In this document: positions 1 through 64,000 of the stretch, piece after piece
Position numbering within the stretch: the stretch's first letter is position 1
Layout: the number at the start of each line of letters is the position of its first letter
NCBI RefSeq assembly: GCF_900103715.1
Contig: NZ_FNHL01000002.1
Location: forward strand, 186,001-250,000
Origin: Halogranum gelatinilyticum
Lineage (GTDB): Archaea > Halobacteriota > Halobacteria > Halobacteriales > Haloferacaceae
Reading direction: 5' to 3'
DNA: 64,000 nt
Translations under genes and position numbers: made by a program
Notes under the pieces: generated by a model
Seen by the model: only the letters and a program-made list of their open reading frames with translations
What the model was told of the DNA's origin: nothing
Databases searched by the model: none

Positions 1-68
1 GACCATAGGTGAAGGTAGTCGCTCCGACGACAATGGTGTGTCTCTCGTTCCCACGGACTGGGAATCTC

Positions 69-632
69 TCAGTAGAGCCAGTAGAGCAGCACGTAGACGA
101 CGTTCCCCAGTGCGAACGAGACGAGCCACAGTGCGGCGGCGACGCGCCCGAACCGCCTGTGACTCGTCTCGTAGAGTTCCGAGACGGGTCGCGTGAGGGC
201 TAACAGCAGCACGTAGTAGAGAAGCGGGATACAGACGATGGCGAGCAGGATGTGGATCGCCAGCGTCGGCAGGTAGACGAACCGGTAGACGGCCGTGGGA
301 CCGCCGAAATCGGCCGCGCCGGTCAGCGTCACCTTGTAGAGATAGAGGACCAGGAAGGTAACGAACAGCGCGAGCGACGTGAGCATCATCGCGCGGTGCT
401 TCCCGACGTCGCCGCGGCGGATGAATCGGACGCCGGCGACGATCGTGCCGATGGCGAACGTGCTAACGACGGCGTTGACGTGCGGGATGGCGTCGAGGAC
501 GGCGGTCGACGCCCGCGGGATGAACGTCGACGGAATCGCTCCGAGGACCGCGCCGAACACGAGCGCGAGCGAGACGACGGTCAACACCGCGGTCAGTGCC
601 GTGACGTGGTTTCGGGCGCGCTGCAGTTCCAT
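69..632 (-). CDS. DUF420 family membrane protein
   Basis: A 187-residue, very hydrophobic protein with about five or six predicted membrane segments (roughly residues 11-33, 45-65, 80-100, 120-145 and 163-185). The arrangement and length fit the DUF420 family, whose members often lie near haem-copper oxidase or haem genes and are thought to help respiratory complex assembly; that role is not shown here. It contains conserved-looking histidines in membrane segments (PHVNAV, HRAMML, IHILLA). It starts at an ATG that leaves only a short spacer to the divergent tRNA promoter region. The family call is from recalled similarity. Confidence 0.75.
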   Translation of the reverse strand: MELQRARNHVTALTAVLTVVSLALVFGAVLGAIPSTFIPRASTAVLDAIPHVNAVVSTFAIGTIVAGVRFIRRGDVGKHRAMMLTSLALFVTFLVLYLYKVTLTGAADFGGPTAVYRFVYLPTLAIHILLAIVCIPLLYYVLLLALTRPVSELYETSHRRFGRVAAALWLVSFALGNVVYVLLYWLY

Positions 633-735
633 GTAGGCCCTGGGGACGGAGCCGGCATGAAGGGTTCGGACCCGGTGACGACGGCGGAGCCGAGAGACGT
701 GGGAACGACGGACAGTGCAGAGTCAAAGGAAAGCG

Positions 736-745
736 CTTTTATTTA
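736..745 (+). promoter_or_regulatory. TATA-like box before tRNA-Leu(GAG)
   Basis: The stretch CTTTTATTTAA lies about 45-54 bases before the mature tRNA 5' end. With the usual 25-27 base spacing, transcription would begin about 20 bases before the tRNA, consistent with a short processed leader. Confidence 0.5.
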
Positions 746-789
746 ACCCCGAAAAAGAGAGGAGTGCAGTAAGACAAGACACGTAGCGA

Positions 790-874
790 GCGTGGGTAGC
801 CAAGCCAGGCCAACGGCGCAGCGTTGAGGGCGCTGTCCTGTAGAGGTCCGCCGGTTCAAATCCGGTCCCACGCA
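790..874 (+). tRNA. tRNA-Leu (anticodon GAG)
   Basis: The 7-bp acceptor stem pairs GCGTGGG (790-796) with CCCACGC (867-873), followed by discriminator A at 874. The anticodon stem CAGCG/CGCTG encloses the loop TTGAGGG, giving anticodon GAG. The T-arm reads CCGG-TTCAAAT-CCGG, and there is a long class II variable arm as expected for leucine. No CCA is encoded. Its body is almost the same as that of the second tRNA-Leu (CAG) at 59988-60072. Confidence 0.97.
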
Positions 875-1095
875 TCGCAAACGCGGTCCCTCGGGGCCGC
901 AGACGGGGCGGCGATGCCGTCCCGCACACGATGCAGGTGACGTCCCTACACGGACATCACCCACGCACAATCCTTACAGACGCCAACTGCCGAGCCGCGC
1001 TGCTCGTCGGTGGCGTCCGTTCTCTCGACTCGCGAGCGACGCGGCTGTCTCCCTAGCTGGGCCGCAACGCGGGGAGTGACATCTAACTGCCACGG

Positions 1096-1103
1096 ATTTA
1101 AAC
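1096..1103 (+). promoter_or_regulatory. TATA-like box for the MBF1 gene
   Basis: ATTTAAAC is centred about 27 bases before the ATG at 1127, so the mRNA is predicted to be leaderless. The rest of the 875-1126 gap holds no gene I can support; a GC-rich imperfect hairpin at about 885-900 could end tRNA transcription. Confidence 0.6.
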
Positions 1104-1126
1104 GGATAGCAGCACTACCGGAGTGC

Positions 1127-1648
1127 ATGGCTAAGTATTCGACCGGACGCAGCGGAGGTGGCGACGACGGCGATTCCTGTGAACTCTGCGGGAAGCAGAG
1201 CGGGAAGCTTCGGAAGGCGAACGTCGCCGGGGCCGACCTCCTCGTCTGTCCGGACTGCGCGCCGCACAGCGAGAACCGCAGCAAGGACCGCAAGCGCAGC
1301 CAGCAGGACCAGCAGCGCGACAACACGGAGGTCTCCCGGAAGAAGCGCGCCGCGCAGACGGCCGCGAAGATGTACGACGCCCAGAAAGGCGACGCGAAAC
1401 ACTGGGAGGAGAAGGGGACGAGCTACGAGAAAGACCGGCTGCCCTATCTCGTCTCGGACTACGGCGACAGAGTCGAGGACGCCCGCCAGGACGCCGGACT
1501 GACCGTCGAAGACCTCGCCGCCGAACTCGACATCGACGAGGACGACATCCTCGCCGTCGAGCAGGGCCGTGCCACCCGCGCCGGCGTCGGCGGTTCTGTG
1601 GTCAAGAAGCTCGAAGAACGGCTCGGTCTCTCGCTCGTCGACGAGTAA
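1127..1648 (+). CDS. Multiprotein bridging factor 1 family transcription factor (aMBF1)
   Basis: A 173-residue protein with an N-terminal zinc ribbon (C18-x2-C21 and C41-x2-C44) and a C-terminal XRE/Cro-type helix-turn-helix at about residues 115-165 (VEDARQDAGLTVEDLAAEL and following). This two-domain order is typical of archaeal MBF1. A lysine- and arginine-rich linker separates the domains. In eukaryotes MBF1 bridges activators to TBP; archaeal MBF1 has been linked to ribosome or translation association, and its role is not settled. The start is fixed by a TATA box 27 bases upstream; an earlier in-frame codon at 1010 gives a non-halophilic-looking extension. Confidence 0.93.
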   Translation: MAKYSTGRSGGGDDGDSCELCGKQSGKLRKANVAGADLLVCPDCAPHSENRSKDRKRSQQDQQRDNTEVSRKKRAAQTAAKMYDAQKGDAKHWEEKGTSYEKDRLPYLVSDYGDRVEDARQDAGLTVEDLAAELDIDEDDILAVEQGRATRAGVGGSVVKKLEERLGLSLVDE

Positions 1649-1687
1649 CCTCGTATCTTTTTGTCGACCCGGCGTTTTCGGACGTCC

Positions 1688-2908
1688 ATGCCACAGTCTC
1701 TCGCACCTGCGGAGCCGGACGTCCGAGAGTTCGCCGCGAGCGTCGCCGCCGTCGACGGCCGCGACGTCGTCCTCGACAGCACCTACTTCTACGCCGAGAG
1801 CGGCGGCCAGCCGGCCGATCGGGGAACGCTCGCCGGCCACGTCGTCGAGCACGTCGGGACCAGAGACGGTCAGGTCGTCCACACGCTCGCCGAGGCACCC
1901 GACGTCGCGGTCGGCGAGACCGTCGTCGGCGTCGTCGACAACGACTTCCGGACCTACTGTATGCGGGCGCACACCGCCAGCCACGCGCTCTACGGCGCGG
2001 GCCGGGAGTTACTCGACGACCTCGGCTACGGCGGCTTCAACATCGACTCGGAGAAGGTCAGGGTCGACTTCGAGACCTCTACCGACATCGACGATTCGGT
2101 CCTCATCGCCCTCGAACGGCTCGTCAACCGGGTCGTCTGGGACTCCCTGCCCGTCTCGTGGGAGGAAGTCCCCGTCGCGGAGGCTCGCGCCCGCGAGGAG
2201 GTCGCGTTCAACGTCAAGACCGAGGAGGGCGTGTTCGCAGACAGCGACAGCGTCCGCATCGTCACTATCGGCGGGGACGGGAGCGACGGGAAGGACGTCG
2301 ACCCCTTCGACGTCGCGGCCTGCGGCGGGACCCACGTCTCGAACACCCGCGAGATCGGGCCGGTCGAACTGCTGGGTCGCTCGAACCCCGGCGAAGGGCT
2401 GACCCGCGTCGAGTTCGCCGTCGGCCCGGCGGCCATCGACCGCAGAGCGAGCCAGAAGCGGGCGACGCTGGCGACGGCGCGCGAACTCGGGACCGGCGTG
2501 TCGGAGATGCCCGAGATGGTGCGGAGCCTCCGGGACACCACTGAAGAACTGGAAGCCAGTCTCGCGGACCTGAAGACGGAGGTGCTGACGACGCGACTGG
2601 CCGCCCTCGACACGGTCGAGCGCGACGGGCTGACGTGGCGGGTCGGCACCGTCTCGGGCTTCGGCGCGAACGACGTCGGCGACGCGGCCAAGAGTGTCGT
2701 CGGCGACGGCGCGGACGTGGCCGTCGTCGCGGGTCAGCAGGGGTCGACGTTCGTCGTCGTCGCCTCGACGGGCGACGTCGCCGCGGTCGACGTGGTCGAC
2801 GAGATTACCGACGAGTTCGGCGGTGGCGGCGGGGGTGGGCCGACGTTCGCGCAGGGCGGCGGACTCGGTGCCGACCCCGCGGACGTGGTGGCGTCGCTTC
2901 GAGAGTGA
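1688..2908 (+). CDS. Alanyl-tRNA editing protein, AlaX-L type with DHHA1-like tail
   Basis: A 406-residue protein lacking the AlaRS catalytic domain but carrying the trans-editing core. The zinc site is complete: H95-x3-H99 (HTASH) and C212-x3-H216 (CGGTH). These residues define the AlaX/ThrRS-SAD family, which hydrolyses Ser-tRNA(Ala) or Gly-tRNA(Ala). A coiled segment (about 255-300) leads to a DHHA1-like C-terminal domain ending in a glycine-rich run near residue 385, as in full-length AlaRS. The start at 1688 lies 39 bases after MBF1, so the two may be co-transcribed. The substrate preference is inferred from the family. Confidence 0.88.
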   Translation: MPQSLAPAEPDVREFAASVAAVDGRDVVLDSTYFYAESGGQPADRGTLAGHVVEHVGTRDGQVVHTLAEAPDVAVGETVVGVVDNDFRTYCMRAHTASHALYGAGRELLDDLGYGGFNIDSEKVRVDFETSTDIDDSVLIALERLVNRVVWDSLPVSWEEVPVAEARAREEVAFNVKTEEGVFADSDSVRIVTIGGDGSDGKDVDPFDVAACGGTHVSNTREIGPVELLGRSNPGEGLTRVEFAVGPAAIDRRASQKRATLATARELGTGVSEMPEMVRSLRDTTEELEASLADLKTEVLTTRLAALDTVERDGLTWRVGTVSGFGANDVGDAAKSVVGDGADVAVVAGQQGSTFVVVASTGDVAAVDVVDEITDEFGGGGGGGPTFAQGGGLGADPADVVASLRE

Positions 2909-2995
2909 CGGCCAGACACGTCGCCGACCGTGCGATTCTGACCCATGCGTCCGGCCATTAGTCATCTTTTTCCACCAACGACCGAATTCACAGAC

Positions 2996-4132
2996 ATGGT
3001 ATTCGCAGACGTCGACTCCGCGCTGACCGCCGAACAGCGGGCGATCCGCGACGTCGTCCACGAGTTCGCCGTCGAGGAGATTCGACCGGGCGCGCAGGAG
3101 GCCGACGAGACCGAGACCTTCCCCGAGGACGTGTGGGACGGTCTCGCCGAGTTGGACCTGACTGGTCTCACCGTCCCCGAGGAGTACGGCGGCTTCGGCG
3201 CGGACCGCACGACCTACGCCATCGTCAACGAGCAGGTCGCCTACGGCCAGCTCGCCGTCGCCACCGCGCTCTCCGTCCACTGTCTCGCCACCTCCTGTAT
3301 CGCCGAGTTCGGCACCGAGGACGTGAAAGACGAGTGGCTCCCCGACATGGTCTCCGGTCGGCCTGTCGGCGCGTTCTGTCTCTCCGAGCCGCAGGCCGGC
3401 TCGAACCCCGCGGAGATGACGACCCGTGCCGAGAAGGACGGCGACGAGTACGTCATCTCCGGCGAGAAGCAGTGGATCACCAACGGCCAGCGGGCGGGCG
3501 TCTACATCGTCTTCGCGAAGGCCGACGAGGGCATCACGCAGTTCCTCGTCCCCGCCGACTACGACGGCGTGAAGGTGGGAAAGAAGGAGCACAAACTCGG
3601 TCTCCGCGCCAGCGACACCACGGGCATGACCTTCGACGGCGTGCGCGTTCCGGAGGAGTACCGCCTCACCGAGGAGGGCAAGGGTCTCTCCTCGGCGTTC
3701 AAGATTCTGACCGGCGGCCGGGTCGGCATCGCCTCGCAGGCAGTCGGTCTCGCGCAGGCCGCCTTCGACGACGCGAAGGCCTACGCCGCGGACCGCGAAC
3801 AGTTCGACCAGCCCATCAGCGACTTCCAGACCATCCGCCACAAGTTCGCCGACATGGCGACGCAGCTACAGGCCTCGCGGCTGCTCGTCCGCGAGGCGGC
3901 GCGACAGGAGGACAACGGCCAGGACCCCCGCATCGCGGCGGCGATGGCCAAATACTTCGCCAGCGAGGCGGCCGTCGACATCACCAACGAGGCGGTGCAG
4001 ATCCACGGCGGCTACGGCTACACGACCGACTTCGACGTCGAACGCTACTACCGCGACTCGAAGATCACGACCATCTACGAGGGGACCTCGGAGATTCAAA
4101 AGACCATCATCGCCCGCGGCCTCCTCGATTAG
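2996..4132 (+). CDS. Acyl-CoA dehydrogenase
   Basis: A 378-residue, FAD-dependent acyl-CoA dehydrogenase of normal family length. It shows the N-terminal helical domain, the middle beta-domain with the signature CLSEPQAGSNP, and the C-terminal helical domain ending in YEGTSEIQK; the glutamate of YEGT aligns with the catalytic-base region of short/branched-chain enzymes. QIHGGYGY is the usual FAD/dimer contact. It oxidises acyl-CoA to enoyl-CoA and passes electrons to ETF, which fits the Fix/ETF operon about 10 kb away. The ATG at 2996 is preferred because a T-rich box (about 2965-2972) lies the right distance upstream. Confidence 0.95.
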   Translation: MVFADVDSALTAEQRAIRDVVHEFAVEEIRPGAQEADETETFPEDVWDGLAELDLTGLTVPEEYGGFGADRTTYAIVNEQVAYGQLAVATALSVHCLATSCIAEFGTEDVKDEWLPDMVSGRPVGAFCLSEPQAGSNPAEMTTRAEKDGDEYVISGEKQWITNGQRAGVYIVFAKADEGITQFLVPADYDGVKVGKKEHKLGLRASDTTGMTFDGVRVPEEYRLTEEGKGLSSAFKILTGGRVGIASQAVGLAQAAFDDAKAYAADREQFDQPISDFQTIRHKFADMATQLQASRLLVREAARQEDNGQDPRIAAAMAKYFASEAAVDITNEAVQIHGGYGYTTDFDVERYYRDSKITTIYEGTSEIQKTIIARGLLD

Positions 4133-4195
4133 CTGACCGAAGCCGTCTTTTCCTTTCCTCTCTGAGCTTCCCTCGTGAACCCTGCACTCGACGAC

Positions 4196-4735
4196 ATGGC
4201 CGAGTTCGACGCCGTCGTCTACGACCTCGACGGGACGCTCGTCCGTCTCGCGGTGAACTGGAACGACGTCGCGAGCGACGTCGTCGACGTCTTCGCCGAC
4301 GCCGGGGTCGACGCGGCCGACTACGACCTCTGGGGGATGCTCGACCTCGCCGACGAGCACGGCCTCCGCGCGGAGGTCGAGGCGGCCATCGCCGACCACG
4401 AGACGACGGGCGCGCGGGAGTCGACGCGGCTGCCACTGGCGGACACTGTCGCCGACCAGACCGTCCCCGTCGGCGTCTGCTCGCTCAACTGTGAGGCCTC
4501 CTGCCGCGTCGCACTCGACGTCCACGAACTCGCGACCCACGTCGACAGCGTCGTCGGCCGCGACTCCGTGGCGACGCGCAAACCCGACCCCGAACCGCTC
4601 TTGGCAACGCTCCGGGGACTGGACGTCGACGCCGCCGACGCGCTGTTCATCGGCGACTCACGGCGCGACGCGGAGACCGCAGAGCGGGCGGGAACCGCGT
4701 TTCGGTACGTCGACGGCGGGCCGTCGAACTTCTAA
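4196..4735 (+). CDS. HAD-superfamily hydrolase
   Basis: A 179-residue phosphatase-like protein. Motif I is YDLDGT (nucleophile D10, D12), and motif IV is GDSRRDAETAERAGT, typical of phosphoglycolate-phosphatase/HAD subfamily IA. A conserved segment RKPDPEPL before motif IV matches the 'KP.P' motif III lysine. The cap region is short. The substrate cannot be inferred. A GTG at 4175 would add seven residues; I prefer the ATG because DxDGT then sits at the usual distance from the N terminus. Confidence 0.87.
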   Translation: MAEFDAVVYDLDGTLVRLAVNWNDVASDVVDVFADAGVDAADYDLWGMLDLADEHGLRAEVEAAIADHETTGARESTRLPLADTVADQTVPVGVCSLNCEASCRVALDVHELATHVDSVVGRDSVATRKPDPEPLLATLRGLDVDAADALFIGDSRRDAETAERAGTAFRYVDGGPSNF

Positions 4736-4767
4736 GTAGGGTCGTCGGAGTTCTGCGGAATCGAAAA

Positions 4768-5064
4768 TCAGTCGTCTGCGCGGCTCTCAGTGCCGTTCTC
4801 TGTCTCTATTTCGTCCGGGTCGCTGCCGCCGTCACCGGCGTTCGTCCGTTTCGCGTAGAGGAAGACGGGGATGGCCGTGAGAATCCAGATGATCGCCCCG
4901 ACTCGGATGGCGAACTCCGCGCGGGCACCCCACGTCGGCAGTGTCGCCTGTAACGAGAGCGCGGTGACGATGGGCGCGCCGACGAGGATGGTCATGACGA
5001 AGGTGACCTGCATCACCCAGCCGTAGTCGACACCCTCGGGATTCGAGCGTTCGACGGGTTGCAC
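4768..5064 (-). CDS. DUF5822-type small membrane protein
   Basis: About 98 residues with two membrane segments (about 18-42 and 57-78) and a hydrophilic acidic tail. The GTG start gives an N terminus (VEPEGVDYGWVMQ-like) that resembles haloarchaeal DUF5822 proteins; the open frame continues upstream to 5388 but that extension is basic and unlike a haloarchaeal protein. No function is known. It is transcribed divergently from panB. Confidence 0.6.
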   Translation of the reverse strand: MQPVERSNPEGVDYGWVMQVTFVMTILVGAPIVTALSLQATLPTWGARAEFAIRVGAIIWILTAIPVFLYAKRTNAGDGGSDPDEIETENGTESRADD

Positions 5065-5251
5065 AGGCGGAGATTCGGGCGGAGGGGCTAATGCGTGCCG
5101 GTTCGCACAGTCGCTCGGTCCGCTCGCATTCATTCGATCCCGGTCCGTTCGCGCTGGAAATCTGTTCGCTTGCTGTGAACTCCGATAAACGACCGTGTAC
5201 GACCGGCGGCACAACGAGACGCTTTTCACGCTTCCGGGAGGTTCGTCGGGT

Positions 5252-6061
5252 ATGACCACGGTACGGGACATCCGCGCGAAGGCCGGGACCGAGGCTATCA
5301 CGATGTTGACGGCGTACGACGCACCGACGGCGGCCGTCGTCGACGGGGCGGGAACCGACCTCGTACTCGTCGGCGACAGCATGGGCAACGCGGCTCTGGG
5401 CTACGACTCGACGCTCCCCGTGACGGTCGAAGAGGTCGAGAGCCGGACGGCCGCCGTCGCCCGCGCGACGAGCGACGCCGTCGTCGTCGCCGACATGCCC
5501 TTCCTCTCGGTCGGCGTCAGCGAGGCCCAGAGCATTGAGCACTGTGGCCGGATGCTCAAGGAGGCGAACGCCGACGCCGTCAAGCTGGAGTCCGGCCCGC
5601 ACACCGTCGAGCTGACCGAGAAACTGGTCCAGCTCGGGATTCCCGTGATGGCACATCTCGGCCTGACGCCCCAGCAGGTCAAATCGACCGGCTACCAAAG
5701 ACAGGGGACGACGAAGGAGGACGCCCAGGAGATTCTCGACCTCGCGCGCGCCCACGAGGAAGCGGGGGCGTTCTCGCTCGTGCTCGAACACGTCCCGGCC
5801 AACCTCGCCGCGCAGGTGACTGCGGCACTGGACATCCCGACCATCGGCATCGGTGCCGGTCCCGACTGTGACGGGCAGGTGCTCGTTGTCAACGACGTGT
5901 TGGGGCTGAGCGACCGTGCGCCGCCCTTCGCCGAGCAGTTCGGCGACGTGAAGTCCGTGATGGAAGAGGCGGTCGGCGACTACGTCGAGGCCGTCGAGTC
6001 CGGCACGTTCCCGGCCGACGAACACAGCCACGTCGAGGACGACCTGGACGAACTGTACTGA
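5252..6061 (+). CDS. panB: 3-methyl-2-oxobutanoate hydroxymethyltransferase
   Basis: A 269-residue (beta/alpha)8 enzyme of normal PanB length. It transfers a hydroxymethyl group from 5,10-methylene-tetrahydro(methano)pterin to 2-oxoisovalerate, giving ketopantoate for CoA synthesis. The family motifs are visible: GDSMGN near residue 45 (metal and substrate binding), VADMPF, KLESGPH, HLGLTPQ and TIGIGAGPDCDGQVLV. A box GCTTTTCAC at 5221-5229 lies about 27 bases before the ATG, indicating a leaderless mRNA. Confidence 0.96.
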   Translation: MTTVRDIRAKAGTEAITMLTAYDAPTAAVVDGAGTDLVLVGDSMGNAALGYDSTLPVTVEEVESRTAAVARATSDAVVVADMPFLSVGVSEAQSIEHCGRMLKEANADAVKLESGPHTVELTEKLVQLGIPVMAHLGLTPQQVKSTGYQRQGTTKEDAQEILDLARAHEEAGAFSLVLEHVPANLAAQVTAALDIPTIGIGAGPDCDGQVLVVNDVLGLSDRAPPFAEQFGDVKSVMEEAVGDYVEAVESGTFPADEHSHVEDDLDELY

Positions 6062-6122
6062 GAACCCGGCCGAGCTGGCATCCGAAAAGCAGGCGACCGC
6101 AGTGGTTTTTCTCGCTGTTCAG

Positions 6123-6176
6123 GGAGTCGATGGAGTCGGTGGAGCCGATGGAGCTGATGGAGCTGATGGATTCGGT
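6123..6176. repeat. Short tandem repeat, about 9-bp unit
   Basis: About six degenerate copies of a 9-base unit like GATGGAGCT/C lie in the gap between two convergent genes. There is no open frame with haloarchaeal character across it. It may be slippage-derived. Confidence 0.6.
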
Positions 6177-6201
6177 GACGCCGTGAGCGGCTGCACTGCC
6201 C

Positions 6202-6981
6202 TCACAGCGAGCCGAGGAACTCCTCGACGGCCGCGTTGAACGCCGCGGGCTGTTCGAGCATCGCGAGATGGGCCGCGTCGTCGACGGTGGCCAGTCGGCA
6301 GTCCGGAATCTGCTCGGCCAGATACTCGTGATAGCGCGGCGGGGTCAGCTTGTCGTGGTCGCCGACGACCGCAAGTGTCGGCACGTCGATTCGGCTCACC
6401 TCGTCCCGCACGTCGAAGCTGTGGCAGGTCCGGAAGTCCCGTACCGTCACGCGCTGGCCAGCGTCGTACATCCCCTCGCGAGACTCCTCGAGGACGCGCT
6501 CGTCGGCGTCGTGGAAGAGTCGGTCGGGGGCGTGGAGGAACTCGACAGCGCGGTCGAAGTCGTCGTCGAGCCACGCGAGCAGGTCCTCGAGGACGCTGAG
6601 TCTCGCGCCGGTCCCCGCGAGCACGAGACCGTCGAGCGGGAGGTCGCGGTCGAGGGCGACCGTCATGGCGACGGCACCGCCGAGGGAGTTGCCGACGAGG
6701 ACGCTGGCGTCCGTCTCGCGGGCGACGGCGACCGCGTCGTCGACGTAGGCCGCGAGTGCCTCGCCGCCGGGGTCGGTCTCGACGTCGTCGCTCTCGCCGT
6801 GGCCGCTCAGGTCGAGCGCGACGACCGGCCTGTCGTCGGCGAGCCGCGACTGCGCCTTCCAGACGGCGTGTGACCCGCCGCTACCGTGGACGAAGAGCAC
6901 CGCCGACCCCGTGTCGGCCGAGTCGCCACGGAACCACCGCTGGTAGGCCGTGGTGCGGCCGTGGTGTGTCACTGTTTGCAT
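6202..6981 (-). CDS. Alpha/beta-fold hydrolase
   Basis: A 259-residue alpha/beta hydrolase with a complete catalytic set: oxyanion motif HGSGGS, nucleophile elbow GNSLGG, acid in VVGDHDKLTP and histidine in DDAAHLAML. The cap domain is about residues 125-190. Family members include esterases, haloperoxidase-like and lyase-like enzymes; the substrate is unknown. The ATG at 6981 has a box GGGTTTATG about 27 bases upstream on the minus strand, so the longer reading start at 7047 is unlikely. Confidence 0.85.
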   Translation of the reverse strand: MQTVTHHGRTTAYQRWFRGDSADTGSAVLFVHGSGGSHAVWKAQSRLADDRPVVALDLSGHGESDDVETDPGGEALAAYVDDAVAVARETDASVLVGNSLGGAVAMTVALDRDLPLDGLVLAGTGARLSVLEDLLAWLDDDFDRAVEFLHAPDRLFHDADERVLEESREGMYDAGQRVTVRDFRTCHSFDVRDEVSRIDVPTLAVVGDHDKLTPPRYHEYLAEQIPDCRLATVDDAAHLAMLEQPAAFNAAVEEFLGSL

Positions 6982-7100
6982 GATGGTGGTGTTCTCGGCA
7001 CGGAACATAAACCCGCAGGGAACCGTGACTTTCCGGTGGAACCGCAATTCTACTCTCTTTCGCTGATTCGGCCACCGTCTGCCGATTCACCGCCGAAAGC

Positions 7101-7132
7101 CTTAAATACTTAGATAGCTAACTTGGAGTTAG
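7101..7132 (+). promoter_or_regulatory. cdc48 operon promoter with inverted repeat at the start site
   Basis: CTTAAATACT (7101-7110) is a good haloarchaeal TATA box. Transcription is expected near 7131. A perfect inverted repeat CTAACT-TGG-AGTTAG (7118-7132) covers the predicted start, where a bound repressor would block initiation. Confidence 0.6.
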
Positions 7133-7140
7133 GATTCCTC

Positions 7141-9653
<2,513 letters not shown>

Positions 9654-9657
9654 CGAC

Positions 9658-9760
9658 GACCTTTTTCAGAGTCGGGTGCGCCTGTGGCGCACCACTCCTT
9701 GAAAAAAGCTCGACCAAAAAACTCTCGCGAGGCTCGGGCCTGACGGCCCTCGCTCGCGGT
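9658..9760 (+). terminator. Terminator-like repeat element, copy 1
   Basis: Downstream of cdc48 lies a T-run, a perfect 8-bp hairpin GGTGCGCC-TGT-GGCGCACC (9675-9693), then GAAAAAAGCTCGACCAAAAA and a second GC-rich inverted segment (9726-9757). The outer TTTTTCA and TGAAAAA also pair. The same layout and the same linker recur at 30741-30845, so this is a dispersed element rather than a single terminator. Confidence 0.65.
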
Positions 9761-9802
9761 GCAATGCAGTCAGTTCGGCTGTCGTCGACGACGGGTTTGT
9801 TT

Positions 9803-10096
9803 TCATAGATTCCTGACTCTGAGCACCAGCAGGCTCAGGAACGCGACTGTGCCGATGCCAGCGACGACGTAGAGATACCACGGTGCGGGTTCCGTCGTCG
9901 TCTCGAACTCCGGGTCGACCCGAGCGTAGAGACCGCCGGCGACGACGGTCAGGGCGAATACGAGTCCGGCGAGGGTGGGAACTGTCGGCCCGTCCGTCAG
10001 TATCTTCAGCCCGTATTCCGTCACGAAGTTCAGGCCGAAGAGAACCAGCAGGTACGCGAGGACGTCTATCTTCCGAACGGCTGGCAGCTCGGTCAT
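9803..10096 (-). CDS. Small membrane protein, unknown
   Basis: A 97-residue protein with three predicted membrane segments (about 12-30, 40-58 and 72-92). It overlaps the next upstream gene by four bases (10093-10096), so the two small membrane proteins are probably made together. No family recognised. Confidence 0.6.
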   Translation of the reverse strand: MTELPAVRKIDVLAYLLVLFGLNFVTEYGLKILTDGPTVPTLAGLVFALTVVAGGLYARVDPEFETTTEPAPWYLYVVAGIGTVAFLSLLVLRVRNL

Positions 10097-10323
10097 TCAG
10101 TCTCTACCTGCTGGAGGTCACGAACGAGCCAGTCTTTCGTCACCAGTGCGGCGTGGCTTCCGACGAAGAGACCGCCGCCGAGGAGCACTGTGGTGGGAAA
10201 GACCGCGACGAGCCAGTCGTACGGCCCACCGAAGTAGTTCGTCGTCCGGACGAGGACGTGGACGACGAGCGCGAGCAACATCGCCTGGACGGTGAGGAGG
10301 AGTTCGATTCTGTGGCTGCCCAT
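10093..10323 (-). CDS. Small membrane protein, unknown
   Basis: A 76-residue protein with two membrane segments (about 6-28 and 36-58) separated by a short loop (RTTNYFGGPYDW). It is first in a two-gene unit with 9803-10096. The ATG at 10323 was chosen because upstream residues are basic and cysteine-containing. No function known. Confidence 0.6.
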   Translation of the reverse strand: MGSHRIELLLTVQAMLLALVVHVLVRTTNYFGGPYDWLVAVFPTTVLLGGGLFVGSHAALVTKDWLVRDLQQVETE

Positions 10324-10524
10324 ACACGAACCTTCCACGGCCGTGACAAGAGTCGTTCGGCTGCCCCAGTCGGGTGTCGCGCGGAAGAACCAACCAATCG
10401 GCAAGAACATCGAAGGCCACAATGTTTATGTCGTGTCGTGCGTTAGCGTTTACCACGACAAGATATACCACGAAACCTCGGGCCGTACCGCCAACCAACT
10501 GTCCGACCCGTATCGTCAATCAAT

Positions 10525-10635
10525 CAGAATCGACATCCAACCGGAACCGCCAGTCAACTGGAATCGCCAACCAAACAGAATCGACATCCAACCGGAATCG
10601 CCAGTCAACTGGAATCGCCAACCAAACAGAATCGC
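10525..10635. repeat. 51-bp direct tandem repeat, two units plus part of a third
   Basis: Unit 1 is 10525-10575, unit 2 is 10576-10626, and a third begins at 10627 (CAGAATCGCTAC) before diverging. Units 1 and 2 differ at one visible position (AACCGCC versus AATCGCC). Within a unit there are further short echoes such as CCAACCGGAA and TCAACTGGAA. It is not CRISPR: there is no repeat-spacer alternation. Confidence 0.85.
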
Positions 10636-10730
10636 TACATGACCAGAACCGCCCGTTGATCATCCCAACACACGAAACAGAGCGATACAACCTGAACCAA
10701 ACACGTCTCCAACCGACCGACTGCACCGCT

Positions 10731-10800
10731 CACCAACCAACCCGTACCGTTCGCCAACCAACTCGCATCGCTCGCCAATCAACCCGTATCGTACGCCAAC
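10731..10800. repeat. 21-bp degenerate tandem repeat
   Basis: Three adjacent units (10731-10751, 10752-10772, 10773-10793) follow the form C(A/G)CCAA(C/T)CAACCCGTATCGT, and a fourth begins at 10794 before decaying. Related CCAACCAA words occur up to about 10830. Confidence 0.75.
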
Positions 10801-11007
10801 CACCGCAGCAGTATCGCACACCAACCAATCCTTCGGACTACTCATAACTGACGAGCGATAGCGACGGATCGTTTCGTATTGATATCGAACGACGAGACAC
10901 ATCACTGTCGACGCACGCTCGCCGCGCACCTCCCGCCGTGGCACTCCTCACCACCGTTCGCGCCCAATCCCCACTCGTTTTTACCCGGCAGACGGAACCC
11001 ACTCCCG

Positions 11008-12723
11008 ATGGACGACGACTTACGCGACCGCGTTCGAGCGGAGGCGGAGAAACACGCCCTGTTCAACGCGCTCAAACACGACAGCGACGCCGACGTGGGT
11101 GCCATCATGGGCCCGCTGATGGGCGAGAACCCCGACTTCCGTCCCCACGGGAGCGAAGTCCCCGGCATCGTCGGCGGCGTCGTCAGCGAGGTCAACGGCA
11201 TGGACACCGCCGAGAAGCGCGAGCGACTCGGTGAGCTCGCACCCGAGGAACTGGAGGAACTCGACTCCGAGGACGAAAAGGACGACCAGCTCCTGCCCGA
11301 CCTGCCGAACGTCGAGGAGTACGACGAGATTCGGATGCGCGTCGCGCCGAACCCCAACGGCCCGTGGCATATCGGCCACGCCCGCATGCCCGCCGTCATC
11401 GGGACGTACAAGGAGATGTACGACGGCTCGTTCCTGGTTCGCTTCGACGACACCGACCCCGAGACGAAGCGGCCGGACCTCTCGGCCTACGACGCCATCC
11501 TCGACGACATCGACTATCTCGGCTTCGAGCCGGACGAGGTCATCAAAGCCTCCGACCGCGTCGAGACCTACTACGACCACGCGCGGGAACTCATCGACCT
11601 CGGCGGGGCGTACACCTGCTCCTGCGGCGGTGAGGAGTTCTCCGACCTGAAGAACAGCGGCGAACCCTGCCCGCACCGCGACAAGGACGTCGAGACCGTC
11701 CACGAGGAGTTCGACGCGATGGTCGACGGCGACTACTCCTCCGGCGAGATGGTACTGCGCGTCAAGACCGACATCGAGCACAAGAACCCCGCGCTGCGCG
11801 ACTTCGTCGCCTTCCGGATGGTCGACACGCCGCACCCGCGAGAGGAAGCTGAGGACTACCGCGCGTGGCCGATGCTCGACTTCCAGTCCGGTATCGACGA
11901 CCAGCTGACGGGCGTCAGCCACATCATCCGCGGCATCGACCTGCAGGACTCCGCGAAACGCCAGCAGTTCGTCTACGACTACTTCGGCTGGGACTACCCC
12001 GAAGTGCTCCACTGGGGCCACGTCCAGGTCGACGAGTACGATATCAAGATGTCCACGTCGACCATCAAGCAGCTCATCGAGGACGGTGAACTCAACGGCT
12101 GGGACGACCCGCGCGCGCCGACCATCGGGAGCCTCCGCCGCCGCGGCATCCTCGGTTCGGCCATCGTTGACGCGATGGTCGGTCTCGGGATGTCGACCAG
12201 CGGTGTCGACCTCGCGATGTCGACGGTCTACGCCAACAACCGCGACATCGTCGACGACGAGGCGAACCGCTACTTCCTCGTCCGCGACGGCGTCGAGAAG
12301 GCCGTCGTCGGCGGACCCGAGGCCGGCGAGCCGCCGCTGCACCCCGACCACGAGGACCGCGGCCGTCGCCACATCCCCGTGCCCGGTGCAGTTCGCGTCG
12401 AACCCAACGACGTGCCCGCCAACGGCGAGCGCGTCTGGCTCAAGGGCTACGGCTGTGTCCGCCACACGCGCGACGCGTTCGAGTACACCGGCGACGACAT
12501 CAGTGCCGTCCGCGACGAGGGCGTCGACGTCATCCACTGGGTGCCCGCGGACGACACTGTCTCCGTGACGATGCGGACCGCCGACGGCGACGTCGAAGGC
12601 GAGGCCGAACCGGACTTCGCCGACGCCGACGTGGACGAGGTCGTCCAGTTCGAGCGGATCGGCTTCACCCGCGTCGACGAGCAGGGCGACGACGAGACCG
12701 TCGTCTACTGGACGCACAAGTAG
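11008..12723 (+). CDS. gltX: Glutamyl-tRNA synthetase (archaeal, GlnS-like type)
   Basis: A 571-residue class I synthetase. The HIGH motif is PNGPWHIGHAR (about residue 115-125) and the KMSKS loop is IKMSTSTIKQ (about residue 350). The C-terminal half is the beta-barrel anticodon-binding domain of the archaeal/eukaryotic type. As in other archaea, it probably charges tRNA-Glu and mischarges tRNA-Gln for amidotransfer. The ATG at 11008 has a T-rich box centred 27 bases upstream, so translation is leaderless; an in-frame upstream reading to 10879 is rejected. Confidence 0.96.
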   Translation: MDDDLRDRVRAEAEKHALFNALKHDSDADVGAIMGPLMGENPDFRPHGSEVPGIVGGVVSEVNGMDTAEKRERLGELAPEELEELDSEDEKDDQLLPDLPNVEEYDEIRMRVAPNPNGPWHIGHARMPAVIGTYKEMYDGSFLVRFDDTDPETKRPDLSAYDAILDDIDYLGFEPDEVIKASDRVETYYDHARELIDLGGAYTCSCGGEEFSDLKNSGEPCPHRDKDVETVHEEFDAMVDGDYSSGEMVLRVKTDIEHKNPALRDFVAFRMVDTPHPREEAEDYRAWPMLDFQSGIDDQLTGVSHIIRGIDLQDSAKRQQFVYDYFGWDYPEVLHWGHVQVDEYDIKMSTSTIKQLIEDGELNGWDDPRAPTIGSLRRRGILGSAIVDAMVGLGMSTSGVDLAMSTVYANNRDIVDDEANRYFLVRDGVEKAVVGGPEAGEPPLHPDHEDRGRRHIPVPGAVRVEPNDVPANGERVWLKGYGCVRHTRDAFEYTGDDISAVRDEGVDVIHWVPADDTVSVTMRTADGDVEGEAEPDFADADVDEVVQFERIGFTRVDEQGDDETVVYWTHK

Positions 12724-12765
12724 CGCGTCTCTGTCCGTCTCTTTCTCCTCTCTCCGGTCGACGGA

Positions 12766-13260
12766 TTACAGAAACACGACGACGAGCATCACGGCGAGCA
12801 CCGACGCCGTCAGGACGAGCTGCACCGCCGACGAGGCCAGCACGCCGACCGTCGCGTACGCGGCGGTCCGCAGGCTCTCGTCGACGTCGTCGTTACGGTA
12901 GTATTCGACGGCGAACACCGTCCCCGCGATACCCAGGAGGATGCCGAACGGCCCGGCGACGAAGAAGAGCGCGAAGCCGACGAGCGCGGCGACGCCGGTC
13001 GTCGTCAGCGACGCGCCGCCCGCGCGGGCCGCGATGGGTCCCGAGAAGTAGTCGACGACGAGTGCGACGAGTCCGAGCACCGTCACGCCTGCGAGGACGA
13101 GGAGACTCGGGACGGCGTAGCCCGTCGTCCACCAGTAGAGATAGACCCCGGCGAGCGACGCGAGCGCGCCCGGTACGAGCGGGAGGACGCTGCCGACGAC
13201 GCCGACGACGAGGAGGGCGAGCGCGACGAGTGCCAGCGGCTCCAGCGCGAGGAGTTCCAT
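12766..13260 (-). CDS. DUF456 family membrane protein
   Basis: A 164-residue protein with about five membrane helices and little soluble sequence. The pattern of glycine-rich helices, with a GPIAARAGGAS loop near residue 75 and GPFGILLG in the third helix, matches DUF456. Its function is unknown. It is convergent with gltX and divergent from the ferredoxin gene. Confidence 0.8.
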   Translation of the reverse strand: MELLALEPLALVALALLVVGVVGSVLPLVPGALASLAGVYLYWWTTGYAVPSLLVLAGVTVLGLVALVVDYFSGPIAARAGGASLTTTGVAALVGFALFFVAGPFGILLGIAGTVFAVEYYRNDDVDESLRTAAYATVGVLASSAVQLVLTASVLAVMLVVVFL

Positions 13261-13349
13261 AGGGGCGAGATGGCGGGCGTGGACAAATAGTCGGCGTCGT
13301 GACGCGGCCGTCTCGGCGGGACGTCGGGCGGTACGTCTGTAAGAACTAA

Positions 13350-13703
<354 letters not shown>

Positions 13704-13777
13704 AGCCGCTCTCGACCTTCTCGTCTTCTCCGCACGGTGAGCTGTCGCTGTGGTGGCCGATACTGTGCGAACTATTA

Positions 13778-13786
13778 TTATAAATT
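13778..13786 (+). promoter_or_regulatory. fixA operon promoter
   Basis: TTATAAATT is a strong TATA-like box centred about 37 bases before the fixA ATG at 13819, predicting a leader of about ten bases. It is followed by the fixA-fixB-fixC-orphan set with no gap above a few bases. Confidence 0.65.
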
Positions 13787-13818
13787 CGGACTATCACTAG
13801 CCACGAGGGATGTAACCA

Positions 13819-14958
13819 ATGCACACAGTCGTTCTGACGAAGGGAGTTCCCGACTTCCGCGAGGGGAAGGTATCGTTCGACGAAGACGGCCATCTGGAGC
13901 GCGGAAAGACGCCGACGGTGATGAACCCGAACGACGCGTTCGCGCTGGACGCGGCGTTACAGACACGGGTCCGACACGGCGGTCGCGTGACCGTGATGAG
14001 TATGGGGCCGCCGGGCTATCAGGAGGTGTTGGAGGAGGCGATGTCGTCGTCCTACGCCGACGACCTCTATCTCGTCTCCGACCGTGAGATGGCGGCCGCC
14101 GACACTTGGGCGACGGCCATCACGCTCAGCGCGGCCATCGAGCGGCTCGGGACGCCGGACCTGATTTTCGCGGGCTTCAAGACCGCAGACGGAGAGACGG
14201 GCCACACCGGCCCGCAGACCTGCTGGTGTCTCGACCTGCCCATCCTCACCCACGTCGTCTCGCTCGACGTCGACGAGGAGGCGGGCACAGTTCGCGCCGA
14301 GCGGCTCGTCGAGGGCGACATCACCGAGCGCGAGACGGTCGAGGCGTCGCTGCCCGCGTTCGTCATCGCCGATCCGGAGTTCACGCCGACCTACCGCTCC
14401 GCGTCGCACCGACTCACGCTCAAGGAACTCCGCGCCGTCGCGGCGGAGCGCGCCGCGAACTTCGAGGACCATCTCACCGTGTGGGACCACTCGGACCTGA
14501 ACCTCGACCCCGACTACATCGGCCTGGACGGCTCGCCGACCATCGTCTCGTCGGTCGACCCGATTCCGAAGGCCCCCGCCGAGCGCGAGGCCACGATGGT
14601 CTCGCCGACGGACCAGACGGCCATGGCCGAGGTCTTCGAGACGATGCAGCCCTTTGCGGCGGGCGGTGCTGGCACTGCCGACGCTGCTGCCGACGGCGGC
14701 GTCGAGACAGACGGTGGTGTCGAAACGGATGAAGGACTCGACACGGGAGACGGTCCCGAAACCGACGGCGGTGTCGACGTCGACGTCGCCCGCACGGACC
14801 TTCCGGCGGTGTTCCGCGCCGAGCCGACGGAACTCGTCGCCGTCGCCGAAGAGCCGACCGAACTCGCCGTCGTCGACGACGTGGCCGACGTTCCTGCCGT
14901 GGTCTTCTCACCGACTCCCGCGGACGACGCTGAGGCCGACGGAGGCGAGCGGCGATGA
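13819..14958 (+). CDS. fixA: Electron transfer flavoprotein beta subunit with C-terminal extension
   Basis: A 379-residue FixA/EtfB. The N-terminal 260 residues form the ETF beta fold (MHTVVLTKGVPDF start; DAFALDAAL; VMSMGPPGYQEVLEEAM; AGFKTADGETGHTGPQ; TYRSASHRLTLKELRA). Usual family length is about 260-280, so about 100 residues are extra: an acidic, repeat-like linker with several GGVETD/GGVDVD units, then a tail containing two EPTEL-type repeats. It pairs with FixB to carry FAD/AMP and passes electrons to FixC. The stop overlaps the fixB ATG by four bases. Confidence 0.93.
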   Translation: MHTVVLTKGVPDFREGKVSFDEDGHLERGKTPTVMNPNDAFALDAALQTRVRHGGRVTVMSMGPPGYQEVLEEAMSSSYADDLYLVSDREMAAADTWATAITLSAAIERLGTPDLIFAGFKTADGETGHTGPQTCWCLDLPILTHVVSLDVDEEAGTVRAERLVEGDITERETVEASLPAFVIADPEFTPTYRSASHRLTLKELRAVAAERAANFEDHLTVWDHSDLNLDPDYIGLDGSPTIVSSVDPIPKAPAEREATMVSPTDQTAMAEVFETMQPFAAGGAGTADAAADGGVETDGGVETDEGLDTGDGPETDGGVDVDVARTDLPAVFRAEPTELVAVAEEPTELAVVDDVADVPAVVFSPTPADDAEADGGERR

Positions 14959-16667
14959 CGCTCGACCCGAACGACTACGAGATGGCCGAACTCGGCCCCG
15001 CAATCAAGGACGTCGATGATCTCGACGAACTCCACTCGATTCTGGACGCCGAGAAGGAGGGACAGAACCGCGCTGGCGCGATCGCGCTCATCGAGAGCCG
15101 CATCGAGAAGTTCGAGGGCGACGGCGAGGAGGAAGTGGCGGACGCCGGTGAACTGGACCTCGAGGAGATGTCGACCGCCGACGTCGGCAACGCCGTGCAG
15201 TCCATCGACGAGGTGGCCGACCTCCGAGACCTGCTCGACCGCGAGAAGGAAGGGCAAGACCGCAAGGGCGTCAAGCGACTCATCGAGAGCCGCATCGACT
15301 CCATCGAAGGCAGCGAGGAGCGCGACGATGTCGACGTCGAAGCCGTCGAGGAGCTGCCGCCGGAGGAGAAGCATCCGGACCTCTCGCATCCGACCGCCGA
15401 CAAGCGGCACGTCCGCGCGCTCCACGGCGGCGTCTACCGCGACCTCTGGGTCTACTGTGAGACGCAAGCGGGCGAGCTGGTCGACGTCTCGAAGGAGATG
15501 CTCGGGAAGTCCCGCGAGCTGATGGACGACTACAACGACCGCTACGACACCGACGAGCGGGTCGTCGCGGTGCTCATCGGCGACGACGTCTCGAAGCACA
15601 CCGACGACGTGATCGCCTACGGCGCGGACGTCGTCGTCGTCCACGAGGACGAACGATTGAGTCGGTTCCAACACAAACCCTTCTGCGAGCTCTTCTGCGA
15701 CATGGCACGCGGCGGCGCGAGCCACGACGGCGGCGAGGTTTCTGGAGGAAGAGACGCGGACTGGCGCGACTACGACAAGCCGCGCTACGTGCTGTTCCCG
15801 GCGACGAACAACGGCCGAGACCTCTCGGCGCAGGTGCAGGCCGAGCTCGACTCGGGGCTGGCGAGCGACTGTTCGGACCTCTACATCGAGGACACGGTCA
15901 TCTCAAACCCCGTCAAGACCGGCGTCGCGGGCGAGAAGAAGACCTTCGAGCGCGTCCTGCACATGAAGCGGCCGGACTTCTCGGGCTTCGAATATTCGAC
16001 CATCCTCTGTCTCGACAACCCGCGACGCGAGTTCCATCCGCAGGGAGGTTCGGTCATTCCGGGGAGCTTCGAGATTCCCGACCCGGACCACGAACGCGAG
16101 GGCGAGGTCGTTCGCCACGAGGCCGACCTCGACGACGACTGGTTCAGCGTCTCCGTAACCGGCTACGAGAAACTGGACGAGGGCGTCGACCTGACCGGCC
16201 GCGACGTCATCGTCGCCGTCGGCCGGGGCATCGGCGACGACCCGACGCGGGGTATCGAACTCGCGGTCGACCTCGCCAACGCCTTCGAGGACGCCGACGT
16301 CGGCGTCTCGCGGGGCATCGTCACCGGCTCCTACCAGTTCGACGGCCACGTCGAGCGGTACACCCACGAGGACCGCCAGATCGGCGAGACGGGACAGGTC
16401 GTCGCGCCGAAGCTCTACATCGCCGCCGGCATCTCCGGGGCGGTCCAGCACAAGGTCGGCATGGACGAATCCGACGTCATCGTCGCCGTCAACACCGACC
16501 CCGAGGCGCGTATCCGCGACTTCTCGGACTACTTCGTCGAGGGCGACCTCTTCGAGGTGCTGCCCCGACTGACAGAGGCGCTGAAGAACGGCGAGTTCGA
16601 AGCCGCGCTCGCCGAAACGCCGCCGGGTGGGCCCGCCGTGACCGACGGAGGTGACGGCGATGAGTGA
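14955..16667 (+). CDS. fixB: Electron transfer flavoprotein alpha subunit with N-terminal duplicated domain
   Basis: A 570-residue FixB/EtfA, well above the usual 310-330. The C-terminal half has the FAD-binding signature QIGETGQVVAPKLYIAAGIS and the closing NTDPEARIRDFSDYFVEGD. The first 130 residues contain two tandem copies (residues about 12-54 and 76-118) of a helical unit ending E-K-E-G-Q-(N/D)-R and LIESRI. The unit resembles a short helix-turn-helix or SAP-like fold, but I do not recognise the family. The ETF alpha N-terminal domain begins near residue 150 (RHVRALHGGVYRDLWVYCE). Overlaps fixA by four and fixC by eight bases. Confidence 0.93.
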   Translation: MTLDPNDYEMAELGPAIKDVDDLDELHSILDAEKEGQNRAGAIALIESRIEKFEGDGEEEVADAGELDLEEMSTADVGNAVQSIDEVADLRDLLDREKEGQDRKGVKRLIESRIDSIEGSEERDDVDVEAVEELPPEEKHPDLSHPTADKRHVRALHGGVYRDLWVYCETQAGELVDVSKEMLGKSRELMDDYNDRYDTDERVVAVLIGDDVSKHTDDVIAYGADVVVVHEDERLSRFQHKPFCELFCDMARGGASHDGGEVSGGRDADWRDYDKPRYVLFPATNNGRDLSAQVQAELDSGLASDCSDLYIEDTVISNPVKTGVAGEKKTFERVLHMKRPDFSGFEYSTILCLDNPRREFHPQGGSVIPGSFEIPDPDHEREGEVVRHEADLDDDWFSVSVTGYEKLDEGVDLTGRDVIVAVGRGIGDDPTRGIELAVDLANAFEDADVGVSRGIVTGSYQFDGHVERYTHEDRQIGETGQVVAPKLYIAAGISGAVQHKVGMDESDVIVAVNTDPEARIRDFSDYFVEGDLFEVLPRLTEALKNGEFEAALAETPPGGPAVTDGGDGDE

Positions 16668-18351
16668 GTCCGAGCGGCCACCCGAGAGCGAGGCGCGCGA
16701 ACACTACGAGGCCGTCGTCGTCGGCGCGGGACCGGGCGGGGCGGCCGCCGCGGCGACGTTCGCGAACTACGGCATCGAGACGCTCGTCCTCGAACTCGGC
16801 GTCGAAGCCGGGGCGAAGAACGTCTCCGGCGGGCTCATCTACGCCGAAGAGTCCGCGCCGTACACCATCGACGACCTCTTTCCGGGGTTCCGCGAGGCGG
16901 CCGCCGAACGGCCCATCACGGAGTACTACATCCACAACGTCGCGGGCGACCGGGTCAAGACGTTCGACCTGACGGACCTCCACGAACACGATACCGAGTG
17001 GTCCGACGCCGTCCTCCGGCGGACGATGGACTCGTGGCTGGCCGAGCAGGTCCACGAGAAGACGAAGGAGACCGGCGGCGGCCTCCTGACGGGCGTCCGC
17101 GTCAACGGCCTCCTGCGGGAGAACGGCCGCATCGTCGGCGTCACCTGCGACGAACTCGACCCCATCACGGCCGACATCGTCGTCGCCGCCGACGGCGTCA
17201 CCTCCGAGCTGGCGCGCGAAGCCGGCCTGATGGACTGGGAACGCCCTGAGGAGTGGTTCCAGGGCGTCAAGGCCGTGGTGGATATGCCGCACGACCGTAT
17301 CGCCGAACGGTTCGGCGTCGACGACGACGAGGGCGTGGCCCATCTGTTCTCGGGCGACCTGTTCCAGGACGTCCGCGGCGGGGGGTTCCTCTACACGAAC
17401 CGCGCGTCGCTCTCCATCGGGACGGTGTTCCATCTGGACAGCCTCGTCGCCGAGCAGGCCGAACCGCACCAGTTGCTCGACGGCCTGCTCACGCATCCGC
17501 TGCTCGCCGAGTGGCTCGGCGACGACTACACCGAGTTGGAGTACTCGGCGAAGCTCGTGCCCGACTCGAAGAAGGTCGCCCTGCGCGAGCCGTACAAAGA
17601 CAACCTCGTCGTCGTCGGCGACGCCGCCGGCCAGATGCAGGCGCAGGGCCCCATCATCAAGGGGATGAACCACGCCGTCACGGCGGGCGCGCTCGCCGCC
17701 GAGGCCTACGCCGAGGCGAAGTCGCGCAACAGCCCCGAGTCGGCGGGCGCGCTCTACGCGCAGAAACTCCGCGACGAGGGCGTGATGGACAAGCTCCGGC
17801 CGCGGGGATACGACGTCGTGAGCGCGCTCGGCGAGCGCGAGCCCGTCGCGAGCCTCACCGACGCCGTTCTCACCTCGCCGGTCGGTCGACTCGGCGTCCG
17901 CGCGCTCGGCGGCCAGCTCGAACGGCTCTACAACACCTCGGCGTTGTCGATGCTGATTCCGGACACGAAGACGCCGTACGTCACCCTGCCGCGAATCATC
18001 GCGGAGGAACTCGGCGAACCCGTCGTCGACGAGAGCCGCGTCCAGCCGCCGAGTCTGGAGGAGCGCATCGGCGCGCTGACCTACGACACCGACGTCGGCA
18101 ACGCCCACATCGTCCTGCAGGACAACTCCTTCGAGGCGAGCGGCGCGGCCGTCTCGGCCTGCCCGGTCAGCGCGGTCGACTTCGGCGGCGGCTGTTACCG
18201 CGAGGAGACGGTCAAGACCAACGGCAGCGAGGAGCGCGTCGTGAGTCTCGATACCCAGCCCTGCGTCGAGTGTGGGACCTGTGCTGTCGTCGCCGACACC
18301 GACTGGAACCATCCGAGCGGTGGCAAGGGAATCGAGTTCAGACAGGGGTGA
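16660..18351 (+). CDS. fixC: FixC flavoprotein (ETF-quinone oxidoreductase-like) fused to a FixX-type ferredoxin domain
   Basis: A 563-residue flavoprotein. The FAD Rossmann motif is VVVGAGPGGAAAA near residue 22, and a second FAD motif is VVVGDAAGQMQAQGP near residue 325. Residues from about 440 on hold a 4Fe-4S domain: SACPVSAV, then CVECGTC, and the end DWNHPSGGKGIEFRQG, which matches FixX/ETF-QO C termini. FixC and FixX are usually separate genes in nitrogen-fixing bacteria; here they are one protein, like mitochondrial ETF-QO. It probably reduces the menaquinone pool with electrons from FixAB. Starts inside the end of fixB. Confidence 0.93.
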   Translation: MSESERPPESEAREHYEAVVVGAGPGGAAAAATFANYGIETLVLELGVEAGAKNVSGGLIYAEESAPYTIDDLFPGFREAAAERPITEYYIHNVAGDRVKTFDLTDLHEHDTEWSDAVLRRTMDSWLAEQVHEKTKETGGGLLTGVRVNGLLRENGRIVGVTCDELDPITADIVVAADGVTSELAREAGLMDWERPEEWFQGVKAVVDMPHDRIAERFGVDDDEGVAHLFSGDLFQDVRGGGFLYTNRASLSIGTVFHLDSLVAEQAEPHQLLDGLLTHPLLAEWLGDDYTELEYSAKLVPDSKKVALREPYKDNLVVVGDAAGQMQAQGPIIKGMNHAVTAGALAAEAYAEAKSRNSPESAGALYAQKLRDEGVMDKLRPRGYDVVSALGEREPVASLTDAVLTSPVGRLGVRALGGQLERLYNTSALSMLIPDTKTPYVTLPRIIAEELGEPVVDESRVQPPSLEERIGALTYDTDVGNAHIVLQDNSFEASGAAVSACPVSAVDFGGGCYREETVKTNGSEERVVSLDTQPCVECGTCAVVADTDWNHPSGGKGIEFRQG

Positions 18352-18354
18352 ACG

Positions 18355-18810
18355 ATGGGCGACACAGACGACGCGGCGGCTGAGCTGGGGACGACGGGGG
18401 GAGACGCGCCGACCGACGGGTCGGCCGACGTGGCCCACTCGGGCTACGTCCACCGCATCCGCGACCTCGCCGACGAGGCGCGAGCCGCGCGCGAGTCGTT
18501 CGCGCCGCCCGAGGCGACGAGCGAACCGCCCGACGAGCGAGCACTCCGGTGTGCCAGAGACGGGGTTGGTCCGGTCGTCGGTCTCTACGTCGAGGCCCAC
18601 ACCGCCCAGTGGGACGTGGCCTTCTCGGCCGAAGAGCTACGCTTGCTCCACCGCGCGCTCAACGACTGGCTGACGTGCTACGCGCAGTGCTACGGCGTCG
18701 ACCTCGACGCGTCGTTCTCGATTCGCGAGGCCGCCGAGATGCTGCTCAAGACGCACAACGTCCGCGACACGGCCCAACTCCTGACCTGCGTCCCGTCGCG
18801 ACGCGAGTGA
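18355..18810 (+). CDS. Unrecognised protein at the end of the fix operon
   Basis: A 151-residue protein starting three bases after fixC, so it is very likely co-transcribed and possibly a partner of the complex. The first 35 residues are low-complexity and acidic. The rest is predicted helical, with four cysteines, two of them spaced C-x3-C (CYAQC, near residue 105), plus one near residue 63 and one near the C terminus (LLTCV). No membrane segment. I do not recognise a family. Confidence 0.75.
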   Translation: MGDTDDAAAELGTTGGDAPTDGSADVAHSGYVHRIRDLADEARAARESFAPPEATSEPPDERALRCARDGVGPVVGLYVEAHTAQWDVAFSAEELRLLHRALNDWLTCYAQCYGVDLDASFSIREAAEMLLKTHNVRDTAQLLTCVPSRRE

Positions 18811-18921
18811 CCGACCCGACAGTCACGGCAGCGGGGTAAGTGCCGACGGTCGCGGTAGCGGGAAGATGTTGCCAGCCGCGGTAGCGAGGGGGGTGTCGAC
18901 GGCGACGCGGACTCTCTCGTG

Positions 18922-18945
18922 TATAATTATCACGAACAACAATTA
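18922..18945 (+). promoter_or_regulatory. Promoter with inverted repeat before the HTH-GNAT gene
   Basis: ATAATT and AATTAT are separated by 12 bases, and the first half doubles as a TATA-like element about 45 bases before the ATG at 18972. The encoded protein carries a winged-helix domain, so self-regulation through this site is possible but not shown. Confidence 0.4.
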
Positions 18946-18971
18946 TGTACTGTGGCGTGGTAACAGTCTGC

Positions 18972-19706
18972 ATGGAGATCACGGAGAGGTTGAACTTCGA
19001 CCACAAGGACCGCAAGGACGTCTACGACTACATCGAGAGCAACGGAACCGTCCGCGAGGACGAGGTTCGTCGGGCACTCAGGATGGACCCCGGCGCGCTC
19101 GGCGCGCATCTGACCATCCTCCGACGTGACGGCTACATCCGAAAGGTCGGCGACAAGGTACAGGTCGCCTACGAGGAGGAGGAAGCCCAGACTCACAAGT
19201 CCGACGGCGTCGAGTTCACCATCCGGTCGGCCCAGGAGGTCGACCTCGACCGGCTCGTCGACACAATCCACGAGGTCGCCGAAGAGGGCACCTACATCGA
19301 GGCCGAGACGGTCGCCGACGTCATCGACCACGAGGAGGTCATCCTCCGACACAACGAGACCGGCTCGCGGATGTTCTTCGTCGCCAGCGTCGACGACGAC
19401 GTCGTCGGCTGGGTCCACCTCGACCTGCCCGAGGCCGAGAAACTGAGCCACACCGCCGTCCTCACGGTCGGCCTGCGCTCGGAGTTCCGCGGCCACGGCA
19501 TCGGCACGAAGCTCCTCGAACGCGGCACCGAGTGGGCGCGCGGGCACAGCTTCGAGAAGCTCTACAACAGCGTCCCGGCGACGAACGACCAAGCCATCGC
19601 GTTCCTCGAAGGCCACGGCTGGAAGACCGAGGCCGTCCGCGAGGACCACTACAAGATGAACGGCGACTACGTCGACGAAGTGATGATGGCCGCCGACCTC
19701 CGGTAA
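18972..19706 (+). CDS. Winged-helix plus GNAT N-acetyltransferase
   Basis: A 244-residue two-domain protein. Residues 1-70 resemble a winged helix (DVYDYIESNGTVREDEVRR, then a recognition helix GALGAHLTILRRDGYIRKV). Residues 80-235 are a GNAT fold, with acetyl-CoA motif A LRSEFRGHGIGTKLLERG and motif B near ATNDQAIAFLEGHGW. Haloarchaea have several such fusions; the acetylated substrate is unknown. The ATG at 18972 places the winged helix at the N terminus; an in-frame ATG at 18945 adds a cysteine-containing stretch. Confidence 0.88.
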   Translation: MEITERLNFDHKDRKDVYDYIESNGTVREDEVRRALRMDPGALGAHLTILRRDGYIRKVGDKVQVAYEEEEAQTHKSDGVEFTIRSAQEVDLDRLVDTIHEVAEEGTYIEAETVADVIDHEEVILRHNETGSRMFFVASVDDDVVGWVHLDLPEAEKLSHTAVLTVGLRSEFRGHGIGTKLLERGTEWARGHSFEKLYNSVPATNDQAIAFLEGHGWKTEAVREDHYKMNGDYVDEVMMAADLR

Positions 19707-19809
19707 TCACCTCGAAACCGTTCCCAGTTCTCCGTTTTTTCACGGTCGCCAGCGACGACGTCGTGTCACCCGCCGATACGTTCTTGCCGGACGGTAGTGA
19801 AATCGAAGT

Positions 19810-20136
19810 ATGCTCTCGCCCTCCATCCGAGCCGCCGCGAAACGCGTCGTCGCCGGTGCGTTTCTGCTGTATTCGCTGGCCGCGCTCGGTCTCTACTGGA
19901 ACTACATCGTCACCTCGCGGACGCTCTCCGCACTCCTCGTGGACCCGTTCGGCTCGACGTTCACGCTCGCCGTCACGGCGATGTCTCTCGGTGTCGCTGT
20001 CGGGAGCCTCGGTGTCGCGACGGAGACGCTCGACCGCCACCGCGCCGGCTATCTCCGCGCGATGCGTGTCTGCGGCGCGGTCGGACTCGTCGGCGTTGGC
20101 GGGCTTCTCGTGGCCACCGTCGTCAGCGGACTCTGA
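19810..20136 (+). CDS. Small membrane protein, unknown
   Basis: A 108-residue protein with three membrane segments (about 13-32, 45-68 and 82-106). It begins with a basic, amphipathic N terminus (SIRAAAKR). No family recognised; it ends nine bases before the stop of the convergent zinc microprotein. Confidence 0.65.
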   Translation: MLSPSIRAAAKRVVAGAFLLYSLAALGLYWNYIVTSRTLSALLVDPFGSTFTLAVTAMSLGVAVGSLGVATETLDRHRAGYLRAMRVCGAVGLVGVGGLLVATVVSGL

Positions 20137-20145
20137 GCGTTCCGC

Positions 20146-20310
20146 TCACCGCCAGTCAACCTCTGCGCCCTCCAGCACCTCGGCGACGACGCCGTCCTGC
20201 TGGACCAACGCGCGCCCGTGGGCCGTACAGACCTCTCGGTCCTCTGCCCACGGGATGTAGAGCCGCACGGCCGCCTCGCGGTCACAGCCCGACTCGCTAC
20301 ACTCTGCCAT
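20146..20310 (-). CDS. Zinc-finger-like microprotein after tmcA
   Basis: A 54-residue protein read directly from the minus strand: it starts MAECSESGCDREA and ends VLEGAEVDWR. Cysteines 4, 9 and 28 and histidine 31 (C-x4-C ... C-x2-H) could bind one zinc. Its acidic composition and start codon 22 bases after the tmcA stop argue for a real gene in the same transcript. Such microproteins are common in haloarchaea and easily missed. The function is unknown; a tRNA-related role is a guess from position only. Confidence 0.72.
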   Translation of the reverse strand: MAECSESGCDREAAVRLYIPWAEDREVCTAHGRALVQQDGVVAEVLEGAEVDWR

Positions 20311-20332
20311 GCCTCACTATCGCACGCGACGG

Positions 20333-22588
20333 CTATTCGGTGTACCGCCCGCGCTCGGCGTGGGCGACGTCGCTCCCGTAGGCGTCGACGAGCGGCTTGT
20401 ACGCGTTGCCGAGCGAGCGCATACACTGGCCGGTCGAGTGGTAGTCGAGTGCGTCGGCCACGTCGTCCCACGGCGTACATTGGAGCACTTTCCGCACGAG
20501 CAGGCGTTCTTCGCGCGGCGACAACTCGGGCCCGTCGGGGTCCGAGAGGGTCCGAACCGCGAGGTCGCGGAAGGCTCGCGGAGCCGTCCCGTAGAGTCCC
20601 GGCCCGTAGGACGCGCCCGCGACGACCTGCCAGTCGCGGTCCGTGAGGTCCAGCGGGGCGTCGCCGTGCGTCGCCCGAATCGCGGCGCGGGCGACGTCGG
20701 GGTCGAGGTCCCGCAAGGTGTCGCTCAGGACGCCCTCGATACGCCGGAGGAACCAGTCGGTGTGGCGGCTCTGTAGTTCCCTCCCGGCCTCGCTCGTCGG
20801 GTCGAGCATCAACGCGGAATATTCGCCGCTCGTGGCGTTGCGGGTCGTCGAGAGATGGACTGTCCGGTAGCCGTTACGTTCCCAGAAGCGCAGCAGTTCC
20901 GGGGTCGCGCCGTAGCCGACTCCCAGCCAGTCGACGTCGGCGGCGAACTCCTCGCGGACTCGCTGGAGGAGGTGCGACCCGAGTCCCTGCGAGCGGACGG
21001 CGTGGTGTGTGGCGATACGCATGACGCGGTAGCCGACCGGAACCGCGGCGTCCTCGTCGCGGAGCTGGCTGGTCAGCACGTCGGGGAGCATGTTGCCCCG
21101 CACCCGGCCGCCGTCGTACATCTCGCTTCGCAACTCGGCGTCAAGACCGCCCTCGCGGGCGAGCAGCGCGACGGAGACGACGTGGCCGTCGTGCAGCAGT
21201 GCTCTGAGCGTGAGGTTGGGCGCGTCGAGCAGACGCGCGAGGTCGGTCGGTTCGGTCCGGTAGTGCGCGAGCACGAGCAGTCCGAACGCCTCGCGCAGCA
21301 GATGTTCGTCGGCAGCGAGGTCGTCGGGAGTGAGGTCGCGGTACTCCACGCTCTCGACGTCGGCGTCGACGACGAGCGGGTCGACCGCGGGCTGGGCGTC
21401 GAGCAGGAGCGCGCGGAAGGCCCAAGACTCCACGGGGTCGCCGCGGGCGTAGCGGATCGGCTCGGCGAGGTGGACGTCGCGGACGGCGAGGTCGCTCTCG
21501 GCCAAGCGGTCCCGAAAGCGGACGGAGAAGCCGCGACCTGCGCCCTCGTAGCCGTGGATGGTGGTGAAGAAGCCCGCGGTGGGCGCGTCGAGGAACCGTT
21601 CGAGCAGGCGAACCGGGAGCGCGGCGGCCTCGTCGACGAGCAGCACGTCCGGGCCGTCGGGGAGCGTCGCCGCGGTCGGCGGGTCGGCGAAGCGGACGTG
21701 GCCGCCTTCGATGGTCCGGAGGTGGGGTCCGGATTCGTCGTCTCCGTCGTCTCGCTCGCCCGCCAACGCGCCGATTCCCGACAGGAGCTCTCGCGCACGG
21801 GCGAAGACTTCCGCGGCATTTCGGCTCCCAGGCGCAGTGACGAGCACGTCCCGCCCCTCAGCGGCGAGGCTCCCCGCGGCCAACCCGGCCGCGCTGGACT
21901 TCCCTCGACCGCGGTCGGCCTCGACGACGACAGCGTGACCCGACCCGCGGAGGCGTTCGAGCGACCGGACCGCCCGTGCTTGGTCGCCCGTGAGACACGA
22001 CTCGTAGGCGAGCGCGGGAAAGACCGCGTCGCCGGGAGCGGCGGGCGTGGTTCGGGGTGTCGCCGCCGGGGCGTCCGTCAGACCGTCGCGTTCGACTTCG
22101 TCCCGATCGACGTCGACGACGGCGACGCCGGGATGCTGGCGGAGCGTCTCGACCAGCCGCCGTCGGAACCGGCCGGTCACGTCGTCGACGGTAAAGGGCG
22201 GGACGGCGAGATACTCGTCGAAGCCGCCGCGGGCGTCGGGCCAGTCGTCCAGTGGGGGCGTGAGGAGGACGAGCAGGCCGCCGCCGTCGACGGCACCCAC
22301 CAGTCGGCCGACGGCGTTGGGAGAGAACTCGCCGTGGGCGTCGAGGACGACGCAGTCGCGGGTGGTGCCGAGCAGGTCGCCGGCGTGTTTGGGGTGGACT
22401 CGCTCGAAGCGAAAGCCCTCGCGTTCGGTGACGACGGTGACGCCGTCGTCGGCGAACCCGGCGGTCTCGACGACGTCGTAGGCCGCGTCGAACCCGGCGT
22501 CGCGGTCGCCCGCGAGGACGAGCAGCCGACGCTCGTCGGCGCGTTCGGTCTCGGCGCGGAGTCGCCCGGCGAGGGAACTGGGGTTCAT
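20333..22588 (-). CDS. tmcA: tRNA(Met) cytidine acetyltransferase
   Basis: A 751-residue protein of the TmcA/Kre33 family, which makes N4-acetylcytidine in RNA with acetyl-CoA and ATP. In order: an N-terminal DUF1726-like domain (1-180), an RNA-helicase-like ATPase with P-loop EADRGRGKSSAA (about 230) and Walker B VLLVDEAAALPVRLL, a GNAT domain with RSQGLGSHLLQRV (about 525), and a C-terminal tRNA-binding region. ac4C is abundant in some archaeal tRNA and rRNA. A zinc microprotein follows closely downstream. Confidence 0.95.
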   Translation of the reverse strand: MNPSSLAGRLRAETERADERRLLVLAGDRDAGFDAAYDVVETAGFADDGVTVVTEREGFRFERVHPKHAGDLLGTTRDCVVLDAHGEFSPNAVGRLVGAVDGGGLLVLLTPPLDDWPDARGGFDEYLAVPPFTVDDVTGRFRRRLVETLRQHPGVAVVDVDRDEVERDGLTDAPAATPRTTPAAPGDAVFPALAYESCLTGDQARAVRSLERLRGSGHAVVVEADRGRGKSSAAGLAAGSLAAEGRDVLVTAPGSRNAAEVFARARELLSGIGALAGERDDGDDESGPHLRTIEGGHVRFADPPTAATLPDGPDVLLVDEAAALPVRLLERFLDAPTAGFFTTIHGYEGAGRGFSVRFRDRLAESDLAVRDVHLAEPIRYARGDPVESWAFRALLLDAQPAVDPLVVDADVESVEYRDLTPDDLAADEHLLREAFGLLVLAHYRTEPTDLARLLDAPNLTLRALLHDGHVVSVALLAREGGLDAELRSEMYDGGRVRGNMLPDVLTSQLRDEDAAVPVGYRVMRIATHHAVRSQGLGSHLLQRVREEFAADVDWLGVGYGATPELLRFWERNGYRTVHLSTTRNATSGEYSALMLDPTSEAGRELQSRHTDWFLRRIEGVLSDTLRDLDPDVARAAIRATHGDAPLDLTDRDWQVVAGASYGPGLYGTAPRAFRDLAVRTLSDPDGPELSPREERLLVRKVLQCTPWDDVADALDYHSTGQCMRSLGNAYKPLVDAYGSDVAHAERGRYTE

Positions 22589-22663
22589 ACCCCCGGCTTG
22601 TCGGCCGGGGGGTTTGGCGGTTTCTCTCTGGACGTGGGTGAGAGCGTCAAAAACGGTCGCGGT

Positions 22664-22945
22664 TCAGTTCTCGTCGACGAGCTCGTCGAGGTCTTCTAAC
22701 TCGTCGAGGTCCGCGCCACCGGCGAGTTTCTTCGCGGCGACCGCGAGACCGACGAGGAGGACGAGCACGAGCACGACCGGGAGGAGCTTCTTACCGCCCG
22801 AGCAGCCGCTCTCGTCGGCCTCAGCGTCGTCGAATTCGAGTTCTTCGTCGGTCGCTTCGTCGCCGGTCGAGATCGATTTGGGACCGAACTGGACGTCGCC
22901 GTCGCCGAGATGCAGTTCGAGGAAGGTGAACTTCTTGTCTGCCAT
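22664..22945 (-). CDS. Acidic single-pass membrane protein, unknown
   Basis: A 93-residue protein. The first 50 residues are acidic and soluble, with FTFLELHLGDGDVQFGPKS at the start. A short GCSGGKK hinge leads to one membrane helix (about 54-73) and an acidic leucine/aspartate tail. The layout suggests a tail region anchored in the membrane; no family recognised. Confidence 0.65.
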   Translation of the reverse strand: MADKKFTFLELHLGDGDVQFGPKSISTGDEATDEELEFDDAEADESGCSGGKKLLPVVLVLVLLVGLAVAAKKLAGGADLDELEDLDELVDEN

Positions 22946-23024
22946 ACTGGTCAATACGCCGACGGGCGGCTTAGGGCTTGTCCCACATCGTCGCCTTCTT
23001 GCGCTCGCTCCGTCGAGCCTCTCT

Positions 23025-24110
23025 ATGGACGATACACGACGCGAGTTCCTCGAATCGCTCCTGACGACGCCCAGCCCCTCCGGCTTCGAGACGGCCGGTC
23101 AGCGCGTCTGGGTCGACTACGTCACCGAGTTCGCCGACGAGGTCACGACCGACGCCTACGGTAACGCGGTCGCGGTCCACGAGGGCTCCGGCGACGGCCC
23201 GGAGATCGCCTTCACCGGCCACGCCGACGAGATCGGCTACATCGTGCGCGACGTCACCGAGGACGGCTTCGTCCGTATCGGTCCCATCGGCGGCGCGGAC
23301 CGCACGGTCTCGAAGGGCCAGCACGTGACGGTCCACACCGACGCGCACGATGCGAGTGCCGACGACGCGGCCGTCGCTGGCGTCGTCGGCCAGACAGCCA
23401 TCCACCTCCGCGACGTGGGCAACGAGGAGTACGACGACCTCGAGGAGCAGTTCGTCGACATCGGTGCGGAGACTGCCGAGGAAGCGGGCGAGTTGGTCGA
23501 AGTCGGCGACCCCGTCACCGTCAACACGCAGGTGCAGGACCTCGCAGGCGACCGGCTCGCAGCCCGCGGGATGGACAACCGTATCGGGACGTGGGCGGCC
23601 GCCGAAGGGCTGCGCCGGGCGGTCGAAGCCGACGTGGACGCGACGGTCTACGCCGTCTCGACGGTCCAAGAGGAGAACGGCGTGCAGGGCGCGAAGATGG
23701 TCGGATTCGACCTGAACCCTGACGCAGCCGTCGCTATCGACGTCACGCACGCGACGGACAACCCGGACGTCGACAAGAAGCGGCAGGGACCGGTCGAGTT
23801 GGGCAAGGGGCCGGTCGTCGGCCGCGGCAGCGCGAACCATCCGAAGCTCGTCGACCTCGCGCGGTCGGCCGCGGCGGGGGCGGAGATGGACGTCCAGCTG
23901 CAGGCGGCGGGCGTCCGGACGGGCACCGACGCCGACGCCTTCTTCACGAGCCGCAGCGGGATTCCCGCGCTGAACATCGGCCTGCCCAACCGCTACATGC
24001 ACACGCCGGTCGAGGTCATCGACACCGCGGACCTCGTCGGCGTCGCCGACCTGCTCGGGGCGATGGCGCGCGAGGCTGGCGCGGTCGACTCGTTCGCGGT
24101 CGATATCTGA
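23025..24110 (+). CDS. M42 family metallopeptidase (deblocking aminopeptidase-like)
   Basis: A 361-residue protein of M42/M20-clan type. Metal-site segments are FTGHADEIGY (near residue 65; His and Asp), RGMDNRIGTW (Asp), VQEENGVQGAKM (Glu pair), and AIDVTHATD (Asp). The C-terminal ADAFFTSRSGIPALNIGLPNRYMHTPVE supplies the last histidine. M42 enzymes form tetrahedral dodecamers (TET) that trim peptides downstream of the proteasome. The open frame continues upstream into the divergent gene; the ATG at 23025 is the first that begins with the family's MDDTRREFLESLL. Confidence 0.92.
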   Translation: MDDTRREFLESLLTTPSPSGFETAGQRVWVDYVTEFADEVTTDAYGNAVAVHEGSGDGPEIAFTGHADEIGYIVRDVTEDGFVRIGPIGGADRTVSKGQHVTVHTDAHDASADDAAVAGVVGQTAIHLRDVGNEEYDDLEEQFVDIGAETAEEAGELVEVGDPVTVNTQVQDLAGDRLAARGMDNRIGTWAAAEGLRRAVEADVDATVYAVSTVQEENGVQGAKMVGFDLNPDAAVAIDVTHATDNPDVDKKRQGPVELGKGPVVGRGSANHPKLVDLARSAAAGAEMDVQLQAAGVRTGTDADAFFTSRSGIPALNIGLPNRYMHTPVEVIDTADLVGVADLLGAMAREAGAVDSFAVDI

Positions 24111-24227
24111 GTGGCCGGAGCGTCCAGAGCCTCCGGAGCAGCCGAAGCCTCCGGAAACCCGGGAGTGCCGCTCGCTGGCGCGTGAGCCTGTAACTGGCTC
24201 ACATGGCTACTGGACCGAAAGAAAACC

Positions 24228-24235
24228 GTTAAAAG
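24228..24235 (+). promoter_or_regulatory. rpl11 promoter
   Basis: GTTAAAAG is centred 27 bases before the rpl11 ATG, giving a leaderless mRNA. The 14-base core TTAAAAGTCGTCGC recurs exactly before the zinc microprotein gene at 30283. In the gap before it (24118-24165) the word GCCTCCGGA occurs twice. Confidence 0.65.
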
Positions 24236-24257
24236 TCGTCGCAGGGACTATTCGGAC

Positions 24258-24734
24258 ATGGCTGGAACTATCGAAGCACTCGTTCCTGGCGGGAAGGCCA
24301 ATCCTGGCCCGCCCCTCGGTCCGGAACTCGGACCGACGCCCGTGAACGTGCAGGACGTCGTCAGCGAGATCAACGAGCAGACCGCCGCGTTCGACGGTAT
24401 GGAAGTCCCAATCACCGTCGAGTACGAGGACGACGGCTCGTTCACCATCGAAGTCGGTGTCCCGCCGACGGCCGCGCTCATCAAGGACGAGGTCGGATTC
24501 GAGAGTGGCAGCGGCGAGCCGCAGAAGAACTTCGTCGCTGACATGAGCATCGAACAGGTGAAGAAGGTCGCCGAGCAGAAGATCTCGGACCTCCTCGCCT
24601 ACGACGTGAAGAACGCCGCGAAGGAAGTCGCCGGGACGTGTGCCTCCCTCGGTGTCACCATCGAAGGCAACGACGCCCGCGAGTTCAAGAAGCGCGTCGA
24701 CGAGGGCGAGTACGACGACGTTCTCCTCGCATAA
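24258..24734 (+). CDS. rpl11: 50S ribosomal protein L11
   Basis: A 158-residue L11 of archaeal length. The N-terminal KANPGPPLGPELG-type segment is the hallmark antibiotic/GTPase-centre region, and the C-terminal domain, with CASLGVTIEGNDAREFKKRV, binds the 23S rRNA GTPase centre. It is transcribed separately from L1-L10-L12, as described for Halobacterium, and here is separated from them by two unrelated genes. Confidence 0.97.
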   Translation: MAGTIEALVPGGKANPGPPLGPELGPTPVNVQDVVSEINEQTAAFDGMEVPITVEYEDDGSFTIEVGVPPTAALIKDEVGFESGSGEPQKNFVADMSIEQVKKVAEQKISDLLAYDVKNAAKEVAGTCASLGVTIEGNDAREFKKRVDEGEYDDVLLA

Positions 24735-24773
24735 GCGACCAGGCGACCTCTCTTCGTCTTACGTTTCCGACCG

Positions 24774-24801
24774 GCGAGCGACGGCTCCGTCCGCCGCTCG
24801 C
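24774..24801 (+). terminator. Hairpin between convergent rpl11 and PQQ-repeat gene
   Basis: GCGAGCG-A-CGG pairs with CCG-C-CGCTCGC around a 6-base loop, one A/C mismatch. It sits 40 bases after the rpl11 stop. Archaeal termination depends mainly on U-runs, so its role in termination is uncertain. Confidence 0.45.
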
Positions 24802-24815
24802 TGACGACTGACCGT

Positions 24816-26084
24816 TCACTCTCCGGTGCCAACCAACCGAACCGCCTTCCCCGGCGTCTCGTCGGTCGCCCGACTCGTGAAGACGACGCCGTCGTCGACG
24901 AGCGGGTCGCAGCTGACCCACCCCGCGACGTCGACGGACCACACCGCCGCACCGTCGGCTTTGTCCAGTGCGTAGAGGTTGGTGTCGTACGACCCGACGA
25001 GGACGTGGTCGCGCGTCACGGTCGGACAGCCGACGATGTAGCCGCCGGTCCGAAAGTGCCACTCCTCCTCGCCGCTCGCGGCATCGAATGCCCGGAGGAA
25101 GCCGTCGTGGCCGCCGATGTAGACGGTTTCCGAATCGGTGTCGACCGACGCTCCGCCCATGACGAGGTCGTCGGTCGCGACCGCCCAGTCCTCTTTTCCT
25201 GTTTCGAGGTCGACGCGGTAGACCGACTCGTCCCACGACCCGAAGAAGGCCGCGCCGTCGTACGTCGCGATGGGGCCCTTGATGGGGCGGCCGGTGTCGA
25301 ACGTCCACAGCGGCTCGCGGTCGGGGTAGGACCAGCCGTAGAGCGTCCCGTCGTTGGAGCCGACCGTCAGTTTTCCGAGTTCGCGGTCGATGGCGATGGT
25401 CGAGTGGGGGTGGTCCGTGGGCCGGCCGTCGGTCCAGACCACCTCGCCCGTGAGCGCGTCGCACGCGGCGAGCGAGCCGTCGGGCGCGCTGTGCTCGACG
25501 GCGATGTAGACCAGCCCGTCGTGGTAGCCGGGGCTGGAGCCGATAGCGTCGCCGAGCTGGGTGCGCCAGAGCTGTTCGCCGGACTCCACGTCGAAGGCGT
25601 AGAGCGCGCCGTCGTACGCGCCGACGTAGACCAGTCCGTTGGCGATAGTGGGCGTACCGTGGATGCCACGTCGGCTGGGGCTGGTCTCGGCGAGCCAGTC
25701 GACGGAGCCGTCGAGCGCGACGGAGCGGACCGCGCCGTCGTCGCCGGGGATGACGTAGTTACCCGCTGGGTCGCGGACGGCACTGGCCTTCGCGGCGGTG
25801 TGCTCGCCCGTGTTGACCGCGTCGAGTTCCCACGCGACCTCCACTGTGCTCGGAACCGTTGTCTCGGGCTGGTAGCCCTGCCGTCGGAGGTCGCCACGGA
25901 AGGTGGTGAACGCCTCGGCGTCGGCGGGGGCGCGGTCGGCCGCGCCGGGACCGGTGGTGGTGCCGTCGAGCGCGAAGCGGCCGAGCGGGGAGTCGGCGAG
26001 TCGGCCGACACAGCCGGCGAGACCGGAGAGAGTAGCAACGCCGGCGACGGAGCCGGTTCGGAGGAACGACCGTCTGGTGGGCAT
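24816..26084 (-). CDS. PQQ-like beta-propeller lipoprotein (Tat-exported)
   Basis: A 422-residue protein. The N terminus has a twin-arginine signal (RRSFLRTG) and a lipobox LAGC at about residues 21-24, so it is probably exported folded and lipid-anchored on the outside, which is common in haloarchaea. The rest holds about seven blades with the PQQ/BamB-type pattern (e.g. YVGAYDGALYAFDVESGEQLWRT). The domain may be a protein-binding scaffold; it does not imply that PQQ is bound. DUF5518 lies divergently. Confidence 0.9.
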   Translation of the reverse strand: MPTRRSFLRTGSVAGVATLSGLAGCVGRLADSPLGRFALDGTTTGPGAADRAPADAEAFTTFRGDLRRQGYQPETTVPSTVEVAWELDAVNTGEHTAAKASAVRDPAGNYVIPGDDGAVRSVALDGSVDWLAETSPSRRGIHGTPTIANGLVYVGAYDGALYAFDVESGEQLWRTQLGDAIGSSPGYHDGLVYIAVEHSAPDGSLAACDALTGEVVWTDGRPTDHPHSTIAIDRELGKLTVGSNDGTLYGWSYPDREPLWTFDTGRPIKGPIATYDGAAFFGSWDESVYRVDLETGKEDWAVATDDLVMGGASVDTDSETVYIGGHDGFLRAFDAASGEEEWHFRTGGYIVGCPTVTRDHVLVGSYDTNLYALDKADGAAVWSVDVAGWVSCDPLVDDGVVFTSRATDETPGKAVRLVGTGE

Positions 26085-26171
26085 TTTCCGAACGTGGACA
26101 CCCCGACAGCATAGGGTTTGTGTCGATGGGGAGCCACCCGACTTTTCACGGTCGGCCGTGAATCCCGGCCC

Positions 26172-26516
26172 ATGTCCGAACGCAGTTCCCTGCTCAACGC
26201 CGCCATCGGCGGCGTCGTCACCATCGTCACCGCCTTCCTCCCGTTTTCGCCCATCATCGGGGGCGCGACGGCTGGCTATCTCGAACGTACCGACGGCGTC
26301 CGCGTCGGCGCGCTGTCGGGTGCCATCGCGGCGGTCCCGCTCGTGCTCGTCGTCCTCGCTGCGGGCTTCCTGTTCGCGTTCGTTCCCGACCCGACGGCTG
26401 CGGGTGGGCTGTTCCTGTTCGTGCTCGTCGCCGTCGTGTTAGCGGTACTCTACACCGTCGGTCTCGGCGCGCTCGGGGGTCTCGTCGGCGTCTACCTCGC
26501 CGAGGAGTTCGCGTAG
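26172..26516 (+). CDS. DUF5518 family membrane protein
   Basis: A 114-residue protein with three or four membrane helices. The glycine-rich PFSPIIGGATAGYLE and GVRVGALSGAIAA match DUF5518, a common haloarchaeal family of unknown function. The ATG at 26172 lies close after a divergent promoter region. Confidence 0.8.
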   Translation: MSERSSLLNAAIGGVVTIVTAFLPFSPIIGGATAGYLERTDGVRVGALSGAIAAVPLVLVVLAAGFLFAFVPDPTAAGGLFLFVLVAVVLAVLYTVGLGALGGLVGVYLAEEFA

Positions 26517-26641
26517 GACGGCTCGCCTCGGATATCCTCGCCGCACGGCTCGGAGAAACGAACGCTGAGACGGCCGAGAACACCGCGTCAACGCGCCACA
26601 CCCCGACACTCGCTTCGACGCTTTTAAGTCCGGCATAACCG

Positions 26642-26715
26642 TCCCTCGAAGTGAGACAGGCCTCGCCTGTTTCACTGACCCGTAGGAGCAATCCTGCGTA
26701 CTACGGAGGTGAATA
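26642..26715 (+). promoter_or_regulatory. Structured 5' leader of the L1-L10-L12 operon (probable L1 autoregulatory site)
   Basis: A box CTTTTAAGT (26621-26629) predicts transcription near 26645, leaving a leader of about 70-75 bases. It holds an 11-bp hairpin (stem 26651-26661 / 26665-26675, loop CTC) and a second stem CCGTAG (26680-26685) / CTACGG (26701-26706) that reaches the Shine-Dalgarno GGAGGTGA (26705-26712), four bases from the ATG. In Halobacterium a 74-base leader of the same operon was noted to resemble the L1 site on 23S rRNA, and L1 autoregulation is established in methanogens. The regulatory role here is inferred. Confidence 0.7.
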
Positions 26716-27357
26716 ATGGCAGACGATACACTAGTACAAGCAGTCTCTCGCGCACTCGACGAGGCCCCTGAGCGGAACTTCCGCGAAACGGTCGACCTCG
26801 CGATCAACCTGCGCGACCTCGACCTCAACGACCCGTCGAAGCGTATCGACGAGGGCGTGGTTCTCCCGGCCGGTACCGGCCAGGACACCCAGATTGTGGT
26901 GTTCGCCACAGGCGAAACCGCGCTCCGAGCAGAAGACGTCGCTGACAAAGTTCTCAGCCCCGACGAGCTGGAAGAACTCGGCGACGACTCCGATGCTGCA
27001 AAGGACCTCGCAGACGAAACCGACTTCTTCGTCGCAGAGGCCAGCATGATGCAGAACATCGGTCGCTACCTCGGTACGGTGCTGGGTCCGCGCGGCAAGA
27101 TGCCGACGCCGCTCCAGCCCGAGGACGACGTGGTCGAGACCGTGAACCGCATGAAGAACACCGTCCAGCTTCGCTCTCGCGACCGCCGCACGTTCCACAC
27201 GCGCGTCGGTGCGGACGACATGTCCGCCGACGAGATCTCGGACAACATCGACGTCATCATCCGGCGTCTCGAGGCGAACCTCGAGAAGGGTCCCCTCAAC
27301 ATCGACTCCATCTACGTGAAGACGACGATGGGTCCCGCCGTGGAGGTCAACGCATGA
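26716..27357 (+). CDS. rpl1: 50S ribosomal protein L1
   Basis: A 213-residue L1 of archaeal length. Domain II is inserted between the two halves of domain I. Signature segments: [23 protein letters not shown] and [14 protein letters not shown]. It binds 23S rRNA at the E-site stalk and probably its own mRNA leader. The ATG has a strong Shine-Dalgarno (GGAGGTGA). It overlaps rpl10 by four bases. Confidence 0.97.
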
Positions 27358-28394
27358 GCGAAAGCGAATCCGTCCGCCGTACCGAGACGATTCCGCAGTG
27401 GAAGCAGGACGAAGTCGACGCGCTCGTCGACTTCATCCAGGGCTACTCCTCTGTCGGTATCGTCGGCGTCGCCGGAATCCCGAGCAAGCAGCTCCAGAAC
27501 ATGCGCCGCGGCCTGCACGGTAAGGCCGAGGTCCGCATGAGCCGGAACACGCTCGTGACCCGCGCGCTGGACGAGGTCGACTCCGGCTACGAGGAACTCA
27601 ACGAGTTCATCGCCGGCCAGGTCGCCCTCATCGGTACCAACGACAACCCGTTCGGGCTGTACAAGCAGCTCGAAGAGTCCAAGACCCCCGCCCCGATCAA
27701 CGCGGGCGAGGTGGCCCCGAACGACATCGTCATCCCCGAGGGTGACACCGGTGTCGATCCGGGTCCGTTCGTGGGTGAGCTCCAGCAGATCGGAGCCAGC
27801 GCCCGCATCATGGACGGGTCCATCAAGGTCACCGAGGACTCGACGGTGCTCTCTGAGGGCGAGGTCGTCAGCGAAGACCTCGCGAACGTCCTCAGCGAAC
27901 TCGGCATCGAGCCCAAAGAAGTCGGGCTCGACCTCAAGAGCGTGTACTCCGAAGGCGTCCTCTTCGCACCCGAAGAGCTCGCAATCGACGTCGACGAGTA
28001 CCGCGCGGACATCCAGTCGGCGGTCTCGGCAGCGACCAATCTCTCGGTCAACGCCGTCTACCCGACGACCCAGACCGCGCCGACGCTCCTCGGCAAGGCA
28101 GCAGGCCAGGCGAAAGCACTCGGCCTCCACGCCGCCATCGAGAACGAGGAACTTATGCCGGAACTCGTCGCCCGTGCCGACGCGCAGCTTCGCGCGCTCG
28201 CCGCACAGATCGACGACGAAGAGGCACTCCCGGAGGAACTGCGCGGTGCCGCCGCAGCCGCACCCGCAGCGTCCGACGAGGAGGAGGAAGATGTACAGGC
28301 TGACGAAGAAGCAGAAGCCGACACCGAGGAAGCCGCCGACGACGACGAAGACGACGAAGACGACGGCGACGGTCTCGGCATGATGTTCGGCTAA
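27354..28394 (+). CDS. rpl10: 50S ribosomal protein L10 (P0 homologue)
   Basis: A 346-residue archaeal P0-type L10. The N-terminal domain ([32 protein letters not shown]) binds rRNA; the longer archaeal C terminus holds helical docking sites for L12 dimers and ends with an acidic tail ([21 protein letters not shown] region) and GLGMMFG, like L12. It anchors the stalk that recruits elongation factors. Confidence 0.97.
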
Positions 28395-28415
28395 CTACAA
28401 GGAGAACTTAGGACA

Positions 28416-28745
28416 ATGGAATACGTTTACGCAGCTCTCATCCTGAACGAGACGGGCGAAGAGATCAACGAAGACAACATCACGGCGGTCCTCGACGCAG
28501 CAGGCGTCGACGTCGAAGAATCCCGCGTCAAGGCGCTCGTCGCCGCGCTGGAGGACGTCGACATCGAGGAAGCCATCGAGACGGCCGCTGCCGCACCGGC
28601 AGCAGCCCCCGCTGGTGGCTCGTCTGACTCCGACTCCGAGGAACTCGACACCACGGACGAGGAAGAAGAGGCCGCTGAAGAAGAAGAAGACGACGACGAC
28701 GAGGACGACGACTCCGGCGAGGGTCTCGGCGAGCTCTTCGGTTAA
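28416..28745 (+). CDS. rpl12: 50S ribosomal protein L12 (P1 type)
   Basis: A 109-residue archaeal L12/P1. The N-terminal helical domain ([19 protein letters not shown]) dimerises and binds L10; an alanine/proline hinge and a run of acidic residues follow; the end GLGELFG is the factor-binding tail shared with L10. An A-rich Shine-Dalgarno (AGGAGAA) lies upstream. A T-rich run after the stop may end transcription. Confidence 0.97.
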
Positions 28746-28986
28746 ACCCGGACTGCACGCCCCTCACGTCTCGACTTCACGAAATCCCGATTTTTCTTTC
28801 GACGCTACACAGAGAGCGGTAGCTCTGTTGCCGTCACCATCGTCGCCGCCACCGTCATCGTCGCTGTCGCTCGTCGTCGCTGTCATCGGTCGTCACCGTC
28901 GTCCTTGTCTCCTGACGCCCGACAGCCGACTCACCCACCACTCCGAGCCGACGGTTTATCACCGATGACGGGACCACCTCGTCGCG

Positions 28987-30228
28987 ATGGACTCTCTCGG
29001 CGTCGCCGTCGCCTTCGACCCCACGACGAGCGTCGCCGTCCTCGCGTTCACGGTCGGCGGCGTCGCGCTCGGCACCCTGAGCGGGCTCGTACCGGGACTC
29101 CACGCCAACAACTTCGCGCTCTTGCTCGCGTCCGTCGCCACCGCGGTCCCCGGCCCGCCACGACTCGTCGGCGCGGCCATGCTCGCTGCCGGCGTCGTCC
29201 ACACCTTCCTCGACGTGGTGCCCGCGCTCGCCCTCGGGGTACCTGACGCGGCGATGGCGGCCACGGCCTTGCCGGGCCACCGTCTCGTCGTCGCTGGCCG
29301 CGGCCGTGAGGCACTCAGACTCTCCGCACTCGGCAGTGCCCTCGCCGTTCTGCTCGCGCTCCCACTCGCGGTTCCCGTGACCGAACTGATGACGGCGATC
29401 TATCCGACCGTCCGTGCGAATCTCCCACTCGTCTTGGCGGGTGTCGTCGCCTTCCTGCTCGTCACCGAACCGACCGCTCGGGCTGCACTCGGTGGCGCGG
29501 TCTGCTTCGTCGCCAGCGCGGCACTCGGTGCGTACACTCTCGACCTCTCGCCAGCCGCCCCGCTCGACGCCGGTGGGATGCTCGCGCCGCTGTTCGCCGG
29601 GCTGTTCGGCGCGCCCGTCCTCATCGACGCGCTGGACGGGGCGGGCGTTCCCCCGCAGGCCGACGCCACACTGACCATGGCCCCACGGACACTCGGGACG
29701 ACTGCGTTCGCAGGGTCGGCGGCCGGTGCCGTGGTCGGCTACCTGCCCGGCATCTCCGCGGCCATCGCCTCGGTGCTCGCACTGCCGCTGACGCCGAACG
29801 ACGACGGAGCACGCGGCTTTCTGGTGGCGACGAGCGGGGCGAACACAGCTAATTCGGTCTTCGCGCTCTTCGCACTCGTTGCCCTCGGGACGCCCCGGAC
29901 GGGCGTGATGGTCGCGCTCGACGGAGCCGTCTCCTCGCCGTCGCTTGCGTCCTTCCTACCTGTGGTGGTCGTCGCTGCGGTGGCGGGCTTCGCGCTCGTG
30001 CTCGTCGTCGGCGACTGGTATCTGCGGGTCGTCGGCCGGACGGACTACCGGGTCCTCTCGCTCGCGGTCCTCGCGCTGCTCGTCGTCCTCTCGGGGTTGT
30101 TCGCCGGACTCACCGGCGTGCTGACCTTCGCCGTCGCGACGGCGGTCGGGCTCGTACCGCCGCGGCTCGGCACGCGCCGCGTGCATCTGATGGGCGTGTT
30201 AGTCGGACCCTTGGCACTCGGTCTCTGA
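28987..30228 (+). CDS. TctA/DUF112-type tripartite tricarboxylate transporter permease
   Basis: A 413-residue integral membrane protein with about ten helices. The N-terminal GLVPGLHANNFALLLA and the internal GYLPGISAAIASVLALPL are the two inverted-repeat glycine/proline motifs of the TctA (DUF112) family. TctA usually works with TctB and an extracytoplasmic TctC; neither is near, and haloarchaea often have the permease alone. The substrate is unknown. Confidence 0.83.
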   Translation: MDSLGVAVAFDPTTSVAVLAFTVGGVALGTLSGLVPGLHANNFALLLASVATAVPGPPRLVGAAMLAAGVVHTFLDVVPALALGVPDAAMAATALPGHRLVVAGRGREALRLSALGSALAVLLALPLAVPVTELMTAIYPTVRANLPLVLAGVVAFLLVTEPTARAALGGAVCFVASAALGAYTLDLSPAAPLDAGGMLAPLFAGLFGAPVLIDALDGAGVPPQADATLTMAPRTLGTTAFAGSAAGAVVGYLPGISAAIASVLALPLTPNDDGARGFLVATSGANTANSVFALFALVALGTPRTGVMVALDGAVSSPSLASFLPVVVVAAVAGFALVLVVGDWYLRVVGRTDYRVLSLAVLALLVVLSGLFAGLTGVLTFAVATAVGLVPPRLGTRRVHLMGVLVGPLALGL

Positions 30229-30282
30229 CCCCCGGCGCGAGGAAAGACAATCATTAAAAGTCGTCGCCCGGTTTGTCTGTGT

Positions 30283-30459
30283 ATGAGCCAATCGCAGCAG
30301 CAGGAGCGTCAGTGTGTCTCCTGTGGCATCAACATCGCCGGGATGAGCGCTGCCCGTTTCAAGTGCCCGGACTGTGGGCAGGTCATCTTCCGATGCGCGA
30401 AGTGCCGTAAGCAGAGCAACCTCTACGAGTGCCCGGACTGCGGGTTCATGGGGCCCTAA
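30283..30459 (+). CDS. Zinc-finger microprotein, HVO_2753 type
   Basis: A 58-residue protein with four CxxC motifs: C11-x2-C14, C28-PD-C31, C38-x2-C41 and C50-PD-C53, two of them CPxCG. This matches the two-zinc microprotein HVO_2753 of Haloferax, whose deletion affected biofilm formation and swarming. Its stop is followed two bases later by the EF-1beta start, so the two are co-transcribed; this linkage is common in haloarchaea. A box ATTAAAAG 27 bases upstream predicts a leaderless mRNA. Confidence 0.93.
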
Positions 30460-30461
30460 CG

Positions 30462-30728
30462 ATGGGGAAGGTTGCTGCACGCATGAAGGTCATGCCGCAG
30501 AGCCCTGAAATCGACCTCGACGAGCTCCAGGAGCGTCTCGAGGAAGCCCTCCCGGAGGGTGCGACCATCAACCGCGTCGACCGCGAGGATGTCGCGTTCG
30601 GTCTCATCGCGCTCTTCCCGACCGTGCTCGTCCCGGACGGCTCCGGCGGCACGGAAGCAGTCGAGGAAGCGTTCGCTGACGTCGAGGGCGTCGAGTCCGT
30701 CGGTGTCGACCAGGTCGGTCGGATTTAA
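30462..30728 (+). CDS. aef1b: Elongation factor 1-beta
   Basis: An 88-residue guanine-nucleotide exchange factor for aEF-1alpha, of the normal archaeal length. It has the ferredoxin-like EF1B fold: [20 protein letters not shown] at the start, [14 protein letters not shown] in the middle and [15 protein letters not shown] at the end. It starts two bases after the zinc microprotein. Confidence 0.96.
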
Positions 30729-30740
30729 ACAACGACCTTC

Positions 30741-30845
30741 GACCTTTTTTCAGCGCGGGGCCTCGCACGCCTCCGGCGTGCTCGACCCCGCTAAAAAAGC
30801 TCGGCCAAAAAACCCGCTCGCGAGGCTCACTTCGTTCGCCTCGCG
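30741..30845 (+). terminator. Terminator-like repeat element, copy 2
   Basis: After aef1b the same layout recurs as at 9658-9760: a T-run, a hairpin (outer GCGGGG/CCCCGC at 30755-30760 and 30786-30791; inner GCACGCC-TCC-GGCGTGC at 30765-30781), then AAAAAAGCTCGGCCAAAAAA and a second hairpin CGCGAGGC/GCCTCGCG (30819-30826 and 30838-30845). Confidence 0.65.
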
Positions 30846-30905
30846 TCCAGCGTTCTTGTACTCGACAGCGACGGCACCGCGTCGCCGAGAGATTTTCTCC
30901 GCTAC

Positions 30906-31079
30906 CTACGGTCTCAGGCGGCCCATCCGACCCTGATGGTGCTTCTGCACGAGATGGAGCACGACACCGACGACGAGCAGCATCACGCCGAGCGGGAGCC
31001 ACAGCATCTCGACGAGACTGATGACGATCGGAGCGACGAGCAGTATCGCGCCGATAGCCGCGATGTGGAGGGGCTTCAT
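30906..31079 (-). CDS. Small membrane protein, unknown
   Basis: A 57-residue protein read from the minus strand: it starts [16 protein letters not shown], has two membrane helices (about 5-24 and 28-45), and ends in a basic, histidine-rich tail ([12 protein letters not shown]). A loop with a glutamate separates the helices. Its composition resembles other haloarchaeal two-helix microproteins. No family recognised. Confidence 0.6.
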
Positions 31080-31135
31080 CGACTATTGAGTCAGTCGGTC
31101 AGGTGAATAAGCTTTCGAGCGTCCGACAGGCCGAG

Positions 31136-32308
31136 TTACTCCAACGCCGCGTCGAACGCCTGCTGGAGATCCGCCGTCATGTCGTCGATGTGCTCGATGC
31201 CGACGCTGACACGGATGAGACCGTCCGTCAGGCCTGCCGCGAGCCGTTCCTCGCGGGGGATGGCGGCGTGAGTCATCGCCGCTGGCTGTTCGATGAGGCT
31301 CTCGACGCCACCGAGGGACTCCGCGAGCGTGAAGACCTCCGTCTCCTCGATGACGGTGCTGGCCTCCTCCAGCGTTCCGTCGAACTCGAAGGAGAGCATC
31401 CCGCCGAAGTCGTCCATCTGCTCCGTTGCCAACTCGTGCTGCGGGTGACTCTCCAGCCCGGGATAGAACACTTCGTCGACGGCCTCGTGGTCGTCGAGCC
31501 ACGCGGCGAGCGCGCGGGCGTTGTCGCAGTGGCGGTCCATCCGTACGGGCAGGGTCTTCGTCCCGCGGAGGACGAGGAAACAGTCGAACGGTCCAGGCGT
31601 CGCGCCGACGGAGTTCTGGTAGAAGCCGATCTCCTCGTCCAGCTCCTCGTCGTCGACGACGAGCGCGCCGCCGACGACGTCCGAGTGGCCGCCGAGATAC
31701 TTGGTCAGCGAGTGGGAGACGATGTCCGCGCCGTGTTCGAGCGGCCGCTGGAGATACGGCGTCGCGAAGGTGTTGTCGACGGCACAGAGCGCGTCGTACT
31801 CGTGGGCGATGTCGGCGAGCGCGCCGATGTCGTTGACGTTCATCAGCGGATTCGTCGGCGTCTCGACCCAGACGAGTTCGGTGTTCTCGCCCATTGCGTC
31901 GGCGACGGCCGCGTGGTCGGTGGTGTCGACGAAGTCGAACTCCAGGTCGTACTGCTCGTAGACCTGCGTGAAGATGCGGTGGGTGCCGCCGTAGACGTCG
32001 TCGCCCGCGACGACGTGGTCGCCCGCTTCCAGCAGGTTGAGCACGGTGTTGATCGCGCCCATCCCCGAGGAGAAACAGCGGCCGTAGTCGCCACCCTCCA
32101 GCGAGGCGAGGTTGGATTCGAGGTCCGTGCGCGTCGGGTTCCCCGTCCGGGAGTATTCGTAGCCCCGGTGGTCGCCGGGACCGTCCTGTTTGTACGTCGA
32201 GTTGGCGTAGATGGGCGTCATGAGCGCGCCCGTCTCCTCGTCGGGTTCCTGCCCGGCGTGGATGGCGCGCGTCTCGATCCGCTGGGAGCGTTGGAAGTCG
32301 TCGGTCAT
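31136..32308 (-). CDS. Cystathionine gamma-synthase/lyase-type PLP enzyme
   Basis: A 390-residue Cys/Met metabolism PLP enzyme. The PLP lysine is in [17 protein letters not shown] (about residue 205). Other signatures are [24 protein letters not shown], and [14 protein letters not shown] near the end. The family includes cystathionine gamma-synthase, gamma-lyase and O-acetylhomoserine sulfhydrylase; activity cannot be separated from sequence. A methionine synthase lies 5 kb away on the other strand. Confidence 0.9.
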
Positions 32309-32485
32309 ACGCGTGGAGTCGCAACGGCCCGGCTAAAGCGTGGCTATCGGCGAATATTGCGGGTCGGGAGAGCCAGTTCGGCTGTGGTGGCACGCGAGCG
32401 GCCGCGCCGGGTGTGTCACAGACACCCGTCCGCGACGGAGAACGCACCTTTTATAATCGAACCTGCAGTAATCGAACTCACGACT

Positions 32486-32776
32486 ATGCCGAGTTCGAAC
32501 GGTCCCATGAACGGTACGCGAGGAAAGCTGTCGAACAAACCCCGCGAGCGTGGCACGTCTCCGCCGCAGCGCGCGATTCAGGAGTACGACGTCGGTCAGA
32601 AGGTCCACCTCAAGCTCGATCCGAGCGTCCGCAAGGGTCGCTTCCACCCGCGCTTCAACGGGCACACCGGTGAAGTGCTCGGAAAGCAGGGTCGCGCGTT
32701 CAAAGTCGAAATCAACGACGGCGGCAAGCGCAAGACGATCATCGTCCGCCCCGCCCACCTGCGCGCCCAGAAGTAG
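32486..32776 (+). CDS. rpl21e: 50S ribosomal protein L21e
   Basis: A 96-residue L21e ([17 protein letters not shown] start; [33 protein letters not shown] end). A TATA box CTTTTATAATC (32448-32458) gives a leader of about six bases. The open frame continues far upstream across other genes, but only this start fits the family. Its stop TAG is followed immediately by the rpo4 ATG. Confidence 0.96.
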
Positions 32777-33133
32777 ATGACCATCTTCAAAGAGAAGCTC
32801 GACGAGGAGTATCTCACCGTCTCGGAGGTGAAAGAGCTGCTCCAAGAGGTCGAAGCAGAGCGAGCCGCTGACCCGGACCGTGAGCTGCGCTACGAGCTGG
32901 CGCGTGCGATCGAGCACGTCAACCGGTTTACCGTCCTCTCGCCGGAGCAGTCGCGCGAACTCGTCGCCGAGCTTGAGGAGTTGGAAAAGGTCGACGAAGC
33001 GACCGCCTACAAGATCGCCGACCTGCTCCCCGCGGACCGTGACGAGCTCCGCACCGTCTTCGCCAAACAGCGCTACGCGCTGGACGGCGACGAACTCGAC
33101 GAGATTCTCAACGTCGTCGCGAAGTACGCGTAA
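32777..33133 (+). CDS. rpoF: RNA polymerase subunit Rpo4 (RpoF)
   Basis: A 118-residue Rpb4-type subunit. It forms a stalk with Rpo7 (RpoE) that binds RNA and helps open-complex formation. The HRDC-like C-terminal half (EEATAYKIADLLPADRDELR-type segment) is visible. It starts with no gap after rpl21e, as is typical of archaeal clusters. Confidence 0.94.
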   Translation: MTIFKEKLDEEYLTVSEVKELLQEVEAERAADPDRELRYELARAIEHVNRFTVLSPEQSRELVAELEELEKVDEATAYKIADLLPADRDELRTVFAKQRYALDGDELDEILNVVAKYA

Positions 33134-33176
33134 TCCGTCCAACTGTTTAAATAGACAGTGGACGTATCCGTCTTTT

Positions 33177-33794
33177 ATGACTAGTTCCGAGAGCGGTGAC
33201 GCCGACGCGAGCGGTGACGCCGACGCGAGTGCCGACGTCGGTCACGCGGTCGTCCTCGACTATCTCCCGCACGGACGCGCCGACGACAACCGCCCGCAGT
33301 ACAAGAAGCAGCCCGTTGCGTACGCCCTCGGCGAGGCTGACTTCACGCTCTTCGAGCTGACGCTCGCAGAGGACGCCGACGTGGGCATCGGCGACCGGGT
33401 CGTCGTCACCCCGGAGACGGACCGTGACCGCGTCGCGCGCGTGCGCACCGTCGACTACGACGACGTCTCGAACGGCGCGCACTCCGAGCTGGAGTACGTC
33501 GTCGCCGACATCGTCGAGGCCAACGAACGGCGGTTCGTCGACTTCTACAACGACGCCCAGCCCATCACGCTCCGCCTGCACCAGCTGAACCTGCTGCCGG
33601 GCATCGGGAAGAAGCTCCGCAACAACATCCTCGACGAGCGCAAGCGCAAGCCCTTCGAGAGTTTCGAAGAACTCGAAGAGCGCGTCTCCGGGCTGCACCG
33701 TCCCAAGGAGGTACTCGTCGAGCGCGTCCTCGAAGAGCTTCGTGACGAGGACCTGAAGTACAAGACCTTCGTCCGGCGCGACCGCGGTCAGTAG
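33177..33794 (+). CDS. DUF655 family RNA/DNA-associated protein
   Basis: A 205-residue protein with a beta-strand (OB-like) N-terminal region and a helix-hairpin-helix near the C terminus (NLLPGIGKKLRNNILDERK). The N terminus repeats SGDADA. DUF655 is conserved in archaea in this exact context, between Rpo4 and KsgA, and is thought to act in ribosome or RNA biology. A box TTTAAATAG (33146-33154) 27 bases upstream shows it also has its own leaderless promoter. Confidence 0.92.
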   Translation: MTSSESGDADASGDADASADVGHAVVLDYLPHGRADDNRPQYKKQPVAYALGEADFTLFELTLAEDADVGIGDRVVVTPETDRDRVARVRTVDYDDVSNGAHSELEYVVADIVEANERRFVDFYNDAQPITLRLHQLNLLPGIGKKLRNNILDERKRKPFESFEELEERVSGLHRPKEVLVERVLEELRDEDLKYKTFVRRDRGQ

Positions 33795-33877
33795 TCGCCC
33801 GAGCAGCGAGGAGACCTTCCCGGAACGGCCGCGAGACAAACGAGACTTTTAGGCCCGTCGACGGCGAAGCGGTGACA

Positions 33878-34786
33878 ATGACTGAGCAGGACGGCACCGC
33901 TGCCGACCTCTACGGCGGGCGACGCCTCAGAGAACCCGACGCGCTCATCCGGCGTGCGGGTCTCCGCGGTGATCCCGACCAAGACCAGCACTTCCTCGTC
34001 GACGACCGCGTCCTCGACCGCGTCCCGACGTATCTCCCCGACGATGCCGACACCTCCCATCTCCTCGAAGTGGGTGCGGGGACGGGCGCGCTGACCGACC
34101 GGCTGCTCGCCGTCGGTGACCACGTGACCGTCGTCGAACGCGACGTCCGGCTCGTCGAGTTCCTCCGCCGCGAGTTCGCAGACGACATCGAGGCCGGAAC
34201 CCTGAGCGTCCTCGAAGGCGACGCGCTGGAGGTCGACCTCCCCGACTTCACCGCCTGCGTCGCCAACCTCCCGTACGGCATCTCCAGTGAGATCACCTTC
34301 CGGCTCCTGCCGGAGGGCAAGCCGCTCGTCTTGATGTTCCAAAAGGAGTTCGCCGAGCGGATGGCCGCCGCCCCGGCGACCGACGAGTACGGCCGACTCT
34401 CCGTGAGCGCGCAACACTACGCCGACGTGGAAGTCGTCGAACCCGTGCCGCCGACGGCCTTCTCGCCGCCGCCCGCAGTCGACAGCGCGGTCGTCCGGAC
34501 GACCCCGCGCGCGCCGGACTACGAGGTCGACGACCCCGAGTTCTTCCTCGACTTCGTGAAGGGGATGTTCACCCAGCGGCGCAAGACTCTCAGAAACGGC
34601 ATCCGCAACACGACCCACATCACGGGCATCAGCGACGCCGCGGCCGTCGTCGAGGCGGTCGACGCCCACGACGAGGATCTGCTCCGCAAGCGCGCCGGAA
34701 AGCTCGCGCCCGCACAGTTCGCCGAACTGGCCGCCATCGCCGCCGACGTGGAGCACCGCGCGGGCGACGGCGCGGACGACGACTGA
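33878..34786 (+). CDS. ksgA: 16S rRNA dimethyladenosine transferase
   Basis: A 302-residue KsgA/Dim1 enzyme. Motif I is LEVGAGTGALTDRLL and the catalytic motif IV is NLPYGISS. It dimethylates two adjacent adenines at the 3' end of 16S rRNA, a late assembly checkpoint. The ATG at 33878 lies 83 bases after DUF655; an in-frame GTG two codons earlier is less likely. Confidence 0.96.
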   Translation: MTEQDGTAADLYGGRRLREPDALIRRAGLRGDPDQDQHFLVDDRVLDRVPTYLPDDADTSHLLEVGAGTGALTDRLLAVGDHVTVVERDVRLVEFLRREFADDIEAGTLSVLEGDALEVDLPDFTACVANLPYGISSEITFRLLPEGKPLVLMFQKEFAERMAAAPATDEYGRLSVSAQHYADVEVVEPVPPTAFSPPPAVDSAVVRTTPRAPDYEVDDPEFFLDFVKGMFTQRRKTLRNGIRNTTHITGISDAAAVVEAVDAHDEDLLRKRAGKLAPAQFAELAAIAADVEHRAGDGADDD

Positions 34787-34793
34787 TCGGACG

Positions 34794-35996
34794 ATGATTC
34801 CACAACTGGTGTTGCAGACGTCGGCACCGACGACGACACCGACGGGTAACTCGACGGCCGCGTCGGACCCGCTCGGGTCGTTGCTCAGTGCCGTCGGACA
34901 GGGGCTCTTTCCCGACGGTCTCGCCTTCGGGCTGCAGGTCCTGTTGACGATCATCATCGTGGCAGTCGTCCTGATCGTCCGCTACTACGAGGACAAGTGG
35001 GTCCAATCGCACTCGTTCGACTCGGTCAAGCGTGTCGCCATCGCTGGCGGCATCGCTCTCTTCACGGCGGTCGGCGTGCTGCTGCTCATCGACGTCTGGG
35101 AACTCGGCACACAGCTCCGCGACTCGTTCGGTAGTCTCAGGAGCCAACGGCTCGCCGGTCGCGTCCTCATCTCGGCGGTCCTCATCGGTATCACCTACAC
35201 CCTGTCGAACTTCGTCGGCCGGGTCATCCAGGTCGCATCGGGGTCGGGCGACGCCATCAGCCGCCACCAACAGGAGATCATCTACCGGCTCACCCAGATC
35301 GGGATGTACGCGACGGTGGTGCTCGTCGTCCTCAGCCTGTTCACGCAGGACATCGGCAGCCTCCTCGTCGGGGCCGGATTCCTCGGTATCATCGTGGGTA
35401 TGGCCGCCCGCCAGACGCTCGGGTCGGTGCTCGCGGGCTTCGTCCTGATGCTCTCGCGGCCCTTCGAGATCGGCGACTGGATCGCCGTCGACGACCACGA
35501 GGGGACCGTCACCGACATCACCATCGTCGACACGCGTATCCAGACGTTCGACGGCGAGTACGTCATCCTCCCGAACGACCAGATCAGCGGCGGGACGCTC
35601 GTCAACCGCACGCGGAAAGGGCGGCTCCGCCTCGAAGTGGAGATCGGCGTCGACTACGCGACCGACCCCGAACGCGCCGCGGAGGTCGCCCTCGAAGCCG
35701 TCGAGGAACTCGACGAGCTGATGGGGGTTCCGTCCCCGCGGGTCGTGCTCAAGCGGTTCGCCGACTCGTCGGTGATTCTGGGCGTCCGCGTCTGGATCGA
35801 CAACCCGAGTGCCCGCCGGAAGTGGCGCGCGCGGACGGCCGTCATCTCCGCGGTGAAATACGCCTTCGAGGAGGAGGGCATCAAGATCCCCTTCCCGCAG
35901 CGCGAACTCTCCTCGCGCGACGCGGAGGGCGACGTCCCGCTGGCCGGCGGTGGGGAACGCCATGAGGCGACGACCGACGGCGGAGGCGACGAATGA
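34794..35996 (+). CDS. Mechanosensitive ion channel (MscS family)
   Basis: A 400-residue MscS-type channel with three or four N-terminal helices and one more (about 160-215), then the pore helix and MscS beta domain: IIVGMAARQTLGSVLAGFVL and PFEIGDWIAVDDHEGTV. The C terminus is the usual alpha/beta vestibule with an acidic tail. It protects against hypo-osmotic shock. It starts seven bases after ksgA and overlaps hemK2 by four. Confidence 0.93.
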   Translation: MIPQLVLQTSAPTTTPTGNSTAASDPLGSLLSAVGQGLFPDGLAFGLQVLLTIIIVAVVLIVRYYEDKWVQSHSFDSVKRVAIAGGIALFTAVGVLLLIDVWELGTQLRDSFGSLRSQRLAGRVLISAVLIGITYTLSNFVGRVIQVASGSGDAISRHQQEIIYRLTQIGMYATVVLVVLSLFTQDIGSLLVGAGFLGIIVGMAARQTLGSVLAGFVLMLSRPFEIGDWIAVDDHEGTVTDITIVDTRIQTFDGEYVILPNDQISGGTLVNRTRKGRLRLEVEIGVDYATDPERAAEVALEAVEELDELMGVPSPRVVLKRFADSSVILGVRVWIDNPSARRKWRARTAVISAVKYAFEEEGIKIPFPQRELSSRDAEGDVPLAGGGERHEATTDGGGDE

Positions 35997-36589
35997 CGGA
36001 CGAAGAGCAGTCCAGCGCGGACGGTCTCGCCGACCGACGCGGCATGAACGTCCACGTCTACCAGCCCGCGGAGGACTCGGGGTTGCTCGCGCAGGCGGCC
36101 GTCGAGTATCCCGTCTCGGGGACGGTGCTGGAAGTCGGCACCGGCTCGGGATGGGTCTCCCAACAGGTGCAGGAGAAGACTGACGCCCGCGTCGTCGGCA
36201 CCGACATCAACCCGCACGCCTGTCGGCAGGCGCGTGAGCGCGGCGTCGAGGCCGCCCGGGCGAACCTCCTCACGCCGTTCCGCGACGGCTCGCTGGACGC
36301 CGTGCTGTTCAACCCGCCCTACCTCCCCACCGACCCGGACAACGAGTGGGACGACTGGATGGAACACGCCCTCTCGGGCGGCAAATCAGGGAGAGAACTC
36401 ATCGACCCCTTCCTCGACGACGTGGGGCGGGTGCTTGCTCCCGACGGCGTCGTCCTGCTGCTCGTCAGCAGCCTCACCGGCTTCGACGCGGTCGTCAAGC
36501 GCGCCGAAAGCCAGGGATTCACCGTCGAGACGGCCGTCCAGGAGTCGTATCCCTTCGAGACGCTCACCGTGCTCGCGCTCTCTGAATAA
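35993..36589 (+). CDS. HemK2/MTQ2-like protein N5-glutamine methyltransferase
   Basis: A 198-residue class I methyltransferase. Motif I is VLEVGTGSGWVSQQV and the catalytic motif is FNPPYLPTD, which in HemK/PrmC enzymes binds the target glutamine. It probably methylates the GGQ glutamine of release factor aRF1, as shown for the Mtq2-type enzymes with a Trm112 partner. It ends the translation-linked cluster. Confidence 0.9.
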   Translation: MTDEEQSSADGLADRRGMNVHVYQPAEDSGLLAQAAVEYPVSGTVLEVGTGSGWVSQQVQEKTDARVVGTDINPHACRQARERGVEAARANLLTPFRDGSLDAVLFNPPYLPTDPDNEWDDWMEHALSGGKSGRELIDPFLDDVGRVLAPDGVVLLLVSSLTGFDAVVKRAESQGFTVETAVQESYPFETLTVLALSE

Positions 36590-36648
36590 CTGACAGTCAT
36601 TTTCTTCATTAGCAAATATTAAGCGTCGGCATTTCATAGCCGATAGTG

Positions 36649-37656
36649 ATGAGTAAACTCGTAGCGACGACACCCGGGCTCTTTCCCCTCCCCGACTGGG
36701 CGAAAGACCGGCTGTCCGACCTGAAAGGCCACCAGAAGGGCGATCTGATCTCCGGCGACGAGGGCGACGACATCGTCGCCGCCTACGGCGAGGCGCGCGC
36801 GGAAGTCATCGAAGACCAACTCGACGCCGGTCTCGACCGCGTCGGCGAAGGGCAGCTCCGCTGGGACGACAATCTCGCACATCCGCTGACCGTCCACGAC
36901 AACGTCGAGACGGGCGGTATCGTCCGCTACTACGACAACAACAACTTCTACCGCGACCCGCAGGTCGTCGGCGACCTCACGTTCTCCGGCGACGTCGCCG
37001 CCGAACTGGAAGCGGCACACGACGTCGTCGACGACGAGGCTCCCCTGCAGGCCGTCCTCCCCGGCCCGTACTCGCTTGCGGACCTCGCGACCGACGAGCA
37101 CTACGGCGGCGAGGCGGAGTTCCTCGACGCAGTCGGCGACTTCCTCGCCGGCGAGGTCGAGGCGTTCCCGGAGCACGAGACGCTGTTCCTCAACGAACCC
37201 TCGCTCGTGACGAACGCGCCCGGTGACGACACCGACGAACTCGCAAGCGAGGTCGTCGACCGCGTCGCCGCCGCAACCGACGCCGACGTCGTCGTCAACA
37301 CCTACTGGGGTGCACTCGACGAGAAGACCTACGCGCATCTGATGGACGCCGACGTCGACGCCATCGGCTTCGACTTCGTCGCTGGCGACCGCCAGCAGAC
37401 CCTCTACAACATCAACGAGTACGGCACGAAGGCCGACATCGCGCTCGGTCTCGTCGACGGGCAGAACACGCTCGTCGAGGAGCCGGAGACGGTCCGCGAG
37501 CGCGTCGACTGGGTCCAGGAACAGATCGCTTCGCAGGACTTCGAGACGGTCTACGTCACGTCCAACACCGAACTCTTCTACCTCCCGGTGAACAAAGCAC
37601 AGCAGAAACTGGCCGTTCTGGCCGAGGCCGCGAGCCTCAACGAGGTGAAAGCATGA
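36649..37656 (+). CDS. MetE-like methionine synthase paralogue lacking zinc ligands
   Basis: A 335-residue MetE-type (beta/alpha)8 protein. It begins with ATTPGLFPLPDW and holds family segments QAVLPGPYSLADLAT and IGFDFVAGD, but where MetE has HxC it reads TYWGALDE, so the zinc site for homocysteine seems lost. It may be the half that binds the methyl donor, or a regulatory partner of the next gene, which it overlaps by four bases. A box AAATATTAAG (36614-36623) precedes it. Confidence 0.85.
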   Translation: MSKLVATTPGLFPLPDWAKDRLSDLKGHQKGDLISGDEGDDIVAAYGEARAEVIEDQLDAGLDRVGEGQLRWDDNLAHPLTVHDNVETGGIVRYYDNNNFYRDPQVVGDLTFSGDVAAELEAAHDVVDDEAPLQAVLPGPYSLADLATDEHYGGEAEFLDAVGDFLAGEVEAFPEHETLFLNEPSLVTNAPGDDTDELASEVVDRVAAATDADVVVNTYWGALDEKTYAHLMDADVDAIGFDFVAGDRQQTLYNINEYGTKADIALGLVDGQNTLVEEPETVRERVDWVQEQIASQDFETVYVTSNTELFYLPVNKAQQKLAVLAEAASLNEVKA

Positions 37657-38729
37657 GCCGTAATCCCGCCGCAAACCGCGAACAGTTCCGCCCCGAGGAC
37701 CACGACAACGACCACTTCCTGCTGACGACCATCGTCGGCAGCTACCCCAAGCCGAAGTGGCTGAACCGCGCGAAGGAGCTCTCCGAGGACGAGGAGTCGA
37801 AGTTCACCGCCGACCACCTCGAAGAGGCCTACGACGACGCCTGTGAGGTCATCACCCACGAACACGAGCGCGCCGGTCTCGACACCGTCGTCGACGGCGA
37901 GATGCGCCGCAACGAGATGGTCGAGTTCTTCGCCCACCGCATCGACGGCTACGAATTTAATGGTCCTGTCAAGGTCTGGGGACACAACTACTTCAACAAG
38001 CCCTCGGTAGCCGACGAGGTCGAATACGACGAACCGTGGCTCGTCGACGAGTTCGAATTCACCACGAACGTGGCCGAGAAGCCCGTCAAGGTGCCCATCA
38101 CCGGCCCGTACACCCTCGCGAACTGGTCGTTCAACGAGGCCTACGAGACCGAGGAAGAACTCGCCTACGACCTCGCGGACCTCGTCAACGAGGAGATCGA
38201 GAAGCTCGTCGAAGCTGGCGCGCGCTACATCCAGATCGACGAACCCGCGCTCGCGACGACGCCGGACGACCACGCTATCGTCGGTGAATGTCTCGAGCGC
38301 ATCGTCGCCGACATCCCCGAGGACATCCGCATCGGTCTCCACGTCTGTTACGGCGACTATTCGCGCATCTACCCCGAACTCAACGACTACCCCATCGACG
38401 AGTTCGACGTCGAACTCTGCAACGGCGACTACGAGCAGATCGACGTCTTCACCGAGCCGGAGTTCGAACCGGACCTCGCACTCGGCGTCGTCGACGCCCA
38501 CACCGCCGAAGTCGAACCCGTCGAGGAGATCAAGGAGAACATCCTGCAGGGCCTCAAGGTCGTCCCGCCGGAGAAGCTCACCATCTCGCCCGACTGCGGC
38601 CTGAAGCTCCTGCCGCGCGACATCGCCTACGGCAAGATGGAGAACATGGTCAAAGCCGCCCGCGAGGTCGAACAGGAACTCGACGCCGGCGAGATCGACC
38701 TCGACGTCGCAGCTCCGAAGGCCGACTGA
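37653..38729 (+). CDS. metE: Methionine synthase, core MetE type
   Basis: A 358-residue core MetE protein with the catalytic zinc ligands: H-x-C in GLHVCYGDYS (about residue 230) and a further cysteine in SPDCGLKLLPR. It transfers a methyl group to homocysteine. Core MetE proteins lack the N-terminal repeat of bacterial MetE; their methyl donor in archaea is often a corrinoid protein, and I do not know it here. It is translationally coupled to the zinc-less paralogue. Confidence 0.9.
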   Translation: MSRNPAANREQFRPEDHDNDHFLLTTIVGSYPKPKWLNRAKELSEDEESKFTADHLEEAYDDACEVITHEHERAGLDTVVDGEMRRNEMVEFFAHRIDGYEFNGPVKVWGHNYFNKPSVADEVEYDEPWLVDEFEFTTNVAEKPVKVPITGPYTLANWSFNEAYETEEELAYDLADLVNEEIEKLVEAGARYIQIDEPALATTPDDHAIVGECLERIVADIPEDIRIGLHVCYGDYSRIYPELNDYPIDEFDVELCNGDYEQIDVFTEPEFEPDLALGVVDAHTAEVEPVEEIKENILQGLKVVPPEKLTISPDCGLKLLPRDIAYGKMENMVKAAREVEQELDAGEIDLDVAAPKAD

Positions 38730-38755
38730 GCGGTCCGCCACGAACGTCTGCGGTT

Positions 38756-38870
38756 CTGCTTTCTTGCTTTCTCCCGTTCTCCATTCTCTCGCATCCCCAC
38801 CCTCTCGCATCTTCACTCTCCATCCATCCGTTCATCCCTCTCTCCAGTCTCCACTTTCACACCTCGAATT
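38756..38870 (+). other. Pyrimidine-rich tract after metE
   Basis: About 115 bases on the plus strand are nearly all C and T (TTTCTTGCTTTCTCCCGTTC onward), with repeated TTCTCC-type words. This U/C-rich RNA is a good archaeal terminator region for metE, in front of a convergent gene. No gene seen. Confidence 0.6.
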
Positions 38871-38889
38871 CACACCCCGAAACGCCCGC

Positions 38890-39171
38890 TCACAGTGCGG
38901 CACGGAGGGTCCAGAGACCGAACAGCACCGCCCCGAGCGCGACACAGACGAGGACCACCCCGGCGACGCGGTAGACCGTTCGCACGAGTCTCGTCTGTGG
39001 CTCGTCTTGGTGGAAGGTGGCCCACGCGGCGACCGGTGCGAGACACGTCGGGAGAGCGAGTACCGCGACAACCCTCGTCGGCTCGCCGGCCAGTGCCAAC
39101 GTCGCAGCCGAGAGGGCGGTGCCGACGCCGACGAGGACGAAACAGGCGGCGAACAGCGTGTTCGTGCGCAT
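38890..39171 (-). CDS. Small membrane protein, unknown
   Basis: A 93-residue protein with three membrane helices (about 6-28, 33-50 and 65-90) and a short HQDEPQTRL loop. The ATG at 39171 was chosen because upstream residues look unlike haloarchaeal protein. No family recognised. Confidence 0.6.
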   Translation of the reverse strand: MRTNTLFAACFVLVGVGTALSAATLALAGEPTRVVAVLALPTCLAPVAAWATFHQDEPQTRLVRTVYRVAGVVLVCVALGAVLFGLWTLRAAL

Positions 39172-39307
39172 ACCGTCCCACCGAGGGGGTGCGGCAAAAA
39201 CAGTGTGGTCGCTCTGACTCGGCCCCGACTCGGCCCCGACGCGGCCATCCGACACCACCACCTGCACGATTCCCTACGGCTTTCTCCTCCACCGGCGTCT
39301 CTCGACC

Positions 39308-39646
39308 ATGACGGACGAAGTTTCACTCGACGGCCGCACCGTCGTCGCCGTCGAGAACGAGGGCGGCGACGTCGGCAGCGACACGCGGATGACGTTCACG
39401 CAGGACGGGACGCGGCTCTCCGCGGAGTACAGCGGTGGTGACATCGCCCAGGGCTATCTTCTCGGAACGCTCGTCGACGGCGAGTGGGACGTGCGCTACG
39501 TGCAGGTCGACCACGAGGGCGAGACGGCGACCGGCCACTCGGTCGGAACGGTCGAGCAACTGCCGGACGGCCGCGTCCGCATCGCAGACGAGTGGGAGTG
39601 GGAGTCGAAACCCGGCGGTGGACGGAGTCTGCTCGAAGAGGTCTGA
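39308..39646 (+). CDS. MORN-like beta protein, unknown (often mislabelled N-acetylglutamate synthase)
   Basis: A 112-residue, all-beta protein. The segments AEYSGGDIAQGYLLGTL and VRIADEWEWESKPGGG match a widespread small family that databases often call 'N-acetylglutamate synthase'. There is no GNAT acetyl-CoA motif, so that name should not be trusted. It looks like a stack of short beta hairpins. Function unknown. Confidence 0.75.
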   Translation: MTDEVSLDGRTVVAVENEGGDVGSDTRMTFTQDGTRLSAEYSGGDIAQGYLLGTLVDGEWDVRYVQVDHEGETATGHSVGTVEQLPDGRVRIADEWEWESKPGGGRSLLEEV

Positions 39647-39714
39647 GTACCGACCCACAGCAGGACCCCGAACGACCGAAACGGTTTCCTTCCCGACACG
39701 TCGACTTCTCGGCA

Positions 39715-41238
39715 GTGTCCTCCCCGCTCCGCTCCGGCCTCCACGTCGCGCTGAACCGGCCACGGGTGCTCGCCCTCGTCGTCGCCGTCGTCTTCGTCGA
39801 GACGGCACTCCGCGTCGCGCTCGGCTTCGTCCATCCGCTCGCGTCGGTCGTCTTCCCGCCCGTCGTCGCCGTCGCGGTTCTCGGTGCCGCGCTGCCGACC
39901 GTCCGCGGACTCGCGGCTGGCCCGTCGTCGACGCCCGACTGGCAGCTCCCGGCGCGACTGCGCGAGCGCGGCCGTCGACTTGCCAGCGCGGCTGTCGTCT
40001 GCCACGTCGTCGCGCTGGCAGTCGGTGTGGCCCTCTTTCTGCTCGTCGACACTCCCACCCGGTTCGCCTTCTACGCTGTCGACGGCAGGCCGCTCCCGTG
40101 GCCGTTCGTCTACGCCGCACCGCTGCCTGGCGTGCTCCTCGGGACAGTCCTCGCGTGGGGACCGTTGGCGACGGTCGTCGCCCGCGTGGCCGACGGAGAC
40201 TCCGTTTCGGTCGCGTTCGAGACGGCGGTCGGCTCCGCAGTCGCGAGCCCCCGGTGGACGGCGACCGTCTTGGGACTGCATCTGGTCGCTCTCGTTATCG
40301 TGCTCGGTGCCGCTCTGACCGGGTTCGTCTTCGCGACGCAGGCACGGGTCGACCTCGCGTTCGTCGTCGTCCTCGGCGGACTCGTCTTTCTCACGGGACT
40401 GCTCACGCTCGGGTTCCTCTACCCCGTCCACGCGGCACTGGCGAACGCCGCTCCGGAGCGGGCGACGGTTCCCGCCCGGCGCGTCGTTCTCGCGGTCTTC
40501 GTCGTCAGCGCGGCCTTCGCCGGTGCGGGTGCGGTCCGGGTGACGGAGTACCGACCCACCCCGGACCTCGCGTCGGCCTCCGTAGAGTCGGCTGACCCGT
40601 ACGCGGCGGCCGTCGACAACACCGCCCGCACGAGCTACGACGTACGGTACGTCGAAGGGGTTCGCGGCGAGACGCGCGTCTTCCGGCGGGCACTCGAACG
40701 CGAGGACCGCGAGTATCTGACCGGGAGCAACGCGTCGGGCTGGTACACCGGCTACAGCGATGCGGGGGTCACCTACCGCGTGTTCGGGACCAACCCGCCG
40801 TTCGAACTGAGCCGACGGACGGTCGACGGCAGCACCGCAGCGGCGGTTCCGGGATACTGGCTGGCCCGCAGCCAGGTCGAGCCGACCGGCCAGTTCGGAC
40901 TGCCCCGCGCAGACGCCGGCCGGTGGAGCGTCGTCGACCGCACCGAAGACACGGTGACGGTCGAACTGACCGACGGCACCGACGTCTACGACGCACTCTT
41001 CGACTACCGGCCGGAGAACGCCAGCTACGAGACCGCGTGGGTCAGAATGCGCGTCGACACCGACCGTGGCGTCGTCACGGATGGCGCGGCTCGGATCGAT
41101 ATGACTCGACGGGGAGAACCGCTCGACCTCCGGCGGGAGTACACCGTCCAGACGGGCGACGACGTCGATATCCAACGCCCCACGGAGCTGAACCCGCGCC
41201 GTCCGAGCGAGTGGGTCTGGAAGCTCTTCGCGTACTGA
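39715..41238 (+). CDS. Large membrane protein with C-terminal extracellular-type domain
   Basis: About 507 residues from a GTG start. The first half has about six membrane helices (to about residue 265). The second half is soluble, beta-rich and polar, with many tyrosines and tryptophans (YLTGSNASGWYTGYSD; VPGYWLARSQVEP), as seen in haloarchaeal domains that face the outside. No family recognised. The open frame continues upstream through the previous gene, but the first membrane helix follows this GTG. Confidence 0.6.
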   Translation: MSSPLRSGLHVALNRPRVLALVVAVVFVETALRVALGFVHPLASVVFPPVVAVAVLGAALPTVRGLAAGPSSTPDWQLPARLRERGRRLASAAVVCHVVALAVGVALFLLVDTPTRFAFYAVDGRPLPWPFVYAAPLPGVLLGTVLAWGPLATVVARVADGDSVSVAFETAVGSAVASPRWTATVLGLHLVALVIVLGAALTGFVFATQARVDLAFVVVLGGLVFLTGLLTLGFLYPVHAALANAAPERATVPARRVVLAVFVVSAAFAGAGAVRVTEYRPTPDLASASVESADPYAAAVDNTARTSYDVRYVEGVRGETRVFRRALEREDREYLTGSNASGWYTGYSDAGVTYRVFGTNPPFELSRRTVDGSTAAAVPGYWLARSQVEPTGQFGLPRADAGRWSVVDRTEDTVTVELTDGTDVYDALFDYRPENASYETAWVRMRVDTDRGVVTDGAARIDMTRRGEPLDLRREYTVQTGDDVDIQRPTELNPRRPSEWVWKLFAY

Positions 41239-41242
41239 CTTC

Positions 41243-42067
41243 TCACTCGGCCTTTGTCGCCCGCACCGACAACGTCATCGGAATCTCCGGGCCGTCGGGT
41301 AGTCGCCACCAGCCGTCGTCGCCCTCGACCATCCCGTCGAGTCGCTTGTAGCTCGACTTCGGAAACTCGTGGACGAACTCGATGTCGAGCCCGGCATCGA
41401 CGAGCGCGGTCACGATGTCGCCGACGCCGTGGTTCCACTCGTAGATCGTGGTTTTCGAGAGCTCCGCGTCCTCGTCGGCGTAGCTCCCCTCGTCGGTCTC
41501 GAAGCTCATCGCCTCGTCGTTCGAGTACGCGTAGGGGAGCTGAATCCAGTCGTCGTCGCCGACGGTCTCGCTCATGGCGAAGGTCGGATGAATCTCTGCG
41601 AGGTAGAACGTCCCGCCGAGCTTCAAGAAGCGCGACACGACCTCGGCCCAGCGACCGAGGTCGGGGAGCCAGACGAGCACGCCGTAGGAGGTAAAGACGA
41701 GGTCGAACGTCTCGTCGAGTACGTCGGATATGTCGTACACGTCGCTCTCGACGAACCGAGCACGTTCCTCGTCGATACCCGCCTCGTCGCGCAACTCACG
41801 GGCGGTTTCGATGGCGACCGGGGAGAAGTCGACGCCGGTCACGGTCGCGCCCTCGCGCGCCCACGAGAGCGTGTCGAGCCCGAAGTGACACTGGAGATGG
41901 AGCAGGTCTGTCCCGCCCCCGACGACGTCGGCCAGTTCCTCACGTTCGAGGTCCATCAGCGTCGTCTCGCCCGCGAGGAAGGACTCGACGTCGTAGAAGT
42001 CCGTCTCCGGGTGGAGTTCGGCCAACTCGTCCCAGTGGGCGCAGTTCGCAGAGAGATAGTCGTCCAT
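41243..42067 (-). CDS. Class I SAM-dependent methyltransferase
   Basis: A 274-residue methyltransferase. SAM motif I is LLHLQCHFGLDTLSWA, followed by GVDFSPVAIE (acidic loop) and FDLVFTSYGVLVWL (motif IV). The N-terminal NCAHWDELAELHPETDFYDV is typical of a haloarchaeal group of unknown substrate, probably a small molecule. It is transcribed away from the six-gene cluster's end, 50 bases beyond it. Confidence 0.87.
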   Translation of the reverse strand: MDDYLSANCAHWDELAELHPETDFYDVESFLAGETTLMDLEREELADVVGGGTDLLHLQCHFGLDTLSWAREGATVTGVDFSPVAIETARELRDEAGIDEERARFVESDVYDISDVLDETFDLVFTSYGVLVWLPDLGRWAEVVSRFLKLGGTFYLAEIHPTFAMSETVGDDDWIQLPYAYSNDEAMSFETDEGSYADEDAELSKTTIYEWNHGVGDIVTALVDAGLDIEFVHEFPKSSYKRLDGMVEGDDGWWRLPDGPEIPMTLSVRATKAE

Positions 42068-42119
42068 ACGACGGCGGCGTCACCCCACGGTAAGTGTCTT
42101 CCCGTCGTGTGCGGGTCGA

Positions 42120-42686
42120 TCACTCGGCGTCTGCGTCGTCACCCGTCCCGTCGTCCGCCTCGGCGGGACCGACCGACTCGCTCGGCCCAAGCTCCAGCGG
42201 CGTCGGGACGGGTTCGAGCCGGGCCTCGACCGACGCCGTCGCCTGCAACTCCCGGCCGTACCGACGCTCCTCGGTGAGTTCGTAGGTCCCTGCCCGGAGA
42301 CCGTAGGCCCGTCCCTCCTCCTCCCGTTCTGTCTCTGTCTCCTCCGTCACCGTCAGATCCAGTTCGAGGCCGATGGTGGCTTCGCTGAACTGGTAGCTCG
42401 TCGGCGTGAAGCCCAGTTCGAGCAGCGACCGCGGCTCGCTCGTCGTGGTCGTCGTCACGGTGCCGTCCTCGCCGACTTCCCGAGCGACCCGTGTCGGAAC
42501 CTCGACGTCCGCCTCGGCGAGCGTCTGCAACACCTCGGCGGTGTTGCGGTCGAGTTTCGCCTGCGCCTCGGCGACGCTCTCGGCGACGAGGTACAGCAGG
42601 TCCCCGAAGGGAGCGTCGCGCTGGTCGCGCCGCGAGGTGGACGTCACGAGGCCGCGTTTCTGCAGGTCCCGTGGGCTGAACGGCAT
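42120..42686 (-). CDS. Cluster paralogue C, YQFSEATI family
   Basis: A 188-residue protein of unknown function, last in the cluster. It shares with its two neighbours a helix with AEAQAKLDRN (about residue 40), the motif PTSYQFSEATIGLELDL (about residue 95), a charged middle (YGLRAGTYELTEERRYGREL) and the ending ARLEPVPTPLEL before an acidic tail. The alternate hydrophobic pattern suggests two beta-strand groups. The order and motif remind me of DUF2589-type proteins, which I cannot confirm. It starts directly after paralogue B. Confidence 0.8.
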   Translation of the reverse strand: MPFSPRDLQKRGLVTSTSRRDQRDAPFGDLLYLVAESVAEAQAKLDRNTAEVLQTLAEADVEVPTRVAREVGEDGTVTTTTTSEPRSLLELGFTPTSYQFSEATIGLELDLTVTEETETEREEEGRAYGLRAGTYELTEERRYGRELQATASVEARLEPVPTPLELGPSESVGPAEADDGTGDDADAE

Positions 42687-43253
42687 CTAGCTCGACCCAC
42701 CGCCACCGCCGCCACCACCGCCGTTCTGCGGCGGCGTCCGGTTGTCGACGGTCTCGATCTCCGGCACCATCAGCTCCGGCGGCGTGACCGGCACGAGCGT
42801 CGTCTTCATCTTGCTGGTGCCTTCGACGGTCTTGCCGAACTTCCGATTGTGTTCGAAGTCCGCCTGCACGCTGCCGGAGTAGACACCCCAGTTGACCGAG
42901 TGCTCGGTCTCGACGCCGAAGGAGGTCTCCGTCTCCAGTTTCGTCTTGATGTCCATCGAGACCTCGATGGTGGCCTCGCTGAACTGGTAGAACGTCGGCG
43001 TCAGCCCCACGTGGAGCAGCGACATCTCGATGGGGTCGGGTTGGTTGAACTCGACGCCGTCGTCGGTGATGACGCGTGTGATGGCGGGATAGACGTCGAT
43101 GGTCTCCTCGGCCAACTCGACGGCCGTCTCGACGGAGTTCTCGTCGAGCGCGTTCTGTGCCTTCGCGATACCCATCGCCAACTCCTCGACCATCCGCGGC
43201 AACGGCACGTCGAGCAGTTGTTGTCCGACCGACTGATTGTTACTTGTTGACAT
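42687..43253 (-). CDS. Cluster paralogue B, YQFSEATI family with poly-glycine tail
   Basis: A 188-residue protein. It has the helix IAKAQNALDEN, the motif PTFYQFSEATIEVSMDIK, the Trp/Tyr-rich middle HSVNWGVYSGSVQADFEHN and the ending TTLVPVTPPEL, followed by a run of nine glycines and SS. The helix before (VETAVELAEETIDVYPAITR) is longer than in C. It has its own TATA-like promoter 37 bases upstream, and its stop abuts the start of C. Confidence 0.82.
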   Translation of the reverse strand: MSTSNNQSVGQQLLDVPLPRMVEELAMGIAKAQNALDENSVETAVELAEETIDVYPAITRVITDDGVEFNQPDPIEMSLLHVGLTPTFYQFSEATIEVSMDIKTKLETETSFGVETEHSVNWGVYSGSVQADFEHNRKFGKTVEGTSKMKTTLVPVTPPELMVPEIETVDNRTPPQNGGGGGGGGGSS

Positions 43254-43285
43254 AGCGCACCAAACGAATACTCCACGAATCAGGA

Positions 43286-43294
43286 CATAAATAC
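43286..43294 (-). promoter_or_regulatory. Promoter of the B-C pair in the cluster
   Basis: GTATTTATG on the minus strand is centred 37 bases before the ATG at 43253, giving a leader of about ten bases. The B-C pair can thus be expressed apart from the rest of the cluster. Confidence 0.55.
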
Positions 43295-43332
43295 AGTCTG
43301 TTTCACGGATAAACGGGGTGGAAGTTGCTGAC

Positions 43333-43653
43333 TCACTCGGGCGGCGTGAGTGCCTGTCGGAGCCGCTCGATGTCGACGTTGACACCGCCGACGTGGCTGA
43401 CGTACGGCTCGCCGCGCAGCGTCTCGGCGCGGCCGAACGTCGTGTGGACGACGAACAGCCCGTCGGGATGGCCGAGCAGAAGCCTGTCGACGCCGCCCAC
43501 CGCCGAGAGAAGCCACGTCCGAAACGCCTCGTGGTCGGCCTCGGGATGGCGTTTGACGAGGAAGAATCCGGCGTCGTCCGGCGGCGGTCGTGCGACGTCG
43601 ACCGTGGCACCGAAGCGGTCGCCGACGTCGCCGAGACTCTCGTCACCCGCCAC
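43333..43653 (-). CDS. Cluster 106-residue orphan
   Basis: A 106-residue protein from a GTG start; an in-frame stop lies two codons upstream, so this is the longest possible form. The core (GFFLVKRHPEADHEAFRTW, then DRLLLGHPDGLFVVHTTFG and the ending VGGVNVDIERLRQAL) predicts a small alpha/beta ferredoxin-like fold. It sits 60 bases after the coiled-coil/PASTA gene and is in the same direction. No family recognised; its conservation should be tested to be sure it is a gene. Confidence 0.65.
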   Translation of the reverse strand: MAGDESLGDVGDRFGATVDVARPPPDDAGFFLVKRHPEADHEAFRTWLLSAVGGVDRLLLGHPDGLFVVHTTFGRAETLRGEPYVSHVGGVNVDIERLRQALTPPE

Positions 43654-43713
43654 GTCTCACCACCGCCTGTCGCCGCTCGGCAGTGGTCACTCTGCACTGA
43701 CTCTCGGCGGTGG

Positions 43714-44760
43714 TCACTGCTTGTCGCCTCCGCCGGGGTCGCCCGCGAGCAACTGCGCGGCGTGGTCGAGCCAGTGGCCGGCGCGCTCTTCGGACGCACC
43801 GGTCAACGTCGCGAGTCGCTCGACGTCGGCGGAGGCGACGTCGCCGACCGTCTCGATACCCCCTTCGCGGAGCCGACCGCCGAAGGTCGGCCCGATGTCG
43901 AGGACGTCCTCCACCGGCCGGGCGGCGGCCGCCTCGTCGACAGTCTCGCCGTGGCCGTCGTCCGTCTCCACTCTGTCGCCGTCGTCGCCGCGGTGGCTGT
44001 GCCTCTCCTCCGCCGACTCGTCCGTCGACTCCTCTTCGGCGGGGACTTCGACGGTCAACTCGACGACTTCGCCGGGTTCGGCCACCGCTCGACTCGACGG
44101 GAACTGGTCGACGACGACGCCCGCGTCGGCCGTGGCGTCGACCGCGAATCCGGCCTGTCGGAGGAGTGCCGTCGCCTCGGCCACCTCGCGGCCGACGACC
44201 GAGGGGACGCGCTGGTAGTCGAGTTCGGGTGCGGCCGTCTGGGGTTTGACGCCGAAGCGGATGGTCGACAGCGACTCCGCGCGGACCGTCTCGGAGACGC
44301 CCGGGAGGTGAAACCGCACGCCGTTGTCGGTGTTGACCACGCCGGCCTTCAGGTCGACCTGGACGTCGGCGACGCCGTAGCCCGCCGAGCCGAGGTCCGC
44401 CTCCACGTCGTCCAGTGCCTTCCCGAAGTTTCCGAGCAGGTCCCGCGCTTCGAGGTCGACGCGGCTCTTACGCGCGTCGGCGAGCTGGTCGACCAACTCG
44501 GCGTTGCGCGACTCCAGCGTCGACACCGTCGCCTGCAACTCCGAGCGGTTCGTCTCGGCGGTGACGACGCGGTGTTGGAGCGTGGCGATGCGTTGCTCGC
44601 GGGCGACGAGTGCGGACTCCAGTTCGGTCACCTCCGTCGAGGAGAGTTTCGAGAGGTCGACCTCCACCTCGTCGGCGAGATTCAGGTCGACGGTGAAGTC
44701 GACTGCCTCGTATTTCGCGGGATCGAAGCGGTTCGGGTCGAAGCCGCCGCCACCACTCAT
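43714..44760 (-). CDS. Cluster coiled-coil + PASTA + helix-hairpin-helix protein
   Basis: A 348-residue protein with a rare domain set. Residues about 40-110 are a long coiled coil (ELESALVAREQRIATLQHRV). Then comes a beta segment (DVQVDLKAGVVNTDNGVRF), similar in style to the YQFSEATI proteins. Residues about 178-235 form a PASTA-like domain (RVPSVVGREVAEATALLRQA, closing in VVELTVEVP). After an acidic linker, the C-terminal 55 residues are a helix-hairpin-helix pair (DVLDIGPTFGGRLREGGIET). It overlaps paralogue A by four bases. PASTA domains are unusual in archaea. Function unknown. Confidence 0.85.
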   Translation of the reverse strand: MSGGGGFDPNRFDPAKYEAVDFTVDLNLADEVEVDLSKLSSTEVTELESALVAREQRIATLQHRVVTAETNRSELQATVSTLESRNAELVDQLADARKSRVDLEARDLLGNFGKALDDVEADLGSAGYGVADVQVDLKAGVVNTDNGVRFHLPGVSETVRAESLSTIRFGVKPQTAAPELDYQRVPSVVGREVAEATALLRQAGFAVDATADAGVVVDQFPSSRAVAEPGEVVELTVEVPAEEESTDESAEERHSHRGDDGDRVETDDGHGETVDEAAAARPVEDVLDIGPTFGGRLREGGIETVGDVASADVERLATLTGASEERAGHWLDHAAQLLAGDPGGGDKQ

Positions 44761-45131
44761 GGCTCCCGTGTCTCCGGTCGGTCGGCGGGGACCGGGACGA
44801 GCCGCGCGCGGACCGAACTCGTCAACTCGGTGTCGACCGCCTCCCGCTGGCGGTCCTTCGCGTCGACGGGCGCGGCGGCGACGAACGGCCGGAAGCCCTT
44901 CCGCTTCCCGTCGCGCTCCTCGGGGCGGGCCGCGAGCGACAGTTCGAGTTGCACGTCGAGGTCGACCTCGGCGAAGCGGTACGACGTCGGCGGCGGCGTC
45001 CCGTTCTGTGCTGCTTCACGCGCGGCGTCGGCGACTGCGCGGTCCAGTTCTGCCTGCCCGTCGGCGACGGCCGTCGCGAGGTCACGCACTACGTCTGCGA
45101 GGGGCCGTGTCCGCCACTGTTCGACTGACAT
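44757..45131 (-). CDS. Cluster paralogue A, short YQFSEATI-type protein
   Basis: A 124-residue shorter relative of B and C. It keeps the helix (LATAVADGQAELDRAV), a variant of the core motif (PPPTSYRFAEVDLDVQLEL) and the closing VRARLVPVPA. The middle is shorter and basic (DGKRKGFRPF). It overlaps the coiled-coil/PASTA gene by four bases, so the two proteins are probably made together and may interact. Confidence 0.8.
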   Translation of the reverse strand: MSVEQWRTRPLADVVRDLATAVADGQAELDRAVADAAREAAQNGTPPPTSYRFAEVDLDVQLELSLAARPEERDGKRKGFRPFVAAAPVDAKDRQREAVDTELTSSVRARLVPVPADRPETREP

Positions 45132-45155
45132 ATAGTGTGGTATCGTCTGCCATGG

Positions 45156-45164
45156 TATAAATAT
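45156..45164 (-). promoter_or_regulatory. Promoter of cluster paralogue A
   Basis: ATATTTATA on the minus strand is a strong TATA-like box, centred 29 bases before the ATG at 45131, so the mRNA is predicted to be nearly leaderless. It is one of three promoters in the cluster. Confidence 0.6.
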
Positions 45165-45212
45165 CTCTGTGGCGAGAAAAATCGGAGCGGTGACAGACGG
45201 TCGTGAGCTGGC

Positions 45213-45491
45213 CTATGCCACTGTGCGGTCGGGAGTACCGCTGTCGGCGACGGTGACGGGCGTCCGTACGACCGACTGCGCCCGTCGCCCGTTGACGACG
45301 ACCTCCGCGACGTGGACCGTCGCCTCGATTTCGTCGCCCGGACGGAGGTCGAGGCGGGCCGCGGTCTGTGCCATCAACACCGTCGTGTACGGCTCTCCGT
45401 CGGGTCCGTCGAGGACGACGTGGACTTGGCCACCGCGATGCGTTACTGACCGGACGATGCCTCTCAGTCGATTGCCTGGCGTGGGGGACAT
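45213..45491 (-). CDS. Small OB/TOBE-like protein at the head of the cluster
   Basis: A 92-residue protein that is almost all beta-strand: RLRGIVRSVTHRGGQVHVVL, then TTVLMAQTAARLDLRPGDEI and EATVHVAEVVVNGRR. The pattern resembles the TOBE fold of molybdate-binding proteins, or another small OB fold, but I see no ligand motif. It precedes paralogue A by 80 bases in the same direction and has its own weak box (CTTATTC, 45517-45523). Confidence 0.7.
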   Translation of the reverse strand: MSPTPGNRLRGIVRSVTHRGGQVHVVLDGPDGEPYTTVLMAQTAARLDLRPGDEIEATVHVAEVVVNGRRAQSVVRTPVTVADSGTPDRTVA

Positions 45492-45588
45492 ATAGGAATT
45501 TGAACGCGTTGGGAGCGAATAAGGCTTCGCTCGGTGGAGCCGTCGCTGGCGACGGTGAAGAAAACGGAGAAGTTCGGGCCGGGTCGGG

Positions 45589-46068
45589 TTAGTGGTCTTC
45601 GTCTTCGTAGACCCAGACGGCGTTCGTCTGGTCCCAGTCGACGAGTTCCTCGTCGTCGAAGAACAGCTCGATCTCGCGCTCGTTTGCGCCCTCGTCAGCG
45701 TGATCCGAACCGTGGATGACGTTCTGACCGAGGTCGAGACCGAAGTCACCGCGGATGGTACCGGGTGCGGATTCGGCGGGGTCCGTCTCGCCCATCATCT
45801 GGCGGACCTGACGGGTCGCGTCAGCTCCCTCCCAGACCATCGCGAAGACCGGACCGGACGTGATGAAGTCGACGAGACCGTCGAAGAACGGCTTGCCCTC
45901 GTGCTCGCCGTAGTGCTCGTGGGCGAGCTCCTCGTCGATCTGCATGAACTTGCCGCCGACCATCTTGAGACCGCGGTCCTCGAAGCGAGAGACGATCTCG
46001 CCGATGAGGCCGCGCTGGACGCCGTCGGGCTTGACCATCACGAACGTGCGCTCGTCGTGGTGGCTCAT
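45589..46068 (-). CDS. ndk: Nucleoside diphosphate kinase
   Basis: A 159-residue Ndk. It swaps phosphate between NTPs and NDPs through a histidine intermediate (motif [13 protein letters not shown] near residue 122). Other signatures are [13 protein letters not shown] at the N terminus and [17 protein letters not shown]. Its start overlaps the rpl24e stop by four bases, which also rejects the longer form starting at 46092. Confidence 0.97.
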
Positions 46069-46244
46069 TGACGGCTCCCTTCCTCGGTCCATTCGAGGTC
46101 GCGCGCTTCGCGACCGAGGTCGGCGTTCTTCTCACACTTCGAGGAGCAGAAGTGGATGACTGTCCCGTCGGTACGGACGAACATCGTGCCCGTGCCGGGC
46201 TCGATGTCCGCGCCGCAGTAGTCGCAGTCACGGTTCTGTGGCAT
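46065..46244 (-). CDS. rpl24e: 50S ribosomal protein L24e
   Basis: A 59-residue zinc ribosomal protein (start [19 protein letters not shown], end EWTEEGSRQ). The zinc ligands are C7-x2-C10 and C33-x3-C37 (CSSKC). It overlaps ndk by four bases (ATGA) and lies three bases after the rps28e stop. Read directly from the minus strand. Confidence 0.95.
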
Positions 46245-46247
46245 GGT

Positions 46248-46472
46248 TTACTGCCCTCCGATGGAGTCGGCGTCGCGCTGGGTCTCGCGCAGCTGGAGGA
46301 TGTCGCCCTCCCGCACGGGACCGAGCACGTTCCGCGTGATGATGCGGCCCTGGTTCGAGCCCTCGCGGATGCGGCACTTGACCTGCATGGCCTCGCCGTG
46401 CATCCCTGTCTTGCCAACGACCTCGATGACCTCGGCGGACGTCGAGTCGCTGGCGGTCTCTTCTGCGCTCAT
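46248..46472 (-). CDS. rps28e: 30S ribosomal protein S28e
   Basis: A 74-residue S28e, an OB-fold protein at the mRNA exit. Typical segments: [20 protein letters not shown] and [20 protein letters not shown]. An acidic N-terminal extension of about ten residues is usual in haloarchaea. It lies between rpl7ae (6 bases) and rpl24e. Confidence 0.96.
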
Positions 46473-46478
46473 GGATGC

Positions 46479-46841
46479 TTACTGCAGGTCCTCGAGCTTA
46501 CCGGCGATGTCCTCGACGTCCTCCGAGGCTTCGCCAGCGTCGACGATGGCCGCGGCGGCACTGCCGACTTCGAGACCGGACGCGTGACCGATGTCGTCCT
46601 GGGTCTCGACGTAGATGAACGAGATGCCCTTCTCCTCACAGAGTTCGGGAAGGTGCATCACGATCTCTTCCGGCGAGACGTCCTCGGCGATGAAGACGAG
46701 GTCGGCGTTGCCGCGCTCGACGGCTTTCGTCGTCTCGTTGGTTCCTTTCTTTACACTACCTGTGTCTCGGGCGACCTCGAGCGCCTCGACGGCGCGTTCC
46801 TGAAGGTCGGCTGGGACTTCGAAATTGACGTAAACTGGCAT
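46479..46841 (-). CDS. rpl7ae: 50S ribosomal protein L7Ae
   Basis: A 120-residue L7Ae ([20 protein letters not shown] start; [21 protein letters not shown]). Besides the ribosome, archaeal L7Ae binds kink-turns in C/D and H/ACA guide RNAs and in RNase P. It is first in the L7Ae-S28e-L24e-Ndk operon. A good Shine-Dalgarno (GGAGAGGTGA) lies just upstream. Confidence 0.97.
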
Positions 46842-46990
46842 GGTTGTTCACCTCTCCTGCTCGCGGGCTCGACTGCCTCGCCGTCCCACCGAGAAACCTC
46901 AGCGGAAGTGGTCGTTCCCTGACGACGAGGAGTATCATCAACCCCGGGCAGGCTGTAACTCTGAATTGCGCATCACCCCATAAAAGCGCT
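46842..46990 (-). promoter_or_regulatory. rpl7ae promoter and long 5' leader
   Basis: TTTTAT on the minus strand (46980-46985) predicts transcription near 46956, leaving about 115 bases before the ATG, long for a haloarchaeon. The leader contains TGATGA (minus strand of 46935-46940) and CTGA (46899-46902). L7Ae binds its own leader in Sulfolobus, so a control structure is possible. I could not find flanking helices that would make a clear kink-turn. Confidence 0.5.
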
Positions 46991-47346
46991 TTCAAAGCAA
47001 CCCCGGCGTGAGAGTCTGCGACACGGCGACGAGCATTCACACGCGGGTCTGCTCTCGGTCGCCCCCGACGGCGAGCTGATGGCCGCCTCGGACGACGGTT
47101 CCTCCCGCGCCAACGCGGTCGTGCTCAGCGTCGTCGACACCGCGAGTCACGGCTCATCACACCACACACCATGACACGTGTGAACTGTTCAAACGGCCAG
47201 TTCCTCGCCGATTGACGCTTTTGAATTGGACAGTAATGAACAGAGATGCACATTCGGCGTAATTTTCACGATTGTGTCGGAGAATCGGAGTCGGGATTCG
47301 TGAGGCTTTTCCGCGCTATCGGACAACGGGCGAACCAGACACACAC
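46991..47346. other. Intergenic region before the first NSS transporter
   Basis: About 350 bases with no gene I can support. A 31-codon frame (47079-47174) opens from a longer open stretch with halophile-like codons (starting near 47001), so it may be a decayed gene end. T-rich segments at 47215-47225 and about 47300-47310 could hold the promoter of the transporter. Confidence 0.4.
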
Positions 47347-48678
47347 ATGAGTGAACGAGAAACGTGGGCAACGAGGGCAGGATTCATCCTCGCGGCCGTC
47401 GGCAGTGCCGTCGGTCTCGGGAACATCTGGCAGTTCCCGTTCAAGACCGCACAGTTCGGGGGGGCGTCGTTCCTCCTCGTCTATCTGATCGCCGCGCTCG
47501 GCATCGGCATCCCCGCGATGCTCGCCGAGTTCGTCATCGGCCGGAAGACGAACCTGAACACCATCGACGCCTTCGAGAAACTCGGCTACCGCAACTGGCG
47601 TATCGTCGGCGCAATCGGGCTGGCGACGGGCTTCTGGATTCTGTCGTACTACAGCGTCGTCGGCGGCTGGGTGCTGCGCTACATCGGCGGCAGCATCACC
47701 GGCGCGTACTTCAGTGACCCGGCGGCCTACTTCGGGCAGGTTTCGGCCGGTCCGGAAGCACTCGCGCTCCACGCGGTCTTCATGGCACTCGTCGTCGGCA
47801 TCGTCGCCCTCGGTATCGAGGACGGCATTGAGAAGGCGACGAAGCTGATGGTGCCGAGCGTCGTCGTCATGCTCGTCGGTCTCGCGGCCTTCGCGTTCAC
47901 CCTGCCGGGTGCGAGCGAGGGCTACGCGTACTTCCTCTCGCCGGACTTCGGCGCGCTCGCCGCCAACTTCACCGAAATCGTCCCCTTCGCCGTCGGCCAG
48001 GCGTTTTTCTCGCTCTCGCTCGGCATGGGCGCGATGATCACCTACGCCTCCTACATCGACGGCGACGAGAGCCTGTTCGCCGACAGCGTCACCATCGTCG
48101 TGCTGAACTCCTTCGTCGGCATCCTCGCCGGTCTCGTCGTCCTGCCGCTGCTCTTCGCACAGGGTATCGACCCGAACACCAGCGGTGCCGGTGCGGTCTT
48201 CGTCAGCGTCGCCACGGCGTTCGCGGAGCTTCCGGCCGGGCAGGTCCTCGGCTTCGTCTTCTTCGTCGTCGTGCTCATCGCCGCGCTGTCGAGTGCGATC
48301 AGCCTCCTCGAAGTGGTCGTCTCGTGGGCCGTCGACAACACGTCTTACAGCCGTCCCGTCATCGCGACGGGACTCGGCGGCGTCATCTTCGCGCTCGGCA
48401 TCCCCTCGGCGTGGGACACCGCCTGGCTGACGTGGTTCGACAACCTCGCGTACCAGCTGCTGCTGCCCCTCTCCGTGCTCGGCATCCTCGTCTTCGCCGG
48501 TTGGGTCTTCGGCCGCCCGGCACTCGGGGAACTGCTGAAGGGCAGCGACTTCGGTGACGGCGTCGGCCTGACGTGGCTCTGGACGGCCCGGACGGTCGTC
48601 ATCGTCGCCGTCGTCGGCACGCTGCTGCTCGGTCTCCAGACGCTGTTCGTCGGTGGGGCCATCGTGCCGCCGCTCTGA
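47347..48678 (+). CDS. NSS-family sodium-dependent transporter 1
   Basis: A 443-residue, 12-helix transporter of the neurotransmitter:sodium symporter family. The N terminus is AGFILAAVGSAVGLGNIWQF with the unwound TM1. In most members the last residues are NIWRFP; here arginine is replaced by glutamine, and the next segment is KTAQFGGASF instead of the common ENGG. It carries an amino acid or a related solute with Na+, which is abundant in brine. A homologous transporter follows it. Confidence 0.9.
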   Translation: MSERETWATRAGFILAAVGSAVGLGNIWQFPFKTAQFGGASFLLVYLIAALGIGIPAMLAEFVIGRKTNLNTIDAFEKLGYRNWRIVGAIGLATGFWILSYYSVVGGWVLRYIGGSITGAYFSDPAAYFGQVSAGPEALALHAVFMALVVGIVALGIEDGIEKATKLMVPSVVVMLVGLAAFAFTLPGASEGYAYFLSPDFGALAANFTEIVPFAVGQAFFSLSLGMGAMITYASYIDGDESLFADSVTIVVLNSFVGILAGLVVLPLLFAQGIDPNTSGAGAVFVSVATAFAELPAGQVLGFVFFVVVLIAALSSAISLLEVVVSWAVDNTSYSRPVIATGLGGVIFALGIPSAWDTAWLTWFDNLAYQLLLPLSVLGILVFAGWVFGRPALGELLKGSDFGDGVGLTWLWTARTVVIVAVVGTLLLGLQTLFVGGAIVPPL

Positions 48679-48861
48679 GCACGCGAGCGACTCCGAACGT
48701 CTCTCACAGTTGAGAGGTTACGAATCGTCACCGAACAGCCGACTTTTGTGGAAGTTCGTTTCGTTAGACGGCCGTCCGAACGTCGGAAAACCGTTATCAT
48801 GGGAATTTGACGGTTCCACGACTCGAAACCCACTTTAAGCAGAATAGGCCAATGCATGACA

Positions 48862-50298
48862 ATGACACGAGAAACGTGGGCAACGAGGATGGGGTTCATC
48901 CTCGCGGCCGTCGGCAGCGCCGTCGGTCTCGGGAACATCTGGCGGTTCCCGTGGGTGACAGCGGAGAACGGAGGCAGTGCCTTTCTGCTCGTCTATCTGG
49001 CAATCGTCCTGCTCGTCGGGGTTCCCGGCATCCTCGGGGAGTTCGTCATCGGCCGTCGCTCCGGCCGCAACCCGGTCGGCGCGCTCCGTGAACTCTCGGG
49101 GTCGCGTGCGTGGGGAATCGTCGGGATGTTCAGCGTCGTCACCGGCGTCATCCTGCTCTCGTTTTACAGCGTCGTCGGCGGCTGGATTCTGCGCTACTTC
49201 GTCGAGAGCGCGGTCGCGCTCGGCACGGCGGGACCAGCACCCTACTTCACCGACCCCGGCCCGTACTACGACAGCCTCGCGTTCACGACGGAGGCCGTCG
49301 CCTACCACGTCGGCTTTCTCGCGCTGACCGGTCTCATCGTCTTCGCGGGCGTCCGCAGGGGCATCGAGGTCGGGACGAAAGTGATGATGCCCGCCATCCT
49401 CCTGCTCCTCGTCGGGCTTGCCGTCTGGGCCTCCCAGCAGCCGAACGCGGCCGCGGGCTACGCCTTCTATCTCAGTTTCGACCTCGCGACGCTGCGGGCG
49501 AACTTCTTCGACGTCCTCGGTCCCGCCGCGGGACAGGCACTGTTCACCCTCTCGCTCGGCGCGGGCACGATGATCACCTACTCCTCGTATCTCGGTGACG
49601 ACCGCTCGCTGCCGTTCGACGCGACGACCATCGCCGTGCTCAACACCTTCGTCGGCGTGCTTGCTGGCTTGGTCGTCTTCCCGCTGCTGTTCTCGGTCGT
49701 CGGCGAGGCCGGCGGCAGCGGTCCCGGCGCGCTCTTCGTCAGTATCGCCGGCGCGTTCGCCCGCCTCCCCGCCGGGACGCTCATCGCGACGGCCTTCTTC
49801 GGCGTCGTGACGCTCGCCGCGCTCTCCTCGTCGATCTCGATGTTGGAGATTCCCGTCTCCTTCCTCGTCGACGAGTTCGACCTCTCGCGACGCGTCGCCG
49901 TCCTCGGGATGTTCGGTGTCGTCACCGTCACGGGCGCGGTCAACGCGCTGCAGGCGTCGCTCTTCAGCTTCGTCGCCGGCCCGCTCGTCGACTCGCTGCT
50001 CACGGCCGGACTTATCGCCTTCCTGCTGTTCGTCGGTTGGGTGCTCGGCGTCGACGCGCTCGACGAGTTCGTGAAGGGCGGTGGCTCGCTCACGGAGTCG
50101 CTGAGCACGCCGTGGCTCTTCGCGGTCGGCGTCGTCATCCCGCTCTTTCTCGTCTTCACGCTCCTGTCGAGTCTCGGCTTCGGCGGGCTGGCCGCGTCCG
50201 TCGTCCCGGTTTCGGGCTTCTGGCTGACGCTCGCGGCGACCGTCGTCGTGACCCTCGCGGCCTTCCTCGGCCTGCGCGGGTCGCGCTCGCTGGTCTGA
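48862..50298 (+). CDS. NSS-family sodium-dependent transporter 2
   Basis: A 478-residue NSS transporter. TM1 is normal: GSAVGLGNIWRFPWVTAENG, with arginine and ENGG. It shares a nearly identical first 20 residues with transporter 1 but diverges later (shorter loops, extra C-terminal helix). A box CTTTAAG (48833-48839) 27 bases upstream supports the ATG at 48862; an ATG at 48856 would add two residues. The tandem pair looks like an old duplication. Confidence 0.9.
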   Translation: MTRETWATRMGFILAAVGSAVGLGNIWRFPWVTAENGGSAFLLVYLAIVLLVGVPGILGEFVIGRRSGRNPVGALRELSGSRAWGIVGMFSVVTGVILLSFYSVVGGWILRYFVESAVALGTAGPAPYFTDPGPYYDSLAFTTEAVAYHVGFLALTGLIVFAGVRRGIEVGTKVMMPAILLLLVGLAVWASQQPNAAAGYAFYLSFDLATLRANFFDVLGPAAGQALFTLSLGAGTMITYSSYLGDDRSLPFDATTIAVLNTFVGVLAGLVVFPLLFSVVGEAGGSGPGALFVSIAGAFARLPAGTLIATAFFGVVTLAALSSSISMLEIPVSFLVDEFDLSRRVAVLGMFGVVTVTGAVNALQASLFSFVAGPLVDSLLTAGLIAFLLFVGWVLGVDALDEFVKGGGSLTESLSTPWLFAVGVVIPLFLVFTLLSSLGFGGLAASVVPVSGFWLTLAATVVVTLAAFLGLRGSRSLV

Positions 50299-50368
50299 GG
50301 GAACCGAAAGAGTCGGCAAACGCCGAGGCTTCCGGCGCGTCCTTCTTACTCCCGAGACAACGGTGGCC

Positions 50369-51349
50369 ATGGTCGGACCGCTCTCGGGTATCGTGACGCC
50401 ACTTTGGGGCACTTCGGAGCTGTCGAGTCTGTTCTCTGCACCGCCGGAGGTCTATCTCCTCGCGCTCGTCCCCGCGCTGCTGTGGGGGTTCTCACCCGTG
50501 CTCTCGAAGCGCGGGATGTCCGAAGGTGGTGACGCCGTCCAGGCCGCGCTCGTCGTGGTGACCGTCGATTCGGCGATCTACTGGCTGCTCCTCTTCTTCC
50601 GGCAGGGTTTCGATCTCTTTGCCGACCTGTCGCTCGCAACGCTCGGTGTCTTCGTCGTCGCCGGCGCGGTCGGGACCGCCCTCGGCCGCATCGCCGTCTT
50701 CAACGGCGTCGAACGCGTCGGCGCGAGCGTCAACAGTGCCGTCATCAGTGCCCGGCCGCTCTTCGCGACGGCACTCGCGGTCGGCTTCCTCGGCGAGTCG
50801 GTGACGCTCACCACCGGCGTCGGCGTCGTCGTCCTCGTCGCGGGGCTCGTCGTGCTCACGCTCGCGAAGGGCGGCGACCTGCGTGGCTGGCAGCCGCGGG
50901 ACCTGCTCTTTCCGCTCGGCGCGGCTGCCTTCTTCGCCGTCGGTAACGTCCTTCGGAGATACGGGCTGACCACGTCGCCGACGAACGCGCTCGAAGCGGT
51001 GACGCTGAACGAGACGGCCGCGCTCGTCGCGCTGGCAGCCTACGCGCTCACCCGCCACCGCGACGCCGTCTTCGGCTCCCCTACGCGGAGCTACCTCTAC
51101 TTCGCTGGCAGCGGCGTCCTGACCGCCGCCGCCCTCCTGTCGCTCTTCACGGCGTTCTCGCTGCCCGCGGGCGACGTCGCTATCGTCGATCCGCTGGCGG
51201 CGACCGCACCGCTCTTCACGACCGTGTTCTCGTATTTCCTGCTCTCGGACCTCGAAACCGTCACGAAGGGCGTCGTCGTCGGCGCGGTGGTCATCGTCGT
51301 CGGCGCGGCACTGGTGACGCTCGGGCCAGGGGCCGCGGCTGGGGTGTAA
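50369..51349 (+). CDS. EamA/DMT-family transporter
   Basis: A 326-residue protein with about ten helices in two EamA repeats. The first is [16 protein letters not shown] and following; the second starts near [20 protein letters not shown]. EamA proteins export metabolites or amino acids. The start could be later, near [14 protein letters not shown]. It follows the NSS pair in the same direction, but has no visible link to it. Confidence 0.85.
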
Positions 51350-51417
51350 GACGACGTACGCGGTTCCGAATCAGGACACTCTCGACAGCTGTCGAACTCC
51401 CCTTGCGACATGCGGAA

Positions 51418-51470
51418 TTTATTTCCCGTGTCTCTTGCATCTTGGTGGTAATGAGCGCAGGTGGTCACAA

Positions 51471-51474
<4 letters not shown>
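51418..51474 (+). promoter_or_regulatory. pccB promoter with a seven-codon upstream mini-ORF
   Basis: TTTATT (51418-51423) predicts transcription near 51447-51451. The first ATG (51451) opens a seven-codon frame, MSAGGHK, whose TGA overlaps the pccB ATG (ATGA at 51471-51474). AGGTGG inside the mini-ORF is a possible Shine-Dalgarno for pccB. Confidence 0.5.
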
Positions 51475-53020
<1,546 letters not shown>

Positions 53021-53021
<1 letters not shown>

Positions 53022-53284
53022 TGACTCTCGTCGACGACATCAGCCTCCCGGACGACGCCGACCCCGAGGAGGCCGCGGCCATCGTCGCCGCCCTCGGCGC
53101 GCACATCCGCGACCAGCAGGCCGCCGCAGCGGCGGCCGCCGGAGATGAAGAAGAGACGTGGCAGGGCGAGAAGTGGACCTTCGCGGGCCGCATCGAGGGG
53201 CTGCAGGGTCGCTCGCTGCAACGCGTGCCCGACGGCGCGCCGACTGACTCCTGGACCGCCGCGTCGCGTGCAGACCGGTTCTAG
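53021..53284 (+). CDS. pccX: Small third subunit of propionyl-CoA carboxylase (PccX-like)
   Basis: An 87-residue protein directly after pccB. The N-terminal half is acidic and alanine-rich; the second half has the conserved-looking [20 protein letters not shown] and [20 protein letters not shown]. In Haloferax mediterranei a small PccX subunit was shown to be required for carboxylase activity; this protein has the same position and length and resembles bacterial epsilon subunits (W-x-G-R...W-x-A-A-R). Its stop overlaps the convergent gdpD stop. Confidence 0.85.
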
Positions 53285-53946
53285 ACCAGCCTCCAGTCGT
53301 CGACGATGACGCCGTCGACGCCCCGCCCGCGAAGCTCTTCGACCTCTTCACGCGTTGGCACGGTCCACGCGTTGACTTCGAACCCCAAGCCGTGGGCTTC
53401 GTCGACCCGGCTTTCGTCTCCGACTTCCAGCAAGAGGGTGTAGAGCGGATGGACGTACGCACAGCCGAGGTCCGTCGCCGTCGCCAGCGACTTGGCCCAC
53501 TCTTCGGCGAACAGGTACGCGAGCGGGACGTCGCTCCGCTCTCTCACCTCCCGGAGTGCGTCGCTCTCGAACGACGAGACAAGGAACTCGTTTCCTCGGC
53601 CACTCAGCTCCGCGACCACCTCCCCGGCCATCCCGGCGTGTTTCAGTTCGACGTTGACGCCGACCGACGGGGGGACGGCGTCGAGCAGCTCCGAGAGGAG
53701 TGGGATTCCCTCGTCGCTGCCGTCGACGCGGAGGTCCCGAAGTGTCTCCCAGTCCGTCTCTCGGACCAGCCCGTCCGCGCCCGTCAGCCGCGTCAACGCC
53801 TCGTCGTGGAAGACGACCAGCTCGCCCGACCCGCACCGCTGGACGTCGATCTCCACCATGTCGACGTGTTCGACCGCCCGCTCGACGGCGGCGACGGTGT
53901 TCTCCGGAGCGTGGGCGGGACAGCCGCGGTGGCCGATGAGACGCAT
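53281..53946 (-). CDS. Glycerophosphodiester phosphodiesterase
   Basis: A 221-residue GDPD of TIM-barrel type. The signature [20 protein letters not shown] supplies the HxxG and PENT residues; VEIDVQR gives the E-x-D metal ligands and [11 protein letters not shown] the second histidine. It hydrolyses glycerophosphodiesters to an alcohol and glycerol phosphate. It sits antisense between pccX and pccA, splitting the carboxylase genes. Confidence 0.9.
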
Positions 53947-54090
53947 GGCCGTTCTCGACCCGGCGTGGCCAAGAGTCCACCGCCGCGAGACGGCCGTCGT
54001 CACGTCGATACGTGAGCACGGCGTGCTGACAACACTCCGATTTCGGACCGATAGAATAACGGGACCATTGTGTGTAGGGGTTCCCAAGAA

Positions 54091-55893
<1,803 letters not shown>

Positions 55894-55931
55894 CGGAGAG
55901 CGTCCCGTTCCGTTCTTTTTCGTTCTCTCTT

Positions 55932-56285
55932 TTAGCTCTCGTTCGAGAACAGTGCTCTGAGCCGGCCGTCGAGTTGCCACGAGACGGCGACGCTGGCGAG
56001 CACGAAGGCGACTCCGACCCACGGAACGACTGGACGGTCGACGAGCGACAGTGGAAGCCCGACGCCGAGCAGTACGAACCACGCCGCGGCTCGTGGCCGC
56101 CCGTCTCGGTATCTTCTGAAACCGGACCAGAGACAAAAGACGCCGCCGACGGCGGCGACGACGAGTGCCGTCCGGACGGCCGTGCCACCCAGTGAGATGC
56201 TCGGGACGACGCGGAACAGCACTGCGGCTGCACCGGTGAAGACGACCAGAACACCGAGTCGGACGAGCGACGAACGAGAGACCAT
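55932..56285 (-). CDS. Membrane protein, unknown
   Basis: A 117-residue protein with four membrane helices (about 10-28, 38-55, 65-80 and 85-103) and short basic loops (GFRRYRDGRPRA). It follows the ribosomal S2 operon on the same strand after a gap of 126 bases. No family recognised. A GTG at 56309 would add eight residues. Confidence 0.65.
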   Translation of the reverse strand: MVSRSSLVRLGVLVVFTGAAAVLFRVVPSISLGGTAVRTALVVAAVGGVFCLWSGFRRYRDGRPRAAAWFVLLGVGLPLSLVDRPVVPWVGVAFVLASVAVSWQLDGRLRALFSNES

Positions 56286-56411
56286 CTGTCCGTCACCACT
56301 GGTGGCCACGAAGTAGTTCTTGTGTTGATACGAGACCGTGCGGAGCGTCGCTACTGACGGTCTCAGCGTGCGATAGAAATGAATCGAACCGTCTGAACTC
56401 GAAATCCCGAG

Positions 56412-57200
56412 TTAGATGCCGGCCTCGAAGTCGTCGAGGGCGTACGTGGGTTCGGCGCCGCGGCGGTCGAGCGTCTCGTTGGCCAGCAGCCAGTAGACGA
56501 CCGACAGTGCGCGACGACCCTTGTTGTTCGTCGGGATGACGAGGTCGACGTTCGACGTCTGGTTGTTCGAGTCACACATCGCGATGACCGGAATCCCGAC
56601 GGTGATAGCCTCTTTGACGGCCTGGCTGTCACCGATGGGGTCCGTGACGACCACGACGTCCGGCTCGATGTAGCCGTCGTAGTCGGGGTTCGTCAGCGTG
56701 CCCGGGATGAACCGCCCGGTACGGGCGCGCGCGCCGATGGCGTCGGCGAACTTCTTCGCCGGGAACCGACCGTACTGGCGCGACGAGGTGACGAGCACCT
56801 GTTCGGGGTTGTAGTTGGCGAGGAAGTCGGCGGCCGTGCGGACGCGCGAGTCGGTCTGACTCACGTCGAGCACGTACAGGCCGTCGTCTCGGACACGGTG
56901 GATGAACCGTTCCATGTCCTTCGTCTTCTGCTGGGTACCGATGTGGACACCAGCAGAGAGATAGTCCTCGACCGGGATGAGGAGGTCTGCCTCGTCGTCG
57001 GGCATGACGTCCTCGTCGAACGTGGGTTCTTCTGTTTCTTCGGCCTCGGCGGCAGCCTCGTCGGCTTCCCCCTCGGCGGGCAGGTCCTCTTCGGCGGAGA
57101 CGTCGGGATCGACAGTCGGGTCTGCACCGGCCTCTTCGACCGGCTCCGCGTCGATCTCCTCCTCCGCGGCTTCGAGTGCTTCGTTGTCGTTTTCGCTCAT
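56412..57200 (-). CDS. rps2: 30S ribosomal protein S2
   Basis: A 262-residue S2. The first 65 residues form a long acidic extension (many E, D and A), as known in halophiles. Family segments: [40 protein letters not shown] and [19 protein letters not shown]. Its start overlaps the eno stop by four bases. Confidence 0.96.
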
Positions 57201-58396
57201 ACAGCGTCCTCCGCGATGCGGATGAGTTCGTTGAGTTTGGCAGTTCGCTCGCCCTGGACGGTGCCCGTCTTGATGAACGGGGCGTCGGTCGCCACGGCGA
57301 GGTGTGCGATGGTCGTATCCTCCGTCTCACCGGAGCGGTGAGAGACGACGGACTTGTAGCCGTGCTCGGTCGCCAGTTCGATGGCGTCGAAGGCGTCGGT
57401 CAGCGTGCCGATCTGGTTCGGCTTGATGAGGATGCTGTTGCCAGCCCCCTTGTCGATGCCCTCCTGCAGGCGCGACACGTTCGTCACGAACAGGTCGTCG
57501 CCACAGATGAGCGTCTGGTCACCGACGCGGTCGGTGAGTTCGGCGAACGCCTCGTAGTCGTTCTCGTCGAGGGGGTCCTCGACGTACGCGAGGTCGTAGT
57601 CCGTCACCAGCTCGGCGACGTAGTCGATCTGTTCGTCGACCGACTTCGTCTCGTCGCCGTAGTGGTATTCGCCGTCCTCGTAGAGTTCGGCTGCGGCCAT
57701 GTCAAGTCCGAACTTGATCTCGAAGCCGCGGTCGTCTGCGACCCGCTCGACGGCTTCCTCCATGATGTCGAAGGCCTCGGCGTCGTCGACGGCGGGTGCC
57801 CAGGCACCCTCGTCGCCCTTCGCCGCGGGCACGCCGCGCTCGTCGAGGATGTCGGCGGCGGCGGCGTGGACCTCGGCGTTGGCGAAGACGGCCTCGGCGA
57901 CGCTCGGCGCGCCGACGGGGGCCGCGAGGAACTCCTGGATGTTGGTGGCGTCCTTCGCGTGTTCGCCACCACCGATGACGTTCCCGAGGGGAATCGGGAA
58001 GTTGTCGCCCCGGAACGCGCCACCGAGATGCTGGTACAGCGGCGCGCCGAGCACGTCGGCACCGGCCTTCGCGGCCGCCATCGAGATGGCGACGGCCGAG
58101 TTGGCACCGATCTCCGAGAAGTCCTCCGAGCCGTCGGCGGCGTGGAGTGCCGCGTCGACCTCACGCTGGTTGCCAGCGTGGACTTCGCCCACGAGCCGCG
58201 GAACCGCGTGCTCGCGAGCCGAGGCGATTGCCTCGCTCGGCGGGAGTTCGATGGCTTCGTACTCACCAGTGGACGCACCACTCGGTGCGGCCGCCCGGCC
58301 AAAGCCACCGGACTCGGTCAGAACGTCCGCCTCGACCGTGGGGTTGCCACGGGAGTCGAGGATACGGCGCAGGCGAACAGCAGTGATGAGCGTCAT
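57197..58396 (-). CDS. eno: Enolase
   Basis: A 399-residue enolase (2-phosphoglycerate to phosphoenolpyruvate). Key segments: [25 protein letters not shown], metal ligands in GLDMAAAE (D), [10 protein letters not shown] (E) and [10 protein letters not shown] (D), and the catalytic lysine in [23 protein letters not shown] is the usual substrate loop. In haloarchaea it sits between rpo6 and rps2. The ATG at 58396 lies four bases after rpo6. Confidence 0.96.
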
Positions 58397-58400
58397 CGTT

Positions 58401-58583
58401 CTACTGTGCACCCCGCTTGACCGTAAATGGTAGCACGCCTGCGTCGTACTCCTCGGCGGCGATCAGGATCGGCTCCGTCTCGTCCGTGTCGATGAGCACC
58501 GGCGCGCCGTACGACACCTGCAGAGCGCGTGCTCCGAGGATTCGGGCTTTCTCGTAGCGGTTGTAGCGTTGGGCAGTCATCAT
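58401..58583 (-). CDS. rpoK: RNA polymerase subunit Rpo6 (RpoK)
   Basis: A 60-residue omega/RPB6 homologue ([40 protein letters not shown]). It helps assemble the largest subunit. The ATG at 58583 overlaps the rpo10 stop (ATGA), supporting it over the second ATG at 58580. Confidence 0.95.
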
Positions 58584-58774
58584 TGATAGGGGGAGACGAC
58601 GTCGACGAGGTCCTTGTGCGAGACCATCATCCGCCGGCAGCAGTGGCGCTCAACGCCGAGCTCGTCTAAGACCTCGGCGGGGTCTTCGTCGCCGTCACGG
58701 GCGCGAGCTTTGAACTCTTCCCAGTGTTCGCCGATGACGTTGCCACACGTGAAACACCGGACGGGTATCATCAT
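58580..58774 (-). CDS. rpoN: RNA polymerase subunit Rpo10 (RpoN)
   Basis: A 64-residue zinc-bundle protein. The zinc ligands are CFTCG at the start and [10 protein letters not shown] near residue 45. Normal length for the family. It overlaps rpo6 by four bases. It is not the bacterial sigma-54. Confidence 0.96.
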
Positions 58775-58786
58775 GGTGTGATCACC

Positions 58787-59185
58787 TTAGCGGTAGGACT
58801 TCTGGTAGCGTGCGCGGGCGCCAGGTCCGCCCCATTTCTTGGATTCGGACTGACGCACGTCGTTGACCAGCAGCGACCGGTCGAACTCCATGTACGCATC
58901 ACGGAGCTCGGCGTCGTTGAAGTACTGGACGATGCCGCGTGCGATGGCCGTGCGGGTGGCGTCTGCCTGCCCGCTGAACCCGCCGCCGTCGACCTGCACG
59001 TCGATGTCGACTTCGCCGCGGAGCTCTTCGCCAGCGATGCGGAACGGTTCCAGCATCTTCAGGCGTGCCATCTCCGGTTCCGCCAGCTCGACTGGCTGGG
59101 AGTTGATACGCACTCGACCCTCGCCCTCGCGCACGGTTGCGCGAGCGACGGCGGTCTTCTTCTTGCCGCTCGTGTTCGTTACCAT
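58787..59185 (-). CDS. rps9: 30S ribosomal protein S9
   Basis: A 132-residue S9. N-terminal [20 protein letters not shown] and the basic C-terminal tail [14 protein letters not shown] that reaches the P-site tRNA. It overlaps rpl13 by seven bases. Confidence 0.97.
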
Positions 59186-59616
59186 GTGACGTTAGCACCC
59201 AGTTTCTCGCTGATCTCCCCGAGGGAGATGAACTTGATACTCGACAGTCGGTCCAGCGACGTCTCTTCGAGCACTTCGCCGTCCTCGTCGAACGGGTTGC
59301 CCACGTAGACGCGGACGTTCTCGAGTGCCTCGCGACCGCGGGTCTTCTTGTACGGGAGCATGCCGCGGACGGCACGCTTGAAGATCCGGTCGGGCCGCTT
59401 CGGGTAGTACGGACCCCGGTCCGAACCGACGTCGAGCCGCTTGCGGTAGACGCTCATGATGTCGTCGTCGCTGCCGGTGATGACGGCGTCTTCGGCGTTG
59501 ATGATGGCGACCTTCTCGCCAGCCATTGCGCGCTGCGCAACTTCGGAGGCAACGCGGCCGAGGATACAGTCCCGTGCGTCGATGACGACGTCTGCGTCGA
59601 ACTCTGCGAGGCTCAT
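59179..59616 (-). CDS. rpl13: 50S ribosomal protein L13
   Basis: A 145-residue L13 of archaeal type ([20 protein letters not shown] start; [19 protein letters not shown]). It overlaps rpl18e by four and rps9 by seven bases. Confidence 0.97.
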
Positions 59617-59963
59617 TTAATCACCCGGACGTTCGAACCTTCGGGGTTCTCTTCTGCAATCTGTTCCAGCGACACCGTGCTGCCGACCTGTTCGATCTTC
59701 TTCCGCGCCGTGGCGGAGAAGTCGACGGCTGCAACGGTGACGTTCTTCTCCAGCACACCGCTCCCCAGCACCTTGCCGGGGACGACGACGGTCTCGTCCT
59801 CCTGGGCGTACCGCTCGATGCGGCCCAGGTTGACTTCCGCGTGGGTGCGCCGGGGCTTCTCCAGACGGTCTGCGATGTCCTGCCAAACTCCGGCATCGGA
59901 TTCGCGAGAGACCGCCTTCAGCTCGGCGATGAGACTAGTGAGTCTCGGGTTTGTCTTACTCAT
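59613..59963 (-). CDS. rpl18e: 50S ribosomal protein L18e
   Basis: A 116-residue L18e, the archaeal/eukaryotic relative of bacterial L15. Start [39 protein letters not shown]; ends with [12 protein letters not shown] Shine-Dalgarno (GGAGGTTAC) lies just upstream. The tRNA-Leu gene lies 24 bases upstream. Confidence 0.96.
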
Positions 59964-59987
59964 GATGTAACCTCCTGAAAAAGGGAG

Positions 59988-60072
59988 TGCAGGGAGCAGG
60001 ATTTGAACCTGCGGACTCCTATGAGACAGCGCCCTGAACGCTGCGCCGTTGGCCTGACTTGGCTATCCCTGC
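59988..60072 (-). tRNA. tRNA-Leu (anticodon CAG)
   Basis: The acceptor stem is GCAGGGA/TCCCTGC and the discriminator is A. The anticodon loop is TTCAGGG, giving CAG, with the same stem CAGCG/CGCTG as the GAG tRNA at 790-874. A long variable arm is present, no CCA. It lies in the ribosomal operon between rpo3 and rpl18e, as in Haloarcula and Halobacterium. Confidence 0.97.
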
Positions 60073-60217
60073 ACGCATTCCGCTCTACTACACGCCCCTT
60101 AAAACCAGTTTCGGTACACTGTCGGCGTCCTCGCCGATGAGTGCCCCACACACCCGTTGCTCGGGGTGCCTCGGTGGCAGGCGAGCGCGTGGTGGTGGGT
60201 GAAGGGGACATGGGGTG

Positions 60218-60967
60218 TCAGACCGAAACTTTCTCTTCCAGTTCTGCTGCGCGCAGGTTGATCGACTCAACCGCACGCAGGACCAGTTCCTCGACCGTGA
60301 ACGAGCCGTCCGTTTCCACGTGGAAGACGAACGCGCCCGGCACGTCGTTTACTGCGACTTCTTTTCCGGGGTATCGGTTGGTGAGGTCGTTGTCGAACTC
60401 GTCGGTGTGGACGAGTTCGCCGTCCTCGGTCTCGATGACCCCGCGCAGGATGTGTGGCTCCTCCTCGTCGAACTCGGGAGCGTCGCCGACGACCTCCACC
60501 TGCTGGAGGTGACGGTAGCCGACTGCCACGCCGCCCTGATGTTTGGCGTGGGACTTCCCGGATGCGAGAACCGCGTCGGCTTCGAATTCGAGCCGCTGGT
60601 TCTCTTTCAGTTCGATGATCGGGATGTTCTCGTCTGCCGGCTGGACGTAGTCGACCGACGACACCATGTCGCCGGAGTACGCCGTGGCCGGTCCTTCGAC
60701 ATCGAGCGCGAGCGTGACCGTCTCACCCTCCTCGAAGTCGTCGAGGCTCGTCGTCAGCGGCACGAGCCCCAGACGCAGCGCGATCATCTCGTCGAACATC
60801 ACCGAGGAGTTCTCGACGAACCGGACCGTGTCGATCGAGAGCGTCGGAACGTCCGCGACCATCGCACGGCGGATGCCGTTTGCGATAGCCGGGGTCAGCC
60901 CTCGGACGAGGAAGCGTGCCTTCCGGTCGCCGCGTTCGATGAACTCGACGTCGAATTCGTGTGCCAT
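60218..60967 (-). CDS. rpoD: RNA polymerase subunit Rpo3 (RpoD)
   Basis: A 249-residue Rpb3/alpha-like subunit. It dimerises with Rpo11 to start polymerase assembly. Signature: [20 protein letters not shown]. The protein contains no cysteine, so the iron-sulfur cluster found in some archaeal RpoD proteins is absent. Ends with [16 protein letters not shown]. Confidence 0.96.
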
Positions 60968-60974
60968 GGGTGAG

Positions 60975-61364
60975 TTACATCCGCTTGTTCTTCGGCGCGC
61001 GCGTGCCGTCGTGCGGGATCGGCGTCACGTCTTCGATGCGGCCGATCTCGAGTCCGGCGCGTGCGAGCGCGCGAATCGTCGCCTGGGCACCGGGCCCCGG
61101 CGACTTGTTGCCGTTACCGCCCGGACCGCGCACGCGAACGTGCAGGCCCGAGATGCCTGCAGCCTTGACCTCGTCCGCGATGGAGTCGGCCATCTGCATG
61201 GCTGCGTACGGCGATGCTTCGTCACGGTTCTGCTTGACGACCGACCCGCCGGAGGACTTCACGATGGTCTCCGCGCCGGTCTGGTCCGTGACCGTGATGA
61301 GCGTGTTGTTGAACGATGCGTGGACGTGGGCGATTCCCCACTTGTCACCTTCGGATTCGCTCAT
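60975..61364 (-). CDS. rps11: 30S ribosomal protein S11
   Basis: A 129-residue S11 ([20 protein letters not shown] start; [20 protein letters not shown]; basic end [11 protein letters not shown]). Located between rps4 and rpo3 with gaps below ten bases. Confidence 0.97.
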
Positions 61365-61370
61365 GATTGA

Positions 61371-61898
61371 TTACTCCTGTTCCTCCGCCCGTGCCGGGTG
61401 GAGATCGTCCGCGAGCTCCGAGTTCTCGTCGAAGCTGACGGTGTCTTCTTCTGCCACCTCGACCTTCTTGGACGGGACGGTGACACGAGCACCGTCGACC
61501 GTCACGTGGCCGTGGGTGATGAACTGGCGCGCCTGATTCGGCGTGTTCGCCAGGCCCTTGCGGTAGGCGACGGTCTGGAGACGACGCTCCAGCAGGTCCG
61601 TCACGTCGAGCGACAGGACGGCACTGATGTCGTCTTCCTCGCCGAGGATACCGAGTCGGCGGAGGCGAGCGACGAAGTCCGCGCCTTCAGCTTCGGCGAC
61701 GTCGATGTCACCCTGCGCCTCACCGAGGAGGCGACGGGATTCACGACGGAAGTCACGAAGCTGGGACTGTGCCTTCCACAGTTCCTTCTTGTTCTTGAGG
61801 CCGTAGCGGCCCAGCAGATCTGCTTCCTGAGCGATACGCTCGCCCTGGAAGGGATGGTTCGGGGTCTCGTAGAACTTGGTGTTCTTTCCGGTTGCCAT
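61371..61898 (-). CDS. rps4: 30S ribosomal protein S4
   Basis: A 175-residue archaeal S4. The S4 RNA-binding domain is [20 protein letters not shown], then [19 protein letters not shown]. The C-terminal segment is acidic. Its ATG overlaps the rps13 stop by one base. Confidence 0.97.
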
Positions 61899-62416
61899 TA
61901 TTCTTCACCACCCTCTTCTGCTTCTGCTTCTTCGCGGATTGCCTCCACGTTGACACCGATGGTACCTTCCGTACGACCGGTGGACTTCGTCCGCTGTCCG
62001 CGGACCTTCTGGCCGCGCTTGTGACGAACGCCCTTGTAGGAGCTGATCATCTTCATGCGGTTGATGTCGTGGCGGCGTTTCTGTTCGAGGTCGCTTCCGA
62101 CTTTGTGGGTGGTCTCCCCGCTGAAGAAGTCCTTCTGGCGGTTAACCATCCACTCCGGGGCGTGGTCTTCGAAGTTCTGGACGACATCGGTGACTGCGTC
62201 GATGTCCTCCTGCTCCAGTCGACCGAACGTAGCGTGTCGGTCCACACCCGCGGCGTCGGCAACGATGCGCGCTGTGCGCTTGCCGATACCTTTCATGTCC
62301 GTCAGGGACCGCTCGACCGACTTCGTCCCATCGAGGTCTGTCTGCCCGATGCGGACGAAGTAACGGAGGTTGTCCTCCTCCTCGGCTGAGCCGTCCTGTG
62401 GTTCTTCTGCACTCAT
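61898..62416 (-). CDS. rps13: 30S ribosomal protein S13
   Basis: A 172-residue S13. The helix-two-turn-helix region is [20 protein letters not shown]; the basic tail reads [20 protein letters not shown]. Acidic extensions at both ends are halophile-typical. The ATG at 62416 was chosen because the upstream reading runs into the tRNA-Ser gene. Confidence 0.96.
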
Positions 62417-62436
62417 AGCTGGATGGATTGAGCGAG

Positions 62437-62521
62437 CGTTGCGGCGGGGATTCGAACCCCGGGGGCTTGACGCCACTGAGTTAGCAACCCAGCGCCTTGG
62501 GCCAGGCTTGGCTACCGCAAC
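62437..62521 (-). tRNA. tRNA-Ser (anticodon GCT)
   Basis: Acceptor stem GTTGCGG/CCGCAAC, discriminator G. Anticodon stem CTGGG/CTCAG with loop TTGCTAA, giving GCT. A long variable arm (GGCGTCAAGCCCCC) is present, as in class II. It is first in the S13 operon and is cut from the transcript. Confidence 0.97.
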
Positions 62522-62603
62522 ACGCGGTCGGTTATTGTCGCCCTACACGGACTCGGGACCCGACGCCCCTACAGTTGCTGCACTGGATACAATTCGTGGT
62601 CAC

Positions 62604-62612
62604 TACTTAAGG
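62604..62612 (-). promoter_or_regulatory. Promoter of the tRNA-Ser/S13 operon
   Basis: CCCTTAAGT on the minus strand predicts transcription near 62580, about 60 bases before the tRNA-Ser. The rest of the 62522-62735 gap holds no gene. Confidence 0.5.
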
Positions 62613-62735
62613 GTCACGAAACCTGACCCGGCGTGGTACACTGACACGTGTCGAGAGAGTGCCGCAGCCCCGATGTCGGCCGTGTCTCTCTCGGTTGCAA
62701 TACGACTCGAACAGACCGAAAAGCGTGGCCGCCAC

Positions 62736-63779
62736 CTACCAGTCGGTGTCGACGGCCCGTGTCCGCCCCAGCAGCGTCTCGCCGTAGACGTCGGCGGCCT
62801 GCTCGGGAGCCGCCGCGTCGATGGCGCGTGCCGTCCGCACGGTGTTTGCGAACGTCTTGAACGTCGCCTCGTCGACCATCTGGCCGTCGACGGTGACCGC
62901 ACCCGTCCCGCTCCCCTTCGCCTCCTGGAAGGCCTCGATGCGGCGGATGTCGCGCTCCAGTTCTTCAACCGACGGCATGTGCAACCGATTGGCCTGGGCG
63001 GTCTGCTTGGGATGCAGCGACCAGCTTCCATCGAGACCGACCCGTGCCTCGCGCTCCACCTGGTCGGCGTAGGCGTCGCCGTTGTAGAACCGCACACCCC
63101 CTCGCTCGCCGAACAGCTGGTCGAACGGGCCGCCGAGCGCGACGAGACCGTTCGCGCTCGCCTCGTTCGAGAGTCGCCACAGGAGGCTCTCCCACGTCGG
63201 TCCCGCCCCGCCGAGTTCCCGGCCACCCAACTCTGCCGTGTAGTCGACCGGGCCGAACACCAGCCCGTGCAGTCGCGACTCACCGCCCCAGCGGGCGATC
63301 TCCCGCAGGTCCGACACGGCTCGCCCGGACTCGACGATGACGCTCAGGCCGACGCTCCCCTCGGGATAGCCGTACTCGCGTTCGGCCTCGCTGATGACCG
63401 CTTCGGCGCGCTGCACGTCCTCGAGGCGGCCGACCTTCGGGACGACCACGCCGTCGACGAACTCGCCCACCTCGCGGACGAGGGTGTGAATCTGCTCCTC
63501 GCCTCGGTCGCGGAACCGCTCGTCGTCGTAGCTCCACTCGACGCGGGGCCAGATCTCACCGACGAAGTCGCTCTCGGGGAGCCGTTCGACGACGTTGTCG
63601 AGTGCCTCGGCTTTCATATCGGGGGCCGTCCCGTCCTCGATGTCGGGGACGAGCCAGTCGGGTTTCTCGAAGCCGGTGGCCGAGAGACCCGAGTCGAGAT
63701 ACTTCGCCGTGTTCTCGCGAGGGACGGCGGCCGGTGCGGTCTGAAACGTGCGGCAGAGCCGCGGGTTGTCTGTCGTCAT
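62736..63779 (-). CDS. HpcH/HpaI (CitE-like) beta-methylmalyl-CoA lyase-type enzyme
   Basis: A 347-residue CitE-superfamily aldolase. Segments: VPDIEDGTAPDMKAEAL (metal-binding Asp/Glu), VPKVGRLEDVQRAEAVI, GLSVIVESGRAVSDL (Glu ligand) and LVFGPVDYTAELGG (Asp). In haloarchaea, proteins of this kind and length act as beta-methylmalyl-CoA lyase in the methylaspartate cycle, next to a MaoC-type mesaconyl-CoA hydratase, which is exactly the neighbour here. A malate-synthase-like role is the alternative. Confidence 0.88.
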   Translation of the reverse strand: MTTDNPRLCRTFQTAPAAVPRENTAKYLDSGLSATGFEKPDWLVPDIEDGTAPDMKAEALDNVVERLPESDFVGEIWPRVEWSYDDERFRDRGEEQIHTLVREVGEFVDGVVVPKVGRLEDVQRAEAVISEAEREYGYPEGSVGLSVIVESGRAVSDLREIARWGGESRLHGLVFGPVDYTAELGGRELGGAGPTWESLLWRLSNEASANGLVALGGPFDQLFGERGGVRFYNGDAYADQVEREARVGLDGSWSLHPKQTAQANRLHMPSVEELERDIRRIEAFQEAKGSGTGAVTVDGQMVDEATFKTFANTVRTARAIDAAAPEQAADVYGETLLGRTRAVDTDW

Positions 63780-63827
63780 GTGTGGTGTCGTGTCTGTGGT
63801 GTCTGTGTGGTGTTCGTCTCCCTGTGT

Positions 63828-64000
63828 TCAGTCCTCGCGCCGCCGAATCCGCGCCGTCCGCGTCCCCGAGTAGACCACCCGGTCGTCACCCGCGACGGCG
63901 TAGTGTTCGAAGGTCACGCGGCCGGTGTCGGCTCCGCTCGCCTCGTCGCTGGCGACGCTCACGTCTCCCGCTTCCGCGTCCGCGTCGACGACGCGAGTGA
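63828..64000 (-). CDS. MaoC-like dehydratase, C-terminal part (gene continues beyond the window)
   Basis: The last 57 residues of a protein whose start lies beyond the window. It ends in VTFEHYAVAGDDRVVYSGTR followed by TARIRRRED, a strand pattern typical of the end of a hot-dog-fold MaoC enzyme. Together with the CitE-type lyase it suggests mesaconyl-CoA hydratase of the methylaspartate cycle. The catalytic D-x4-H motif is not in view, so the assignment rests on the neighbour. Confidence 0.6.
   Translation of the reverse strand, partial: TRVVDADAEAGDVSVASDEASGADTGRVTFEHYAVAGDDRVVYSGTRTARIRRRED

Follow-up and report, generated by a model that had tools for sequence, protein, structure and literature searches.

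Introduction

The nearest described counterparts of the locus analyzed here are protein families known by name, and we found no functional study of DUF2589 or Trypco2 in the open-access papers searched. DUF2589 (PF11655) genes occur as tandem paralogue pairs, the haloarchaeal pairs having a third gene after them, and a DUF2589-related set of four genes in Archaeoglobus fulgidus, AF0414-AF0417, is up-regulated on lactate (PMC3949148). Trypco2 (PF19631, trypsin-co-occurring domain 2) owes its name to the trypsin-like peptidases alongside which it occurs in VMAP conflict systems (PMC7159879); it has also been termed an adapter domain (PMC10907252). A third point of comparison is provided by PASTA proteins (PF03793), such as the Stk1/PknB kinases.

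The window studied here is a stretch of 64,000 nucleotides from Halogranum gelatinilyticum (contig NZ_FNHL01000002.1) with a GC content of ~66%, and its genes and their relatives are of haloarchaeal type. An initial annotation of this DNA had proposed an undescribed multi-gene set containing three paralogous proteins, and our analysis supports this proposal in the form of a five-gene cassette: no description of the gene system was found in the libraries and open-access papers searched, and the families related to it are known by name.

Results

All six open reading frames of the initial annotation were recovered on the minus strand, in the transcription order TOBE-domain protein (92 amino acids [aa]; positions 45213 to 45491), protein A (124 aa; 44757 to 45131), coiled-coil protein (CC; 348 aa; 43714 to 44760), an orphan protein with a GTG start (106 aa; 43333 to 43653), protein B (188 aa; 42687 to 43253), and protein C (188 aa; 42120 to 42686). 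The tight junctions reported for this cluster are also present, with a 4-base overlap between A and CC (44757 to 44760) and a zero-base gap between B and C (42687/42686); the remaining intergenic gaps are 60, 79, and 81 bases. By inspection against the promoter consensus, a TATTTATA box lies ~30 bases 5' of the A start codon (ATG) and TATTTATG lies ~38 bases 5' of the B start, and no comparable box was seen within 60 bases 5' of CC, the orphan, or C. The placement of these boxes suggests that there are likely two transcripts, A-CC-orphan and B-C, and A probably heads a leaderless transcript.

The TOBE-domain protein matches its domain above the Pfam cutoff (E = 4e-7), but no homologue of its gene is present in any of 18 related loci compared (0 of 18), and we rejected it as a sixth member for this reason. 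The gene is also preceded by its own TATA-like sequence, and we therefore regard the cluster as consisting of five genes rather than six, such that the six-gene cluster originally proposed holds for A, CC, the orphan, B, and C, and not for the neighboring TOBE gene. The cassette is adjoined in the window by ribosomal L7Ae/S28e/L24e-like and nucleoside diphosphate kinase-like genes, named from their sequences (45589 to 46841), and the cassette's neighbors vary among genomes. Further along, two adjacent genes (47272 to 48678 and 48856 to 50298) encode similar multispan transporters that by eye appear to be sodium-dependent symporter-like.

The five genes constitute a conserved cassette whose members are homologous, linked, and colinear and have been inherited or transferred together within the Halobacteriota and into a few Pseudomonadota. 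B was matched in 18 of 292 genomes of the class Halobacteria, distributed over 7 of 77 genera, and in haloarchaeal genomes it is always found beside A, CC, and the orphan. Seventeen haloarchaeal loci in addition to the window carry the core B-A-CC-orphan on one strand. Twelve of these have all five genes, in the order B-C-A-CC-orphan at 11 loci and in the window's order of A-CC-orphan-B-C at one (L032), while the other five lack C and have four genes, in which one copy of B precedes A, CC, and an orphan-like gene. The B proteins of four-gene loci (L044 to L048 and L112 to L121) carry a Gly-rich hydrophobic insertion approximately in the middle of the hairpin (e.g., GGLAGLLFGK and GGGGGVGLNLGFFSIGG). 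In a set of 194 genomes, strong matches to A (E < 1e-40) and the orphan (E < 1e-13) were found in exactly the 10 genomes with B, at the cassette; the probability that two such 10-genome sets coincide by chance is ~6e-17, a figure that ignores relatedness among genomes.

Beyond the window's order, a B/C profile recovered another 16 genomes from within the phylum, several of them from one genus. B-A-CC is encoded on one strand in all 11 of the loci from other Halobacteriota that were read, with the orphan following CC in 8 of these. Automatic clustering of the surrounding genes was swamped by shadow ORFs, and among the families listed the most widespread were the cassette genes and their shadow ORFs. 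The patchy distribution of the cassette among genomes indicates that it is not generally essential. At one locus (L114, 8550 to 12524), a 1,324-residue coiled-coil protein is encoded beside the cassette and matches the CC profile near one end, and it may represent an enlarged paralogue of the tether.

Two bacterial loci extend this pattern. A plasmid of Sphaerotilus sulfidivorans, the one plasmid record in which the cassette was found, carries orphan-B-C-A'-CC as five consecutive genes annotated as hypothetical proteins, where A' is only weakly A-like and hardly recognizable, and a gammaproteobacterial MAG carries orphan-B-C-CC at a locus where A was not found. Sampling of the MAG's phylum gave a match in 1 of 398 genomes, and sampling of its class gave matches in 2 of 274, with the MAG included in each count, indicating that the cassette is rare in these groups. 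Linkage of at least four of the six genes in distant haloarchaea or bacteria, the observation named at the outset as support for a functional set, was thus found with five genes. Homologues unlinked to the coiled-coil gene, which would have spoken against it, did not emerge apart from a divergent B/C-like pair on a short, 3.5-kb contig (L122). On this contig, from the gammaproteobacterial genome G1032, an HhH-like gene is followed by the two B/C-like genes, encoding 341 and 305 residues (155 to 2710), possibly a further variant. We also considered a viral or phage origin and rejected it, given that no phage record and, for two pattern sets, no IMG/VR relative was found, and PHROGs yielded weak matches alone.

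The three paralogues were originally linked by a shared helix, motif, and ending, and these features are present in all three proteins: an A-x-x-Q-x-x-L-D helix (A-D-G-Q-A-E-L-D in A), a Y-x-F-(S/A)-E motif, and a P-V-P type ending. Pairwise searches with phmmer gave significant matches of B to C (2.9e-19) and of A to C (1.2e-9), and comparison of the family profiles with hhalign linked A to B (P = 1.6e-19), A to C (P = 5.4e-16), and B to C (P = 2e-35), while controls with reversed sequences gave P values of at least 0.03. With similarity well beyond chance, A, B, and C are judged to be true paralogues. In a phylogenetic tree, A stands apart from B and C, and C branches as the product of a duplication of B within the five-gene lineage; one C-like sequence (from L111) is divergent, with a long branch and an uncertain position. 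The bacterial B and C sequences are nested among archaeal ones, which suggests that the cassette has been transferred between archaea and bacteria. B is the best-conserved component, with a mean identity of 72% among haloarchaea (C, 53%; A, 50%; orphan, 49%; CC, 41%) and of 55 to 57% to its bacterial homologues.

The resemblance of these proteins to DUF2589, suggested in the initial annotation, is confirmed by profile-profile comparison, which recognizes B (P = 8.9e-9 to 1.5e-8) and C (P = 2.9e-5) as remote relatives of this family (reversed controls, 0.012 to 0.17). The relationship lies below the level of Pfam assignment: A, B, and C have no match to PF11655 at E <= 1 and fall below its curated cutoff of 23 bits, and none of 17 B/C members matched at E <= 10. 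DUF2589 resembles B and C in its N-terminal helix and motif region and in the arrangement of its genes in tandem pairs. Its proteins differ in their ending, with an MPEG-type C-terminal motif ("MPEGLxR") in most of the aligned DUF2589 sequences that is absent from A, B, and C, which have a P-x-P-x-P ending instead, and the DUF2589 loci that we read, unlike the cassette, showed no coiled-coil/PASTA gene. Haloarchaeal DUF2589 clusters (L070, 8300 to 10749; L072, 7983 to 10894) nonetheless have a layout that parallels the cassette, in which a pair of DUF2589 genes is accompanied by a third, helix-hairpin-like gene and by one encoding a protein of 108 to 110 residues; the third gene of the L072 cluster has HhH-like repeats by eye. 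The genomes with DUF2589 and those with the B cassette did not overlap among 59 genomes searched (3 each).

A second relationship connects the cassette to Trypco2, in which, as predicted for A and the hairpin region of CC, a helix is followed by strands. Profile-profile comparison identifies A (P = 5.6e-6 and 7.2e-5) and the CC hairpin (P = 1.4e-4 and 1.6e-5) as remote relatives of Trypco2 (reversed controls, 0.027 to 0.27). A scores 14.5 bits against PF19631, below the Pfam cutoff of 24.2 bits, which the CC hairpin does not reach either, and Trypco2 is also the Pfam family that matches the most B/C members, albeit in only 3 of 17 cases and below threshold (best E = 0.0035). The CC hairpin had no direct match to A or B (P = 0.005 to 0.14). 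The genomic settings differ as well, since Trypco2 is a single adaptor gene with a trypsin-like peptidase neighbor, whereas the cassette is a multigene set; an ORF for such a peptidase was found near none of 32 cassette loci, compared to 6 of 6 Trypco2 control loci. When DUF2589 and Trypco2 are compared directly, there is barely any match (P = 0.04 to 0.06), which makes A, B, and C intermediates that connect the two, and we infer that both families are unified through them.

Two further domains claimed for CC exceed their Pfam cutoffs, namely, PASTA (1.6e-7; residues 184 to 238) and HhH (HHH_5, 5e-8; residues 284 to 334). They follow a coiled coil at approximately residues 41 to 125 and the hairpin region at approximately residues 128 to 173. 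There is one PASTA domain in the window's CC and two in some relatives; in contrast to the PASTA kinases, CC has neither a kinase domain nor a membrane span, and its PASTA domain is joined to a putatively cytosolic coiled coil. Archaea lack peptidoglycan. The orphan is a conserved accessory gene of the cassette that matched no known family in Pfam and PDB searches. Its sequence pattern had suggested an inhibitor similar to subtilisin propeptides (Inhibitor_I9-like), but neither single sequences nor profiles matched I9 (PF05922) in Pfam or PDB, and we rejected this assignment.

No solved structure related by sequence was found. An AlphaFold2 model of B built from five input sequences has a helix (residues 18 to 49) and two long strands (residues 88 to 121 and 124 to 156), with low confidence (mean pLDDT, 56; pTM, 0.34), and the model of CC has a confident coiled coil (pLDDT of ~85 to 93 for residues 41 to 90) followed by a low-confidence hairpin. 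Foldseek matches of the B model (best E = 0.006) were discarded as meaningless beyond the description "long hairpin." No component has a predicted membrane span, with a maximum 19-residue mean hydropathy of 1.04 in the window and below 1.5 in relatives, and every component appears to be a soluble, cytosolic protein. B, C, and CC of the window are strongly acidic.

Discussion

Because the five genes travel as a fixed set, their products are probably parts of one molecular assembly, and we give about even chances to the reading that the cassette encodes a single cytosolic hetero-oligomeric complex. In such a complex A, B, and C would be helix-plus-hairpin proteins, of which B, together with its duplicate C, would form the core by packing long amphipathic hairpins side by side; the slower evolution of B (72% identity compared to 41 to 53% for the other components) fits a core that packs against itself. 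A would connect this core to the hairpin that follows the coiled coil. The coiled coil itself may serve as a spacer of variable length, the PASTA and HhH modules could provide docking to a protein or DNA target in the cell, and the orphan would be a small accessory subunit.

Several other explanations compete with such an assembly. That the genes are a chance run of unrelated frames could be argued from their small size, their lack of Pfam names, and the GC-rich genome, but the survey refutes this idea almost beyond doubt, given that co-occurrence and colinearity of the genes are perfect across archaeal genera and in two bacteria and that the open frames are conserved at 35 to 72% identity. 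That A and the CC hairpin resemble Trypco2 in profile comparisons (P = 5.6e-6 to 1.4e-4) instead raises the idea of a conflict (defense) or signaling adaptor module, in which A, B, and C would couple a sensor to an effector as Trypco2 does in VMAP and related systems and CC would be the scaffold. A patchy distribution, transfer into bacteria, and carriage on a plasmid in one case are all in keeping with this; however, the peptidases that accompany every Trypco2 control locus are missing from the cassette loci, PADLOC models are matched weakly and by CC alone (E = 0.006 and 0.02), the flanking genes in the loci read are variable and mostly ordinary metabolic or ribosomal genes, and the cassette is absent from phage records and, for two pattern sets, from viral contigs. 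We thus consider an adaptor role unlikely.

Readings that assign a direct physical target to the hairpin proteins appear less probable still. A membrane-acting or pore-like assembly, into which the tip of B's long amphipathic hairpin would insert, is suggested by the position of the least charged, Gly/aromatic-rich 12-mer, which in each of the 19 B proteins is located close to mid-hairpin (relative position, 0.55; standard deviation, 0.06, among sequences that are related), and the weak B model gave its top Foldseek hits to hairpins from beta-barrel pore proteins. Taken singly, though, these 12-mers are unremarkable (shuffle P mostly >0.1), the TM-scores of 0.16 to 0.20 come from a low-confidence model (pLDDT, 56) and could be obtained with any long hairpin, no clear tip is evident in A or C, and neither a signal peptide nor a known secretion route is present, leaving this reading distinctly improbable. 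We rate similarly low, or a shade lower, a DNA- or nucleoid-associated complex in which HhH would bind DNA and the hairpin proteins would polymerize along or around it. The HHH_5 domain of the window's CC was matched in 8 of 8 haloarchaeal homologues scanned, HhH-like segments were noted by eye in a haloarchaeal DUF2589 cluster and beside the divergent gammaproteobacterial B/C pair, and orphans of the methanogen type have a basic tail; yet HhH was seen neither in bacterial CC proteins (by eye) nor in the one CC scanned from Halobacteriota outside the haloarchaea, HhH domains function in protein contacts as well, and the window's B, C, and CC are acidic, as is usual in haloarchaea.

Returning to the hetero-oligomeric assembly, a broader and somewhat less assured proposal is that the cassette specifies a hitherto undescribed archaeal protein machine or filament built of paralogous helix-hairpin subunits and a coiled-coil tether, whose subunits belong to a superfamily joining DUF2589 and Trypco2 and which may have moved as a unit to bacteria. 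A fixed set of five (or four) genes that stays linked in Halobacteria, in other Halobacteriota, and in a few bacteria, but to which no function has been assigned, is a strong candidate for a cellular assembly not described before. Because it is small and soluble and occurs in archaeal lineages for which laboratory genetics is available, it can be tested by deletion and tagging. Since A, B, and C bridge DUF2589 and Trypco2, solving B would bear on both families.
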